The notes under the pieces: model-generated
Told to the model about the DNA's origin: nothing
Databases searched by the model: none
Seen by the model: the letters and a program-made list of their open reading frames with translations, nothing else
Origin: Spirodela intermedia
Taxonomy: Eukaryota > Streptophyta > Magnoliopsida > Alismatales > Araceae
DNA: 64,000 bases
Direction of reading: 5' to 3'
Assembly (NCBI GenBank): GCA_902729315.2
Contig: LR746269.1
Location: forward strand, 8,716,231-8,780,230
Shown: positions 1 through 64,000 of the stretch, piece by piece
How positions within the stretch are numbered: the first letter of the stretch is position 1
How the letters are laid out: every line of letters begins with the position of its first letter
Translations under genes and position numbers: made by a program

Positions 1-1470
1 GGTTTTAGTTTTTTGGTTAAACACAAATCCCACTTGAAATTAAACGGAAAATGGAATCCCACATTAACTGTCCAAATAAAAAATACCAAGAAGAGAGAAA
101 ACAAAAAGGTGAGAATCACGATAAATATCCTTAGGATATCTACACTTCCCAACGTGCACCATTCAGCTCATTGTTAGACCTTCTAAATGGCAGCCTATTT
201 GTTTTGTATCAGTGTTTTCTGCATATATCCTGTTGTCGTCTTGTTATTTATCATCAATATCACCCTTTCCCAGTGGTCTTAAATTCCTCGTCATTTTAAT
301 CAGCTTTCTCCACGTTTTCCATACCCAATGCAGTTTATCCTGTAATCATCTTCTAAATCATATTTTCTGATGACATAAGAATATTTACTCCACAAAAGGA
401 GGACCAGTCATGACTCAAGATAGTCAGCAATAAGATTAACCGGCAAAGCTTAAAACTAATGCTCCCTTATTATTATACCATATTTGTAATGTGGCCAAGG
501 GGATTGAAGTGATGATCTACTGCCTAGGAAATTAGGCAAGATGGTGAAGTGAATGTCTTTTTTCAATTTACATAGATGATTATTTTACTCTTTGTAAAAT
601 AATATGTACGCATGCTTAAATAATCATTTATGCTTAAGTAATTCAATTTATTTTTAAATTTATTAAGTCATTAAAATTAAATTTATCATCTCATTATGTT
701 TAAATTCGTGAGTGGTGATTGGATTGATGATAAAGTAGAATCCTGGGTCGTGAGTGTATAATGTGTTTTGATTGACTTCTGATGAATGGTAGAACTGTTT
801 GGATGGAATCAAATTTGCATGTATAAATGTAAATAAAATGTTAGAGAATGTGAGTTCCTGTCTGCACGTGTAAGAGGATGTCTGCATGCTGTGGCTTGTC
901 TGGGTGAGTTGGTTTGCCTTCTCATCATGATATCAATTTGATAATGCCTTGAACACAGTGTACAATACACTTTTTATCGAACATACCTAAATTAAGCCAA
1001 TTAAAAAAAATGTGGGCCATGAGGGACAGCTCTTCCCAATTACCTTCTAGAAAAAGTGCAGCCTTATTATTTTAAGCTTGTAATTGTTAACGGGAGGTGT
1101 CTCTTGTTAGTCAGAAAATAATTCAAAATATAGTCAGCTATATGGGAGATTGGAACAAGGAATGCAAAAATACGGTTGAGTTTGTTTCAAGTTAAGATGG
1201 CTCTTCCATTGTAGGATAGATGCAGGGTAAGATTGCTTAAGTACTATATAGCAGCATACTGTTAAATAGCTAAACAACAGTGCTTGCATGATGCTGGTGT
1301 CAAATCGATGGAAAAAAAATAAAATTCATGGAGGAAACAGAAGGACAACACAGGTTAGAGCTGTTACTGGGAGAGCTGGCTACTGTCCATTAAGAAGCTA
1401 TGATTGAATTGCCTGCCATCAGACCGGATAGTTAATGTATCTCAGATGTCAAGTCGTGCTCCCTAGGTGG
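1..1470. other. AT-rich stretch without recognised gene
   Basis: No exon or RNA gene could be recognised on either strand. It is AT-rich, intron- or intergenic-like sequence upstream of a copia insertion. The permease gene beginning at 7251 lacks its first coding exon(s) in the window, so this stretch could be its first intron or lie upstream of it. The short reading frames here have no family features. Confidence 0.5.
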
Positions 1471-1728
1471 TGTCATTCTCTATGTTAAGTGGATCCATTA
1501 GACTGTTAACGGATCCACTTAAAGACTAATGTAATGGGCTTGGCCCATTAACTCATGTACCTGTAGATACGTAGGAAACCAAGATAATTGATGTAAGACT
1601 TTGAGATTGGGGGAATTCTGCTCCAAGAAGTGGTGACTGATTCATCGTCCTAGAAGAGGAGGATTGTGAAGATCGAATGCTTTCATTCTCCAAGTTGCTA
1701 GAATCTCAATCAAGATCAATTCTCAACA
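1471..1728 (+). repeat. 5' LTR of copia element (truncated at its start)
   Basis: This matches the last ~259 bases of the 3' LTR at 6244–6502, including the inverted motif around TTAAGTGGATCC / GGATCCACTTAA and the common end TTCTCAACA. The first ~48 bases of the 3' LTR (6196–6243) have no counterpart here, so the 5' LTR seems to have lost its start. Confidence 0.85.
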
Positions 1729-1740
1729 TGGTATCAGAGT
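1729..1740 (+). other. Primer-binding site of copia element (initiator-Met tRNA type)
   Basis: TGGTATCAGAGT directly follows the 5' LTR. Plant copia elements usually have TGGTATCAGAGC here, complementary to the 3' end of initiator methionine tRNA. Only the last base differs. Confidence 0.85.
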
Positions 1741-1897
1741 TATGTTGATTCTGGTAGGATCAGATACTTCTTGTTTCTTGTTTCTTGAATCTTGTTTTTC
1801 TTGTTTCTGTGTTGGAGCAACACCAAGGAAGAAAGAAACCTTCCGCAAGTAGTGAACTGAGGCATTTTGAAAAGTATGAAGGAAAAAGACTTTCATA

Positions 1898-4800
1898 ATG
1901 CATTTAGGAGAAGGCTCTTTGTCATCCATGAAACTCGTATTATGTCTAGCAACGACTGGAGAATGGGAGAGACTATATCATACTCTCCCAAATATCCCAG
2001 AGAAACTTAGATTCAATGAGATAAATCTTCATCAATGGGAGCAGTTTGTTAATTTGACGTTTTTTGGAAGAGGCTTAATAGATCAGCTTATAGAAGAACC
2101 ATTGAAGTAATTAGATCCAAAATATAGAGGATGTAAATCAGAAGAGGCTATTATCTATACATGACTGTTAAGAGCAATGACAATAGAGTTGTATGAGAAT
2201 TTCCTATTCATGCACTTGGTGAAGAAATTGTGGGATCAAATTCAAAAAACGTTGTTCAAAGAAACATAACAATTGGAGGATTTATGACCTAGTGTCTAAG
2301 GCAACACATTTAGTGTAAGGAAGTAAATCAAATATGGAATATCGTGTGAATTAAAGGCTACATGGAGGGAGATTGACCATTTTTGGCCAGTAAAGAATCC
2401 TAGTTCTGAGGAGTGCATGTATACATTGAAACGTAGGATGTATACATTTCTAATGAGACTGAACTCTGATTATGAAAGCCTCAAGGGTCAAATTCACTGT
2501 GAAAAGGTACTTGATCTGGATGAAGTTATCTAGATTGTTATGGAAGAGGAGAGTAGATTGAGTCTAATCAATCTTGGGAAGAATGAGTCAAAAGCCTTTG
2601 GCTCCAGCAAGTAAGAGCAGGGAAATCAATTAGAGAAAAAGGAGGGAAATCAAAACCCAATCACTGCATCAGAAGGAAGATACCAGAAGTGAGATAACAA
2701 AGAAAACCTCTAGTGTTCATATTGCAAGAAGAAGTGTCATACAAGAGAAAATTATTGGAAGTTACATGGACGACCACCTCAATAGGGGAGAGTATGTGGC
2801 TACTTCTCAATTCGCAGAGACTATGGTCAATCTGCGATAAAAGAACCTCCCAATCCTAGTAATCATCAAAAGGGCGATGAATTTGAAAGACTGAGGGAGG
2901 AAGTAGAGAAACTCAAGACTATGCTGATCTCTACGTCCTTGGTTTAGTCAAGTGAAAATAATTTGTTCTCAAAATCATATGCATTCAACAGTTTTTCTAA
3001 ATTGTCCTAGATACTTACTATGGCGCCACAGACCATATGACCTCAAATATGTGCAAATTTGTTGATTATATGAAATGAGATGCGCAGAGGAAAGTTATTA
3101 CTACTGGTGGTGAGATTCTACGAGTTGAAGGGATTGAGAACTTGAAAATAAATCATTTAGGCACTTTAAAAAATGTTTTACATATGCCTAAACTAAAGGC
3201 TCATTTGATTTCACCACAGAAACTTGTTAAAGATATTAATAGTCGTTTCATTCTTGAGGATGATGGATGTTGTGTGACAAGGTTTCAGGACTGAAGATTG
3301 GACATGTTAAGGAAGGAGGAGGCTTGCTCTACTAGGAAGAGGATGATCATGCAACGATGTCTATATAGCATTCACCTTGGAGTGGAGTCAGTGAACACAA
3401 AAAGAATAGTATACTGTTACAACATTGTCATGTTGGACATCCTTTGATCTCCTAAAAATATGGTTTCTTTCTATGTTTGAAGGTGTTGATGTAAAAACTC
3501 TAGTGTGTGATGCTTGCCAATTGGCCAAACACAAATGCTCTTCATTTGGAAATGCTGGTGAACATAGTACAATCCTTTCATGTCATATACACAGTGATAT
3601 TTGGCGGCTAGTGCCTATGACTAGCTTGTTTGGATGCAGGTCATTTATCTTATTTGTTGGTGACTGTACTAGGTTTACTTGAGTTTGCCTTCTAAAATCA
3701 AAATCAGACGCCACCCAAGTAGTGAAATCTTTTTGTGAAGTGATCAATTCGGAACTGTCATCAAGAGGTTTAGATCAGATAATGCTAGAGACTATTTCAA
3801 TTCGGCTGTGTCCTCTTACTTGGATCAAAAGGGATGATTCATGAGTCATCTTGTGTCAATACACCTTAAAAAAATGGGGTGGCTGAGAGAAAAATCAGGC
3901 ACCTACTAGATACAACTAGAGCTCTTTTGTTTCAACAAAACGTTCTGAGGCAATATTGGGGTGAAGCTGTCCTCACTAGCATCTTATTAATAGGATCCCT
4001 GAGAAAACACTAGAATATCAAAGTCCTATAGAACTGTTGAGTAAATTCTATTCATGTGAAACTAAAGACTCATCTTCATCCAAGGGTATTTGGATGTATT
4101 GTTTATGTTCATGCTCAAGGCATAATGGGAATACTTGATCCATGATCTATAAAGTACATATTTTTTGGGTACTCAACTACACAAAAGGGTTATAAGTGCT
4201 ATAATCCTACTTCAAAAAAATTCTTCATCTCAACTAGTGTGACCTTTAACAAGTTGGAACCATATTATGGGGTGAAAAATCCACAAAAGTTAGAGACCTC
4301 GATTCCTGCCACTGAGTTACAAGACATAAATGAATTCGTGATTTAGGAGATACCCATTCTTAGAATCAAAGAAATACAAGTGTATAGGAGACGACCTAGA
4401 GTGGAGCCACAAAATATACCAACTAAGATGAATGATTTACCTGCACTCCAGAGGGAACCAGCAGAAGAAACTAGTCCAAGTAAAAGAGACACATCTCAAA
4501 TTTATAATACCGATCAAGAAGAGGATCATCAGTCCACTAAAGCCATTGATGAAGAGCAACTATATTGGCCCATTGCTCTACACAAAAGAAAGAGAAGTTG
4601 TATAAATAAACCACTATCTTATGGTCAACTACCTATCGTATGATAGGTTAACACCATCGTACAAGGCTTTTCTCATGAACCTGAAGACAATTATTATCCC
4701 CAAGACAATAGAAGAAGCCCTGTCACACAAAGAATGGAGTCATGCCATGGATGTAGAGATTGATGCACTAGAGAAGAACTGTACATGGGACTTAGTCCCT

Positions 4801-6180
4801 TTGCCTTCAGAGAAAAGGTAGTTGGCTGCAAGTGGGTATATATATACTCCTAGGTATAAAGCTGATGGAATGTTGGAAGATACAAGGCAAAGTTGGTGGC
4901 TAAAGGTTATTCACAATCTTATGGAATTGATTATTTTGAGACATTTGCTCATGTTGCAAAGTTGAATACCATCTGGATACTTATAGCATTGGCAGTAAAG
5001 CTAGGATGAGAAATGCATCAGTTTGATGTGAAGAATGCATTTCTTCATGGAAATTTGGAGGAAGAAGTATATATGAATGTACCTCCAAGTTACACATTTA
5101 CTAATCAAAAGAATTTTGTTTGTAGGTTGAAGAAATCTCTAAATGGCTTAAAACAATCACCTCAAGCCTGGTTTGAGAGATTCACTCAAGTTATGAAAAT
5201 ATTTGGGTACATAGAAAGCAATGGGGATCAAACTTTCTTTATTAAGCATGGTGAACCAAACAAGGTTACAACCTTAGTTGTGTATGTAGATGATATCATC
5301 ATAACAGGAGATGATACTGAGGAGTTTAAATGCCTTGGCCAAAATCTATCTAGGAAATTTGATATCAAATCCCTAGGAAGATTAAAAGATTTCTTGGGAA
5401 TTGAGGTTGCATATTTAAAAGAAGGTATATTTCTTTCACAACACAAATATATTCTTGATTTACTTCAAGAGACTGGAAAATTAGAGTGTAAACCTGCTGA
5501 CACTCCAATTGATCCCGACCTAAGTTCGGGAGAAAGTAAAGACTCTGATCAGGTAGACAAAAGCTCATATCAACATTTGCAGTGAATGTACTCAGTCAGC
5601 ATATGAATGATCCAAGGGAGATACACCTACAGGCAGCATATTGGGTGTTGACATATTTAAAGACAACAACATGACAATGCATTCTATTCAGAAAAGGAGG
5701 GAATCAATCTGTTGAAATCTACACTGATGCTGATTATACAGGGTCTGTTATAGATCACAGATCAACATCGGGTTATTGTACATTTGTTTGTGGAAATCTT
5801 GTGACCTGGAGAAGCACAAAACAACAAGTAGTTGCACAATCTAGTGCTGAAGCAAAATTCAGGGATTGGCCCAAGGGATATGTGAAGGCCTATAGATTTG
5901 AGGTTTGCTGGACAGATTGAGAGTTAACCAATCAAATCATATGAAATTGTTTTGTGACAACAAGTCAGCAATAGCTATTGCTCGAAATCCTGTACAACAT
6001 GACATGACTAAACATATTGAAGTGGATTAACATTTTATCAAAGAAAAAGAAGAAACAGGAGATGTAGATCTGATATATGTTGGGACATCAGAACAGGTTG
6101 CTGACATAGTCAAAAAGGGACTAAGAAGACCAATATTTCAAAGGATGGTGTCCAAGTTGGGCATGGAAAACATCCATACC
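1898..6180 (+). pseudogene. Broken copia gag-pol
   Basis: This is the coding relic of the copia element. The longest surviving open pieces are a gag start (1898–2110), an integrase zinc-finger and core piece (3425–3682), a linker before the reverse transcriptase (4380–4643, 4621–4821) and the reverse transcriptase itself (5013–5585, 190 residues, YVDD present). Breaks include TAG codons where Trp is expected (for example just before the protease motif and in the RNase H region), loss of the protease catalytic DSG context, and frameshifts between the pieces. The pattern of TGG-to-TAG and CAA-to-TAA changes fits decay of methylated cytosines. Confidence 0.9.
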
Positions 6181-6187
6181 CAACTTC

Positions 6188-6195
6188 AGAGGGGG
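6188..6195 (+). other. Polypurine tract of copia element
   Basis: AGAGGGGG lies immediately before TGTTTTTCC, the start of the 3' LTR. This is the normal plus-strand primer position and fixes the LTR start at 6196. Confidence 0.8.
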
Positions 6196-6502
6196 TGTTT
6201 TTCCTTTCTATCTGTTTCTTTTCACTGTATTTTCGTCCTTCTATGTCATTCCTTATGTTAAGTGGATCCATTAGACTGTTAACGGATCCACTTAAAGACT
6301 AATGTAATGGGCCTGTCCCATTATCTCATGTAACCTGTAGTTAAGCGGGAAACCAAGATAATTGATGTGAGATTTTGGGATTGTGGAAACTCTGCTCCAA
6401 GAAGTGGTGACTGATTCATCTTCCTGGAAGAGGAGGATTGTGAAGATCAACTCCTTTCAGTCTCCAAGTTGCAAGAATCTTAATCAAGATCAATTCTCAA
6501 CA
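6196..6502 (+). repeat. 3' LTR of copia element
   Basis: This 307-bp LTR starts with TG right after the polypurine tract and ends with CA (TTCTCAACA). The 3' 259 bases match the 5' LTR with scattered substitutions, so the insertion is not recent. Confidence 0.88.
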
Positions 6503-7250
6503 GTTTTCATAGAGCAAAATCTAATCAGGAGCCGTCACTTAATATCGTGAGATCCTATCATACATTCTATGCAAACTGTCATTGCTCTATTTGTAACACC
6601 GGGCAGCAGCTTAATTTTCTTCTTTGTGATGCTGTGTGGATTATTTTCAGCCTCCTCTGCTGTAATCGTTTTTACGTTTCTGTTTACCCTTATTATCTTT
6701 AAGCCTCTTGATCCCATGAGATGGGCTGGGGATTATCAACGATTCCTGGTTTCTCTTCTCTCTTGTCTTGCTTCTTGGCATTAACAACATGATCAAGATG
6801 TCTCAAGATTTACATGATCTTATCAAGGAGAATGGTGTAAAACTATTTCTGTAGGATATGATTGTCTCCTCTGGGAACAAGTCGTTTTTAGATATATATT
6901 TGTTGTTTATAGTTGTCTATCTAAATTCCTGGGAGGGTTCGGCCATGTTTAAATTCTGCAACTTACAAAGAATCATTATTTTTTTTCCTCAGCCAGTTAT
7001 TGGCAAGAGACTGAGCCATCACAAAACATCATGTTTCTTCTGAATGTTCATTTGCATGTTAAGATTTGATAAATTGGGTGACAGAGTGATCTATTTAGTA
7101 GTTGAGTTCTAAATTGTTAGATAAACCTAGAAGCGTCATCATGCATATTCATATCATACTTGTTGTTTTCTTCATATATCGTTATGTATTTCAACCTTGA
7201 TAGTTTTTCATGGGTCTACTTGATTTCTCCAAGTCATCTAAATTATGTAG
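6503..7250. other. Non-coding stretch between copia element and first visible permease exon
   Basis: Probably intron of the permease gene. The hydrophobic frame 6569–6784 was considered as an upstream exon but does not resemble the permease N-terminus and lacks convincing splice sites. Nothing else was recognised. Confidence 0.4.
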
Positions 7251-10200
7251 GTTGGTGCTGGTATTCTCGCTATCCCTGCTGTTACACAGGAAGCTGGATT
7301 TCTCGCATCAGCCATTACATGTATTTTTTGCTGGATATACATGGTAAAACTCTTGTATCTGTACCCAGCTTTAATTTCTGCCTTATATAATAAAGCTTGC
7401 CATGAAGGATTAGACCTTTGTTAGCTTGTTATGATTGCATAACGTTGACCATGTCTGTCTGAGAATTTCACTAGTTAATCTCTGCAATGATAAGTGAAGA
7501 AGATACTCTATGGGTGTACTCAGAACAACTAACGAATGCAGGTTCTCACAGGATTGCTGATTGCAGAAGTCAATGTAAATACCATGTGTGAACTTGGCTC
7601 TGGTGGTGTCTCCCTGGTGAGTAACTGTTGTCGAGATGTACTTAATAACATGTATACCTTACAAGTTTACATATATGTCCTCATGTACCTTTCATTTCGT
7701 GTTACATCAGTGTGTCTAGAACCTTCTAGGAATCTGGTATAAATACTAGATCCCGCTCTCCTTGTAAACAGTTTTTGATCAATAAAGTTAGAGTTCTTCT
7801 TTCACGAGTGCTGGGAGCCTATCAGAGCTCCAGACCGTGTGTTATCTCGACAACGGTAACCTATCTTTTTCATATATGAAGTACAAACAGCAGGTTTTGA
7901 ACTTCCCACCATTATGATGCTTGATAGGAATAACAACAAATGGCTAATATGAAGCAAAATTTCCCTTAAGAAAGTTGTAGGACTTAATTGTTTGCCTGAC
8001 TGATGGAAGGTTTCATAGAGCTTAGTTCTGTAATATAGTGTGGAAGATGCAGAGGGATATATATCATGTCCTGAGTGATTTGTCTCACATATCGATAGGA
8101 CACCCTCACTTAGGCTTGGAGCTTGGAGGGGGCTGGCATGTTGATGGTATTAGTTTGTCCTTTCCCCTCTTGTCTGGGATGTGCCCTGTTGCGGCCTCAC
8201 TGATTGGTGAAGGAAGGAGATTCAAAAGGCATCCTCCAAAGTGGCTTGTATTTCTTCCATGTCATGTACACCCTAAATCCTTGGATCAACAAAAGCAGAG
8301 ACAATAATCTGTCGTTTCGAGCTAACTTTGAATCTTCTTTTTCGTTACTGAGATATTAAGCATTGCCTCAAATGTACAAATATCAACATAGATTGTCACT
8401 AAAGAATATTGTTTCGGCTTGATCTTTGATGTTTCAGTGCATATATCAGTTTCCAGGGGGACAGCCTATGGAAAACTGATGGTCAATAATTGATATATCT
8501 TAATGAGTAACTCAAGAATGCTCTCTTCATGCTCCCCAAACCTCATATTAGAATGATGTCGTTTGAGTGAAAATCTTCTCAAATTTTGAATGGTTGATGT
8601 CCTGCAATCCATATGCTTCCTTGAGGGCGACATCATGAGTCACCTGTCAGAATATCTGTTGATCTGAATTATGTATATTTTTTAACATTTTGCATGATAA
8701 AGCATGAAAACAATGTTAGATCAGAAGCACAGTGCTAATGACAGGATAATAAGAGCTGTGAAAGGACAATGTTTGTATCATGGTTGGAATAAAAAAAATG
8801 TTCACACTCATAGCAGGCATCTGTTTGACCCTCTCCTTGCTTCTCTGAAACGCATTATGGTTGCAAGAGAAGATGAGTATTTCTGTATGTTCTTATGAAG
8901 AAAATATTCAACCCAAGGGAACCAACAATAAACAGCATCCTTGTTGTTCTCAATCATAGTTTTGATGCTGGCCTTGACCCCATTGGTATCCTTTTACTTG
9001 TTTGATTTAAAATGAGAATTTATGGGATTTTCCATAGGTCAGACTAGCAACACTATATTATTATTCTTTCTATAATTGTTATAATACTGTCCTAATTATG
9101 ATTTTATTATAAGGCATAGTTCCATGCATGCCTAGTAAACACTATTTGGCGCCAAGGAAAGGAGGGGCGCTGAAAAACCATGGTCGTTCTAACAAATACT
9201 TACATATCCTTGATGGATTCACCAGCTAATGAAATTCTTAGCAAACCTTCATTTGAATTTCACGAAATCTTCACAAGCCTTGTCTGGGAAGTGATGAACG
9301 AAATCTATTGACAGGCATTTGCGCAATTACTATATATTGATAGGGGAATTGACCTTTGGCCTTGGGATTTTCCAGGTATCCATGGCTATGAGAACTTTGG
9401 GAAAGGTTGGAGTTCAGGTTGCATGGTATGTTGGTAAAAATATTTCTTTGCCAAGGTCTTAGTGTGATGGTCCTTTATTGGTGCCATGTTTTCATATCCT
9501 TCTTGCTCTTATTTCTTGGTTTGCTTGGTCATTTACCATCGGATTATGTAGATTTGAATGTTGCTGGGCACAAATGTGGCCGTATTTGGCATAAGCACAT
9601 TGTTTTTTAACATAATCATTCAGGTTATGCAAATTAAAATAAGTTCAAGGATCCATTAATCTTGATTGCTTTTGGTCTAAAATGAAGTCTATAGTGATTT
9701 CAATGTTTTCTCCTGTGAAATTATATCATATGTTTAGTTTCATTTTGATAAACTATAGCTTTGTTATATCAGAAACATTGAAAAAAGTTGCTAACAATGT
9801 TCAAAATACAGTTTAAACATTTAACTGAATAAATATGAATCTTCTGAACTGTTGCTAGAAGTTAAAGTAGACAGTTGTATAAAGTTCAGTTAAACGTCCA
9901 GTTTTGCTCATCTGGTCAGTATTATTACATGTTTGATGAAGATCTGGAAGTTTTAAGAAATGAAGAGAAAATTTATGATTATATCCATCTGCGAAGAATG
10001 AAGATGCTGTCACTTCTAATTCTCTCCATATTTTTGGTGTAGACATTTCCTTTTTTTTATTTATTTATTTGTGCTTTGGTTTCGAACCTGTGCTACTTAT
10101 TTTCTAAGTAAAAAGCTTTTAATGTATCCTATTCTAGTACTGATTATGGTTGTTTTATGATATTTTCATTTAAAAAATTAATGTCAAATTATTTAAGTTA

Positions 10201-13200
10201 AAATTCCTTAAATTTAAACAGATATGGGAAAAGAATAATTATCAAATCTCTTCGCTTTCACATAAACGTTACTATGAGATTGTTGAAATGCATTTCATAT
10301 ACGTAGTAATATTTATATTAAATCTTTTCGTGCAATATCTAAGTTATGCAAAGCTAGAGATAGTCTTTGAAGGGTTTTTTTTTTCATTCTGACGTATTTA
10401 AAATAATTTTTCAATATTACAAACTTTATGAGAAATTTCAATTATCCTGCATTTTATCCATTATATGCTGGCCTGCCTGGCACCCATATGGGAGCCCATT
10501 GTTTGCTTTCTTAGTGGCTGGCCTTAGAGTAAAAGCTAGTGATTCCGACTCCTAGGTTTGAAATTGCACTCGTAAAGATTGCAAATTTTCTTGAAAAATC
10601 GCAGTTGGTAAGTACAATTTATAACAGTGAAATCACAGTGGGAGAATGCTGATCTCCTTAGAGTTCATAACTTGTCCATGGGCTGATGGCCATTTTGGGT
10701 TTAGAATACTTTTCGTCTCGATTCGAAAGTAACTTTGTAGCTGAAAGCTAAAAATAGTTCAAATACAAAATGCCAATGCATATTGTAAACTCTTTGGTAT
10801 TAATGAAGATTCAGATTTTCCAATGATCTAATGTTAAGTTATTATATTTAAGTATTGCAATATAAGATAAAGTCGATTAAATCCACATGAATATAAATAT
10901 AGGACAGCTAAAATTTCTAATTGGAAGCTAAGTTGAGAAAAATAATTTGTTAAAGAGGATTTTAACTTTTGACATATGCTTTGGGATTGAAGATAAAATT
11001 CATTGAGCTGTAGGTAAAGTTACTAATTCTAGCAGAAACTGGACTATCAGTACGATTTTCAGTTAGTGTGGTAGTTTTCAATACCACTGCCTACGACACT
11101 AAAAGTGGCAGCCATCAATTTTAATTATTCCAGCACATCACTTATCCCAAGGTAACTGATGTCTGGCGTGATTACATGGAAGTCACGTTGCCTCACTTGT
11201 TATTTTGAGATTTGTGTTTCATATGTAAATCAGAAATCAATTGCAACCTAGCCAACATAATTTTGAATCAATTAGTTTGACAATTAATTGATGATTGCAC
11301 TACGTATTGATTTACACTCTCATTTACTGATGGGATATTTCTTAATATATCTTGGCGATGAGTCCTATGAGTATAATAATTTCATTTTTTATTTTGTATT
11401 GATGAGTATTTATCCTTACAAACTTTCTGCATAACCTTCAATCTAATGGAAGAGTGACCTGCCATAAATATAGTTCATTTTTGCTAACATAAATGTTTTG
11501 TTGCAGTGGGTCTTACATCTTTATACACTATGCTCTTCTAGTTGCCTATGTGGCGCGCACTTCAGATATTTTGACGAACATCCTTGGTATCCCATTGTAT
11601 GAACTATGACCTCCTCTCCATCTAGTGTATAAATAAATGAATCAGTGCAGTTTTTCCCTCATTTAATTATTTGCTGGTTTTAGTTCTGAAGAATGTGTTT
11701 GATGACATTAAATTTGAGGATAAAATTTATGATTATGATGTTCTTGTTATGCTTTTTTTTTAACGTAGTCATGAAAAGTGTCATTCATAACACATTAACC
11801 ATGCTTGTGGAATTGAATGTTATTTTCACATTCTTAAGATTTGTAGGAAAGTTGCACTATTCTTGTTGGTAATAATTTATTTTCAAGGTGGTATATTGGT
11901 AAGAACCTGATCCAGAAAAGAATATAATTTCTTTTGAGAGGAATGGGAACAGGGGTTGGGGGTAGAGATGTGGAAACCAAACCGGTTCTGCCACGACAGA
12001 CAGAAGATCTCTGGAGACTTTGGGACCAAATGTTTCTTTATGCCTCCTTTACAATTGAGCTCCCTTATGTATAACTCTCAGCCTTCCTCTTTGCACGTGG
12101 ACACCTGCTAACATCCATATGCATCGGTTGGATCGGAAGAAGTTGGAAGCTTCTTCTGTCTTGAGTATGTCTTGATGGGACGCTTATCAATACTCTCCAT
12201 GGCTTTCACCTTGTCCTCAAGGTAAAATGTCGGGAACTCTACAATTGAATAGATACAAGTTCCCATGAGGCTTCAAAGTTTGGTAAATTTCACCACTGAT
12301 GAGAACTTGCAAGCTTTCTGGAGTATCTCTCACTACTAGTACATCTACTAGGTCGAGCATCCACTCAATCTCGTTAGTCAAGGTAGGAGGTAGAGGTTGA
12401 CTATGATGAGGAAGTCCCAATACCTTGCGAAGGTTAGACACATGAAATAGAGGGTGGAGGGACAAGTAGGGTGGAAGATCAAGCTTATAGGCCATTGGTC
12501 CAATTCTTTCTAGGACATGATAAGGCCCAAAATATCTTGGGCTAAGCTTTTCGTTTGCTTTCTTAGCAAGCGATTGCATCCTGTAAGGCCTGAGTTTCAG
12601 ATAGACATAGTCATTAACATCAAATTGAATGTCCATTTGATGTTTAACTGCTTAGATCTTCATTTGGACTTAAGCCTGCTTGAGATGTCTAAAGTAGGTC
12701 GAGAGTTTGATTTCTTTCGATGAAAAGTTGATCCACCGCATCAATGGGAGAAGCCGGTGATCCATAACAGATAAGTGTGGGTGGATCTCAGCCATATACT
12801 ACCTTGAATGGTGCCATCTTTATAGATGTGTGGTAGGAAATATTATAGCTGTGCTCAACCCAGTGTAACCATGCTGAGCTGTTTAGGCTTGTCAATTGCA
12901 AAACACTTTTTAGTAATTCTCCAAGCACCTATTAACAACTTTAGTCTGACCATCAATTTGAGGATGGTACAATGAACTTATCCTCAATTTAATCTCCTGG
13001 AGAGTATATAATTCTCACCAAAATATGCTCATAAAATCAATGCCATGGTAAGAGATTATAGTCTTTGGAAAACTGTGTAATTTTTTATTCTCCCTAGCAA
13101 AAAACTTATAGCATCTTTGGCCAAGAAAGGGTGCTTTAGGGCAAGAAAATTACCATATTTACTAAGTCGATCAGTAAACATGAGAATAGAGTCGTTCCTT

Positions 13201-16200
13201 ACTAATTTTGGCAATCCTTCGATGAAGTCCATTGAGAGGTCCTCTCATATTTGATTTGGAATGAGCAGTGGCTGTAAGAATCTTGTTGGTGCTAGTGAGG
13301 ATGATTTGTTCTATTGGTAGATGGAGCAGCTGTTCACATGCTGCTTGATTTGCTTCATTGCTGGGCAGTAAAGGGGCTGAGCAATTCATTTGTAAGTCTT
13401 TAGGTGACTGGAGTGTCTGCGTACTATATTGTCATAGTATTCCTTCAAAAAGATCTGAATGAGTGATGAGGAAGGGGGCAATACTAGTATCTCTTTGTAA
13501 AGAAGCAATCCTTGGCGTATTGAATAATTTGGAAATAATCTCAAGTTGTTGAGTAAGGCCTATTTGATGGTATGGAATCTGGTATCCCTCTCCACTTCCT
13601 GATTGATGGTGGCACTGTCAAGGAAATGAGAAGTAAATACCGAATTTAGCCTTGAGTGTGGAAGGAGGAGATATTGACAGAGCATCAGCGACCTAGTTTC
13701 TTTTTCCTTGTATTTAATTTCGAAGTTGAAGCCCATTAACTTTGTCAGTCATTTGTGATATTCATGATGAACTTCCCTCTGATCAAATTAGAATTTCAGG
13801 CTATATGATAAAGTGCTGAAACATCAAGTGATTTTTCAATATGTGCACTGCCATTACAATGGCAATTAGTTGTCTCTCAAATGCCAATTTTGATCTCGAT
13901 TTCATTGGTAATGCCTGATAGAAGTAATGGGTCTGTCATGCTGCATGAGCACTGCCCTAACTCTTAAACTAGAGGCATTTGTCTCAACTTTGAAGGATTA
14001 AGAGAAATCAGGTAAAGCCAACACAATCACTGAAGACAGCCATTTTGAGCTGCTCAAATGCTTGCTATGCTTGGTTAAACAATGAAAATCATCCTTTTTT
14101 AGGAGTTGATTAAAGGGCAAGGTGATGGATGCATACCTAGCTACAAACACACGGTAGTATCCAGTCAGCCCATGGAACCCTCTTAATTCACAGGGGTTCT
14201 AGGCACATGCCAATTGAAGATGGCTGAGATCTTCCCTCTATCTGTAGATACACCTTCTGAAGACATCTAGTGCCCATGTACTCTAGCTGTTTTTGGCCAA
14301 ATTGACATTTTTTGGTATTAATATGCAGAGAATTTTGAGACAACATATGGACAACCTATTGTATGTGCTGCTCGTGATCATCCTTAGTTTTGCTGTAGAC
14401 AAGAATGTCGTCAAAAAACACTTGGACAAATTGACGCAAGTAAGGGTGGAAAATATGATTCATTTGAAATGTAGTTGGTGTGTTGGATAATCCGAAAGGC
14501 ATCACCTTAGATTCATAATGACCATGATGAGTTTTAAAAGCCATCTTCAATATGTCATTTTCCTTCATACGTATCTAATAGTATCCTGAGTTTAATTCAA
14601 GTTTAGAGAATGTAGACATACTGTATAACTCGTCCAATAATTCGTCAACCATCGGGATTGGAAATCGGTTGGGCACTATCACTTTGTTTAAGGCTCAGTA
14701 GTCAATACAGAAAAGCCAGCTTCCATCTTTTTTTTGACTAATAAAGCTTGGCTTGCGTAGGGGCTACTAGTATGACAAATTACCCCTGTTGATAAAAATT
14801 CTTGAACAAGTCTTTTGATCTCATTTTTTTAGAAGAAAGAGTACCTATATGGCCTGAGGTTGATTGGTTGAGTGCCTAAAATGAGGTTGATCAAGTGATT
14901 GATCATGTATTGAGGGGTTAATTTGTAATTCGGTGTGAACACCTCGGGAAACTCATGCCTTGAGAACCCGTATCTACTCTATTACAGCAATTTCTGATGT
15001 TTCGCCTGATGACAAGGTGAAAGCCATGGGAGTATTGATAAGCTTCCCATCAAGACATTCTCAAGAAGGAAGAAGCTTCCAGCTTCTATGGGTCCAACCG
15101 CCGCACATGGAAGTTAATAAGCATCCACACGTGAAGGAGAGGGCTGAGGTTTATAAATAAGGAGACTCAGTTGTATAGGGGGGCGTAGAAAAGATAATTG
15201 GTCCTAGAAGTTCCTGGAGGTTCTCTACCTGTTTGTTGTAGAACCAATTCGGTCTCCACAACTCAACCCTTCTTTCCCTAAACCCTGTTTCCTGTTTCCC
15301 GTTTCCCTTGAAAGAATCCTATTCTTTTCTGGATCAAGATTCTTACCATTATATTTATACTTGACTGTCTAATGCTGCAGTTTTACATGCGTGACTGACT
15401 CTATTAAAAACGAGGCAGTATACAAGCCCATAAAACCTCATGCTTAAAAATATCACATGAGAGCTGAAAAATGAGTTTACTGAGGGCATTTATTGAATTT
15501 TTGTGGGAAAATGTTGTTAATATCTGTGAACTTTGGAGTTTAAATTTTAAATAGTGTCACATTGACGTTTATTTCCTGCAAGATTAATCAAAAATCTGCA
15601 CTCAGTTATTTTTTGTCTATCGAGAATAAATTGGTAGCATCCTGGCAAATATTCCTGAAATTTCCCTGTAGAGATCCGTCTTAATCACAATGTTTATTTT
15701 TGACTGTTGATATGATTTGCTTACAGATGGGAAGGCGCCACCTTATTTTCCTTGGTGTTTGGAAGCATATGCTACTTTGGAAGGTACTTTCTATTTTCTT
15801 CAGTGGACAAAGTGCTTTAACCAAAATGAAAGTACGGTTCAATATTGAAATATTGAACGCCATTATTTAATGAATTGAAGATGAATCTGGTAAAAACTCA
15901 GATTCATGATTTGAGTTTGAAAGAGGCGATTCTATCCCAGATGCAGAAAACACATCTATTCAAACGAATAAGTTGATTTTCTCCGGCTCGAGAGGTTGAA
16001 TGCAGAAAAAAAAAAATCTGTGTTGTGTAAGGTTCACATTTTATGAAGCACAGAAAAGGGAAAGAGGTCTATTTTACTTATATGTTACATCATTACATTG
16101 ATTTTCTAGTACTAGTATCATTTGGGCTCCTGAGATTAAGAAATACTAATGATGTGGGATTAATTTTGCATTTTCTCGGTTTGTTGCATCCAGGTGAAGT

Positions 16201-18580
16201 TTTTAAATTCTTAATTAGAAAAGGAAGAACACTCATTACGAGATTTTGTCTTTGTATAGCCAGAGATTTATTGGCGCGGCAAATGGGCTTCTGATATTTG
16301 GTATCATAGCTTCTTTCACTGTTCTTGTGGTAAGATTTCATAACATATCTGTCGTACTGTCTTTCTTGCCGTGATTGAGTTCTTGAGATATTAATAAACT
16401 TAGAAGAAGAGAACTACCTTGCCTTTCACGCCATAGTGCAGTTCATTTTCAGTTTTTTACGTCACTTATTGCGAACAGAATATCACTGGATAGGATAGTT
16501 TCATTTTCCATTCAATTGGTCACTTGTAATCTGGTGAGTACATGTTTTCTAGGAATATGGTTACCCAGCTGAGTTTTGGGCCAGTGCTTGCAGCGTCTGT
16601 GAAGCCATGATCGTTGCACGAAATTTGGGGCATTGCAATCAGGAATTTTCCAAAGTTGAGAGTAACTCAATTTCGTAGATATTCTTAAAATGTGTTCTGA
16701 TAATTTTCTAAAAACCTCATTTTTGTCACTATTAGGTAGAATAAAGAAATGATGTCCAATAATTCATTGGTTTTCTTCCAGCTTATCCGTTCCGTGTCCT
16801 ACATTCCTAATATTACCTATCGTTGATTGTTTTTTGATCTTTTTGAATGGATTTTCAGTTTTTTTAATGTGCGTGATATTCTTCCCCTTAAATATAAAAA
16901 CAGCTTATCCGTTCCATTTTGGTTCATTCGTAATATTAACTATCTTCAAGTGCTCCGATCCTTATGACTTGCTTTATTAAATTGATTTACTCGTGTTCGG
17001 TGGATTTATTATTTTGAACTGTTTGATTGGAATATCGCCTACCTGCTGGGTTAATGATAGAGAATTGAATGGAATCCTTTTAAGGGCGCAGCTGGTGGGG
17101 ATTTGAAATTGGATTCCCTTCTCCAAACAAACTTTGCAGCAGTTCCACATAGTATACCCATAATTTCCCTATCATTTGTTTACCAGGTATTCCCTATCTG
17201 TGATCTTATTATTTTATTATCTTTGGGCAACAATGGTCGCTCACTTTATTTTCAGAATGTAGTGCCAGTTCTCTGCACAAATCTTGAGGGGAACCTGTCG
17301 AAAGTAAGGTATGCACATGCTATACTTTGATCCTAAGACCTGTGATCCCTGTTCGATGATTGATCTTCTGGTTTAAGAAAATCGGAAATAGTGCTTCTTG
17401 TCCAGAATTCTTCTGATTACTACTTCCATGCATAATTTCTATTTGATAGTGTCACCAGGGGTGTCTCTGGTATGGTTGGTTGCTATCATTCATGAACATA
17501 GGGTCTCATTAAATTGCTCATCCGACCAGTATACTGTTTCACACAAAGAATAATGTAGATAAGAGTTTGTGTTCATTGGATAATGAGAGTTCATCTTCTC
17601 CTCGGCATGTGATCTTGTGATCGATGTGGTTCCCTATCATTGTTTCATTCTCTTTTATTTTACTTGTCTGACGCAGTTCTTTTTACGTGGAGCTTTCAGG
17701 ACTTCCATCATTTTTGGAACTGCGATTCCGCTTGTGTTGTTCCTTATTTGGGATGCCGTGATACTCGGAAGCATTCCCAATATTGGAGCCAATGGTGATA
17801 AAATCGCAGATCCCTTAGAGTATCTGCGGTCCAACAGCGGAATGGTTGGAGTAAGTATGATTTTCCATATAACGTAAAGCAGCATCTGGTTTCTCTCCTC
17901 TTTGGAATGGGATGAATGCGAATGGCAGCTGTCTGTTCCTTCAGAATCCTCGTCATTATGTTAACTATGTTACTATTAATGACAGCCTATTATTGAAGTT
18001 TTCTCACTTCTGGCCATTGCCACCTCATACATTGGGTTTATTCTGGGCCTCGCAGACTTCCTTTCTGACTGTAAGTGGAAGATGCAACCATCCGTTGATG
18101 CCCTAGATTTGTAGTAAACAATCCTCTGTTTTGACTCACTGCCTGTGTGGGTGGACGGACCCTGTTTTTGATCAGTGCTGAAGCTTCCCAGTGGGCAGAG
18201 CAAGCCTCTGCCATACCTGCTCACGCTGGTTCCTCCCCTGATCTTATCACTACTGGATCCTGAGATATTTTTCAAGGCTCTGGATTTTGCAGGGACTTAT
18301 GGAGGTAAAGTGAAGCAAAGTGATTCTTCTTCTTAATCTGATTGTGTCATGTTTTGGTAATCATCCCCAGATTTGATGCGATTTTCTTCTATTTGCTCCA
18401 GTTCTTGTGCTTTTTGGAGTTGTTCCAGCTGCCATGTCGTGGTCCGAGAGGTACTCAGATCCAGCTAAATCCCCTGCACTCCCTCCCATCGTGCCTGGCG
18501 GAAGATACACCCTCTTCTTTGTGATGGCTGGTGCCGGATGCGTTATCCTCTCCCAGATTCTCGACAATTTTACCCACTGA
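7251..18580 (+). CDS. Tryptophan/tyrosine permease family transporter (5' part missing)
   Basis: Twelve exons join in frame to 377 residues and a TGA stop: 7251–7343, 7542–7616, 9376–9425, 11507–11596, 15727–15783, 16260–16329, 17085–17186, 17256–17308, 17700–17850, 17986–18070, 18176–18304, 18402–18580. The translation begins [17 protein letters not shown], a first transmembrane segment typical of the Trp/Tyr permease family, and continues with [48 protein letters not shown] and [16 protein letters not shown]. Plant members have about eleven membrane helices and are predicted to sit in the plastid envelope; the substrate is not proven. The exon(s) with the transit peptide and the residues before VGAG were not found and may lie before the window or be hidden near the copia insertion. 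Introns are long and carry transposon debris, but all splice sites used are GT–AG and no stop interrupts the frame, so the visible part looks functional. Confidence 0.88.
7705..7862 (+). repeat. Possible solo LTR or LTR fragment in a permease intron
   Basis: A compact block holds an inverted start (TCTAGAACCTTCTAGGA), a TATA-like TATAAATA at about 7739 and an AATAAA at about 7782, followed by CACGAGTGCTGGGAGCC. This layout of promoter then poly(A) signal in under 160 bases is LTR-like. No second copy was found in the window, and borders are uncertain. Confidence 0.3.
11889..15354. mobile_element. Ty3/gypsy fragments in inverted (head-to-head) arrangement
   Basis: On the minus strand from about 14960 down to 12217 lies the 3' half of a gypsy pol relic: reverse transcriptase ([23 protein letters not shown] at 14356–14568; upstream part to ~14950 with KKKDGSW), RNase H, integrase core near 13000–13240 ([22 protein letters not shown]) and the integrase C-terminus at 12217–12636 ([33 protein letters not shown]). 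It runs into an LTR-like segment at 11889–12225. The matching segment at 15012–15354 is on the opposite (+) strand, so the two terminal copies are inverted to each other, unlike a normal LTR element. Gag, protease and the 5' half are absent. The whole lies within an intron of the permease gene. Many stops and frameshifts show it is dead. Confidence 0.85.
12217..14950 (-). pseudogene. Broken gypsy pol (reverse transcriptase to integrase)
   Basis: This is the coding relic of the gypsy element, reading right to left. The reverse transcriptase catalytic motif survives as FFDDILVY. The integrase C-terminal domain has the GPY/F-type motif ([15 protein letters not shown]) followed by a HPLFHVSNL segment of the kind that precedes a chromodomain. 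The open pieces are 70, 72 and 139 residues long, separated by stops and shifts. Confidence 0.88.
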
Positions 18581-19324
18581 TCGCTCTCTCTCTCTCTCTC
18601 TCAAATGGGCACAACAAAGAAAGGGCTTTCAGAGGAAAACTGGGTGCCATTTGATTTTAGGCACCTATCAGTGATCTTAGACACCAAACCAGCTGGGCAT
18701 CATGATCTCTAGCAAAAATGAGGGCGGAGAACGTAAAGATTCTGAATGCAATGATATTTTCCTCTGCTTTGGGAACAGAACGTTCTTCAGGCAACGGTGG
18801 TCGTGCCGTGCGGAGGTGAGAAGATTATATATATATATATATATATATATCTATCTGGAATGTTGTAAGGGAATAGAAGGTGAGATGATGAAATGAAGCC
18901 CACGGAATGAAAGAAGGGGGCGTCTCATCGTCGAGGAGCAACGGATGGGAGAGTCAGTGGGTCGGACCCAGAATAAATCTGGATGGAGCACGTGATTGGG
19001 ATTAGGCTTGATTTCGGTGCTTAAATCTAGAGATGGGCCGGGCTTACACAATACGAGCCCATTGACATCTCGGTCGTGTGGGCCGGGCCGGACCAGGCTC
19101 TTGCAGCTCGGACCGAGGGGGTGAGCCCTCGCGATCGGACGTGCTGCGCAATGCCACGATGCGTGCCATCTACGGTTGTGGCACCTGATTCGCACGTGTG
19201 GCTCGCTTCTTATATACCTGTGCTTAGACGGCAACGTCGTCAGCAGTATCGTGAAGGTAGCCGCTAGGGTTATCCATCATCGTCGCCTCTCCACGACTCT
19301 GACCGCCGGGCTCCACGCCGATCA
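18581..19324. other. Intergenic region with (CT)n and (TA)n microsatellites
   Basis: A short (CT)n run follows the permease stop (18583–18601) and a (TA)n run lies at about 18827–18850. The right part is the promoter and 5' UTR of the EF1B gene. The 127-residue minus frame at 18851–19234 has no family features and overlaps GGGCC-rich repeat-like sequence. Confidence 0.6.
19211..19216 (+). promoter_or_regulatory. Putative TATA box of EF1B gene
   Basis: TATATA stands 109 bases before the start codon at 19325, in CTTCTTATATACCTG. Spacing allows a 5' UTR of about 80 bases. This is assigned from position and motif only. Confidence 0.45.
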
Positions 19325-22300
19325 ATGGCCGCCGCCTTCGCCGATCTGCACACGGATGCCGGCCTCTCTACTCTAGAGGAATACCTTTCGAACAAGACCT
19401 TCATCTCCGGGTATGTTCTTCCGGGGAGCGGATTGTCCCCTTTCGACTCCTACTTCGGGCCTTACTAAGCTTCAGTGGGTTTTTTGCTGCTGAAATTCGT
19501 ACATCGGAAGCTAGATCTGATATTTTTTTGATACTCATTGTAGCTCTATCTGACTAATGATCTTCTCTCGGTAGTTTAGAATTCTAGTCGAAACTTGAAG
19601 ACTGATCCCTCTCTTCTGTTCCCCTGATATCTTTCATAACTTTCAGAAATGAAATCAGTAAGGATGATGTCAAGGTTTACGCTGCAGTGCCCAAGAAGCC
19701 TAGTGGTGGGTTCCCTAATGTGAGCCGCTGGTACGACAGTATCGCTTCCGTTCTCGCCGGAAGGTTGGCTTTCTTTCTTCCAATGCTCTTTTTATTTTTC
19801 TTGTTTCCAATATCTTAACTCTGTCTGCTGTCTTTTCCGGGTTTTGGTGATTCGTTTTTTAATCTTTTGTTTCCTTTCCTATTTTACCCGCATTTTTCTT
19901 CTACATTTTTCGTCCATTTCTAGGATAGGATTTCAATAGATACATGGGTACGTTTGAGAAGTTGTCATCAGTCGTCTCATCTAGCCTTAGGAAAAATCAC
20001 ACCAGAAAAATGAAGTAATCTCAAGTTTTGGCGCAATTCATTTAATTTGATGGGATACGTTTAATTTGTTGCGCTGCATCCGATTGTCCTGCCTTCCGTC
20101 AATGCGAAGTTGGGGCTCTATGCATCTTCTATTATACGGTTCATGCGTTTTTGTTGCCTTCATTGTCATATGATGATGATGATCGGTTGATATTATTTAC
20201 ATGATATTGGTGGTAGTGCAACTGATTTGGCAGTCCACCGAAGACTTCAGTTTAGTACTATTTTGAGGAACATTGGTGTCCGAGACACGTTTGCCGCACT
20301 CTCACTGTCCCTCATGAGTTCTATGGACACCATTCTATTTATTTGCATGCATATTTAGATCTATATATTTTTGTGATTTTGTACGAAAAGTGATCACCTT
20401 CACGAAGAACATTAGTTCAAATGACGTGGGGATGTAAATGGGGGGAAGTTATTGAGAGTGTTTGCCTTTCTTGGGCATTAACCATGAAAATCTGGATTTA
20501 TTGTCATGATATCCGGAATCAACCCGCAGTGATCCATATCTGTAGATTCTAATTTCTTTTAGTTTTAGCTGTTCCATTGGAGGGTAAGTCGAATGCCCCC
20601 ATGAAAATAGGAAAAAAAGATGAAACACAGAGTTCACCGATTCAATTGGAATGTACTTGTTTAGTACTCCAGATCACTATTGACTTCCATCATCTGCAGT
20701 TGGCGTGGACACTTTTGGGTAACCTTTTGTGCACATCCACTTCACCCCGACGACCCACACCCTCAATCCCCATACCCTCCTAAAAATGTGGAGAACAATC
20801 TCTGTGGCCTGCTCTGGTCTATCCTTCCTTTTTATCCATTGTTACGTGTTCCTAATTTTCACACTTCTTTCTGCCCTCATGACACAATTTATGAATATCG
20901 TGATATTTTATGAGTGGTTTTCAGTATCTTTTCGTATGGGTTATTTTTGTCAGAAACTTCGTAACACAAAGTAGTTTGGAATGTGTCTCATAGGGCCTGC
21001 CTATCTGGGCCTCCTGAAGTTGGAAACTACCTTCAAATATTCCCCATACTTTTTATTTTTATTTTTCGTGATCAGTCTCCATTGGCATTTCTTCTCATTA
21101 ATTTAGTGATTGTTCAGTTTTCATTTATAGATATATGTCGCCACTATTTTTCATACAGTTGATCTTATGCCATTGCTAAATCATTGTTCTGAGTATATTT
21201 ATTTCACCTCGCCAGGTTTCCGGGTGAAGCTGTTGGGGTGAGAATTGGTGGCCCAGCTGCAGCTGCTGCAGCCCCCGCTGCATCTGGAGCAACACCAAAG
21301 GTAATAACTTTGCTCTCAGACATTTATAACTTTTTCTCTAAACACTAGGTTTGATTTATGTGTATAGATATATCAATCTTGGAAGGTCTTTTTTCATGAT
21401 TTATATAACATCAGTTACACTAATTAACTTCTCCATACGTAATTCTATATAATATTTAATGTTAGTGTTTATTCAGATGCCTAATGGTTGCTGCAACTAA
21501 TGATTGCGTAACGAAGAGATGTTTTGGATCTCATAACCTTTTATTCTTGAGGATGTCCAGGAGGAGGAGGATGATGATGATCTGGACCTCTTTGGTGATG
21601 AGACTGAGGAGGAGAAAAAGGCTGCAGAAGTGAGGGAGACGGCCAAAGCATCGTCTAAGAAGAAAGAGAGTAAGCAACTAAATATGTGTTTGATTTCTTC
21701 CCAAAGATTATGCGTGAGCATTTTGATATCCTTGTTCAGCATGGTTTATCCCCATCCCTTAATCTCTCCTCCTGGCCCAATGGAACTCGGAATTCCTGGG
21801 AATTCTTGGCTCAGGTCTGTTTCCCCTTGCATCTGACCACCTGACCACTCTGCAGACGTCTCCAGCCCATATCCTCTCTCTCCCCTTCTTCTGACATCTT
21901 TTCTCTCTTTCTTGCTTCTCTCTTACCCCTTCTCTCTCTCTCTCGCTCGCTCGCTCGCTCGCAACCCGGCTTGTCGACGTCCCTGACGACATTAACATTT
22001 TTCTCTCTTCCACAGGTGGGAAATCGTCGGTGCTCATGGACGTGAAGCCCTGGGACGACGAGACCGACATGAAGAAGCTCGAGGAAGCTGTGCGTAGCAT
22101 TGAGATGCCCGGCCTTTTCTGGGGAGCATGTACGTTCTTCCTTCCCACCCACCCATCCTTAACGCTTCTCTCTTTTTGTAAAACGCATTTTCTCTGGAGA
22201 CCGACATAAAATGTCTTCTCCTCTCCTTCTCGCTCTCTCTCTCTCTCGGGCTCTTCTTCACTGCTCTTATGGGTTCCCTTCTCTGTCTACTGCAGCCAAG

Positions 22301-22459
22301 CTGGTTCCTGTGGGCTACGGCATCAAGAAGCTGCAGATCATGATGACCATCGTCGACGACCTCGTCTCCGTCGACGACCTCGTCGAGGAGCGTCTAACAG
22401 TGGAGCCCTGCAACGAGTACGTCCAGAGCTGCGACATTGTTGCCTTCAACAAGATCTGA
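19325..22459 (+). CDS. Elongation factor 1-beta/delta (eEF1B guanine-exchange subunit)
   Basis: Six exons (19325–19410, 19647–19763, 21216–21300, 21561–21669, 22016–22129, 22296–22459) join in frame to 224 residues, the usual length for the plant protein. The subunit reloads eEF1A with GTP during translation elongation in the cytosol. Residues 1–70 form the N-terminal domain ([14 protein letters not shown]) that binds the gamma subunit. An Ala/Pro linker follows, then an acidic segment near 97–115 ([14 protein letters not shown]), a Lys-rich piece (SSKKKESGKS), and the catalytic C-terminal domain from about 137 ([39 protein letters not shown] at the end). Intron 2 is 1.45 kb. The last two exons are clearly more GC-rich than exons 2–4. 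Plant beta and delta names are used inconsistently, so the exact subunit label is open. Confidence 0.96.
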
Positions 22460-23285
22460 GTCGCCCACCCGCCCCCTCCCTTCCTTCACTGCCCTAAATG
22501 CCCATTCCTTTGAGAGAAGCGAGAGAGAGAGAGAGAGAGAGAGTAATCAATCGTAGCTGGGCGTCGCCCCCGCGACTTTATTTATTCCCAAGTATCGTCT
22601 AGAGCTGTAATGTGCTCATTTTGCCTTTGGATGTGGTGAGAGATTTATGTAGACTTTGGCGAGTGCTGGATCCCCTACCTAGACAGTGTTGGTTTTTTTC
22701 CTTCGTAACTTGTTCGAGTCTTTCAGGGCCCCATACTGTTTGGGATCGTCCACCTTGCCCCCGACCAGACTCAAGGTTTGTCTACAATGAGAGCTGAGGG
22801 GGGGATAGGGATACATTGTCTTCGAGTGGATAGACGACTAGATCGGGTAGTAAATTGACAGCCCTTCACAGATAATAATAATAATAATAATCGCGATAAT
22901 AATAGTGCAATGACTTGTTGATCCAAGATATACTAAAATTAAAAATAATATCCTCTCAAACAGTATGAACTTCAAGGTGCATGCACATTATTTTTCTGAA
23001 CTAAGCCACCGAAGAACAATCAGACGAGGCCGAATCAAGAGAACCCACAGGCAATCACAAGTAGAATGACGCCTCATCTGACTGCAGAGTAGCTAGCAAA
23101 CATCCAGAGACAGACCGGAGATGAAATAAAAATATAAATGACTACCAATGCAGCATCTCCACAGGCCTAAGCCTATGGAGAAACAAAGAAAATCCCTAAC
23201 CTTGTGTCAAAGACTCAACAGGAGAAGAGGGAGAGAGGGAGGGAGAGAGAGAGAGAGAGAGAGCCTAGCAATGATTAGTTACCCA
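22460..23285. other. Intergenic region between convergent EF1B and NACα genes
   Basis: It contains the two 3' UTRs, a (GA)n run at about 22517–22543, a (TAA)n run at about 22873–22892 and a further (GA)n run at about 23240–23263. No gene was recognised. Confidence 0.7.
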
Positions 23286-25724
<2,439 letters not shown>

Positions 25725-25772
25725 GTTTCCGCGAGAGTGAGGGTGGGAGAGCGGCAAATAGAGAACGCGAAG

Positions 25773-25781
25773 AAACCCTAA
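25773..25781 (-). promoter_or_regulatory. Telo-box in NACα promoter/5' UTR
   Basis: AAACCCTAA on the plus strand (TTAGGGTTT in gene sense) lies about 50 bases before the NACα start. Telo-boxes are typical of plant genes for the translation machinery. The same element is kept in the duplicated promoter at 36520–36528. Confidence 0.6.
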
Positions 25782-26604
25782 AAACCAGCCGCGGATGATG
25801 AGAAAGCAATGCTGCTACGGTGGGGAAGATAAAACTGTGGGGTACGTGTGGTGGGCAGAGCCGCTGGACATTCTAACTACTACGTTAACCCCGAAATTGA
25901 TCCTTATTACGAAACAGCCACAAGCAGGGACAGGCGAAGAAAAGTCCTGTCGGCCCCAACCAGCCCAATAACGTACAAATTGCTTCATAAAGAATTTGTC
26001 TATAATACAAAGTCTATTTAAATGATTAATTAGTTTAAGTAAAAATATTAATTATATATTTTTGTAGAAGTTGAGTGATTAAGATACTCAAATCAATAAA
26101 TTTTCATGAAGTGAAGTATGAAATGACAAATTAAGTAAGTAAAATCGTATAATTCTTGAATTATATCTAATATTAGGTGATTTGGTGGGTGATACTGTTT
26201 CCAACTCAACCTACCTCTAAAAAATATGCCTTTGAAATGTGACTCTTGTTGTAACTGTTCTCAATCCGTGCATATTTAAGACCTATTATTATTTACATGT
26301 GACAAGTGGTGCGAGCATTCATTACATAGTAGAAACTAGTCTTCCTCTATTGAAGATATTGTAATCCATTATAGACTCCATCCATGTCCTATGAATGCAT
26401 CTTCACATAGGTGATGAACATTGAACACCCTCTCTCTTTCTCTACCTTTATCTCACTACCACTCTCTTACTACATGTCTCTCTCTCCCCCTCTCTCTCTT
26501 GAATAACTAGATGGCTAGCTTGGCCTTCTCTATCTATCTCTAATAATGGATATAAATCTCCTTGTAGTTATGCCATATGAGAGTAGATGGAGGTGTGATG
26601 TGCC

Positions 26605-29600
26605 CAAAATTATTGTTAATTTAAGCACTCAACTAAAAACTAAAATAAATTCTTTTTAATTATAAGGATTTTAGGTTGATCCTTAGGGAAATAAGAAAGA
26701 TGAAAGCATTATTTTAACGTAGAAAGAGTGAAGAGATAGGAATCATATAGTAGTTTTTGTAAATTATGAATGCCATAGGTATCTAACTCCAAAAATTAGA
26801 AAAAATATCTGAAAATATAGATAACTAGCTCTAATTTAGTATTCATAAAAACTATCTTGTAATTCAATTTTTTAATCGAAAAATATAGATAATGTGTAAG
26901 TATCCGATACTAAACTTATTTTAAAATTGTAAAAAATATATAGAAGATAAGAAACTAATTATGTTATATTTTTCTTAAAAATATTAACCTAATTTCATGT
27001 GGCACTCATGAGATCAGATTCATTCCAAGAAAAGGTTAAAGAGACAAAAAATAGGAAACGATTCTTGTAAAATCTAAATTCTTATTCTAAACACTTTCTA
27101 AAATCATGAAAAAACTATAGAAGATAAGAAAGTAATTATAATACATTTTTTCAAAAGATATTAACTTGATTTCATGTGGCACTCATGAAATCAGATTTGA
27201 TCCAAGGAAAGGTCGAACCAAGAAATTCATAAAATGATTTCCAAAGATGTGCATGATGATTCTGTCTTCAAATCACCAAAACATAATCTTTTGACAAGAA
27301 AAATATTCATTATATGTTTAAGGAAGTAAGGTATTCAAGAAAAATCCTAAATCTAAAAGAAATTGCAAGATTGGATACATATCTCTTTTGCTTACCTAGA
27401 AAATAATTTTCAATGATATGCTTGATGATTTGTCATAAAATTACCAAAACATGATTTTTTGAAGAAATAAAATATTTATCAGATTTGTAAGAAAGTAAGG
27501 TATCCAAGAAAAATCATTAATCTGAAAGAAACTAAACAAGTTGATATAGATCTCTTTTCCTTTACCTTAGTGTCACTACCAAGACATGAAAAATCAGAGA
27601 TAAAGAAGAATAACTCACTAGAAATTAAATGAAATGTCATCTATCAAATAATACTTGTCAACTAAAAAATAAAAGAGGTTCTAGTAAGTTGAGAAATGAG
27701 AGAGAAAGGTGAAGAAATCGTACTTGCAACTCTAAGACTTCAATTGTCTATCACCTAGTGGCCACCACCTATTCGCCCATGAAAGAAAAGGTTTCCTTTC
27801 ATTTGCGCTCTCCAAAGTTTATATACACACATTCTTTGGGCGTTCTTTCTCCATCCTTTGTGTGGCCTAGTTAAGGTTAATCTTTTGGGTGTTGTTCAAT
27901 TTTTTTATGCCCCAATCTGCCCTTTCTCATATTTGTGATATTTGAACTTTAACATTTTATCTTAATTCTTCTCACTTTGGAAAATCTATATAAATTAATC
28001 TCTTTAGAATAAGATTTTAAAATTTTAAACCCATGCTCTTGATAAATTGAGATATATTTTCAAGGTGATAAACCTTGGAAAAAGGTTATAAAATGTTAGT
28101 AATTAAATCCATAAATACATAATGTAGATATAGTTAGCTTTAGAGTCATTTATACATATCTCTTGACCTTTGCTCGAATATGATGAGATATAGTAATTCA
28201 TACTTATTATGACTCATTAATGTAAAAATCATATATATAATTAATTAAATTTTAATGAGAATTAAATATTTATTCAGATGAAAGGAAGAGGGATGGAAAT
28301 ATTGAGAGCGAACGAGTGTATATGTGTGTGTCAGAGAGAGAAAGAAAGAGAGAGATAGAGTTGTGGAATGTGGTGTAAAGTGGATGAATGATAAGTCTTT
28401 ATTATCATGAGTTAATAATATATTTTAACTCTTAACTCATGATAAATAGACTTATATTTATGTTAAAGTAAGAAAAAAGATTTTTAGTTGGTTAATGTAA
28501 TTTTTTGACTAATTATGTGATTTTATAATTTTTATAATCATATTTTTGAAATAAAATAAAGAGAAATAAAATAAAATAAAAAATAGATAAAAAAAGAAGG
28601 GGACCTACCAATTAGTTGGGCCTGCAAGTAGGTTAGAAGCATAGTCAAAGGACCCGTTGGTTAACTAAGCTTGCAAGTGGGTTAAAAGCACAATTATGTA
28701 GAGCCACAAGAAGGGAGCTTGAGTGGCTAACGATCAATTGGGGGCACATGTGCATCACTACCTTTTCATATCATTAGTGGTCAGCCAAGCATGGGGGAAG
28801 GAGTAGTAGTACATACATGAAATACTACATTAAAGATAAGAAGAGGTATTACTATATATGTCTCAAAACTCATAAAATAGTCAATGTGAAACTAAACCTG
28901 TGTTAGTACTCGCTGAAAAGTTTTCATTATTTTAATACTTAAAATACTTTTAGTTTATAAGAAATAAACACCTTTAGGACGTCACTAAGGGTATATAGGT
29001 AATTCACATTATCTTTTTCATGCAATTGAGCAACTAGTGAAAGTTTGAATTTCACTAGAGTTAAAACTTATGTTTTTCTTTAATCAAATCATAATTTTCC
29101 TATAGTACTAGCCAACAATTAAGTTGTCATAATCACTCAATCATAAACGAAAATGTCATCAACGTGATTCGTAAAGTATCATTCTCAATTATTGAATAAT
29201 TATGGATAAAAAAATCATAAATTTATTGAAAAAATCATTTCTGATTGATTGACGAATGAGTCATCATCAAGAAGAAGACGATCGATTGGGAGACAAGTCA
29301 CCACCCCATCAAAGCATACTAGATATGATGAAGAGCCTCTTCTTGTTACACAGACTTAAGGATGAAGCTCCTTAAGACATATCTCACCTCTATTCAACTT
29401 ATGTCCGTCATGTGATAGTCATCAGAGATGATTTGTCGGTCTATTTTATTGATTTCTAGACTTCGCAAGAAGATTTAGAGATTACCCATGTTGTTTATGT
29501 CCAATGAGAGCTTTTGAGACTATGTACATCCCACGATACTTTTTTCAAACCCATATAATTTTAATGATTACTACCACAAAGTAGAAACTATGTATTTCTT

Positions 29601-30075
29601 AAACTTAATTTTTATTTAAAATTTTAACAATTTACTTATTCAATTATGATTCTTCTCGCTTTTACAAATCTTAATTTGATCAATTAAATTATCTATAATT
29701 ATCTATGTAAGAATCATCAAATGAAATTTTATTTCCACCAGAATCATAGTTGTCAAGATGTTGATGTTATCCTAATGTTCGCACTTGAATTTTATTTTTT
29801 CATGAATTTGTAAATATATTTTATCTTCACTGTTTAGACTAATAATAATAATAAATTTATTTTTTGAAAAGAAAATCTTACCAAATATTGTCTTATATCC
29901 CTATGATCAATATGGAAAATTTCTACTATTTTTGGAATCTTTTAGAAAATTATAATTAATTTATTTGTGATAATATATTTTTTAAATATAAAAATTAGTA
30001 TTTTCTAGTTTTATAAATTTAAAATTTAGATGATTTATTATACAATCATTAAGTCATGTTAATGTACTTTGTGGG
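26605..30075. other. Left-arm-specific 3.5-kb AT-rich segment
   Basis: Sequence flanking this segment is contiguous in the right arm (around 33170), so it was inserted in the left arm or deleted from the right. It is AT-rich and without recognised genes. It contains partial tandem duplications: about 26931–27044 with 27110–27220, and about 27240–27400 with 27412–27565, with periods near 175–180 bases. Confidence 0.6.
26931..27565. repeat. Degenerate tandem duplications of ~175–180 bp
   Basis: The phrase CATGTGGCACTCATGA recurs at about 26995 and 27173 inside longer similar blocks. A second block with AAGGTAT(T/C)CAAGAAAAATC recurs at about 27330 and 27500. Copies differ by many substitutions. 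Confidence 0.6.
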
Positions 30076-30934
30076 CTTACAAGAAATCAAGAGCGAGAGA
30101 GAGAGATATAGAGAGAGCTTATAGGCTTAACTAGAACCTGGAAAAGTTTGGTTACGTGGTGGTGTTTTTGTTCGGTCCACCTTATGGCATATGCTTTCTC
30201 GCCAACAAACCCTACAAGTACATTAAAAGTTGAGAACTGTCAAAGCCCTTATTTGTTTCTCTTTCCTATCCCCTTATCTCCTTCCCTCTCTCTGAGTTTA
30301 AGGCTTCATACTCCCTTGCAATCCCCCCCTTTAGGGGTCATCTTCTCTCTCTCAACTCCTTGTGATAGTCACTTCTTTGCAACTTCCCTAAGCCGTCATG
30401 GTAGTTCCCTTGCCATTGACCACGTATGATAGAAGGACTTATAGCACCAGCTATCATCGACATTAGTAGTTGACAAGAAGCTAGTAGGCGTCCTCACCCC
30501 TTGTTTGAGAAGGTCACAATGTGGTATACGCATTGCCCTCTCTCTCTGTCTCTCTCTCTCTCTCTCTCTCGCTCTTGCTCTTTCTCTTTGTGCCTCTAGG
30601 TGGAGGGGAGTGGCCAATAAGCCTTCTTGTTCGACAGAATTTGACAACATTATTTGATTTCCTCATAAAATCCTCCCCCCACCCAATTCATAGTGAAATC
30701 TTGATGTTAGATGGCTCTACTTAATTATTCTAATCTTGGCATCATCCACTTCTTTCTTTAAATTATTTATATTCAAATTCCAATCGTGAGAAGTGCTCTT
30801 CAATCAAGGCCTCGATAAATCCTACTTCATGTTCTCATTCTTACTTAGTACTTTTGCAATATTCTTGACTAAGAAAAATATTCTCAAAAGCTTTTGCAAA
30901 AAGCCTTTAGATCAAATTCAATAGAAACTTTTAA

Positions 30935-31120
30935 TTGTGATAATATCAATCTGAGGTTGTCTCTAATAATTTTGAATTCTCTTTTTAATAATTCTGGTGA
31001 TTCTAGTTAGAAGTTGTCTCTAATAATTTTGAACTAACCTTCTGATAATTGTGGTATTTACAGTCAAAAGTTGTCTTCAATAATTTCAAATTTAAACAAA
31101 GATAATTGTGATGATTTCAG
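30935..31120 (-). repeat. Short tandem array, left arm (about 3 units)
   Basis: A unit of about 57–60 bases containing GTTGTCTCTAATAATTTTGAA and ATAATT(C/G)TGGTGAT repeats about three times. It is the mirror of the array at 32041–32340, where about five units are visible. Confidence 0.65.
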
Positions 31121-31562
31121 TCAAAGGTTTCTACAATCACACTTGAACAAAATCATAGAGATGATACCTCAAGAATGTGACTCTATTTATTTTCTAAATT
31201 CTCCAAAATTTACATTATATTATCATAATGATCAATTAAGAATAACATTACCAGCCATTATGAATTTTTGTTTGTACTATTTTAAGAATATGAATTCATT
31301 CATACACTCGTTGAACATTGAAGAAAGTATGACTCAAGGAAACGAAATATTAGTGATCAATTTTATACATTTTTTGAAATTTATGCTCTATGATAATGAT
31401 TGTGATCATGGTTTAGATTAATGTTAGCTTTCAAGACTGTTTGATGATCTTGAATGATTCAACTTGATGATTAACTTGACATGGAGAAAGGAGAACTGAC
31501 TAATATGGATCTTGAGAAGCATGTTGGGAAACATGGTGCCCATCTCCCCTTCCTCTCTCTCT

Positions 31563-31692
31563 CTCTTCCTCCCTCCCTCACCTATGTTAAATTGTTCACA
31601 TAACCTATACTCCTATATTGTTAGTTAGATGCAGATAGTAGGGGACTTGAAGATCTCACAAAGTCAATGGAGAGATGGGCATCTCAAATCAT
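31563..31692 (+). pseudogene. Relic of GPN1 intron end and exon 2 at the palindrome centre
   Basis: These ~130 bases align directly with 37552–37682, the end of GPN1 intron 1 and the start of its exon 2. The shared phrase CTCTTCCTCCCTCCCTCACC starts exactly at the junction with the right arm in the live copy. Differences are nearly all C-to-T or G-to-A (for example TGCTGAA to TGTTAAA, GCTGGATGC to GTTAGATGC, GGGGACCTGAAG to GGGGACTTGAAG). A one-base deletion (GAGCAG to GAGAG) shifts the frame, so this copy is not usable as an exon. Confidence 0.88.
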
Positions 31693-32040
31693 AATTAGCA
31701 ATAAGATTATCAAAGTGTCTTGAAAGCTAATGCTAATCCAAACCATGATCATAATCATTATCATAGAACATAAATTTCAAATAGAGTATAAAATTGATCA
31801 CTGATCTATTGTTTCTTTAAATTACACTTTTTTCAATGTTTATCGAGCATATGAATAATTTTTTATTCTAAAAATAGTACAAAAAGAGATTTATTATTGC
31901 TAGTAATGTTGTTCATGACCGATCATTATAATAATAGAACATAAACTTCGAAGAATTTAGAAAACAAATAGAGTTATGCCCCTGAAGCTTCATCTTGCAT
32001 TACTAAATATTATTTTGTTTAAGTATGATTGGGGATAATC

Positions 32041-32340
32041 TCTTATTAGAATCACCATAATTATCTGAAGGTGAATTCAAAATTATTAGAGACAACTTTT
32101 GACTAGAATCATCACAATTATAAGAACGTGAGTTTAAAATTATTAGAGACAACCTCTAATTAGACTCACTATAATTATTTAAGATGAATTCAAAATTATC
32201 AAAGACAACTTTTGACTAGAATCACCACAATTATCAGAAGGTGAATTTAAAATAATTAGAGACAACCTCTGATTAGAATCGTCACAATTATTAGGGGAAT
32301 TCAAAATTATCAGAGACAATCTTTGATTAGTATTACCATA
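32041..32340 (+). repeat. Short tandem array, right arm (about 5 units)
   Basis: Units of 57–60 bases carry AATTATTAGAGACAAC followed by TTTTGACTAGAATCA and CACAATTAT. Five copies are seen against about three in the mirrored left arm, so copy number has changed since the duplication. Confidence 0.75.
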
Positions 32341-33359
32341 ATTGAAGGTTTATACTGAACTTGATCTAAGGCCTCTTTATAAAAGCTTTTGAGAATGCTT
32401 TTACTAGTTATGAAGATATTTAAGTACTGAGCAAGTATTAGAACACGAAGTAAGATTTATCAAGGCCTTGATTGAAGAACACTTCTAACAATTGGAATTT
32501 GAATGTGAAGAATTTAAAAAAGAAAGTGGATGATATCAAGATTAAAACAACAAAGTAGATCCATCTAAAATCAAGACTCTAGTATGAATTGGGTGGGAGG
32601 AAGAGTTTTTACGAGGAAATCAAACAACATTGTCAAATTCTGTTGAACAATAGGGCCTATTGGCCGCCCCCCTCCTTCACTTGGAGGCACATAGAGAAAG
32701 AACAAGAGCAAGTGAGAGAGGGCAATGCATACACCACATCATGACTTTCTCAGACAAGAGCTACGGATGCCTACTAACTTCTTGTCAACTGCTGAAGTTG
32801 ATGACGGCCAATGCTTATAGGTCTTTCTACCACGTAGTGCTAATGGTGGGGGAACTACCATGGTTGACTAGGGAAGTTGTAGAGAGGTGATTGTCATTAT
32901 GATTTGAGGAGAGAGAAGAGGACCCCTGAGGGTGGGGACTATAAGGGGAGTCTAAACCCTAAACCCAGAGAGAGGAGGGAGAGAAAGGGATAGGGAAGAT
33001 AGAAAATCAGGGGCTTTGATGGTTCATACCTTCTAATGGACTCTTAAGGTTTGTTGGTGGACCACCACATGACCCTAGAGTGGACTGACCAAAAACACCA
33101 CCACGTAACCAAACTTTATCAACTTCTAGTTGGGCCCAAAATCTCTCTCTCTCTCAATCCTTTTGTGTCTTCTCTGCGCCCCCCCATCTACTCTCATATG
33201 ACATAACTACAAAGAAATTTACATCCATTGTTAGAGATAGAGAGGGTGCCAATCTAGCCATCATGTCATTCAACATTCATGTCATCCATTAAAACATTCA
33301 TTACATATGTGAAGATGCACTCATGTGATTTGGAGTGAGTCCATAATCGATAGGAACTT

Positions 33360-34325
33360 ACGTCAAGAACTATTGTAGTATCTGATAAAATAAAATAGAG
33401 GATGTTGAAAGCCTCAAAATTAGTTGATCAAACAAATATTTAAAATTACGAATTTATCAGATTAAAATACTAAAATAGGTAAGTATTGTGGTAAGCTCAA
33501 GGTCGATCTACAAAGAATGAGAATTAGGCGTTACTTAGTTACTATTTATTTTGATAGATAGATTTAAATCAAATCAGCTCAAAGGAGAGGCAACGGCAAG
33601 TAAGAAGAATGGTTTACTTTTCGAGTAGCTATTCCAAGGATTTACACTTTGAATCCACACTTGAATCAACCAAAATGCATATAAATCTTATGTGGAACCT
33701 CAATGGTATTTCATGCGAGTTGACGAAATGTCGGGGCATTCGAAGTTAAGTTCTTCCGCCCCTAAACGACGGCTTAAATACATAAGGGTTTATATGAGAG
33801 GATGGAAATACACGTGTAGGGCTGTGATTAATGAGGGTATTTCTTCTTTTTTGCCGCGATAAAATCAAGTGAGAGTTAGTTTCTTTTTGAGTTGATCTGA
33901 ACCGTTAGATTTAAAAATCTTGTTGTAGTCGTAGGATCTTCTTAAATGGTATACTCCATCTATCATTGATTGTGTGGACATTCTCAACGACCTCTAATCT
34001 CCTCATTTGATGATGCCATGTGTCAACACCTCAGCCCTTGATTATGTCGCTCATCTCCACAGATCAGATCTTGTCTATTGAAGCATATATCGACTTCCTA
34101 AAAACCATAAAAAGATATTAAAATTTTTCTAAAATTCTCTCATATCAATAAAAAAAAATTATGACTCTAAAACTCAGAGAAAAAATCTAAAAAAAATCTA
34201 AAATATTAAACTTCATCAAATACTTAAAAAAATAATAAATATTTATTTTTTAATATGATAACATGCTATATTATAAGATTTAAGCTCTTTCATGTCATAA
34301 TCAGCATGTTATTAGTATCTTGAAT
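33360..34325. other. Right-arm-specific ~1-kb segment
   Basis: The left arm is contiguous across this point (around 26340), so this was inserted on the right or lost on the left. No genes or terminal repeats were recognised. Ends are approximate. Confidence 0.55.
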
Positions 34326-34689
34326 AGAGCAAGACTAGTTTCTACTATGTAATGAATGTTTACACTATTTGTCACCTGTAAATAATAATAGATCTTAAAT
34401 ACGCAAGGTTTGGGAACACTTATTATAAGAGGCATATTTCAAGGGCATATTTCAAGAGGTAGGCTGAGTTGGGAACAATATCACCCACTAAATCACCTAA
34501 TATTAGAAATAATTTGATAAACTATATGATTTTACTTAATTAATTTTTCATTTCATATTTCATTTCATGAAAACTTATTGATTTATCTTAATCACTCAAC
34601 TTCTACAACAATATATAAATTAATAATATTAAATAATCATTTAAATAGAATGTACTCAATGAATTTTCAAGAGTAATGAATCTACTCAA

Positions 34690-36385
34690 TGAATTTTCAT
34701 CTGAATATTTAATATGTTTATTTTTAATTATGTTAGAATATTTTCATATTTAACCTCATATTAAACATATTTAGAATTAGGCATAATTCAACTTTTTTAG
34801 TTGATCTATGTTTGTTTCTTATCATAAAAATATCATGTATTTAGTGTTTGAATAATCTCTCCCTTCTTATGATGGCAAAATCATACACAAATATCTCATA
34901 TAAAAATTAGATGTATGCATAGAATTTAATGTGTTAGTAGGAAATTGTTCATGTGAGGAATTTAAATAGAAAAATTTAAAACTTGAACAATTAGACACGA
35001 ATCCATATAGTAACTCCCACCAGCTAAGATTCATAGCATGAATGCACACAAAGGAATAATCAATTAGAACATGGCAAGATGCACTCATTGAAGGGAGCTT
35101 TTCACAAATGAATCCCATTGTGCATCATTAGAGTGAATTGCCTATGCTCTTGAGTCCCTTTGTATAGACTCATCATTCAATTTTGTGCATCATCAATCTA
35201 TTAACATAATTTGTTCATCATCACAAATGTAGACTCTTCAATCTATTTTGGTCTTAAAGGAAAAGAGATATTCTTGAACAAACAATGAGTTTTAAAAACA
35301 GATTAAATCTTTTTGATGAGCTCAAAAAAGTATTATCAATATTTTTTCAAACTCAATGTAATTTTTCTAGTTTAAAATAATCATGTTAATCTTTTATATA
35401 TTTCTAGATATTTATGGGTGATTTTAACTAGATAATATGCTAATATAGTGAGATTTTTTATCATAATTATACTAGAGTGAATCCTTCCTCTTTAAAGATT
35501 GTAGACATGATAGAAAACTGTGAATAAATAAGAATTGTGTTAATCTTATTAGTGGTTAAGCTCTAAACAACTATTACAATTGTCATCATTTGATTATTAA
35601 TTTTCACATGAGAATTGTTGTCCCACAATCAACTAAGCCCATTAAAAGGGAGATTACGTTCTTGAATGAGTGAGTTTGATAGATCACAAACCGTCTCCCA
35701 CTTCATGATCCTTATTTGTACAAGATTAGTGTTCTTCAACTTATTTCTTCTAAATTTGTGGCATGAAATTGGTAAAGAAATATTATTTTACCAAAATTGC
35801 ACAAGATGAGCTAATATAATCTAATGTCCATGATCTCTTTTTGTATGTGTATCCACATAATATCGTGTTTCTCTCGCCATGCACTTCAATGTAACCTAAT
35901 GTGCCAATTAGAGTCACTCTATCTAGATGCTCACGTTTAATTGTATCTTCTAAGGGGCTACTTTGGCAGACTTATGCTCAAGATGTCAATTTGTGGGATT
36001 TAAGTTGTTAAATAAAAATAAAAAATAAAAAATCATGAACAACCATTGGCTTTGAAGACTAAGTGAAATTTATTTAATCAAATGTCATGAATGTTTTAAT
36101 GTAATATATATAAGAATGCTAATATTCTTGAGCTCTCCCACTGGGCTGGGCAAAACCTTCATAAAAAGGAAAATGGATGATATCTTGTAAGAGTTTGGTT
36201 TGATAATAGTTTAATTATATATATGTACATTCAACTGAGAGAAGTTTTTCGGTTTTTAAAAGTATTCATTTATTGACGGATTTATATTATGGACAAATTA
36301 TTTAGGAAGCAATTTGTATGTTACTGGCCGGTTGGGATCCTCGGGAAATGAATAAACTTTCCCACTTACTCGTTTACCGGTGGCT
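34690..36385. other. Right-arm-specific ~1.7-kb segment
   Basis: The left arm passes from NACα promoter (25920) to the 26.0-kb block with only ~65 bases between, while the right arm has about 1.7 kb here. A short direct repeat, CTCAATGAATTTTCA, occurs at 34654 and 34684 near the left edge. The segment is AT-rich and without recognised genes, and may be a non-autonomous transposon. Confidence 0.5.
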
Positions 36386-36519
36386 TGTTAGTAATAAGGA
36401 ACAATTTCAGGGTTAACGTAGAAGTTAGAGTGTCTAACGGCCCTGCCCACCACAGGTACCACACAGTTTTACCTTTCCCGCCGTAGCAGCATTGCTTTCT
36501 CATCATCCGCGGCTGGTTT

Positions 36520-36528
36520 TTAGGGTTT
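36520..36528 (+). promoter_or_regulatory. Duplicated telo-box upstream of the chimeric GPN1 gene
   Basis: TTAGGGTTT lies 49 bases before the ATG at 36577, inside a promoter block (36395–36576) that matches the NACα promoter, including CATCATCCGCGGCTGG and the CGTAGCAGCATTGCTTTC phrase. GPN1 is thus predicted to be driven by a NACα-type promoter. Confidence 0.6.
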
Positions 36529-36576
36529 CTTTGTGTTCTCTATTTGCCGCCCTCCCACCCTCCCTCTCGCCGTAAC

Positions 36577-39363
36577 ATGACGGGGCAGACGCAGGAGGAG
36601 CTCCTCGCCGCCCACCTCGAGCAGCAGAAGATCGATGTGAGCTATCCCCACGTTTTCTTTTCTTTATATTCTCCAATGTCTTTGCCAGTGCGATAGGTGT
36701 GAGTTAGATTATATGCGATTTCCTCCCCCATTAAATTAATCTAGTTAGCAGAGTTCTTTTTAAATGCTTCCGAATCTGCTGTTCTTTTTTATCTGGATTT
36801 ATGACATCTTCTTTTGATTTCTGATCCAAGAAACTTTGGACGTTGGCCAGTGAAGGAAGAAAGCTTTTGTAATTTCGCTTTTGTATCATATCATTTTCTC
36901 CTCCCTTATAAATTTCTGTAACTGGGGAGATGCGAACGAATTTTTTCTCCAAGGTTCGATCAAACTAGGTTTGAAAATGTTTGAATTTATCGATGAAGGT
37001 CGACAGTGTCGTTCGTCTTGTTCGCTCTGCATTCACTTGGCTTGTTTTGATTTTTATTAAGCTTCTTAATTCTTTGAAGCTAGGGGCTATTTCCATCTGA
37101 CAGAGATTTTGTGAGGTTTATTAGCTCCATATGATTTAGAATTTGATCATGATGTGGCTTTCTATTGGCACATTCACGTTTGTCTCTTACGGGGGACTAC
37201 TTCCATCAAGATCAACCATGGTAGGAATGCAGCATTTAGCGCCTCGTGGATAGACTAGTTCCGGTCTCGTACTGTTGCAAACTGACAGATCCAATAGTCT
37301 ATCTATATTTTATGTTCCTTGCATGGTTTCTTTCTCATGTTTTTTTCTGAATTATATTTTGCCTTCCATCTGTTTGTCGATTCTGTTCTTGATGTTATAT
37401 GCATGTTTCCATTTATTGCTTGCCAAAATACTTTTATTCATTATCTTTTTTGTTTAATCATTGATGCAATTCACATTGCCTTTGCTCCCCTCTTGGTATC
37501 TTAAACGGAAAAAGTCCAACATCAATGATGAACTTTTCCTTTCTGTACTATCTCTTCCTCCCTCCCTCACCTATGCTGAATTGTTCACATAACCTGTGCT
37601 CCTACTGTTAGCTGGATGCAGATAGCAGGGGACCTGAAGATCTCACAGAGTCAATGGAGCAGATGGGCATCTCAGAATCATCATCATCATCATCAGGATC
37701 TTCATCCATCAATTTCAAGAAGAAACCGGTGATCATTATCGTCGTGGGAATGGCAGGCACGTTCTACGTTTTTTCCCCATTTATGGGCTTGAATTAGATT
37801 CGTCCCTCATCAAAATGGAGAGAGAATGGGTGCGAGAGAGGGAGAGAGATAGTCGTCTGGAAGCCTCATCGTTCTTTCTCCTCCTCCAGGGAGCGGGAAG
37901 ACGACCCTGCTTCATCGTCTGGTTTGCCACACACAGTCTTCAAACATTCGAGGGTATGTCCTCAACCTCGATCCGGCGGTGATGACGCTCCCCTTTGGCA
38001 CCAACATAGACATAAGGGACACTGTCCGCTACAAGGACGTGATGAAGGAGTTCAAGCTTGGCCCCAACGGCGGCATTCTCACCTCTCTGAATTTATTTTC
38101 CACAAAATTTGACGAGGTACAATCCCTGAAATTATTTTTTTTCTGCAAGCCTTGTACCAATGTTTTGTCCCCTCATGATCCCAAACTTCCTCTTTTTTCT
38201 AACCAGTGGCTGATCTCTGAATTTATTTTTTTCCGCAAGGTTTTTACAATGTTTTGTCCCCTCGTGATCCCAAATTTCCTCTTTTTCTAACCAATGTCTG
38301 GATTCATCTTTTTTGTACAAAGTTTTGTATTGTCCCATGTTTCCTTCTTTTGCATGGTAGATCTGGAAATCGTTGTTGACCTACCTACCTGGGTTTCTAG
38401 GTCATATCGGTGATCGAGAGGAGGGCGGACCAGCTCGACTATGTCCTGGTCGACACACCTGGTCAGATCGAGATCTTCACGTGGTCGGCATCAGGGGCGA
38501 TAATCACTGAGGCCTTTGCCTCCACCTTCCCCACAGTCATCGCCTATGTGGTCGACACGCCCCGCTCTGCCAACCCCGTCACCTTCATGAGCAACATGCT
38601 CTACGCCTGCAGCATCCTCTACAAGACCCGACTCCCCCTCCTCATTGTCTTCAACAAGGTCGACGTCGCCCGCCATGAATTTGCCCTCGAGGTTGGCTCT
38701 CTCTCTCTCTCTCCCTCTCTCTCTCTAATTCTCTGTATCTCTATCACTATCTTTGCTATTGTTCTTACGAAGAAGGATTTGAATGGGGGTAGTGGATGGA
38801 GGATTTCGAGGCGTTCCAGGCGGCGGTAGAGATTGATACATCCTACACAGCGAGCCTGACAAGGAGCCTCTCACTAGTCCTCGACGAGTTCTACAAGAAC
38901 ATCCGATCGGTTGGGGTGTCGGCCGTCTCAGGAGCAGGTGTGCAGGAGTTCTTCGAAGCTGTGGAGACGAGCGCACAAGAATTCATGGAGGGTTACAAGT
39001 ACGTGGAGAGTTTGCTTTTTTGTATGCGTCTTGAGGTTTCGATTCATGGAGAGTTGACTTTTTGTGCTTCTATTCACGATGCGTTGACTTTTTTGCAGGG
39101 TTGACCTCGACAGGAGGCGGGCGGAGAAGGAGAGGATGGAGCAGGGGCGGCGGCGGGAGAGCATGGAGAAGCTGCGAAGTGATATGGAGAAATCAAAGGG
39201 GGGGACCGTCGTGCTGAGCACCGGGCTGAAGGGTGCGGACCCCACCAGAGAGGAGGAAGAGGAGGTGGAAGAGATGGAGGAGGTCAGGTTCTCAGAGGGA
39301 GAAGAAGAGGGAGATGAGGACGCGGACGGAGAGGATGAAGAGGTCTCCCATTTTGTTTTCTGA
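36577..39363 (+). CDS. GPN-loop GTPase 1 (QQT2/XAB1 type) with a NACα-derived first exon
   Basis: Six exons (36577–36636, 37612–37756, 37890–38116, 38401–38691, 38793–38998, 39099–39363) join in frame to 397 residues. GPN1 helps assemble and import RNA polymerase II; the Arabidopsis relative QQT2 is needed for early embryo divisions. Motifs: P-loop GMAGSGKT at 66–73, GPN at 126–128, DTPGQ at 162–166, NKVD at 229–232, SAVSGAG in exon 5, and an acidic C-terminal tail. Exon 1 is not a normal GPN1 start: it encodes [20 protein letters not shown], one residue different from NACα exon 1, and joins exon 2 in phase 0. Intron 2 has a GC donor (GCAG|GCACGT) splitting the P-loop codon. If exon 1 were skipped, Met35 (ESMEQM) could start a protein that keeps the whole GTPase. 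The native first exon was not found. Confidence 0.92.
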
Positions 39364-39450
39364 TGTTGCAGAGGAGATAAACGGGTTTGGGCCAAACTGT
39401 TTCCGACTGACTGCTCACACAGCTGGATCTGGGGGGGACGAGGGGGTGGA

Positions 39451-39481
<31 letters not shown>

Positions 39482-41009
39482 AGCGGGTTCTCTGTATAAT
39501 ATTGATGTTGCTGCTACTGTTGGTGGAATCATTTCCGGACTGCTTGTCCCTTGAAGATCTTGCTCTTGCTCTCTCTCTCTCTCTCTCTCTATCTCGTCTA
39601 TCTTAGTGAGCCGGGCAGGCCAGCAGAGGGCACGCGGGTATCTTAATGTGTACTTTTCCAAAAATGCCGCGGTACGCCACTATTTTATGGTCCAACGCTT
39701 ACTTTCTGTCGTCCGGAAAAGTTCTAATCATCGTCGATGTACACTCTTGTTCTTATCAGATGTGGTTAGGAAGGCCCACATTGAGATTTGACCGCCGAGA
39801 TGTACATTGAGATGTAAACCTCGATGTTTTCTAGCGCCAACCGCCTTCCGTTGACTTTCACCAAAATTTGTTTGGGCCTATTTATTGGGCCGTCAAACCT
39901 ACTGCCACCAAGCAAGTGCCAAGGCTCCATTAGTATGCTGTTTGACTTTTTGTACAGCTCGGTCTACACTCGGCTAGAGCTCATCATAGTTTTTTGGATA
40001 AGCCATGATCCTAATTGTTCTTCCGATCCCCTTCAAGAACATATTTATTCTTGGTATTTGTTGAGATTCGTCCCCAGCTTTGCGAATTAAGTTAATACGG
40101 CCCATTTTCCGGCTGATTAATTCTGTGTATTTAATTATTCGTCGGTCTCATGACGCTGGGAGCATTGACGTAACATGCATGGGGCATTAATATTGGGGGC
40201 GCGTCTAGTGTCTGTCGGTCGGTGGGCCGAGCCAGCTCGACGAGCGTGGACGACCCGATCAACAGCCCGGCCGGGTCCGGACGCCGACAGCGCGGGGCCC
40301 GGGCCCATGACAGTTCATCTCTCTCAAGTTATGTATGTATACATGTGTATTTCTCTCTCTAGAGTTCTCCCTGGGTCGGTTGGGCCCGGGCTAGACGGCG
40401 ACAGACACGGCAAATTATGGGCCTGCGGTGGGCCTAAGGATGACAGAGCAGGGCGCGGGGGGGTGGGGGAGGGGAGAAGTTAAATCCTCCAACCACTTAC
40501 ACTGCTTAAGCATTCAATTGGTGGCCGCCGAGCGATGCGGAGGGGTGGGGCCAGCCGGAGGGGGAGGTGGAGTTGACCGTGCTCCCGGGAGTTGACCTGC
40601 CACCAGTCTTCCCCCCGCTTGGTTGGATGTTGCCCATCTGGGCCGGTGCCGTGATTTGGAACTGGTAAATTCCCCAGTTTGGTAAGAGAGAGGAAGAGAG
40701 ACGTACATGCATCACGGATTGGAGGAGAGGATACAGGAGATCAGAACCTCAACGTCGGAAAACCTAATCAGAGAGTAGGGTCTCCCCTACTCTCTCTCTC
40801 TCTCTCCTTCTCCTCCTTCCAATGCCCGGCACCCCATCTGTCTTCCTATTTACTCTCTCTGGGCCTTCCCTACTATCACCGGCATTCCCTCTCTCCTCTC
40901 TCTCATCTATCCTAGTCCCCTGTGATCTTTCTCAAGGTTGGTGAGGCGCAACTCACAGAAAGACAAAAGGGTGAGAGAGAGAAATAGATAGAGAGACAGT
41001 AGAGAGAGA

Positions 41010-41047
<38 letters not shown>

Positions 41048-41173
41048 TTGTGGCCTGCGTGCCATTCTCAACAAGCACGAAAGCATGCTACTCTCATAGA
41101 CAACGTTACCTAACCCCCTTAAAAAAAACCTCGTCGATCGACTGTCCAGAGCCCAGATAAGTGCCGCAGGACG
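39364..41173. other. Intergenic region between GPN1 and GPAT genes
   Basis: It holds (GA)n/(CT)n runs at about 39449–39481, 39569–39590, 40790–40808 and 41007–41041, and GGCC-rich stretches near 40200–40460. No gene was recognised; frames here are low-complexity or shadows. Confidence 0.6.
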
Positions 41174-42938
41174 ATGACGATGACGACGACGACGACGACG
41201 GCGACGACACCAAACCCCGCCGCCGGAGAGACGATGCGCCGCCACCAAGCTCCCCCGGCCCGCCTCCACCGGCGGTGCGCCGTCGTCTGCGACGTGGAGG
41301 GCTGCCTTCTGCGGTCCTCCTCCTGCTTCCCCTACTTCATGGTGGTGGCCCTGGAAGGCGGCGGCCTTCTGAGGGCTATCCTCCTCCTCGTCCTCCACCC
41401 CCTCCTCTCCTTCCTCTCTGAGGAGACGAGCATCAGAGCCATGACCCTCATCTGCTTCTGCGGCGTCAGCGTCAGCAACTTCCGCGGCGGCGCCGCCGTT
41501 CTACCCAAACACCTCCTTGGGGACGTGGGGAGGGAGGGGTTCCAGCTGCTCATGGCCGGGGAGAGGAAGGTCTGCCTCAGCAGGATGCCCAAGGTGATGG
41601 TGGAGGAGTTCTTGCGAAAATACCTCGGCGTGGAGGTGGTGGTGGCGAGGGAGATGAAGGTGGCCGGCGGGTACTACACGGGATTCATGGAGGATAAGAT
41701 GGCGGAGGAGGAGGACGCTCTGCTCGAAAAGGACGAGATCGACCGAGAGCCGTTAGGGTTCACCGCCGAGGGGAAGGCCCCTCTCCATCCCCTCTTCTCC
41801 CGCTGCCAGGTCGGTGACTCTCGATCTCCCTCTCTCTCTCTCTCTCCCGCCACCCTGATTGATCGTCAGGTTCTTCTCCAATTTGCACCTCAACGCGAGC
41901 GTGAGAGAAAAACCAGTGCTTTCTTACGTTGGAATGGATCAAAACCCGGCCTCCGTCGATCGATCGTAGACAAAAAGAAAAGAAAAGAAAAGAAGAAAGA
42001 TAAAACCCCGTGGTTTCTTCCTTGATTTTGCAATTCGTTTATTGAATCAATGGCAGGAGGTGGTGGCGGTGAGCGAAGAGGAGAAGGCGGCGTGGCGGCC
42101 GCTGCCGAAGGAGGAGTACCCGGAGGCGCTGGTCTTCCATGACGGCCGCGTGGCGTTCCGGCCGACGCCGCTCGCCGCAACCGCCATGTTCATGTGGCTC
42201 CCCTTTGGCTGCCTCCTGGCGTTCATCAGAGCCGCCATCTGCATCTTCCTCCCCTACGGGGTCTCCACCACCGCGCTTGCCTTCACCGGCATGAAGAACA
42301 GGCTGGTGCCGTCCCCTTTCACTCCCTCCCCCGCCCCCCGGCAGCCAACGAAGCCGACGGCGCCACCGGGGCGCTTGTTCGTCTGCAACCACCGGACCCT
42401 CCTGGACCCCATCTGCATCTCCGTCGTCCTCCGCGGGCCGGTCACCGCCGTCGTCTACGGCGTCTCTGCCCTCTCCCAGATGCTCTCCCCGATCAGGACC
42501 GTCATGCTCAAGAGGATCAGGGAAGAAGACAAGGCCATGATCGCCGCGGAGCTCCGCCGCGGAGACGTCGTGATCTGCCCGGAGGGAACGACCTGCCGGG
42601 AGCCGTTCCTGCTCAGATTCAGCCCGCTCTTCGCGGAGCTCGCCGACGAGGTCCACCCGGTGGCGCTGAACTCCGATGCGAGCATGTTCTACGGCACCAC
42701 CGCCGGCGGGGCCAAGTTCATGGACCCCTTCTTCGTCCTGATGAACCCTTACACGCTCTACACGGGGGAGTTCCTCGAGAGCGTGCCAGCGGGGGAGCGG
42801 CGGAGCGGTAGGGACACCGCCAACCGCGTCCAGGAGGTCATCGCGGCGGCTTTAGGGTTCCGCCGCACCATGCTCACGAGGAAGGACAAGTACATCACGC
42901 TCGCCGGTAATGACGGGGTGACCCACAAGAGAACGTGA
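41174..42938 (+). CDS. Glycerol-3-phosphate acyltransferase (plant GPAT family)
   Basis: Two exons (41174–41809 and 42057–42938) give 505 residues, normal for land-plant GPATs. These ER enzymes acylate glycerol-3-phosphate, often at sn-2, for cutin, suberin or anther lipids. The N-terminal half is a HAD-phosphatase-like domain. Its first motif reads DVEGC (residues 40–44) instead of DxDx(T/V), so phosphatase activity is probably lost and the product would be lysophosphatidic acid. The acyltransferase half has NHRTLLDP at 323–330, a SPIRTVMLKR block, GDVVICPEGTTCREP with PEGTTCR at 387–393, and VHPVALN. Membrane segments are likely near residues 55–75 and 255–285. The MFYGTTAGGAKFMDP context recalls the GPAT1/2/3 group rather than GPAT4/6/8. 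Residues 1–12 are mostly Thr from an ACG microsatellite, so the start is uncertain; Met3 or Met21 are alternatives. Confidence 0.93.
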
Positions 42939-44072
42939 GGGAAGATGAGCAGGACGGCCCCCCCTCCTAACAATTCCACCGCCACAGTTTCTCGTCTCAT
43001 ACTCTCCCTTCTTCGTCTTCTTCTTCGTCGTCGTCTTCTTCTTCTTCTTCTTATTTCTTCTCCCTCCTCCGCAAAATAAATGTTCTTATTTTATTATGCT
43101 TTTATACAAAGTTCTCATTTTAATGTGGCTACGTAATTTCTTCTCTTCGAGAAATGGCCACTCAATTTTCTTCTCCCAAGCAAATAAATGATGGTGAATA
43201 AGTAGCCGTTTTAATGCAAAATTAAATGAATTAAATAAATGAATAAATAAATAAGCCTTTTTTATTTTTTTGGATGTTCTTGTATTAGTAATTCACCTTT
43301 TAAATAATGTGCAGGTTGATTGCATTGAGAAACTAATAAACCCAAGGTTAAACGACCACCTACTTTATTACATCTATTATTTAAATAAATTATCATTTTT
43401 ACAGGGTCGGTCTTTTTTCGTGGTATTTTATTCTTTTCTTTTATTCGAAACATCCTCTTGCTAGCCTGACTGAGATGGGCCCCACTTACCGGTTCTTCAT
43501 CAACTGCTAACCTCTGTTGTCTCCGGGGCGATCTCAGCGGTTGATCTCCGCCGTGCATCGGGCATCGGCCCCGGGGTAATCCAACGGACACCAAGGATCA
43601 GACGGGTTTACTGGGATAACTCCTGGGTCTCCAGTGAGACCGTTACCACTGTGCCTCTAAAGTGACACGTATGCACGTGATGACGTGGTCACCTTATGTC
43701 CACGTGGACGTTGGACAGCCGTTTGTTGAGTCGCGATTTCCAGCTCATCCGGCTCACCTTTGAGTGAGTTTGCTGACGTCAGCCCTAGGAGCGCGGCGCA
43801 GTCAGTCATGGGGTCGTTATGGGGGCCAGTGGAGTACGGGGGGCAATGTGGAGCGTAGGATTGAGTCCTACGTCAGCAATCCCCGTCGCTGGTCTTCTTC
43901 CAACGGCCAGGATTCCGCCTGCTCGTGGCCCTGGGCTTCTACCTTCTCCAGGTTCCCCTGCCGCCTTTATTTTTTTCTCCGATTTTCCAATTTTCCGCAG
44001 AAATTATTTTCTCTGCAATTCCGGTAGAATTTGTGGTCTCTGGGGGAGCTCGGATCTCCTGGATCGGAGGAG
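42939..44072. other. Intergenic region; right part is promoter of the acidic-protein gene
   Basis: The left part is AT-rich with a CTT-type tract (43010–43060). The right part is GC-rich and has a cluster of ACGT cores (see separate entry). No gene was recognised. Confidence 0.6.
43664..43783. promoter_or_regulatory. Cluster of ACGT (bZIP/bHLH) cores
   Basis: Six ACGT cores occur at 43667, 43675, 43683, 43702, 43708 and 43776: ACACGTA, GCACGTGA, TGACGTGG, CCACGTGG, GGACGTTG and the palindrome GCTGACGTCAGC. CACGTG/ACGTGG are G-box/ABRE-type sites and TGACGTCA is a C-box type site. They lie 290–410 bases before the ATG at 44073, which suggests bZIP control (abscisic acid, light or stress), inferred from motifs only. 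Confidence 0.55.
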
Positions 44073-44399
44073 ATGAAGGTCGCCGGCGAAGGTAAGGAGG
44101 TGGAGATAGAGTTACAGAAGGAAGAGGTGAGGGTTCTCAACGGGAAGAAGTACGGCGGCGATCAAGGCGACGGCGAGTCGGAAGGATGGCGGGAGGAGAA
44201 GGAGGGAGTGAAGGTGTCAGAGGATGGCGACGAGGATGATGCAGACGGCGATGATGGCGAGGAGGAAGAGGAGGACGTGGATGACGACGAGGATGTGCGG
44301 GAGATCCTTCAGTCTGGGGGCCGCGGCCCCCAGGCTGTGGAGGAGGAAGAGGAGGACGAAGATGATGAAGAAGAAGAGGTTGGAGGAGGCGGCAACGAA

Positions 44400-44434
<35 letters not shown>

Positions 44435-45463
44435 AGACGACGAGGAAGAGGAAGAGGAGGGGGAAGAGGAAGAAGAAGCAGAAGAGGAGGTAGAGCTTTT
44501 CTTTTCCTAGTGTTTTTTTCTTCCTTCGCGACATATGCAGGATATTCCCTGTTTCTAGGGTTTTATGTCGGGGTTTATGCGCCGCGCTGAGATCCTACCT
44601 CCTTTCCAAGCCTCTAGATTTCCGGCTCTCGCCACCATCCTTTCGCCGGTGTAGAGATCTCCCTCGCCGTCTTCTTCCTCTGGTTCATAGATCAGATCCT
44701 CATCTGGACAGATATCTTCTCATTCTGTAGTTCTGTTTTTGCGGATATTCAGATGCGGCACATCAATGCGATTAACGTCCTGTCAATCGAATGCCGCGGT
44801 CGTCGATCTGACGATCTTCCTCTCTTCTGAATTATCGCCGTCTACTCGACGATTGTTCTTTGACAACTGGTGTGACCAGCGATCTATGAAAGAAAGCTGG
44901 CGTCACATTTCCTCGAACCGGTCGTTCTGATCTGTGGAAAGCCATTCGAATCTCCGAAGCCATCATCTGCTCCCTGCCGGTCCACCTTGTTCTTCCCCAT
45001 TCCTCGATCTGCAATCCGTCGTGGTAAATCATCCTCTGATCACAACCTCTTTCTGCGACGGTGAGATCAGATCGGTTCTCCGGATCCAAAATCCGCCACC
45101 CTCTGGAATGGGAGAAACTCATTCATTCGTGGTTCCCTCACTCCGAGGATCTGAGAAATCCTTCCCCCTTCTGCGGCCACGACGAACAAATAAGCACCAT
45201 TTTCTTTCTTCTTGAACTGGTTGATTCTCTGGTTGTGGTTGCAGGAGCTGGGAACGGAGTATCTGGTGCGGCCGCCGGGGAGAGCAGAGGACGAGGAGCA
45301 CTCGAGCGACTTCGAGCCGGAGGAGGAGGACCTGGAAGAGGAGGACCTAGAAGAGGAGGAAGACGATGACGAGGACTCCGGCGACGGTGGAACCAGCGCT
45401 AGGAAGGGGAAGAGGAGCGGCGGCGGGGCGGCGGCGGAGGAGCGGCCGTCCAAGCGGCGGTGA
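44073..45463 (+). CDS. Highly acidic nuclear-type protein, function unknown
   Basis: Two exons (44073–44489 and 45245–45463) join in phase 0 to 211 residues. An in-frame ATG at 44031 would add 14 residues. The start (MKVAGEGKEVEIELQKEE) is mixed, followed by long Asp/Glu runs, including about a dozen consecutive Asp from a GAC microsatellite at 44399–44433. Exon 2 opens ELGTEYLVRPPGRAEDEEHSSDF, a phrase I recognise from conserved plant proteins labelled 'prostatic spermine-binding protein-like', then more Glu/Asp and a basic C-terminal tail (RKGKRSGGG, RPSKRR) that could serve as a nuclear signal. Such acidic proteins may act as histone-binding chaperones, but no activity can be assigned here. 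The label in databases reflects composition only. Confidence 0.75.
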
Positions 45464-45649
45464 GGGGTCGTGCCGTGCCGCGTTGACGTTTTAGCGTTGG
45501 CCATTTTACGCGCACCTCCATGTCAACCCTTGGGACGGATGGGTCGGTGTTCCATTTTTATTTTTATTTCCGTTTTTGGGTTTTCTCATATCGGTGTTCC
45601 ACCAGAGGACGGATGGAGTCAACGGTCGGTTGGTCTTCCCCCAGAGGAC

Positions 45650-45680
<31 letters not shown>

Positions 45681-46032
45681 TGTGGAATAGTAGGGCTATA
45701 TTCTTAAGGCAGGTTGCTAGAATCCATTTTCGGGAATTGGATTCTCGAAATAACTGACTCTCGGGAACTCCGGCCGTTGTTGCTACGGAAACCCATTCCC
45801 AGAATCCATTCCGATAAATTCACGGAACCCGGTGAAGAGAAAAAGAGAGACATAACCCCCAGCCATTTTCGCCGGAGAAATCCATTCCCACAACCCGTTC
45901 TCAAGAATTCCTCTCGCCTCCTCACTCAGCCCCCGATTCAACTGTCAACCCGAGTCAGCTCAAGTTAACTTAACCTGACTGGCACTCGCAGTCGACCTCC
46001 CTTTGGCAGAAGGGGGTCACCGCAGCAACAAG

Positions 46033-46067
<35 letters not shown>

Positions 46068-46071
46068 CAAC
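45464..46071. other. Intergenic region with (GA)n runs
   Basis: It contains (GA)n at about 45655–45679 and 46035–46065; the second run begins a few bases beyond the PPR stop codon. A direct phrase, CC(A/C)CCAGAGGACGGATGGAG-like, recurs at about 45600 and 45640. No gene was recognised. Confidence 0.6.
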
Positions 46072-48087
46072 CTAACTGGTGGCATCACCATCGTGAGAGT
46101 CAACCAGAGCGGTCAGGAGGCGATCGGTCGTCCCAGAGACGGCGGCGTTGACGAGGACGTTCCACGTGGCGATGCTGGGAGCGATCTCCTCTTCCCTCAT
46201 CCTCTCCAGGTACACCGCCGCCTCCGCCGTCCTCCCCAGCCGGCAGAGCCCCCACATGAGGCTCGTGTACGTGTACACGTCCCGCCGGCATCCCTCCGCC
46301 GGCATCTTCTCCGCCACCGCGGCGGCGCCGTCCACCTCCCCTTCCTCGCAGAGCCCCTGAATGAGGCTGTTGAAGGTCACCGCGTCCGGGGAGATCCCGC
46401 TGGCGACTATCCTCCCCAGCTGGCCCCACGCGACCCTCGTCATCCCTACCGAGCAGAAGCCATGGATGATCACGTTGTGGGTCACCACGTCAAAGGCCAC
46501 GTTGCTCTGCTTCATCTCCTCCGTCAGGAGCGCCGCCGCGGTGGCGGCGCCGCCGCGGAAGAGCCCGGCGAGGAGCGCGTTGTAGGTGGCGGTGCTTGGT
46601 GGGGCGCCGCCGCTGGTTTTCATCTCCCGCAGCAGCTCCCCCGCCTGCGCCGCCCTGCCGGCGGCGCAGAGGCCGCTGATCATCGCGTTGTAGGTCACCG
46701 TGTTCGGCGGGCAGCCCGCGGAGCTCATGCTGCGCAGGAGCTTGTGGGCCTCGTCGAGCCTGGAGTTCCGGCAGAGGGCGTCGACCATGGCGGTGTACGC
46801 CACCACGTTGGGCCTGCAACCATCGGAGACCATCTGGTGGAAGAGGGCGGCGGCGCCGGCGGGATCGCCGTCGCGGGAGAGGGCGGCGATAAGGGTGCTG
46901 AAGGTGGCGGCGGTGGGAGGTGGGCGGCGGCGGCGGCGCATGGAGTGGAAGAGCTCGAGGGCCATGGCGGTGGCGCCGGAGTTGCAGAGCCCGTGGAAGA
47001 GGACGTTGTAGGCGACGGCGGTGGCGGCGCATCCCTCGGCCAGCATCCCCCGCCACACGCGCAGTGCCTCCTCGATGCCGCCGCCACCCCCGGCTCCGGC
47101 GAGGAGGGCCCTCACCAGCGGTGCGAAGGTCTGCGCGGTGGGGACGAAGCCCCGGAGGAGCAGCTGAGCAAGGACGGCCATGGCGAGCTTCAACTCGCCG
47201 GCGACGGCGAGGAGGTTGATGACGGTAGAGAAGGTCACCGAATTAGGCTTTGCTCCACGGGAGGCCATCTCCGCCAGCAGGGAGTTGACCTCCGCTACCC
47301 TGCCGGCTCTTCCCATGGCGTGGATGATGGCGTTGTAGGCAGCGGCGGGGGGCTGGAGTTCCGCCACCAAGGCCCGCGCCGCCGCGAGTTCGCCGGAGTC
47401 GCATAGGCCGGAGACGACGGTGGAAAAGCTGACCTCGTCGGGGGGACAGCCGCAGCCGGCCATCTCCGCCAGGAGCCGGCGGGCGGCGGCGAAGCGGCGG
47501 CGGCGACAGAGCGCGCTGAGGAGGACGTTGAAGGTGAAGACGTTGGGGCGGAGGCCCTCCTCCCTCATGTTCTGGTAGACGGCGGCGACGGCGGTGAAGC
47601 TGCCGGAGCGGAGGAGGGCGTGGAGGAGGTGGTTGTAGAGCCTGACGGTGGCGGCGCAGCCCAACTCCTGAAGGCGGTAGAAGAGTTGCAGGGCGCGGTT
47701 GCCGGCGCCGGAGAGAGCGAAGGCGCGGAGGACGGCGGCGAGGGTTTGCTCGCCGCAGGGGATGCCGGAGAGCTTCATCTCCTGGAGGAGGCAGAGGGCG
47801 AGGTCGGTCTCGCCGTCGAGGGCCAGCCGCTCGACGGCGGCGTGGAAGGTGAGGGCGTTGTGACGGAAGGCGCCGCCCACCGCAACGGATCGGAAGTACG
47901 CCAGCGCCGCCGCGGAGTTGCCCTCCCCCCGAAGCCGCCGCAGGACCTCCCGCTCCGCCGGCGAGGAGGCGGCGGCGCCCCCGGGTGTCGAGGAGAGATC
48001 TCGGCGGTAGGGTTGGGGGGGCTTCTTCTCCTTCTGCAGGGGCAGTAGCAAGAGGGAAGGGCCCTCCCGCAGACGGCGGCGCAGCAT
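46072..48087 (-). CDS. P-class pentatricopeptide repeat (PPR) protein
   Basis: One intronless frame of 671 residues. The Arg/Leu-rich start (MLRRRLREGPSLLLLPLQKE) looks like a mitochondrial presequence. From about residue 75 to the end it consists of 35-residue PPR units in a near-continuous array of roughly fifteen, with typical phrases such as YNHLLHALLRSG, PNVFTFNVLLSALCR, PNSVTFSTVINLLA, PNVVAYTAMVDALCRNS, PNTVTYNAMISGLC and PDAVTFNSLIQGLCEEG. No E or DYW tail is present, which places it in the P class whose members bind organelle RNA to aid stability, splicing or translation. The layout resembles Arabidopsis At3g48810, an assignment from memory of the family. The gene is extremely GC-rich (GGC/GCC-rich codons), and this produces long false frames on the other strand. 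Confidence 0.95.
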   Translation of the reverse strand: MLRRRLREGPSLLLLPLQKEKKPPQPYRRDLSSTPGGAAASSPAEREVLRRLRGEGNSAAALAYFRSVAVGGAFRHNALTFHAAVERLALDGETDLALCLLQEMKLSGIPCGEQTLAAVLRAFALSGAGNRALQLFYRLQELGCAATVRLYNHLLHALLRSGSFTAVAAVYQNMREEGLRPNVFTFNVLLSALCRRRRFAAARRLLAEMAGCGCPPDEVSFSTVVSGLCDSGELAAARALVAELQPPAAAYNAIIHAMGRAGRVAEVNSLLAEMASRGAKPNSVTFSTVINLLAVAGELKLAMAVLAQLLLRGFVPTAQTFAPLVRALLAGAGGGGGIEEALRVWRGMLAEGCAATAVAYNVLFHGLCNSGATAMALELFHSMRRRRRPPPTAATFSTLIAALSRDGDPAGAAALFHQMVSDGCRPNVVAYTAMVDALCRNSRLDEAHKLLRSMSSAGCPPNTVTYNAMISGLCAAGRAAQAGELLREMKTSGGAPPSTATYNALLAGLFRGGAATAAALLTEEMKQSNVAFDVVTHNVIIHGFCSVGMTRVAWGQLGRIVASGISPDAVTFNSLIQGLCEEGEVDGAAAVAEKMPAEGCRRDVYTYTSLMWGLCRLGRTAEAAVYLERMREEEIAPSIATWNVLVNAAVSGTTDRLLTALVDSHDGDATS

Positions 48088-48600
48088 CGGCCGCCGCCGC
48101 CCTCTCCACCGCCGGCCACTGCGGCTGCAGAGGTAGCTAAGGAGGGTTTCGGAGGAATGGCAGCGAATGATTTCAGCCGCAGCCGATATGAGTTCGGGTC
48201 CACTGCGCCGTCGTCTCCCTTCACTTGGGGATCCGATATGTAAGGAGAAAGTAGAGATAGAGAGAACAGAGAGACAGAGAGAGAGAGACAGCAGGGTTTT
48301 GGAAACATCAAGGCCTCATCTTTTGTCAATACCCAGCAGTCCCAATAACATCCTCACGACCACCATGGTCGACTCTCTCTCTCTACAATGCAGGGCACCC
48401 GTACTCTATGCAGTTCTAGAAAAGAAGAGAGATAAGATAGCGAGAGAGAGAGAGATTCCCTCCCTCCCTCTCCCTCATATCTCCAAAGCTAAACAAAAGT
48501 CCGAACTTGGGCAATCCTCGCACATTCAATAAATCAGCAAAGTCCGAACTTACCTCTCCGGCAATTATCAATCGCCCGCCGCCGGTCAACGGAGTGAGAC
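48088..48600. other. Intergenic region between PPR and LSM8 genes
   Basis: It carries the 5' leader of the PPR gene and short (GA)n runs near 48245–48290 and 48440–48455. The phrase AAGTCCGAACTT occurs twice, at about 48497 and 48540, and is nearly self-complementary. No gene was recognised. Confidence 0.6.
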
Positions 48601-48895
48601 TCAGTGGATGACGGGCTTCAGCGGGTGGGCCCGCAGCTTGGACAGGTCCAGGTTGGCGTCCAGCTCCTCGTCCAGCTCCCCGATCACACTTCTGCAGAGA
48701 GAGAAATAATTACCATGCATCAGGTCCAAAAAATTCAAGAACTTCTGCGTATGAGGGGGGCAGGTTTCTTCTTACATGTTGTCGCCCCTGATGATGTACA
48801 AGCCCAGGACCAGTTGCTGGACACCTTCCTGCGAGTCAAAGATCTTCAGGTTACGCAAGAAAGATAGAGAGAGAGAGGGAGAGAGGGAGAGAGGG

Positions 48896-48941
<46 letters not shown>

Positions 48942-50758
48942 TTTATTTATTTACTCCTTTGAAGGGGATTCTTGAGCTAATATGGGTATCAAACACTATG
49001 ATTTCCCCAGAAAAAATGGTGTCTGGCTTAGGATCTCGGATTTTAGAGTTTCGGATTTACAAATTGGGGTCGAAGGTCAGCTCTAGGGTTTAGGGTTTGG
49101 GGTTTTTGCTTTAGGGTTTTGAAAAATAGATTTTAAAAGTCTCGTTTTTTCCCCCCTCCCCCCCATTCAAATTAGGATTATATCATACAGCAACGAGATT
49201 AGCGTTACCTGTCTCTGGGCTTCCCAACGAACCATGAAAAATGTAAAGAACCTCTACAACTCACTCAGGCCCCCCCTCAAGAACCTCGGTCTGAATGAAT
49301 CCCACAGGAGGAAACCTCCACTATATCCAGAAAACCCTGTAAGCTTCTCGATGCTGACATGCAGTGGGCCCATTCATATAGATACCACATGATATAAAAT
49401 TTCCAAATTCAGTATCATCACAGTCGTTGGGCCTTCTTCCGTCAACCTAGGGCTTGTTAGAGATTCCCAAAGTCCAAGATGCTTCAAAGAGAGTTTTATT
49501 CGAAGATCTTGCAGATCCATATATATATATATATATGTATATAATTGTGAGATGGATTTGGGAAGCCTCTGACAAGGCTTGATCAAATTAGCACTTACCA
49601 TTTACAAACTAGGTTCAGAAGATATTGTTTAACTTATTGACCCATCACGGATCAAGTAAACTTTCTAATTCGCTAAGATTTGTCCAAATCACAGCATGTA
49701 CTAAACAGATCAGGCTAAATATCCATGACGAATGATGCCGAGGCTTCTCAACTAGTGTAACGACATGATGCTCGGTTATGTAGCTGTTCACTAGTTTTCC
49801 ATAGATGTATGGATATGTATGTAAGACACAGCTAGGCACCTGCCCACTTGGAAGAGTCTAAAGATTTCAGGGTGAAATGACTGGAAACCTCTCTGTTGAA
49901 CAGGTTATCAAAAGAATATGAAACCTGAGATAAGAAAGGAAGGGCAAACCTTTGTTGAATAGACTCGCTCGTGTGATTCGTCTAGAATAATGTTTGTGGC
50001 CTGGTCAAACCCTTTCAAAATTCCCTGCAGAAGGTGATGGCCATCAGAGTTAGCAGAGAAGCTGAAGCATGGAGATATTGCCATGAAATTTCTCTAGTTG
50101 AAACAGATGAAGCCAATCGGCCAGTTTATTGACTTCGCTGAAAGTTCAGGGAGGGGGAAGCAGCGACAAGAGCATCTGAGAATCGAAGACGAAGTGTCTG
50201 AAAATTCTTATTATATTGAAAATTTTGATCAATACTTTGGAGTACCACGTTGTCTGAGTCCAAAAAAAAGAAAAAGAGTATCTTCACCATTTACTGGAAT
50301 TTAAAAACACAGACGCGATTAACTTTTCCTTTAAAAGAGATATGATTATCAACAACACTATGAGGAGTTGGAGAAGGTCGTGAAGAACGCTTCAGTACTC
50401 ACTATAATATTTCTTCCATCATTAGTGATCACTGATATCGTTTCTGCAAATGGAAAAGATAAGATCAATGACTGACTTGAAAAAATCGCTTCAAGTTAGG
50501 AGCAGAAAGTCCCAAATCAGAACTAAAACATGGAAACGAGGTATTCAGACAGCGCATCATCGATGGTAGATCTCATAATTGAGATAAAGCCACTAAACTA
50601 AATCCTGATGACCGAGTTGACAGGCTACTCGGCAGGCCTGCTTAAACTCAACCATATCGTGTGATCTGAAAGCTGAACTTGAATGAAAAGAAGACATAAA
50701 CATGAACTGGAAGCCACATACGATCTACAAGTGACTCAAGCCCTGGACCAGCAGACAT
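48601..50758 (-). CDS. LSM8: Sm-like protein LSM8
   Basis: Five exons on the minus strand (50722–50758, 50403–50443, 49950–50024, 48776–48828, 48601–48691) join in frame to 98 residues, the typical LSM8 length. LSM8 defines the nuclear LSM2–8 ring that binds the 3' oligo-U end of U6 snRNA and supports pre-mRNA splicing. The Sm1 motif covers about residues 11–45 (SLVDQTISVITNDGRNI, GILKGFDQATNIILD). ESHERVYSTKEGVQQLVLG follows, with Sm2 as LYIIRGDN. The end, GELDEELDANLDLSKLRAHPLKPVIH, is diagnostic of LSM8. The start MSAGPGLESLVD is a clean match to the family start. A 5' UTR exon probably lies near 51510–51640, ending at CAGTCTG before a GT donor. Confidence 0.96.
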
Positions 50759-51674
50759 TCTGGAACTTCACCAAATCCTCAGAAGCAAGGGGTTGACCCT
50801 TCAATGGAATCGCGATTTCGCCACCGAACTTTCTGTGCCAAACACAGTCACGTAGTTAGCACCTGATACAATGCAAGCTTCCAACAGAGTGTATATAAAA
50901 AGTTACTGCGAGTAAGAAAAAAGAAACGACCGCACAACCCCAAACAAATTCTCCCACGGATAGCATACACAACTCTCCTCCGGCGAAATTATGCAGACTG
51001 GAGGGTCATGATCCTCGTCCTGCAGGATATAGAAGAACATAAAACGAGGCACAGCTGGCTCGGCAAGCCTCTCCAAATGCAGCTCGCGCCTCCTCTCTCC
51101 CAGGCTGGCGATTCATGAACCAAGACAGCCTGCTCCAATAAAACCTCCGGAGAAAAAACCGTCCCTCCCATCAGAATAACCTGAATATGAACAAGCATAT
51201 CGATCCCGCGCCCAACCCACGGCAGCCTGCTGACATCCCATTGGACCTTTCCTGCAACTTACCAGACACAATTCCCCAGCTTCCGCATCGATGGAAGCTT
51301 CCTCAGATACATACAAAACGACACCGAAGCCTAAAAATCGACCGAGCCGAAACGATCCTCTTAGGAAGGATACCATAAAAACCCTGGGACAGCTGAGAAC
51401 AGGAGAAAAGGAACAAATCGAAGAGAGGAAAACGAGACAAGTTCCACAATGGAGAAGCAAAAACGCAGAGGGGGAAAAGAGAGGCGGAGAGAGAATACCA
51501 GACTGTTGATGCAGCGGCTGCGCGGTGGAGAGGAAGCAGGAGCCACCGTACGGTGCAGAGGGCTGGCTTCTGCGAGCAGAGGAGACCTGAGCCAGGGCTG
51601 GGTGGGGGAGAAGACGAGTAGGGTATTTCTTCTTTACCCTTATTGGGCCGGTGACGACTTTAAGGCCCAATAAG
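50759..51674 (-). promoter_or_regulatory. LSM8 5' UTR, likely leader intron and promoter
   Basis: No independent gene was recognised. In minus-strand sense a likely untranslated first exon ends at about 51510 (CAGTCTG|GTATTC). The 185-residue minus frame at 51113–51670 has no family features and starts in this leader. The promoter edge carries the inverted GGCCCAATAAG pair listed separately. Confidence 0.5.
51639..51674. promoter_or_regulatory. Perfect 11-bp inverted repeat CTTATTGGGCC / GGCCCAATAAG
   Basis: CTTATTGGGCC at 51639–51649 and its exact reverse complement at 51664–51674 are separated by 14 bases. GGCCCAAT/GCCCA elements are typical of promoters of plant growth and ribosome-linked genes bound by TCP factors. 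It lies just upstream of the presumed LSM8 transcription start. Confidence 0.55.
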
Positions 51675-51918
51675 TATCTCTCTCTCTCTCTCTCTCACGC
51701 GCGCTTAATATTGGTAGTACTCTAAACCTCCCCTAAATCTCCTTTTTTCTCTCTCCCTTTCTCTCCTTCTCTTCCTCTTCTCTATCTCTCCTTCTCTTCC
51801 TCTCTCTATCTCTCTCTCTCGCGCTCTCTCCCCCTATCTCTCTCTCTATCTCTCCCTTTCTCTCCTCTATCTCTCCTTCTCTCCCTCTCTCTCTCTCTCG
51901 CTTGCTCTCTCTTTTCCC

Positions 51919-51962
<44 letters not shown>

Positions 51963-52252
51963 CTCTCCCTGTCTCTCTCCCTATCTCTCTCTATCTCCCT
52001 CCCTATCTCTTTCTCTGCCTATCTCTCCCTCTCTCTCTCTGTCCTCTCTTTCTCTCTCCCAACTTCTCTTCCTCTGCCTCTCTCTTCCCCTATTTCTCTC
52101 TCTCTGCCAATCTCTCCCTCTCTCTCTTTCTCACCCCCGTCTCTCTGTCTACGCTCTCTCTTTATCCTCTCTCTCTATCCTCTCGCTCTCTCTCTGCCCT
52201 CTCCCTCTCAGCTTCCGTCTCCCTACTCTCTCTCTCCTTGTCCACCCTCCCC
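51675..52252. repeat. Long polypyrimidine (CT-rich) tract
   Basis: About 575 bases are almost purely C and T on the plus strand, built of (CT)n blocks with CTAT, CCT and CTTT interruptions. Such homopurine–homopyrimidine tracts can form triplex (H-DNA). The 128-residue Leu/Ser frame at 51902–52288 is an artefact of this tract. Confidence 0.9.
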
Positions 52253-52862
52253 CCCCGCCCCCTTCTAACTACGTTAACGGGGGCCTAAACATAATCTCTG
52301 GTTCATGGGGAGTCATCCTACAAAAAACAAAGATATGGGGAGTATTTTGTAATTTGAGCTGCCCCAGCGTAATTTAAAAAAAAAACCGTGGCGTCGGGAA
52401 ACTCCGAAAATAAAAAATAAGAGTCGGCGTATTTTTTATTATTTCCACGGCGCCGAGATCCTCGCCCCCGAGAAAAATATAATTCGCGACGTACGACGTT
52501 GACATCACAAGTCAACGACATGTCAACCGTAGGCTCCAAATCTGCGGGGAGTCGTCGAAGGAGGCGTCGTGGTCAGACCGTCCTACTATTTTGGGGAAGC
52601 TGGAGAGGCACCGCCGGAGAAGCTGGCGGAGCTTAAGCGGCGCCGCCGCTTCTGCCAACTGAGCAACTCGCAGTTGACCGCCAAGTGGATGATGCCATGT
52701 GGATAAAAAATGAAAAATAAGTTGAAAAATATATGCCATGTTAAGCGCGTAATAATTTAAAAATAAATAGTAAATGAGATCATGTGGGAGGGGTGACTGT
52801 GCCTGTGCGTGTTGGGTGTGGCGGAGGTAGGCAACGAGGGAATCTCCTCTGCCCCGAGGGGT

Positions 52863-52907
<45 letters not shown>

Positions 52908-53398
52908 GAGAGGAAGAGAGACAGAGAGACAGAGATAGGAAGAGAGAGAGGGAGAGCTTTCGAAAAGGCCCCCGGCTTTTGGCTGGGATGATGGGCCCCA
53001 TCGGATCTGCACTCCATTAATAGAGCGGGGGCATCCGCTCGATCGCAGATCTGACCCTCTCTCTCTCTACACACTATATTCTCTCTCTACTCTCTCTCTC
53101 TCTCTACGCTCCTGTCCCGGTTCTCCGGGCATTTCGTCCCATTTTCTCCGGCTTTCTTTCGGGCTGGCGAATTCCAAAGGGGGCGAGAGGACCCACGGGC
53201 GGGGGAGATGAGTTAGAGAGGGGGCCAGCGGCGGATCCCCACCGGCGGCGAGCAGCCGGACCGGAGCCATGAGACCTTGCTGGAGGCCCCGATCGGAGGT
53301 TGGGGCGACAATGGTGTGGCGTCTGCGCGAGCATCGGGAATTCCGGTAGTCGAGTTGCATTGTTCTAGGTGGGGGATCGGATGCGGAGGTAGAGGGTG
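52253..53398. other. Intergenic region and NPGR promoter/5' UTR
   Basis: It contains a (GA)n run at about 52866–52899, CT-rich leader sequence at 53056–53106, and three W-box-type TTGAC/GTCAA cores between 52497 and 52530. GC content rises toward the start codon. No gene was recognised; frames on both strands are low-complexity. Confidence 0.55.
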
Positions 53399-56300
53399 AT
53401 GGCTCGGAGCCGGCAGTCGATGGGAGTAGGGTTCTTCGACGACGAGGATGGGGATGTGTCGTTCGGGGATGGGACGTCATCGGTGGGGGAAATGTTCGGG
53501 AATGGCGGCTGCGGGAAGACAGTGGCGTCGGGATCGTCGGATGGGGACGGACGCATGGTCGATGACGGCAATATCCAGGAGGCCGAGTCCTCCCTCCGTG
53601 AGGGCCTCTCCCTTAATTATGAGGTCCTGCCCAGTCTGTCTTCTCTCCCTTTCTCTATTACTTCTTTCAGTCCTCGCACACATTTTGGTTTTCTCTTTGG
53701 CATCGATTCCTGAAGAAGAGTTAGTAATTCTGCGTATTGAAGGGATTTTGTAGTTCTACTTGTGGTACTTTTTCTCCACGAATGCATGGTGAATGATCGT
53801 GTGGGATGCCTTTCAAATCTGTGTACGAAGTCTGCATTTTCGCACAATAGATCGTTCTAATCTGGCTTGTTTTCGAAACAGTATCACTGTTCTGCACAAG
53901 AGGTTTACGTCAAAATAGGATGCCCTCATTCTCTGGTATTCTCCCGGGGACCAGTTTGGATGGGCTACGCAGAATCTGCCTAGCCTCCATCTTCATGTTA
54001 ATGGCTTATTTTGTGCACAATCTGAGATCAGCTGTAGTTAACTCTTAGCTATTTTTAGGCTTTCAGTTGTCTTGGGAGACGAGAAAAGAGGATTTATCTG
54101 GTTTTCTGTTCACTGTTTCTCCTCTAGCAGGTCTGTATGAAATTCATAACATTTTGTTAGAAAGTAGAAACATGATGATCTTCTCTTCTGGTTGCATGGA
54201 ATTAAGTACGTTTGCATCTTTTGAGAATGTGGAGACACTAATTTTGTGATCTCCTTTGCCTATCATTCTCAGGAAATAAAGCTGCAATCTAATTATGAGA
54301 GATGTGCGTGCATTCTTTCTCTTACATCACTCTAGTTTGATGGAAGAAGCGTACAAAGTTTACAAGATATCACCAGTTGAGGCTTTTAGTTCTTGAAAAT
54401 TCTTTCCGTCTCAGCCAGATTACTTGGTTGAAGTTCAGCTTTGCTCCAAGATTTGTCACTTTTGAGACATTTGGGGGATGTCTGAAGATTGAGACTGCAG
54501 TAACTAGAGGCAAAGTCTTCTTTTGTGGGCTTCTTAGCTTAAATGCAGTGCGTAGATTTTGGCTGCTGAAAATTTGGAATCGTTATATTGGGACATAAGC
54601 AGATCCAATTGAATAATTTTTGGGTTAAAGTAGATTCATAGTAGGTTATATGTAAATTTATAGTATCTTATTGACTTGATTGTTGGGGAAAGTTTTTAAG
54701 GGTAGCTTATCTCATAGCTCGTATCAGGGTTTTAGTAACTAGCAGAAAATTCTTTTCGAGTTCTAATTGAATATTTTTATTAGATGAGAGGGGATAGTTC
54801 GTAAATACTACCCTCCCTTTGGAGGTACTCCTTTCAAAGTGCTATAAATACTCGAGATATTTGAGATATGACTGCAAGATATCTCTTCCTCCCTCTCTGT
54901 GTGTGCCGAAACCCACCTCTCTTCCCAACCTCCTCCCCGGGTTGCCCTCCCAACTGGCAACACCGGCACCACCGTGATCACACTTTCAGGTTTAATGCTT
55001 TGTAAGGAGAACCTTTCTGAGCCGCTGACTTAAGACGTCAGCAATACCATATTTATTGTCACCGTTTTGTTCCCTTTCCTAGTTTTCTTTTAATATCACA
55101 AATGAATAGACCTACGTACATCTAAATGTACCGGGAAGCAACATTAAATTAAAAAAATATATTGAAAGGTTTTATACATCTCAAATAGTATATGCGTTTC
55201 TCCAAAACCATCTATGTTTAACTTGATCATGAACTGTCAAGGTAAAATTATTTAAATGATATTGTGATTTCATGATAGTTAATTTCGTTATCAAATAAGC
55301 TTTTTCTCTCTTAGATGACTTGGTTAAATTACATTTTCCCTGGCATTCATATTGCTAAATGGGATTGATGAACAACTCTTGCCAGTTGGTTTTCTACTTT
55401 ACACTTTTATGTTCTAACTAGCTGTTATCACTTATAAATACTTCAATTTATTGCAGGAGGCAAGAGCTCTACTAGGGAGGCTAGAGTATCAGAGGGGCAA
55501 TGTGGAAGCTGCTCTTCGAGTCTTTGATGGGATAGACCTTCAAGCTGCTGTACAACGCTTGCAATCTACCTTTTCTGAAAAGCAACAATCTAGAAGAAGT
55601 CGATCCCGCAGTGATTCTCAGCATTTAGTCTCACAGCATGCTGCAAGCCTCGTTCTTGAAGCCATTTATCTGAAGTCCTTATCTCTTCAAAAACTTGGAA
55701 AAGTCACTGGTAAGAGCTATTTGAAGCTGGATGTCCTTTTAATTAAGTTAGTCTATAAGATTTAGTTACTGACGTCTAGGGTGCCCTTTTTTTGCAGAGG
55801 CTGCTCAAGAATGTAAGAGCGTTCTTGATGCTGTTGAGAAGATATTCCAGCATGGGATTCCTGATGTGTTGGTGGACAATAAGCTGCAAGAAACAGTTAG
55901 TAGGGCTGTAGAGCTCCTTCCAGAACTTTGGAAGCAGGCCGGACACTATCAAGAAGCTATGTCTTCTTATAGACGCGCTCTGCTCAGTCAGTGGAATCTA
56001 AACAATGAGTGCTGTGCAAGGATACAGAAAAGGTTTGCCGTGTTTTTGTTGTATGGTGGTGTAGAAGCTGGTCCGCCAAGTTTGGCTGCTCAGATAGATG
56101 GTTGCTTTGTGCCAAAGAATAATCTTGAAGAGGCAATTCTGCTTCTGTTGATATTGTTAAGGAAATGGTACCTTGGTAAGATGGAATGGGATCCGTCGGT
56201 TATGGAGCATTTCACCTTTGCATTGTCTATATGTGGTCAGACTTCGATATTAGCGAGGCACTTTGAAGAAGTCTTGCCTGGCATATATTCACGTACTGAA

Positions 56301-59075
56301 AGGTGGAATAATTTGGCTCTCTGCTACAGTGGTTGTGGACAGAACAAAACTGCCTTGAATTTGCTGAGAAAGTCTTTAAACAGACATGAGAGTCCTGATG
56401 ATCTTCTGGCATTGCTGTTAGCTGCCAAAATCTGTAGCAAAGACAGTCTTCTGGCAGCCGAGGGCGTTGAATATGCACGGAGGGCTGTTGCGACTTCTCA
56501 AGACGCGGATGGATATCTCAAGGGTGTCGGTCTTCACTACTTGGGACTTTGCCTGGGCAAGCAAGCTAAGCATTCCTCTTCAGATCAGGAAAGGTCCCGC
56601 TTGCAGGCAGAGGCGTTGAAATCGCTTGATGAGGCAAATGGGCTGGAAAATCGTGACCCTGAGTTGCTTTTTGTCATGGCTCTTGAATATGCTGACATCC
56701 GGAATATGAATGCTGCACTTCGATGTGCTAAAGATTATATTGATGCGACTGGTGGATCCGTACTGAAAGGGTGGAGATTGATTGCTCTTATTTTGTCTGC
56801 TCAACAGAGATACTCTGAGGCTGAAGTTGTTACTGATGCTGCACTGGATGAGACCGCAAAGTGGGAACAAGGACCATTGTTAAGAATCAAAGCTAAATTA
56901 AAAGTTGCTCAGTCTTTACCCATGGAAGCCGTGGAGACATACCGATTCCTTCTGGCTCTTGTTCAGGCTCAGAGGAAGACTTTTGGTTCCTTCAGGAACA
57001 GTTTCCAGGTAGCTTCACTTTAGCTGCTCCCTAAGCGTATGAACCTAATCACGTATAACAAGGAAGAACGAGTCTTAAATACTGCGAGAGATGTTTTATT
57101 GCTATGGGCTTTCGTTGAATTTCATTATTTTCCATCTGATCTTCTCTGCTGATGCAATACCCTCACAAATGTACTCAATTGGTGATGAAAATGTTATCTT
57201 TATTCAACTGTTTCTTGCTGTGAACTATGCTTCGCCGTATATATCAACCCAGAACTTGTGAAGTCGCTTCAAATATCTGGAAGCTACAGTTCAGTCTGTA
57301 TGCCTCAGATTGAACTGTAGCTTTAAGAAGGCAGGCTGGCACTGTAGTCTACTGTTTGCAGAATGCTGTTTATACATCCATAATCTTTGGATATTGCTGG
57401 ATCATCTTTACTAGGATGAACTTTGTTATTCATTATAGCATCCTTACCTTGATTCCATGATCCCAGATCTTTCCACCTTAGTGGAAATTTTCAAAATAAT
57501 CCTTGGAAATTTTAAGAAACAGTTGACTTTTTGTTGAAGGCATGCATGTTAGGGTAGATGGTAATGGGATTTTAAGTTGGAGAAATATCCACCCACGTCC
57601 TCAGCATGGTTTGCCGACACACCTACCCCTTCAAATAGAGCTGCTGTACGGAGCCCTCTCTTTAGCGGCCTAGCAAACTACTCTGTTCTGGAATGATAAA
57701 TAATAATAATAATATATATATTTGATGAGGTTATTAATTAATCTTGGGCTGATCAGAATAGAGAGAAAGTGAAGGATAGATTTAGTTGAAACTTCGTTTC
57801 ACAGTCCGATGAAATTACTCACATACAAAATACTAACCTCTTTCACAAGGGCCCATACTGCGTGAGTTGCTTTACGCCCTTCTTATAATATACGTCACCT
57901 GCATCATCTTGATACTAGTGAGGCCAAGAAATATAGTCCTGATTTTTTATTTATTTTGAAATTATTTTCAAAAAATCAGTGACTAAATTGGTCAACTTTT
58001 AAAATCCTGATTTTTCTCCTCTCTCTCTCTCGCTCTTATTTTTTATTTTATTTTTATTTTTTTAGTTTGAGGATGACAAGGTCAGCGAGTTTGAAGCTTG
58101 GTTGGGCCTGGCAGACTTGTACTCCAGCCTGTCGTATTGGAAGGATGCTGAGATATGCCTGGAAAAGGCAAGGGCACTGCAACCTTATTCTGCTGCTGCA
58201 CTGCATGCTGAAGGTATCTTTCTTGTCAATCCCATGGGAATTCGAACATTTATATTATTTTGATGGAATCTATTTGTCCTAGTAGAAGAACAGCAATCAG
58301 ATATCTGCTCAATATCCAGTTATCTGATCCGAATTTAGATCACATCATAATATAGAAAGAAAGCTTTCTCTGCATCTTATTATCATCAAAGCTATTCTAA
58401 ATTTCTGGTCTAGTCTTTCAAGGCACCTTATCTATACTGCCTGCACTAAGACAAGACCGTAGAAACATGCCAAGAGTGGAAACAGTAGAGATAGAGAGAG
58501 AAAGAAAGCCACCCTACCCCCTTCTCCCATCCTCTTACGTATCTTCCTTGCTTGATCACCAATTACATTGAAACCAGAAAAAGATTAGCCACCTTAGAAA
58601 AAAACGACAGAGGGTAGGCAGCAGAGAGAAAGAAAGAAAGGAGAGAATCACCCTCTCTCTCTCTCTCTCTCTCTTTCACACACACACAAGCTAATAACTC
58701 TTTATGTTTTGTGCTGGGGGGGGTGGGGGGGTTATGGGCAGGTTCGGTGCTGGAGGCCCGGGGGCGGGCGTTGGAGGCGCTGGGGGCGTACGCGAACGGG
58801 GTGTCGGCGGAGGCGGAGCACGTGGGGTGCAAAGTGTCGGCGGGGGCGCTGCTGAGGAAGGCGGCGGGGTCGGAGTGGGAGTCCCTGGCGGTGGCCCGGA
58901 GCTTCCTGTGCGACGCGCTGCGGCTGCACCCTGCCAGCGGCGCCGCCTGGTTTAACCTCGGCCTCCTCCACAAGCAGGACGGCCGCCCTGCCGACGCTGC
59001 CGACTGCTTCCAGGCTGCCTCCGCCCTCGACGACTCTCACCCCCTCGAGCCCTTCAACAATCTACTCCCCTCCTC

Positions 59076-59079
<4 letters not shown>
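53399..59079 (+). CDS. NPG1-related calmodulin-binding TPR protein (NPGR type)
   Basis: Five exons (53399–53623, 55457–55709, 55798–57008, 58066–58213, 58742–59079) join in frame to 724 residues. The NPG/NPGR family (NO POLLEN GERMINATION and relatives) consists of TPR proteins that bind calmodulin and act as scaffolds of the PI4Kα1 lipid-kinase complex at the plasma membrane. Family phrases include QEAESSLREGLSLNYEEARA near 60–80, LLGRLEYQRGNVEAALRVFDGID, LPELWKQAGHYQEA, GKMEWDPSVMEHFTFAL, RWNNLALCYSGCGQ, LHYLGLCLGKQA, EFEAWLGLADLYSSLSYW and SGAAWFNLGLLHKQDGRPADAADCFQAA. TPR units are spread through 160–720. Intron 1 is 1.8 kb. Exon 5 is far more GC-rich than exons 2–4. Which family member (NPGR1 or NPGR2) it matches cannot be settled by eye. 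Confidence 0.94.
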
Positions 59080-59111
<32 letters not shown>

Positions 59112-60664
59112 TTCTACTACTCTCTCTACTCTACTCTCTTTGCAGGCGAGTGAATGGAGATGTCAGGGGATGGATGGCTTGGGGTGTGATCTGTGGAGGA
59201 GAGGAGGGGTTCTGTCTCTCTCTGGGTTCAATGGGGCTCTCTCTCTCTCTTTCTTCCCAGTTGACTTGGGGTGTCATCTGTGGAGAAGAGGAGGGTTTCT
59301 CTCTCTGGGTTCACTGCTGCTGCTGCCCTCCACGAGAACGTAATGCTCTTTGTACATGATTCTAGTGAGCTGACGGATCATTCCAGGATTGTCCTTTTTT
59401 TTTTTTCTTTTTTTTTTTAATTCCTTTGAATGGAGTCGCGTTTTGGGTTTCTCTCTCTCTCTCTCTCTCTCACTCTCACTCTCACTCTCTCTATCTATCT
59501 ATCTCTGTTTTTAGCTCCCCCTCTTATCCTTCTCTGTGGTTGTGTGTGGATGTGGACGCTCGAACGAACTTAAATTCTGTGTCTCTGTGTGCCTCTCTCT
59601 CTAGAGCTCCCTCTAGATAGAATAATTTTGAGGCCGCCGTGGAAATTCATCAACATTAACAAGCCCCCTGACATGGCCAGGCGTGGGATTATTTTCTGAT
59701 GCCTGATCATCTCACCAAACGCCTTCTATCGGACTCTTCCAAGTCAAAGAGGCCAAGCAGCATCTTTAGATATTTTCATGTATATTAAAAAGAATCGCTA
59801 ATATATATTTGAATTCTATGATAATTTGTGCAGAAAATATTGATTTCAGAAATCTCATCAATAACAGTAGAAAAGGGTTTCTTAGACGACCCATGTGATA
59901 GATTGACTCATACTATTGAGACAATGAGGCGAGAGGTCAGGTAATGATTTATTCTTTTGTTTTGACATTTTATAAATAACTTGAATAATACTCTCATTTA
60001 ATAAGACAGTGCACGGCTACGATAATTGATTACCCACATAAAAAATACAGCATAAAAAATCATACGGCTATTCTTATTATTATTTTTATTTAAAAATAAA
60101 AAATAATAATGGATTCAAATTGAAATGATGGAAGATCGGTGTAGATCCGCTTGTGCGGCTGGGATTCATCGACTTAAAGTTCGTTCTGTCTGCTTGAGGC
60201 AGCGAGGCGTTTAGATGGGCCTGTCAAGGCAGTCATGACCGGACTTCGTGCTGGACATTAATGGGCTCTGACCATGAGTAAGACTTGTGGGCCCCACAAA
60301 GAGGGCTGTCGAGCCCTTTAAATGTCGGGTTGCTTGGGGTTGGTTGGAGTGGTATTCTGTGGGATCGCTAAGTGCTTGCTTAGGTGCAAAAAATCAAATA
60401 GAGAGAATCATTTATATTTTAAATATATATATTTATTTATTTTTCTTAATGGGTTCTCCTTGATTTTCGAGATCTGATGGGTTGGTTCATCTAGCCATCC
60501 ATGAACTAGTTGCACATCATGAGCTTGCATTTATATCCATCTTGAGAACCTTTTTTTCTGGTTGGTGATTTTATGTGAGTTTTCCCTACATTTTTCTGGT
60601 GAATGTATAAAATAACTTGAATTCCAAATATATCCTTGGAAAATGAGTTAACAATCATTCTTGG

Positions 60665-61115
60665 TATCTTATTATGACCTACATAAAGAAGAGGAGGGAG
60701 GGAGAAAGATGGAACCTTTGTTCATAGAAAGACTTGTTCAATTTCTCATTTCCAAATAACAACCACTATATAAGTTGAGAACCATATACAATATTTCTTT
60801 GAATGCCCCTTGGGCTACACTGTAATACTCCCACTCAAGATGAACTTTATTATGAACTTTATAAGAATTCACATCTTGGATAATAAAGGAAATAAGAGTA
60901 AAATAATAAACCCTGATAAAGCAAACTTGCTATGTTACCATATTATGATCTACATAAGAGGGGGAGGGAGAAAGAAGGAACCCATGTTCTAAAAGACAAA
61001 AGGGAGGAGTAGTAGAAGCTAACTTCCTCAGTTTCTCATTTCCATATAATACCCATTATATAAGGTGAGAACCTTATACAATATTTCTTTGAATGCCCCT
61101 TGGGCTACACCATAC
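60665..61115 (+). repeat. Pair of direct repeats of ~160–180 bp
   Basis: The block at about 60665–60822 recurs at about 60937–61112. Shared phrases include TTATTATGA(C/T)CTACATAA, GAGGGAGAAAGA, TTTCTCATTTCCA and AATATTTCTTTGAATGCCCC with TTGGGCTACAC. Copies differ by substitutions and a small insertion. Promoter-like TATATAAG is present in both, so these may be two LTR fragments. Confidence 0.8.
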
Positions 61116-61466
61116 TATATCTTTAATAGGGTTTAATGTGGAGATAACTGAGTACAAGAAAATTAGTTTTATTGTGTGGTCAAGATAAAACAACTTAGTT
61201 GTTTTTTTTTATGTTAAAAAAATGGTTTATAGGGATTCATGTAGGATATACCAAAAACCACATGGCTACTTAAGGATTAATGATTATTTTTATTAATATT
61301 ATTATTTTGGTTTTGAATGTTGTTGCCCCCCCCCCCCCACCTTCTCTATATCTCTTTCTCTATCTATAAATATACGTATAGATAGATTTAAGCTTTTTCT
61401 CTCATGAAATGTTCAAAACGTTATGGGATTTATTTTAAAGTGTTGAGCTTTTTAAAATCTCCCTCT

Positions 61467-61501
<35 letters not shown>

Positions 61502-62605
61502 GCTCTCTCTCTCTCTCTACAGACATACGCACAAAGAGACATATATATAGACGTATTTATTATAGATTCAGGGATGATCATGAACACTATTTAAGCCAAA
61601 ATTAGAACTAGACCCACCTTGAGTGCCACTTATTTCGTGGGTCGATTCGCCTTCGAGAAACATGATATTCACTGGGCCTATCTTATTTCCCAGATCCTGA
61701 TGCTAAGTGAGGTAACTCAATCAAGACCAAATAAATGATCTGGGATCCCGGCTTCTTATTAATGGGCCTCTAATGGGCTGACAAAGCCCTGAACTCGGTC
61801 CGCCCCACGGTTGTCGCTCCCCCCCGGTTCCCAGCTCCCTGGCTTCATAGTGATCTGGCAAAGAGCAGAATTTGGAGGTTGGGGCCGATGGGCCGGCCCA
61901 TAAGGGGTAAATGGGCTGGGCCCAAGGAAGCTCCGGCGCCGCTATTTCGGGTAATCTTCCTGTTCGTCATCATCTTCGGCCTTCCTCCGTGTTCGCGTGA
62001 GCTGGTTCTCCTCCCATAAGAGATATTGCTACTCTCTCTCTCTCTACCCATTTCCCTCCTCTCTCTCTCTCCAACCCTCTCCCTCCCCTCTCTCTATCTG
62101 TCTACATCTCCCTCGGGTTCAATGGGGCCAGGCCCCTCTCTCTCTCTCTATCTGGAATTGGTGATTTAGAGCGTCGTAGGGGTCAAGATTCGTTAATTTA
62201 TAGTTTTGCGAAATGTTGGTGTCAAATTATCGCGGGAAATTGAGGCCCAGGTGGACCCAGGGGGCGGGGGGACAATAGGCATTTACGGGCCTGGCCGGGC
62301 CCTAATTACCACGACACGTCCCCGTCAACCCGCTCCGTCTGCGTATTCCTCCAAAGGAAACCAATAAACTATAAGAGTAGCACTGTGGGTGTCACGTGAG
62401 AAGTACTCTCTCTCTCTCTCTCTATCTAGAGTCAGTCTGTCTCTCTTTCGCTTCTCGTTCTCTCTCTAGAATATCAACTTACCATTACCATCCGATTCGC
62501 TGCAGATGCAGAGATCTGTCTAAGATGTGGACTGGCACGGTCTACGTACGGGGAGAAGGGGGGAGACGGCGGCGTCTTATGGAAGAGAGACAACGAACCG
62601 GGGGG

Positions 62606-62608
<3 letters not shown>

Positions 62609-62646
<38 letters not shown>
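62609..62646 (+). repeat. (GA)n microsatellite
   Basis: An uninterrupted AG/GA dinucleotide run of about 38 bases follows a run of G. Confidence 0.95.
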
Positions 62647-62651
<5 letters not shown>

Positions 62652-63218
62652 GAGAGAACGGGGAGGAGGGGCAGGTCATCACGGACGGAGGATCTCTGCG
62701 GACATTTGGTGCGACGTGCGTTATGAATCTACCGGCCCCCGCCCCCGCCCCCACATGGGCCGAGCCGAGCAAGTTAATGCCGCAGGGGGTGTTGATTTCT
62801 TCCCTCACGAGGCAGAGCAGTCCATGCAGCCCCCCCTAAATAGAAACCCGCCCCCTTCTCTCTCTCTCTTAGACTGTCCCTTCCCCCATCCCAAGAGGTC
62901 CTCTCTCTCCTAGGTTGTCCCCAAGTTTCAAAGCTCGGCATTGAACAACGAGTCTCAAAGCTTGACATTGTGATACTCCCTCCTCTCCTTCTCTCTCTGT
63001 CTCTCTCCCTCCAGCTCAGATTGTCCCTTCATAAGGTTCAAAGCTTTGGACAAAATCGAAAAATATTGGATTGCACACGTAAGATTTATCACTCTCTCGC
63101 TCTCTCCAAGCTCTTCCTCTCACAAAGGCTTCCGACACATGATATCAATACCCGGGACCCATCTTTCTTCAGTTCGACAGATGCCCAACGTTCAATATTT
63201 CCAAGGGTGCCTAAGCTT

Positions 63219-63221
<3 letters not shown>

Positions 63222-63281
<60 letters not shown>
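63222..63281 (+). repeat. (GA)n microsatellite, longest in window
   Basis: About thirty GA units without interruption, then GGGA-type variants to about 63305. Probably highly variable in length. Confidence 0.95.
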
Positions 63282-63288
<7 letters not shown>

Positions 63289-64000
63289 AGGAGAGAGGGA
63301 GAGAGAGAGATCGTTATCTCTCCTCGCTTATTGTTGTGAAGGGCATGCCTTCCTCCTTTTTTACTCTTCTTTTGACCCGTGGTCCTATTTTCTAGTTAGG
63401 ACGGAGGAGGCCACTCTCAGGGTTTGTCCCCCCCGCGATAGACATTACATTTTCGTCTAGGGTTTGCGTCCCCCCGCTTCACTCACTCTCCCTCTCTCTC
63501 GCTCTCTCCTCTCTCTCCTCTCTCTCTTTCTTCTTCCGTCCATTCTCCATGAGGGATGGGACTCAACTAGTCAAGGGTTTTTTCTTACGCCTTCCTGGCC
63601 TTGCTGCCACGTCAGTTTTGACCCGCCCCTGGAGGGGGACAGCGTGGCAAGGGTGGAAAGCGTGCCCACATGCGCACCTGTTCCCGATGGCTACTAACCT
63701 GCGCCGTCCCCACCTACGACTAGGTCATTAGCCACGTTGATTAGTAATTTCAATGCACTCGTGCTCTGCTCTACTCTTTGAAAAAGATTAAACGTTGGAG
63801 GAGTCCTCACCCAGCCTTTGAACCCACAGCTCCCCTTTATCAGCGCGAAGATTCCTATCCAGCTTGGGGAGGAGATTCCTTAAGGCCTGTGGAAGAGACA
63901 CCCCTAGTTAATTAACTTTGGAGGGTTTACTGATTGGGTTAACTTTTGGCTAATCTAGTTATGTCTTCTTCATTAATTACCCTAATATGGTTCAGTACAT

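Follow-up and report, generated by a model that had tools for sequence, protein, structure and literature searches.

In the 64,000-nucleotide stretch of the Spirodela intermedia genome analysed here (hereafter, the window), the promoter, leader, exon 1 and first ~0.9 kb of intron 1 of a NACα gene are repeated in inverted orientation upstream of exon 2 of GPN1. This arrangement probably arose by a single inverted duplication at an ancestral pair of divergently oriented NACα and GPN1 genes, through which the promoter and first exon of GPN1 would have been swapped for those of its neighbour. The features identified are listed below in the coordinates of the window.

23286-25724, minus strand: intact parental NACα gene, four exons (25724-25665, 24172-24091, 23880-23750 and 23618-23286)
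24759-31451, no strand assigned: palindrome left arm, comprising part of NACα intron 1, exon 1, the promoter and the spacer to the old GPN1 exon 1 (self-comparison)
26596-30063, no strand assigned: dispersed repeat, left arm only (self-comparison and genome search)
31452-31702, plus strand: palindrome centre with the GPN1 relic
31481-31522, plus strand: putative relic of the original GPN1 exon 1
31564-31695, plus strand: second, truncated copy of the end of GPN1 intron 1 and the start of exon 2, a direct copy of 37552-37684
31703-37551, no strand assigned: palindrome right arm, an inverted copy of the left arm (self-comparison)
33383-34312, no strand assigned: dispersed repeat, right arm only (self-comparison and genome search)
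34650-36259, no strand assigned: extra sequence confined to the right arm, its end lying 317 bp upstream of the captured start codon
36260-36576, plus strand: promoter and 5' leader captured from NACα and now preceding GPN1 (sequence match)
36577-36636, plus strand: captured NACα exon 1, proposed as GPN1 exon 1, ending in phase 0
36637-37611, plus strand: hybrid intron 1, of which 36637-37551 derives from NACα intron 1 and 37552-37611 from GPN1 intron 1
36993-37007, plus strand: first exon (MKVDS) implied by the public homology-based model, within the NACα-derived intron
37612-37756, plus strand: GPN1 exon 2 (...VGMA), followed by a GC donor (open frame, protein comparison)
37890-38116, plus strand: GPN1 exon 3
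38401-38691, plus strand: GPN1 exon 4
38793-38998, plus strand: GPN1 exon 5
39099-39363, plus strand: GPN1 exon 6 with the stop codon

The segment 36260-37551 aligns with 26031-24759 at 86.3% identity with gaps counted (E value, 0) and at 89.8% identity at aligned bases, and chance likeness to NACα is excluded. The captured exon 1 and exon 1 of the NACα gene encode the same residue at 19 of 20 positions and differ at 5 of 60 bases. The captured exon consists of 20 open codons, retains the ATG in the start context AACATGA, and is followed by the donor CGAT/GTGAGC, the first six intron bases of which are the same as those of NACα's own donor. The likeness to NACα stops at 37551, and GPN1's own sequence runs from about 37552, the join being blurred by a few bases owing to a CT-rich tract. 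The sequence beyond the join can be assigned to GPN1 because 37552-37684 recurs at 31564-31695 without NACα sequence before it. The acceptor of GPN1 exon 2 is CTGTTAG/CTG, and the captured exon, exon 2 and the four exons that follow form one open frame of 397 residues with phases 0/0 at the junction. The predicted gene is thus chimeric in that its coding sequence comes from two identifiable parental genes, namely NACα (exon 1) and GPN1, and in that one reading frame crosses the junction. A genome search with 36260-37760 gave four matches, namely the segment itself, the NACα gene, the relic at 31.5 kb, and a 67-bp stretch of exon 1 belonging to a second NACα gene, located on C1.

A preliminary description of this DNA had already proposed an in-frame fusion of the NACα first exon to GPN1, with NACα intron 1 continuing for ~0.9 kb before giving way to GPN1 intron at 37552, and both proposals agree with the results above. 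It had also suggested that GPN1 has acquired the NACα promoter and leader. The arrangement does carry both: TAGGGTTT, a telo-box-like motif, lies at -56 in NACα and in the captured copy, and TGGGCT, at -243 in NACα, is absent from the copy. The palindromic context and the GPN1 relic in the palindrome centre were not part of that account.

The GPN1 gene of the window is identical to the public S. intermedia protein P0001 over the 377 residues encoded between the start of exon 2 and the stop codon. P0001 scores 267 bits to PF03029 (ATP_bind_1) and has its nearest similarity to plant GPN1, the two features by which it was assigned to the GPN1/QQT2 GPN-loop GTPases. The NACα gene encodes 201 residues, with the NAC domain at residues 63-118 and the UBA domain at residues 161-200. 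Both domains lie outside the 20 captured residues and P0001 has neither, and the fusion therefore does not qualify as a NACα subunit, which is defined by a NAC domain and a C-terminal UBA domain. In our literature search, no papers naming GPN1 together with QQT2 were found, and no claim is made that the fusion is absent from print. Intron 2 of GPN1 has an apparent GC donor (TGGCAG/GCACGT, at 37756/37757) with an ordinary AG acceptor, and intron 3 contains a tandem duplication of ~89 bp (38122-38300).

The captured NACα unit forms one end of a locus-specific palindrome, whose arms (24759-31451 and 31703-37551) flank a 251-bp centre (31452-31702). Self-comparison revealed the collinear inverted matches 24759-26031/37551-36260, 26013-26358/34649-34316, 26364-26418/33351-33297, 26499-26593/33273-33181 and 30110-31451/33150-31703 (the last as two overlapping pieces), and the interruptions of the palindrome are each confined to a single arm. 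For the interruption at 34650-36259, which shows a low CpG o/e (0.22), the genome search, in which 40 of 169 candidates were scored, reported no second copy. When the 136.5-Mb genome was searched with the inner left arm, the partner arm and a CT microsatellite were the only other matches among 40 scored candidates out of 296, and the 98 bp that precede the relic GPN1 copy (31452-31549) match only themselves in the genome. The direct copy in the centre comprises the final 60 bp of GPN1 intron 1 and continues into exon 2, where it stops short and the inverted arm starts. In the working GPN1, the sequence shared with the relic starts within a few bases of the end of the NACα copy. The present order is a-b1-b2-a(inverted)-b2-c, where a is 24759-31451, b1 is 31452-31563, b2 is 31564-31695 and c is the remaining part of GPN1. 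A 57-bp tandem repeat occurs in ~5.3 copies in the right inner arm (32040-32343) and in 2.3 copies in the left arm (30956-31086).

The simplest ancestor would have had the order a-b1-b2-c, with NACα (minus strand) and GPN1 (plus strand) as divergent neighbours and with GPN1's own first exon in b1. One inverted duplication, of a kind possible through replicative template switching, would have converted this order into the present one. The copied block, running from NACα intron 1 through exon 1 and the promoter into the spacer, would have been joined to GPN1 inside GPN1 intron 1, and because both introns are in phase 0, the promoter, leader, start codon and first exon of GPN1 could have been replaced by those of NACα in a single step. 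The original first exon and a truncated exon 2 would have been left in the palindrome centre and have apparently been eroded there by cytosine methylation. If so, the GPN1 protein should now start with NACα-derived residues and be transcribed like NACα. A comparable arrangement is the DUP-NML-INV/DUP rearrangement at human PLP1, which has been ascribed to template switching (PMC6902434, in part). As in that class, an inverted and a direct duplication, here the arms and the relic at 31564-31695, flank a copy-neutral stretch (31452-31563, of which 31452-31549 is single-copy); unlike the human case, the locus is a plant one and a promoter and first exon were swapped. Microhomology at the joins is only suggestive, inspection by eye having revealed a shared ATCATC near the first, with a few extra bases, and nothing clear at the second.

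As for the start of GPN1, the first in-frame ATG of exon 2 lies at 37654, and the in-frame codon directly before exon 2 is a stop. Since only one GPN1 locus was found in the genome, and this locus is intact and resembles its relatives along its whole length, something must supply a promoter and a start. The Arabidopsis relative of GPN1 is essential. We infer that 36577 is the start in use and that transcription proceeds from the captured promoter. Both public S. intermedia proteins (P0001 and P0002) begin with M(K/N)VDS-LDAD, and on the plus strand of the window an uninterrupted run of MKVDS codons is present only once, at 36993, in the part of the intron that derives from NACα; a homology-based gene model is thus seen placed inside an intron of the donor gene. 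P0002 probably represents clone 7747. Because the first residues of both proteins fit a NACα-like intron, the NACα/GPN1 join is probably common to both S. intermedia clones, as judged from protein residues rather than from DNA. The two proteins disagree over portions of exons 4 and 5, perhaps through assembly errors.

The captured exon may instead be a bystander in a real palindrome, with a transcript that arises within the intron sequence of NACα origin or the CT-rich stretch and a protein that starts at 37654 (MEQMGIS...) or 36993, a reading that we consider rather unlikely. The N-terminal stretch of GPN1 varies in length and sequence among plants and a shorter protein could work, 36993 is the start of the public models, and the captured exon 1 is without visible constraint (see below). 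However, the donor of the 36993 exon, GTCGTT, is far from the usual consensus, GTRAG, and the leader, the start context and the donor retained by the captured unit are those of a working gene. In addition, the 36993 exon comes from models made with GeMoMa, a similarity-based predictor, and the term 'RNA-seq' occurs 0 times in the main text of the source (PMC7645714, in part). The use of the captured exon as GPN1 exon 1 is thus preferred here. A NACα N-terminus that is general to GPN1 in plants, which would make this exon ancestral, was not seen: none of the 217 fetched proteins (the best 120 of 7400 matches plus 97, mostly short unnamed fragments) contained a 5-mer of either NACα exon-1 peptide. 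The NACα-GPN1 junction found no match in protein searches with the full-length chimera (best 120 of 7400) or with the 105-residue N-terminus (97 matches).

Divergence between the arms was compared in three blocks. Transversion divergence is level along the arms, being 5.0% (63/1258) in the outer block A, 4.8% (16/332) in the middle block B and 4.8% (62/1303) in the inner block C (A versus C, p 0.78), and is best fitted by one inverted duplication of a single age. Transitions amount to 5.2, 6.9 and 13.4% in A, B and C, respectively (A versus C, p 5e-13). CpG o/e falls from 0.83 and 0.82 for the outer blocks through 0.35 and 0.28 for the two inner arms to 0.00 for the centre. The centre GPN1 copy differs from the working copy by 11 substitutions, all 11 being G/C in the working copy and A/T in the relic, and 9 of its 10 transitions lie at CHG sites. 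Transversions are fewer in this copy than in the outer block (1/130; p 0.025), which is explained only in part by constraint on the working exon. The erosion of the core points to long-standing cytosine methylation, located where the old GPN1 promoter would lie. As the centre and inner arms have been eroded by C-to-T-type change, the old promoter looks silenced. The Arabidopsis PAI genes form an inverted repeat. The signs of CG and CHG methylation resemble those of methylated plant inverted repeats, e.g. the PAI genes (PMC3203196, in part) and hairpin transgenes (PMC9263138, in part); unlike in those systems, methylation is deduced here solely from erosion, and the outer, promoter-bearing blocks have been spared.

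K2P in the outer block is 0.110, which would date the duplication to about 8 million years ago at a substitution rate of 6.5e-9 per site per year, a rate uncalibrated for duckweeds. The fusion would postdate the split from Wolffia, if the Wolffia protein model is right, because the Wolffia protein has a GPN1-like N-terminus. For Spirodela polyrhiza, no protein named from this species was seen among the best 120 of 7400 matches.

An ATG at 31481 in b1 opens MEKGELTNMDLEKH, which is followed by a GT in phase 0. GPN1 starts with MEKGDGKDSACMDVDES in Wolffia and with MEAGEKSEPVQMDSEEP in Anthurium. In a comparison with the first 30 residues of these two Araceae proteins, scores as high as that of the relic were reached by 18 of 2000 dinucleotide shuffles and by 9 of 3454 overlapping segments of the window, the relic itself being among these nine. 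Its best-scoring partner is the Anthurium protein, and the likeness of MEKG to the Wolffia protein was noted by eye. Against 16 proteins the relic scores 32, with rice best, in a control-free comparison. The match is weak, was tested after being noticed and is suggestive only, and 31481-31522 is regarded as a probable relic of GPN1's original exon 1. Alternative gene models of other plants place an intron just upstream of the exon-2 homologue, i.e. in oak (...SSAAQ/AKGKEKEEL), in rice species (...LEDQ/TDAKGKGKSEEL), and, with a one-lysine shift, in mango; the models give the place of the intron, not its phase, and may in some cases be mispredicted.

The relic retains an ATG and a frame that is open for 14 codons up to a phase-0 GT, and could in principle still serve as exon 1, the old promoter remaining in use and the transcript being spliced across about 6.1 kb to 37612. 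We regard this as improbable, in that GTTGGG is a weak donor when judged by the usual consensus, an exon-2 acceptor belonging to the relic intervenes before 37612, and CpG and CHG sites have been lost from the region in the manner of silenced DNA. Independent capture of the GPN1 fragment at 31.5 kb by a fold-back or gene-capturing transposon, unconnected with the NACα copy, is very improbable. Taken by itself, the inner block does resemble a fold-back element whose loop encloses a captured piece of a gene, and gene fragments are recombined with other genes here as they are in Pack-MULE, Helitron and CACTA capture (PMC1947982, in part). Unlike in such capture, no dispersed element carrying the arms, and no terminal repeats dispersed in the genome, were found among the 40 of 296 candidates scored. 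In addition, the inner blocks are collinear with the NACα arms and show equal transversion divergence, and on these three points the transposon origin was rejected. False inverted repeats are known from long-read assemblies, but a palindrome created by chimeric long reads is hardly credible here, as the arms differ by 10-18% at aligned bases and carry separate insertions, and the first residues of P0002 also fit a NACα-like intron.

The three synonymous codon changes in exon 1 had been taken in the preliminary description as a hint of constraint on the peptide. When the changes were polarised with exon 1 of the C1 NACα gene, two of the three, GAG>GAA and AAG>AAA, proved to have arisen in NACα, and this hint thus finds no support. 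A3G, a replacement, and GAC>GAT, a synonymous change, fall on the GPN1 branch, with the C1 gene as the sole outgroup, parallel change possible and the third base of codon 3 not polarised. The two copies differ by 11.2% in the proximal promoter, 7.9% in the leader, 8.3% in exon 1 and 9.4% in the intron. No selection is visible on the captured exon 1, leader or proximal promoter, their divergence being about that of the intron, and in the GPN1 copy the peptide gives no sign of being under selection, nor any evidence to the contrary. Divergence is greater in the distal promoter (22/126, 17.5%; p 0.008 against the intron), a contrast that does not distinguish between the two copies.

A change of GPN1 behaviour through altered ribosome contact, which had also been suggested, finds no support, the 20 captured residues lying outside both NACα domains. 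Because the GPN1 proteins of different plants vary at the N-terminus, the exchange probably changed the protein little, and its likely effect is an expression control like that of NACα. Of the best 120 of 7400 protein matches, 106 start with MD or ME. An N-terminus of the MT- type belongs to a different class of N-terminal processing from MD- or ME-, and its presence in place of these would alter the processing class of GPN1.

In Oryza, 310 fusion genes have been attributed to duplication and exon shuffling at the DNA level (PMC9199173, in part). As in those genes, parts of two identifiable parents have been joined in frame by DNA rearrangement in S. intermedia; unlike those genes, no extra gene was formed, the only GPN1 found having exchanged its first exon for that of a neighbour, with a putative relic persisting. 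A single-copy gene may thus swap its promoter and N-terminus without an extra-copy stage. The record is unusually readable, with the donor, the joins, the putative lost exon and the eroded old promoter region all contained in 15 kb, and promoter turnover via palindromes becomes testable in a mainly asexual plant. It is conceivable, although doubtful, that the palindrome acted as a promoter relay, in that it provided GPN1 with an in-frame first exon and a new promoter and, being self-silencing, shut off the old one; GPN1, which is linked to RNA polymerase II import, would then be under the promoter of a translation factor and carry a NACα N-terminus.

Two further observations concern the NACα gene. 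In the uncopied part of its intron 1, an exon-like open stretch flanked by AG and GT is present at 24635-24566 (minus strand). A translation elongation factor 1B-like gene, recognized by eye only, lies at 19300-22450 (plus strand), tail to tail with NACα, and two translation-factor genes would thus be neighbours.
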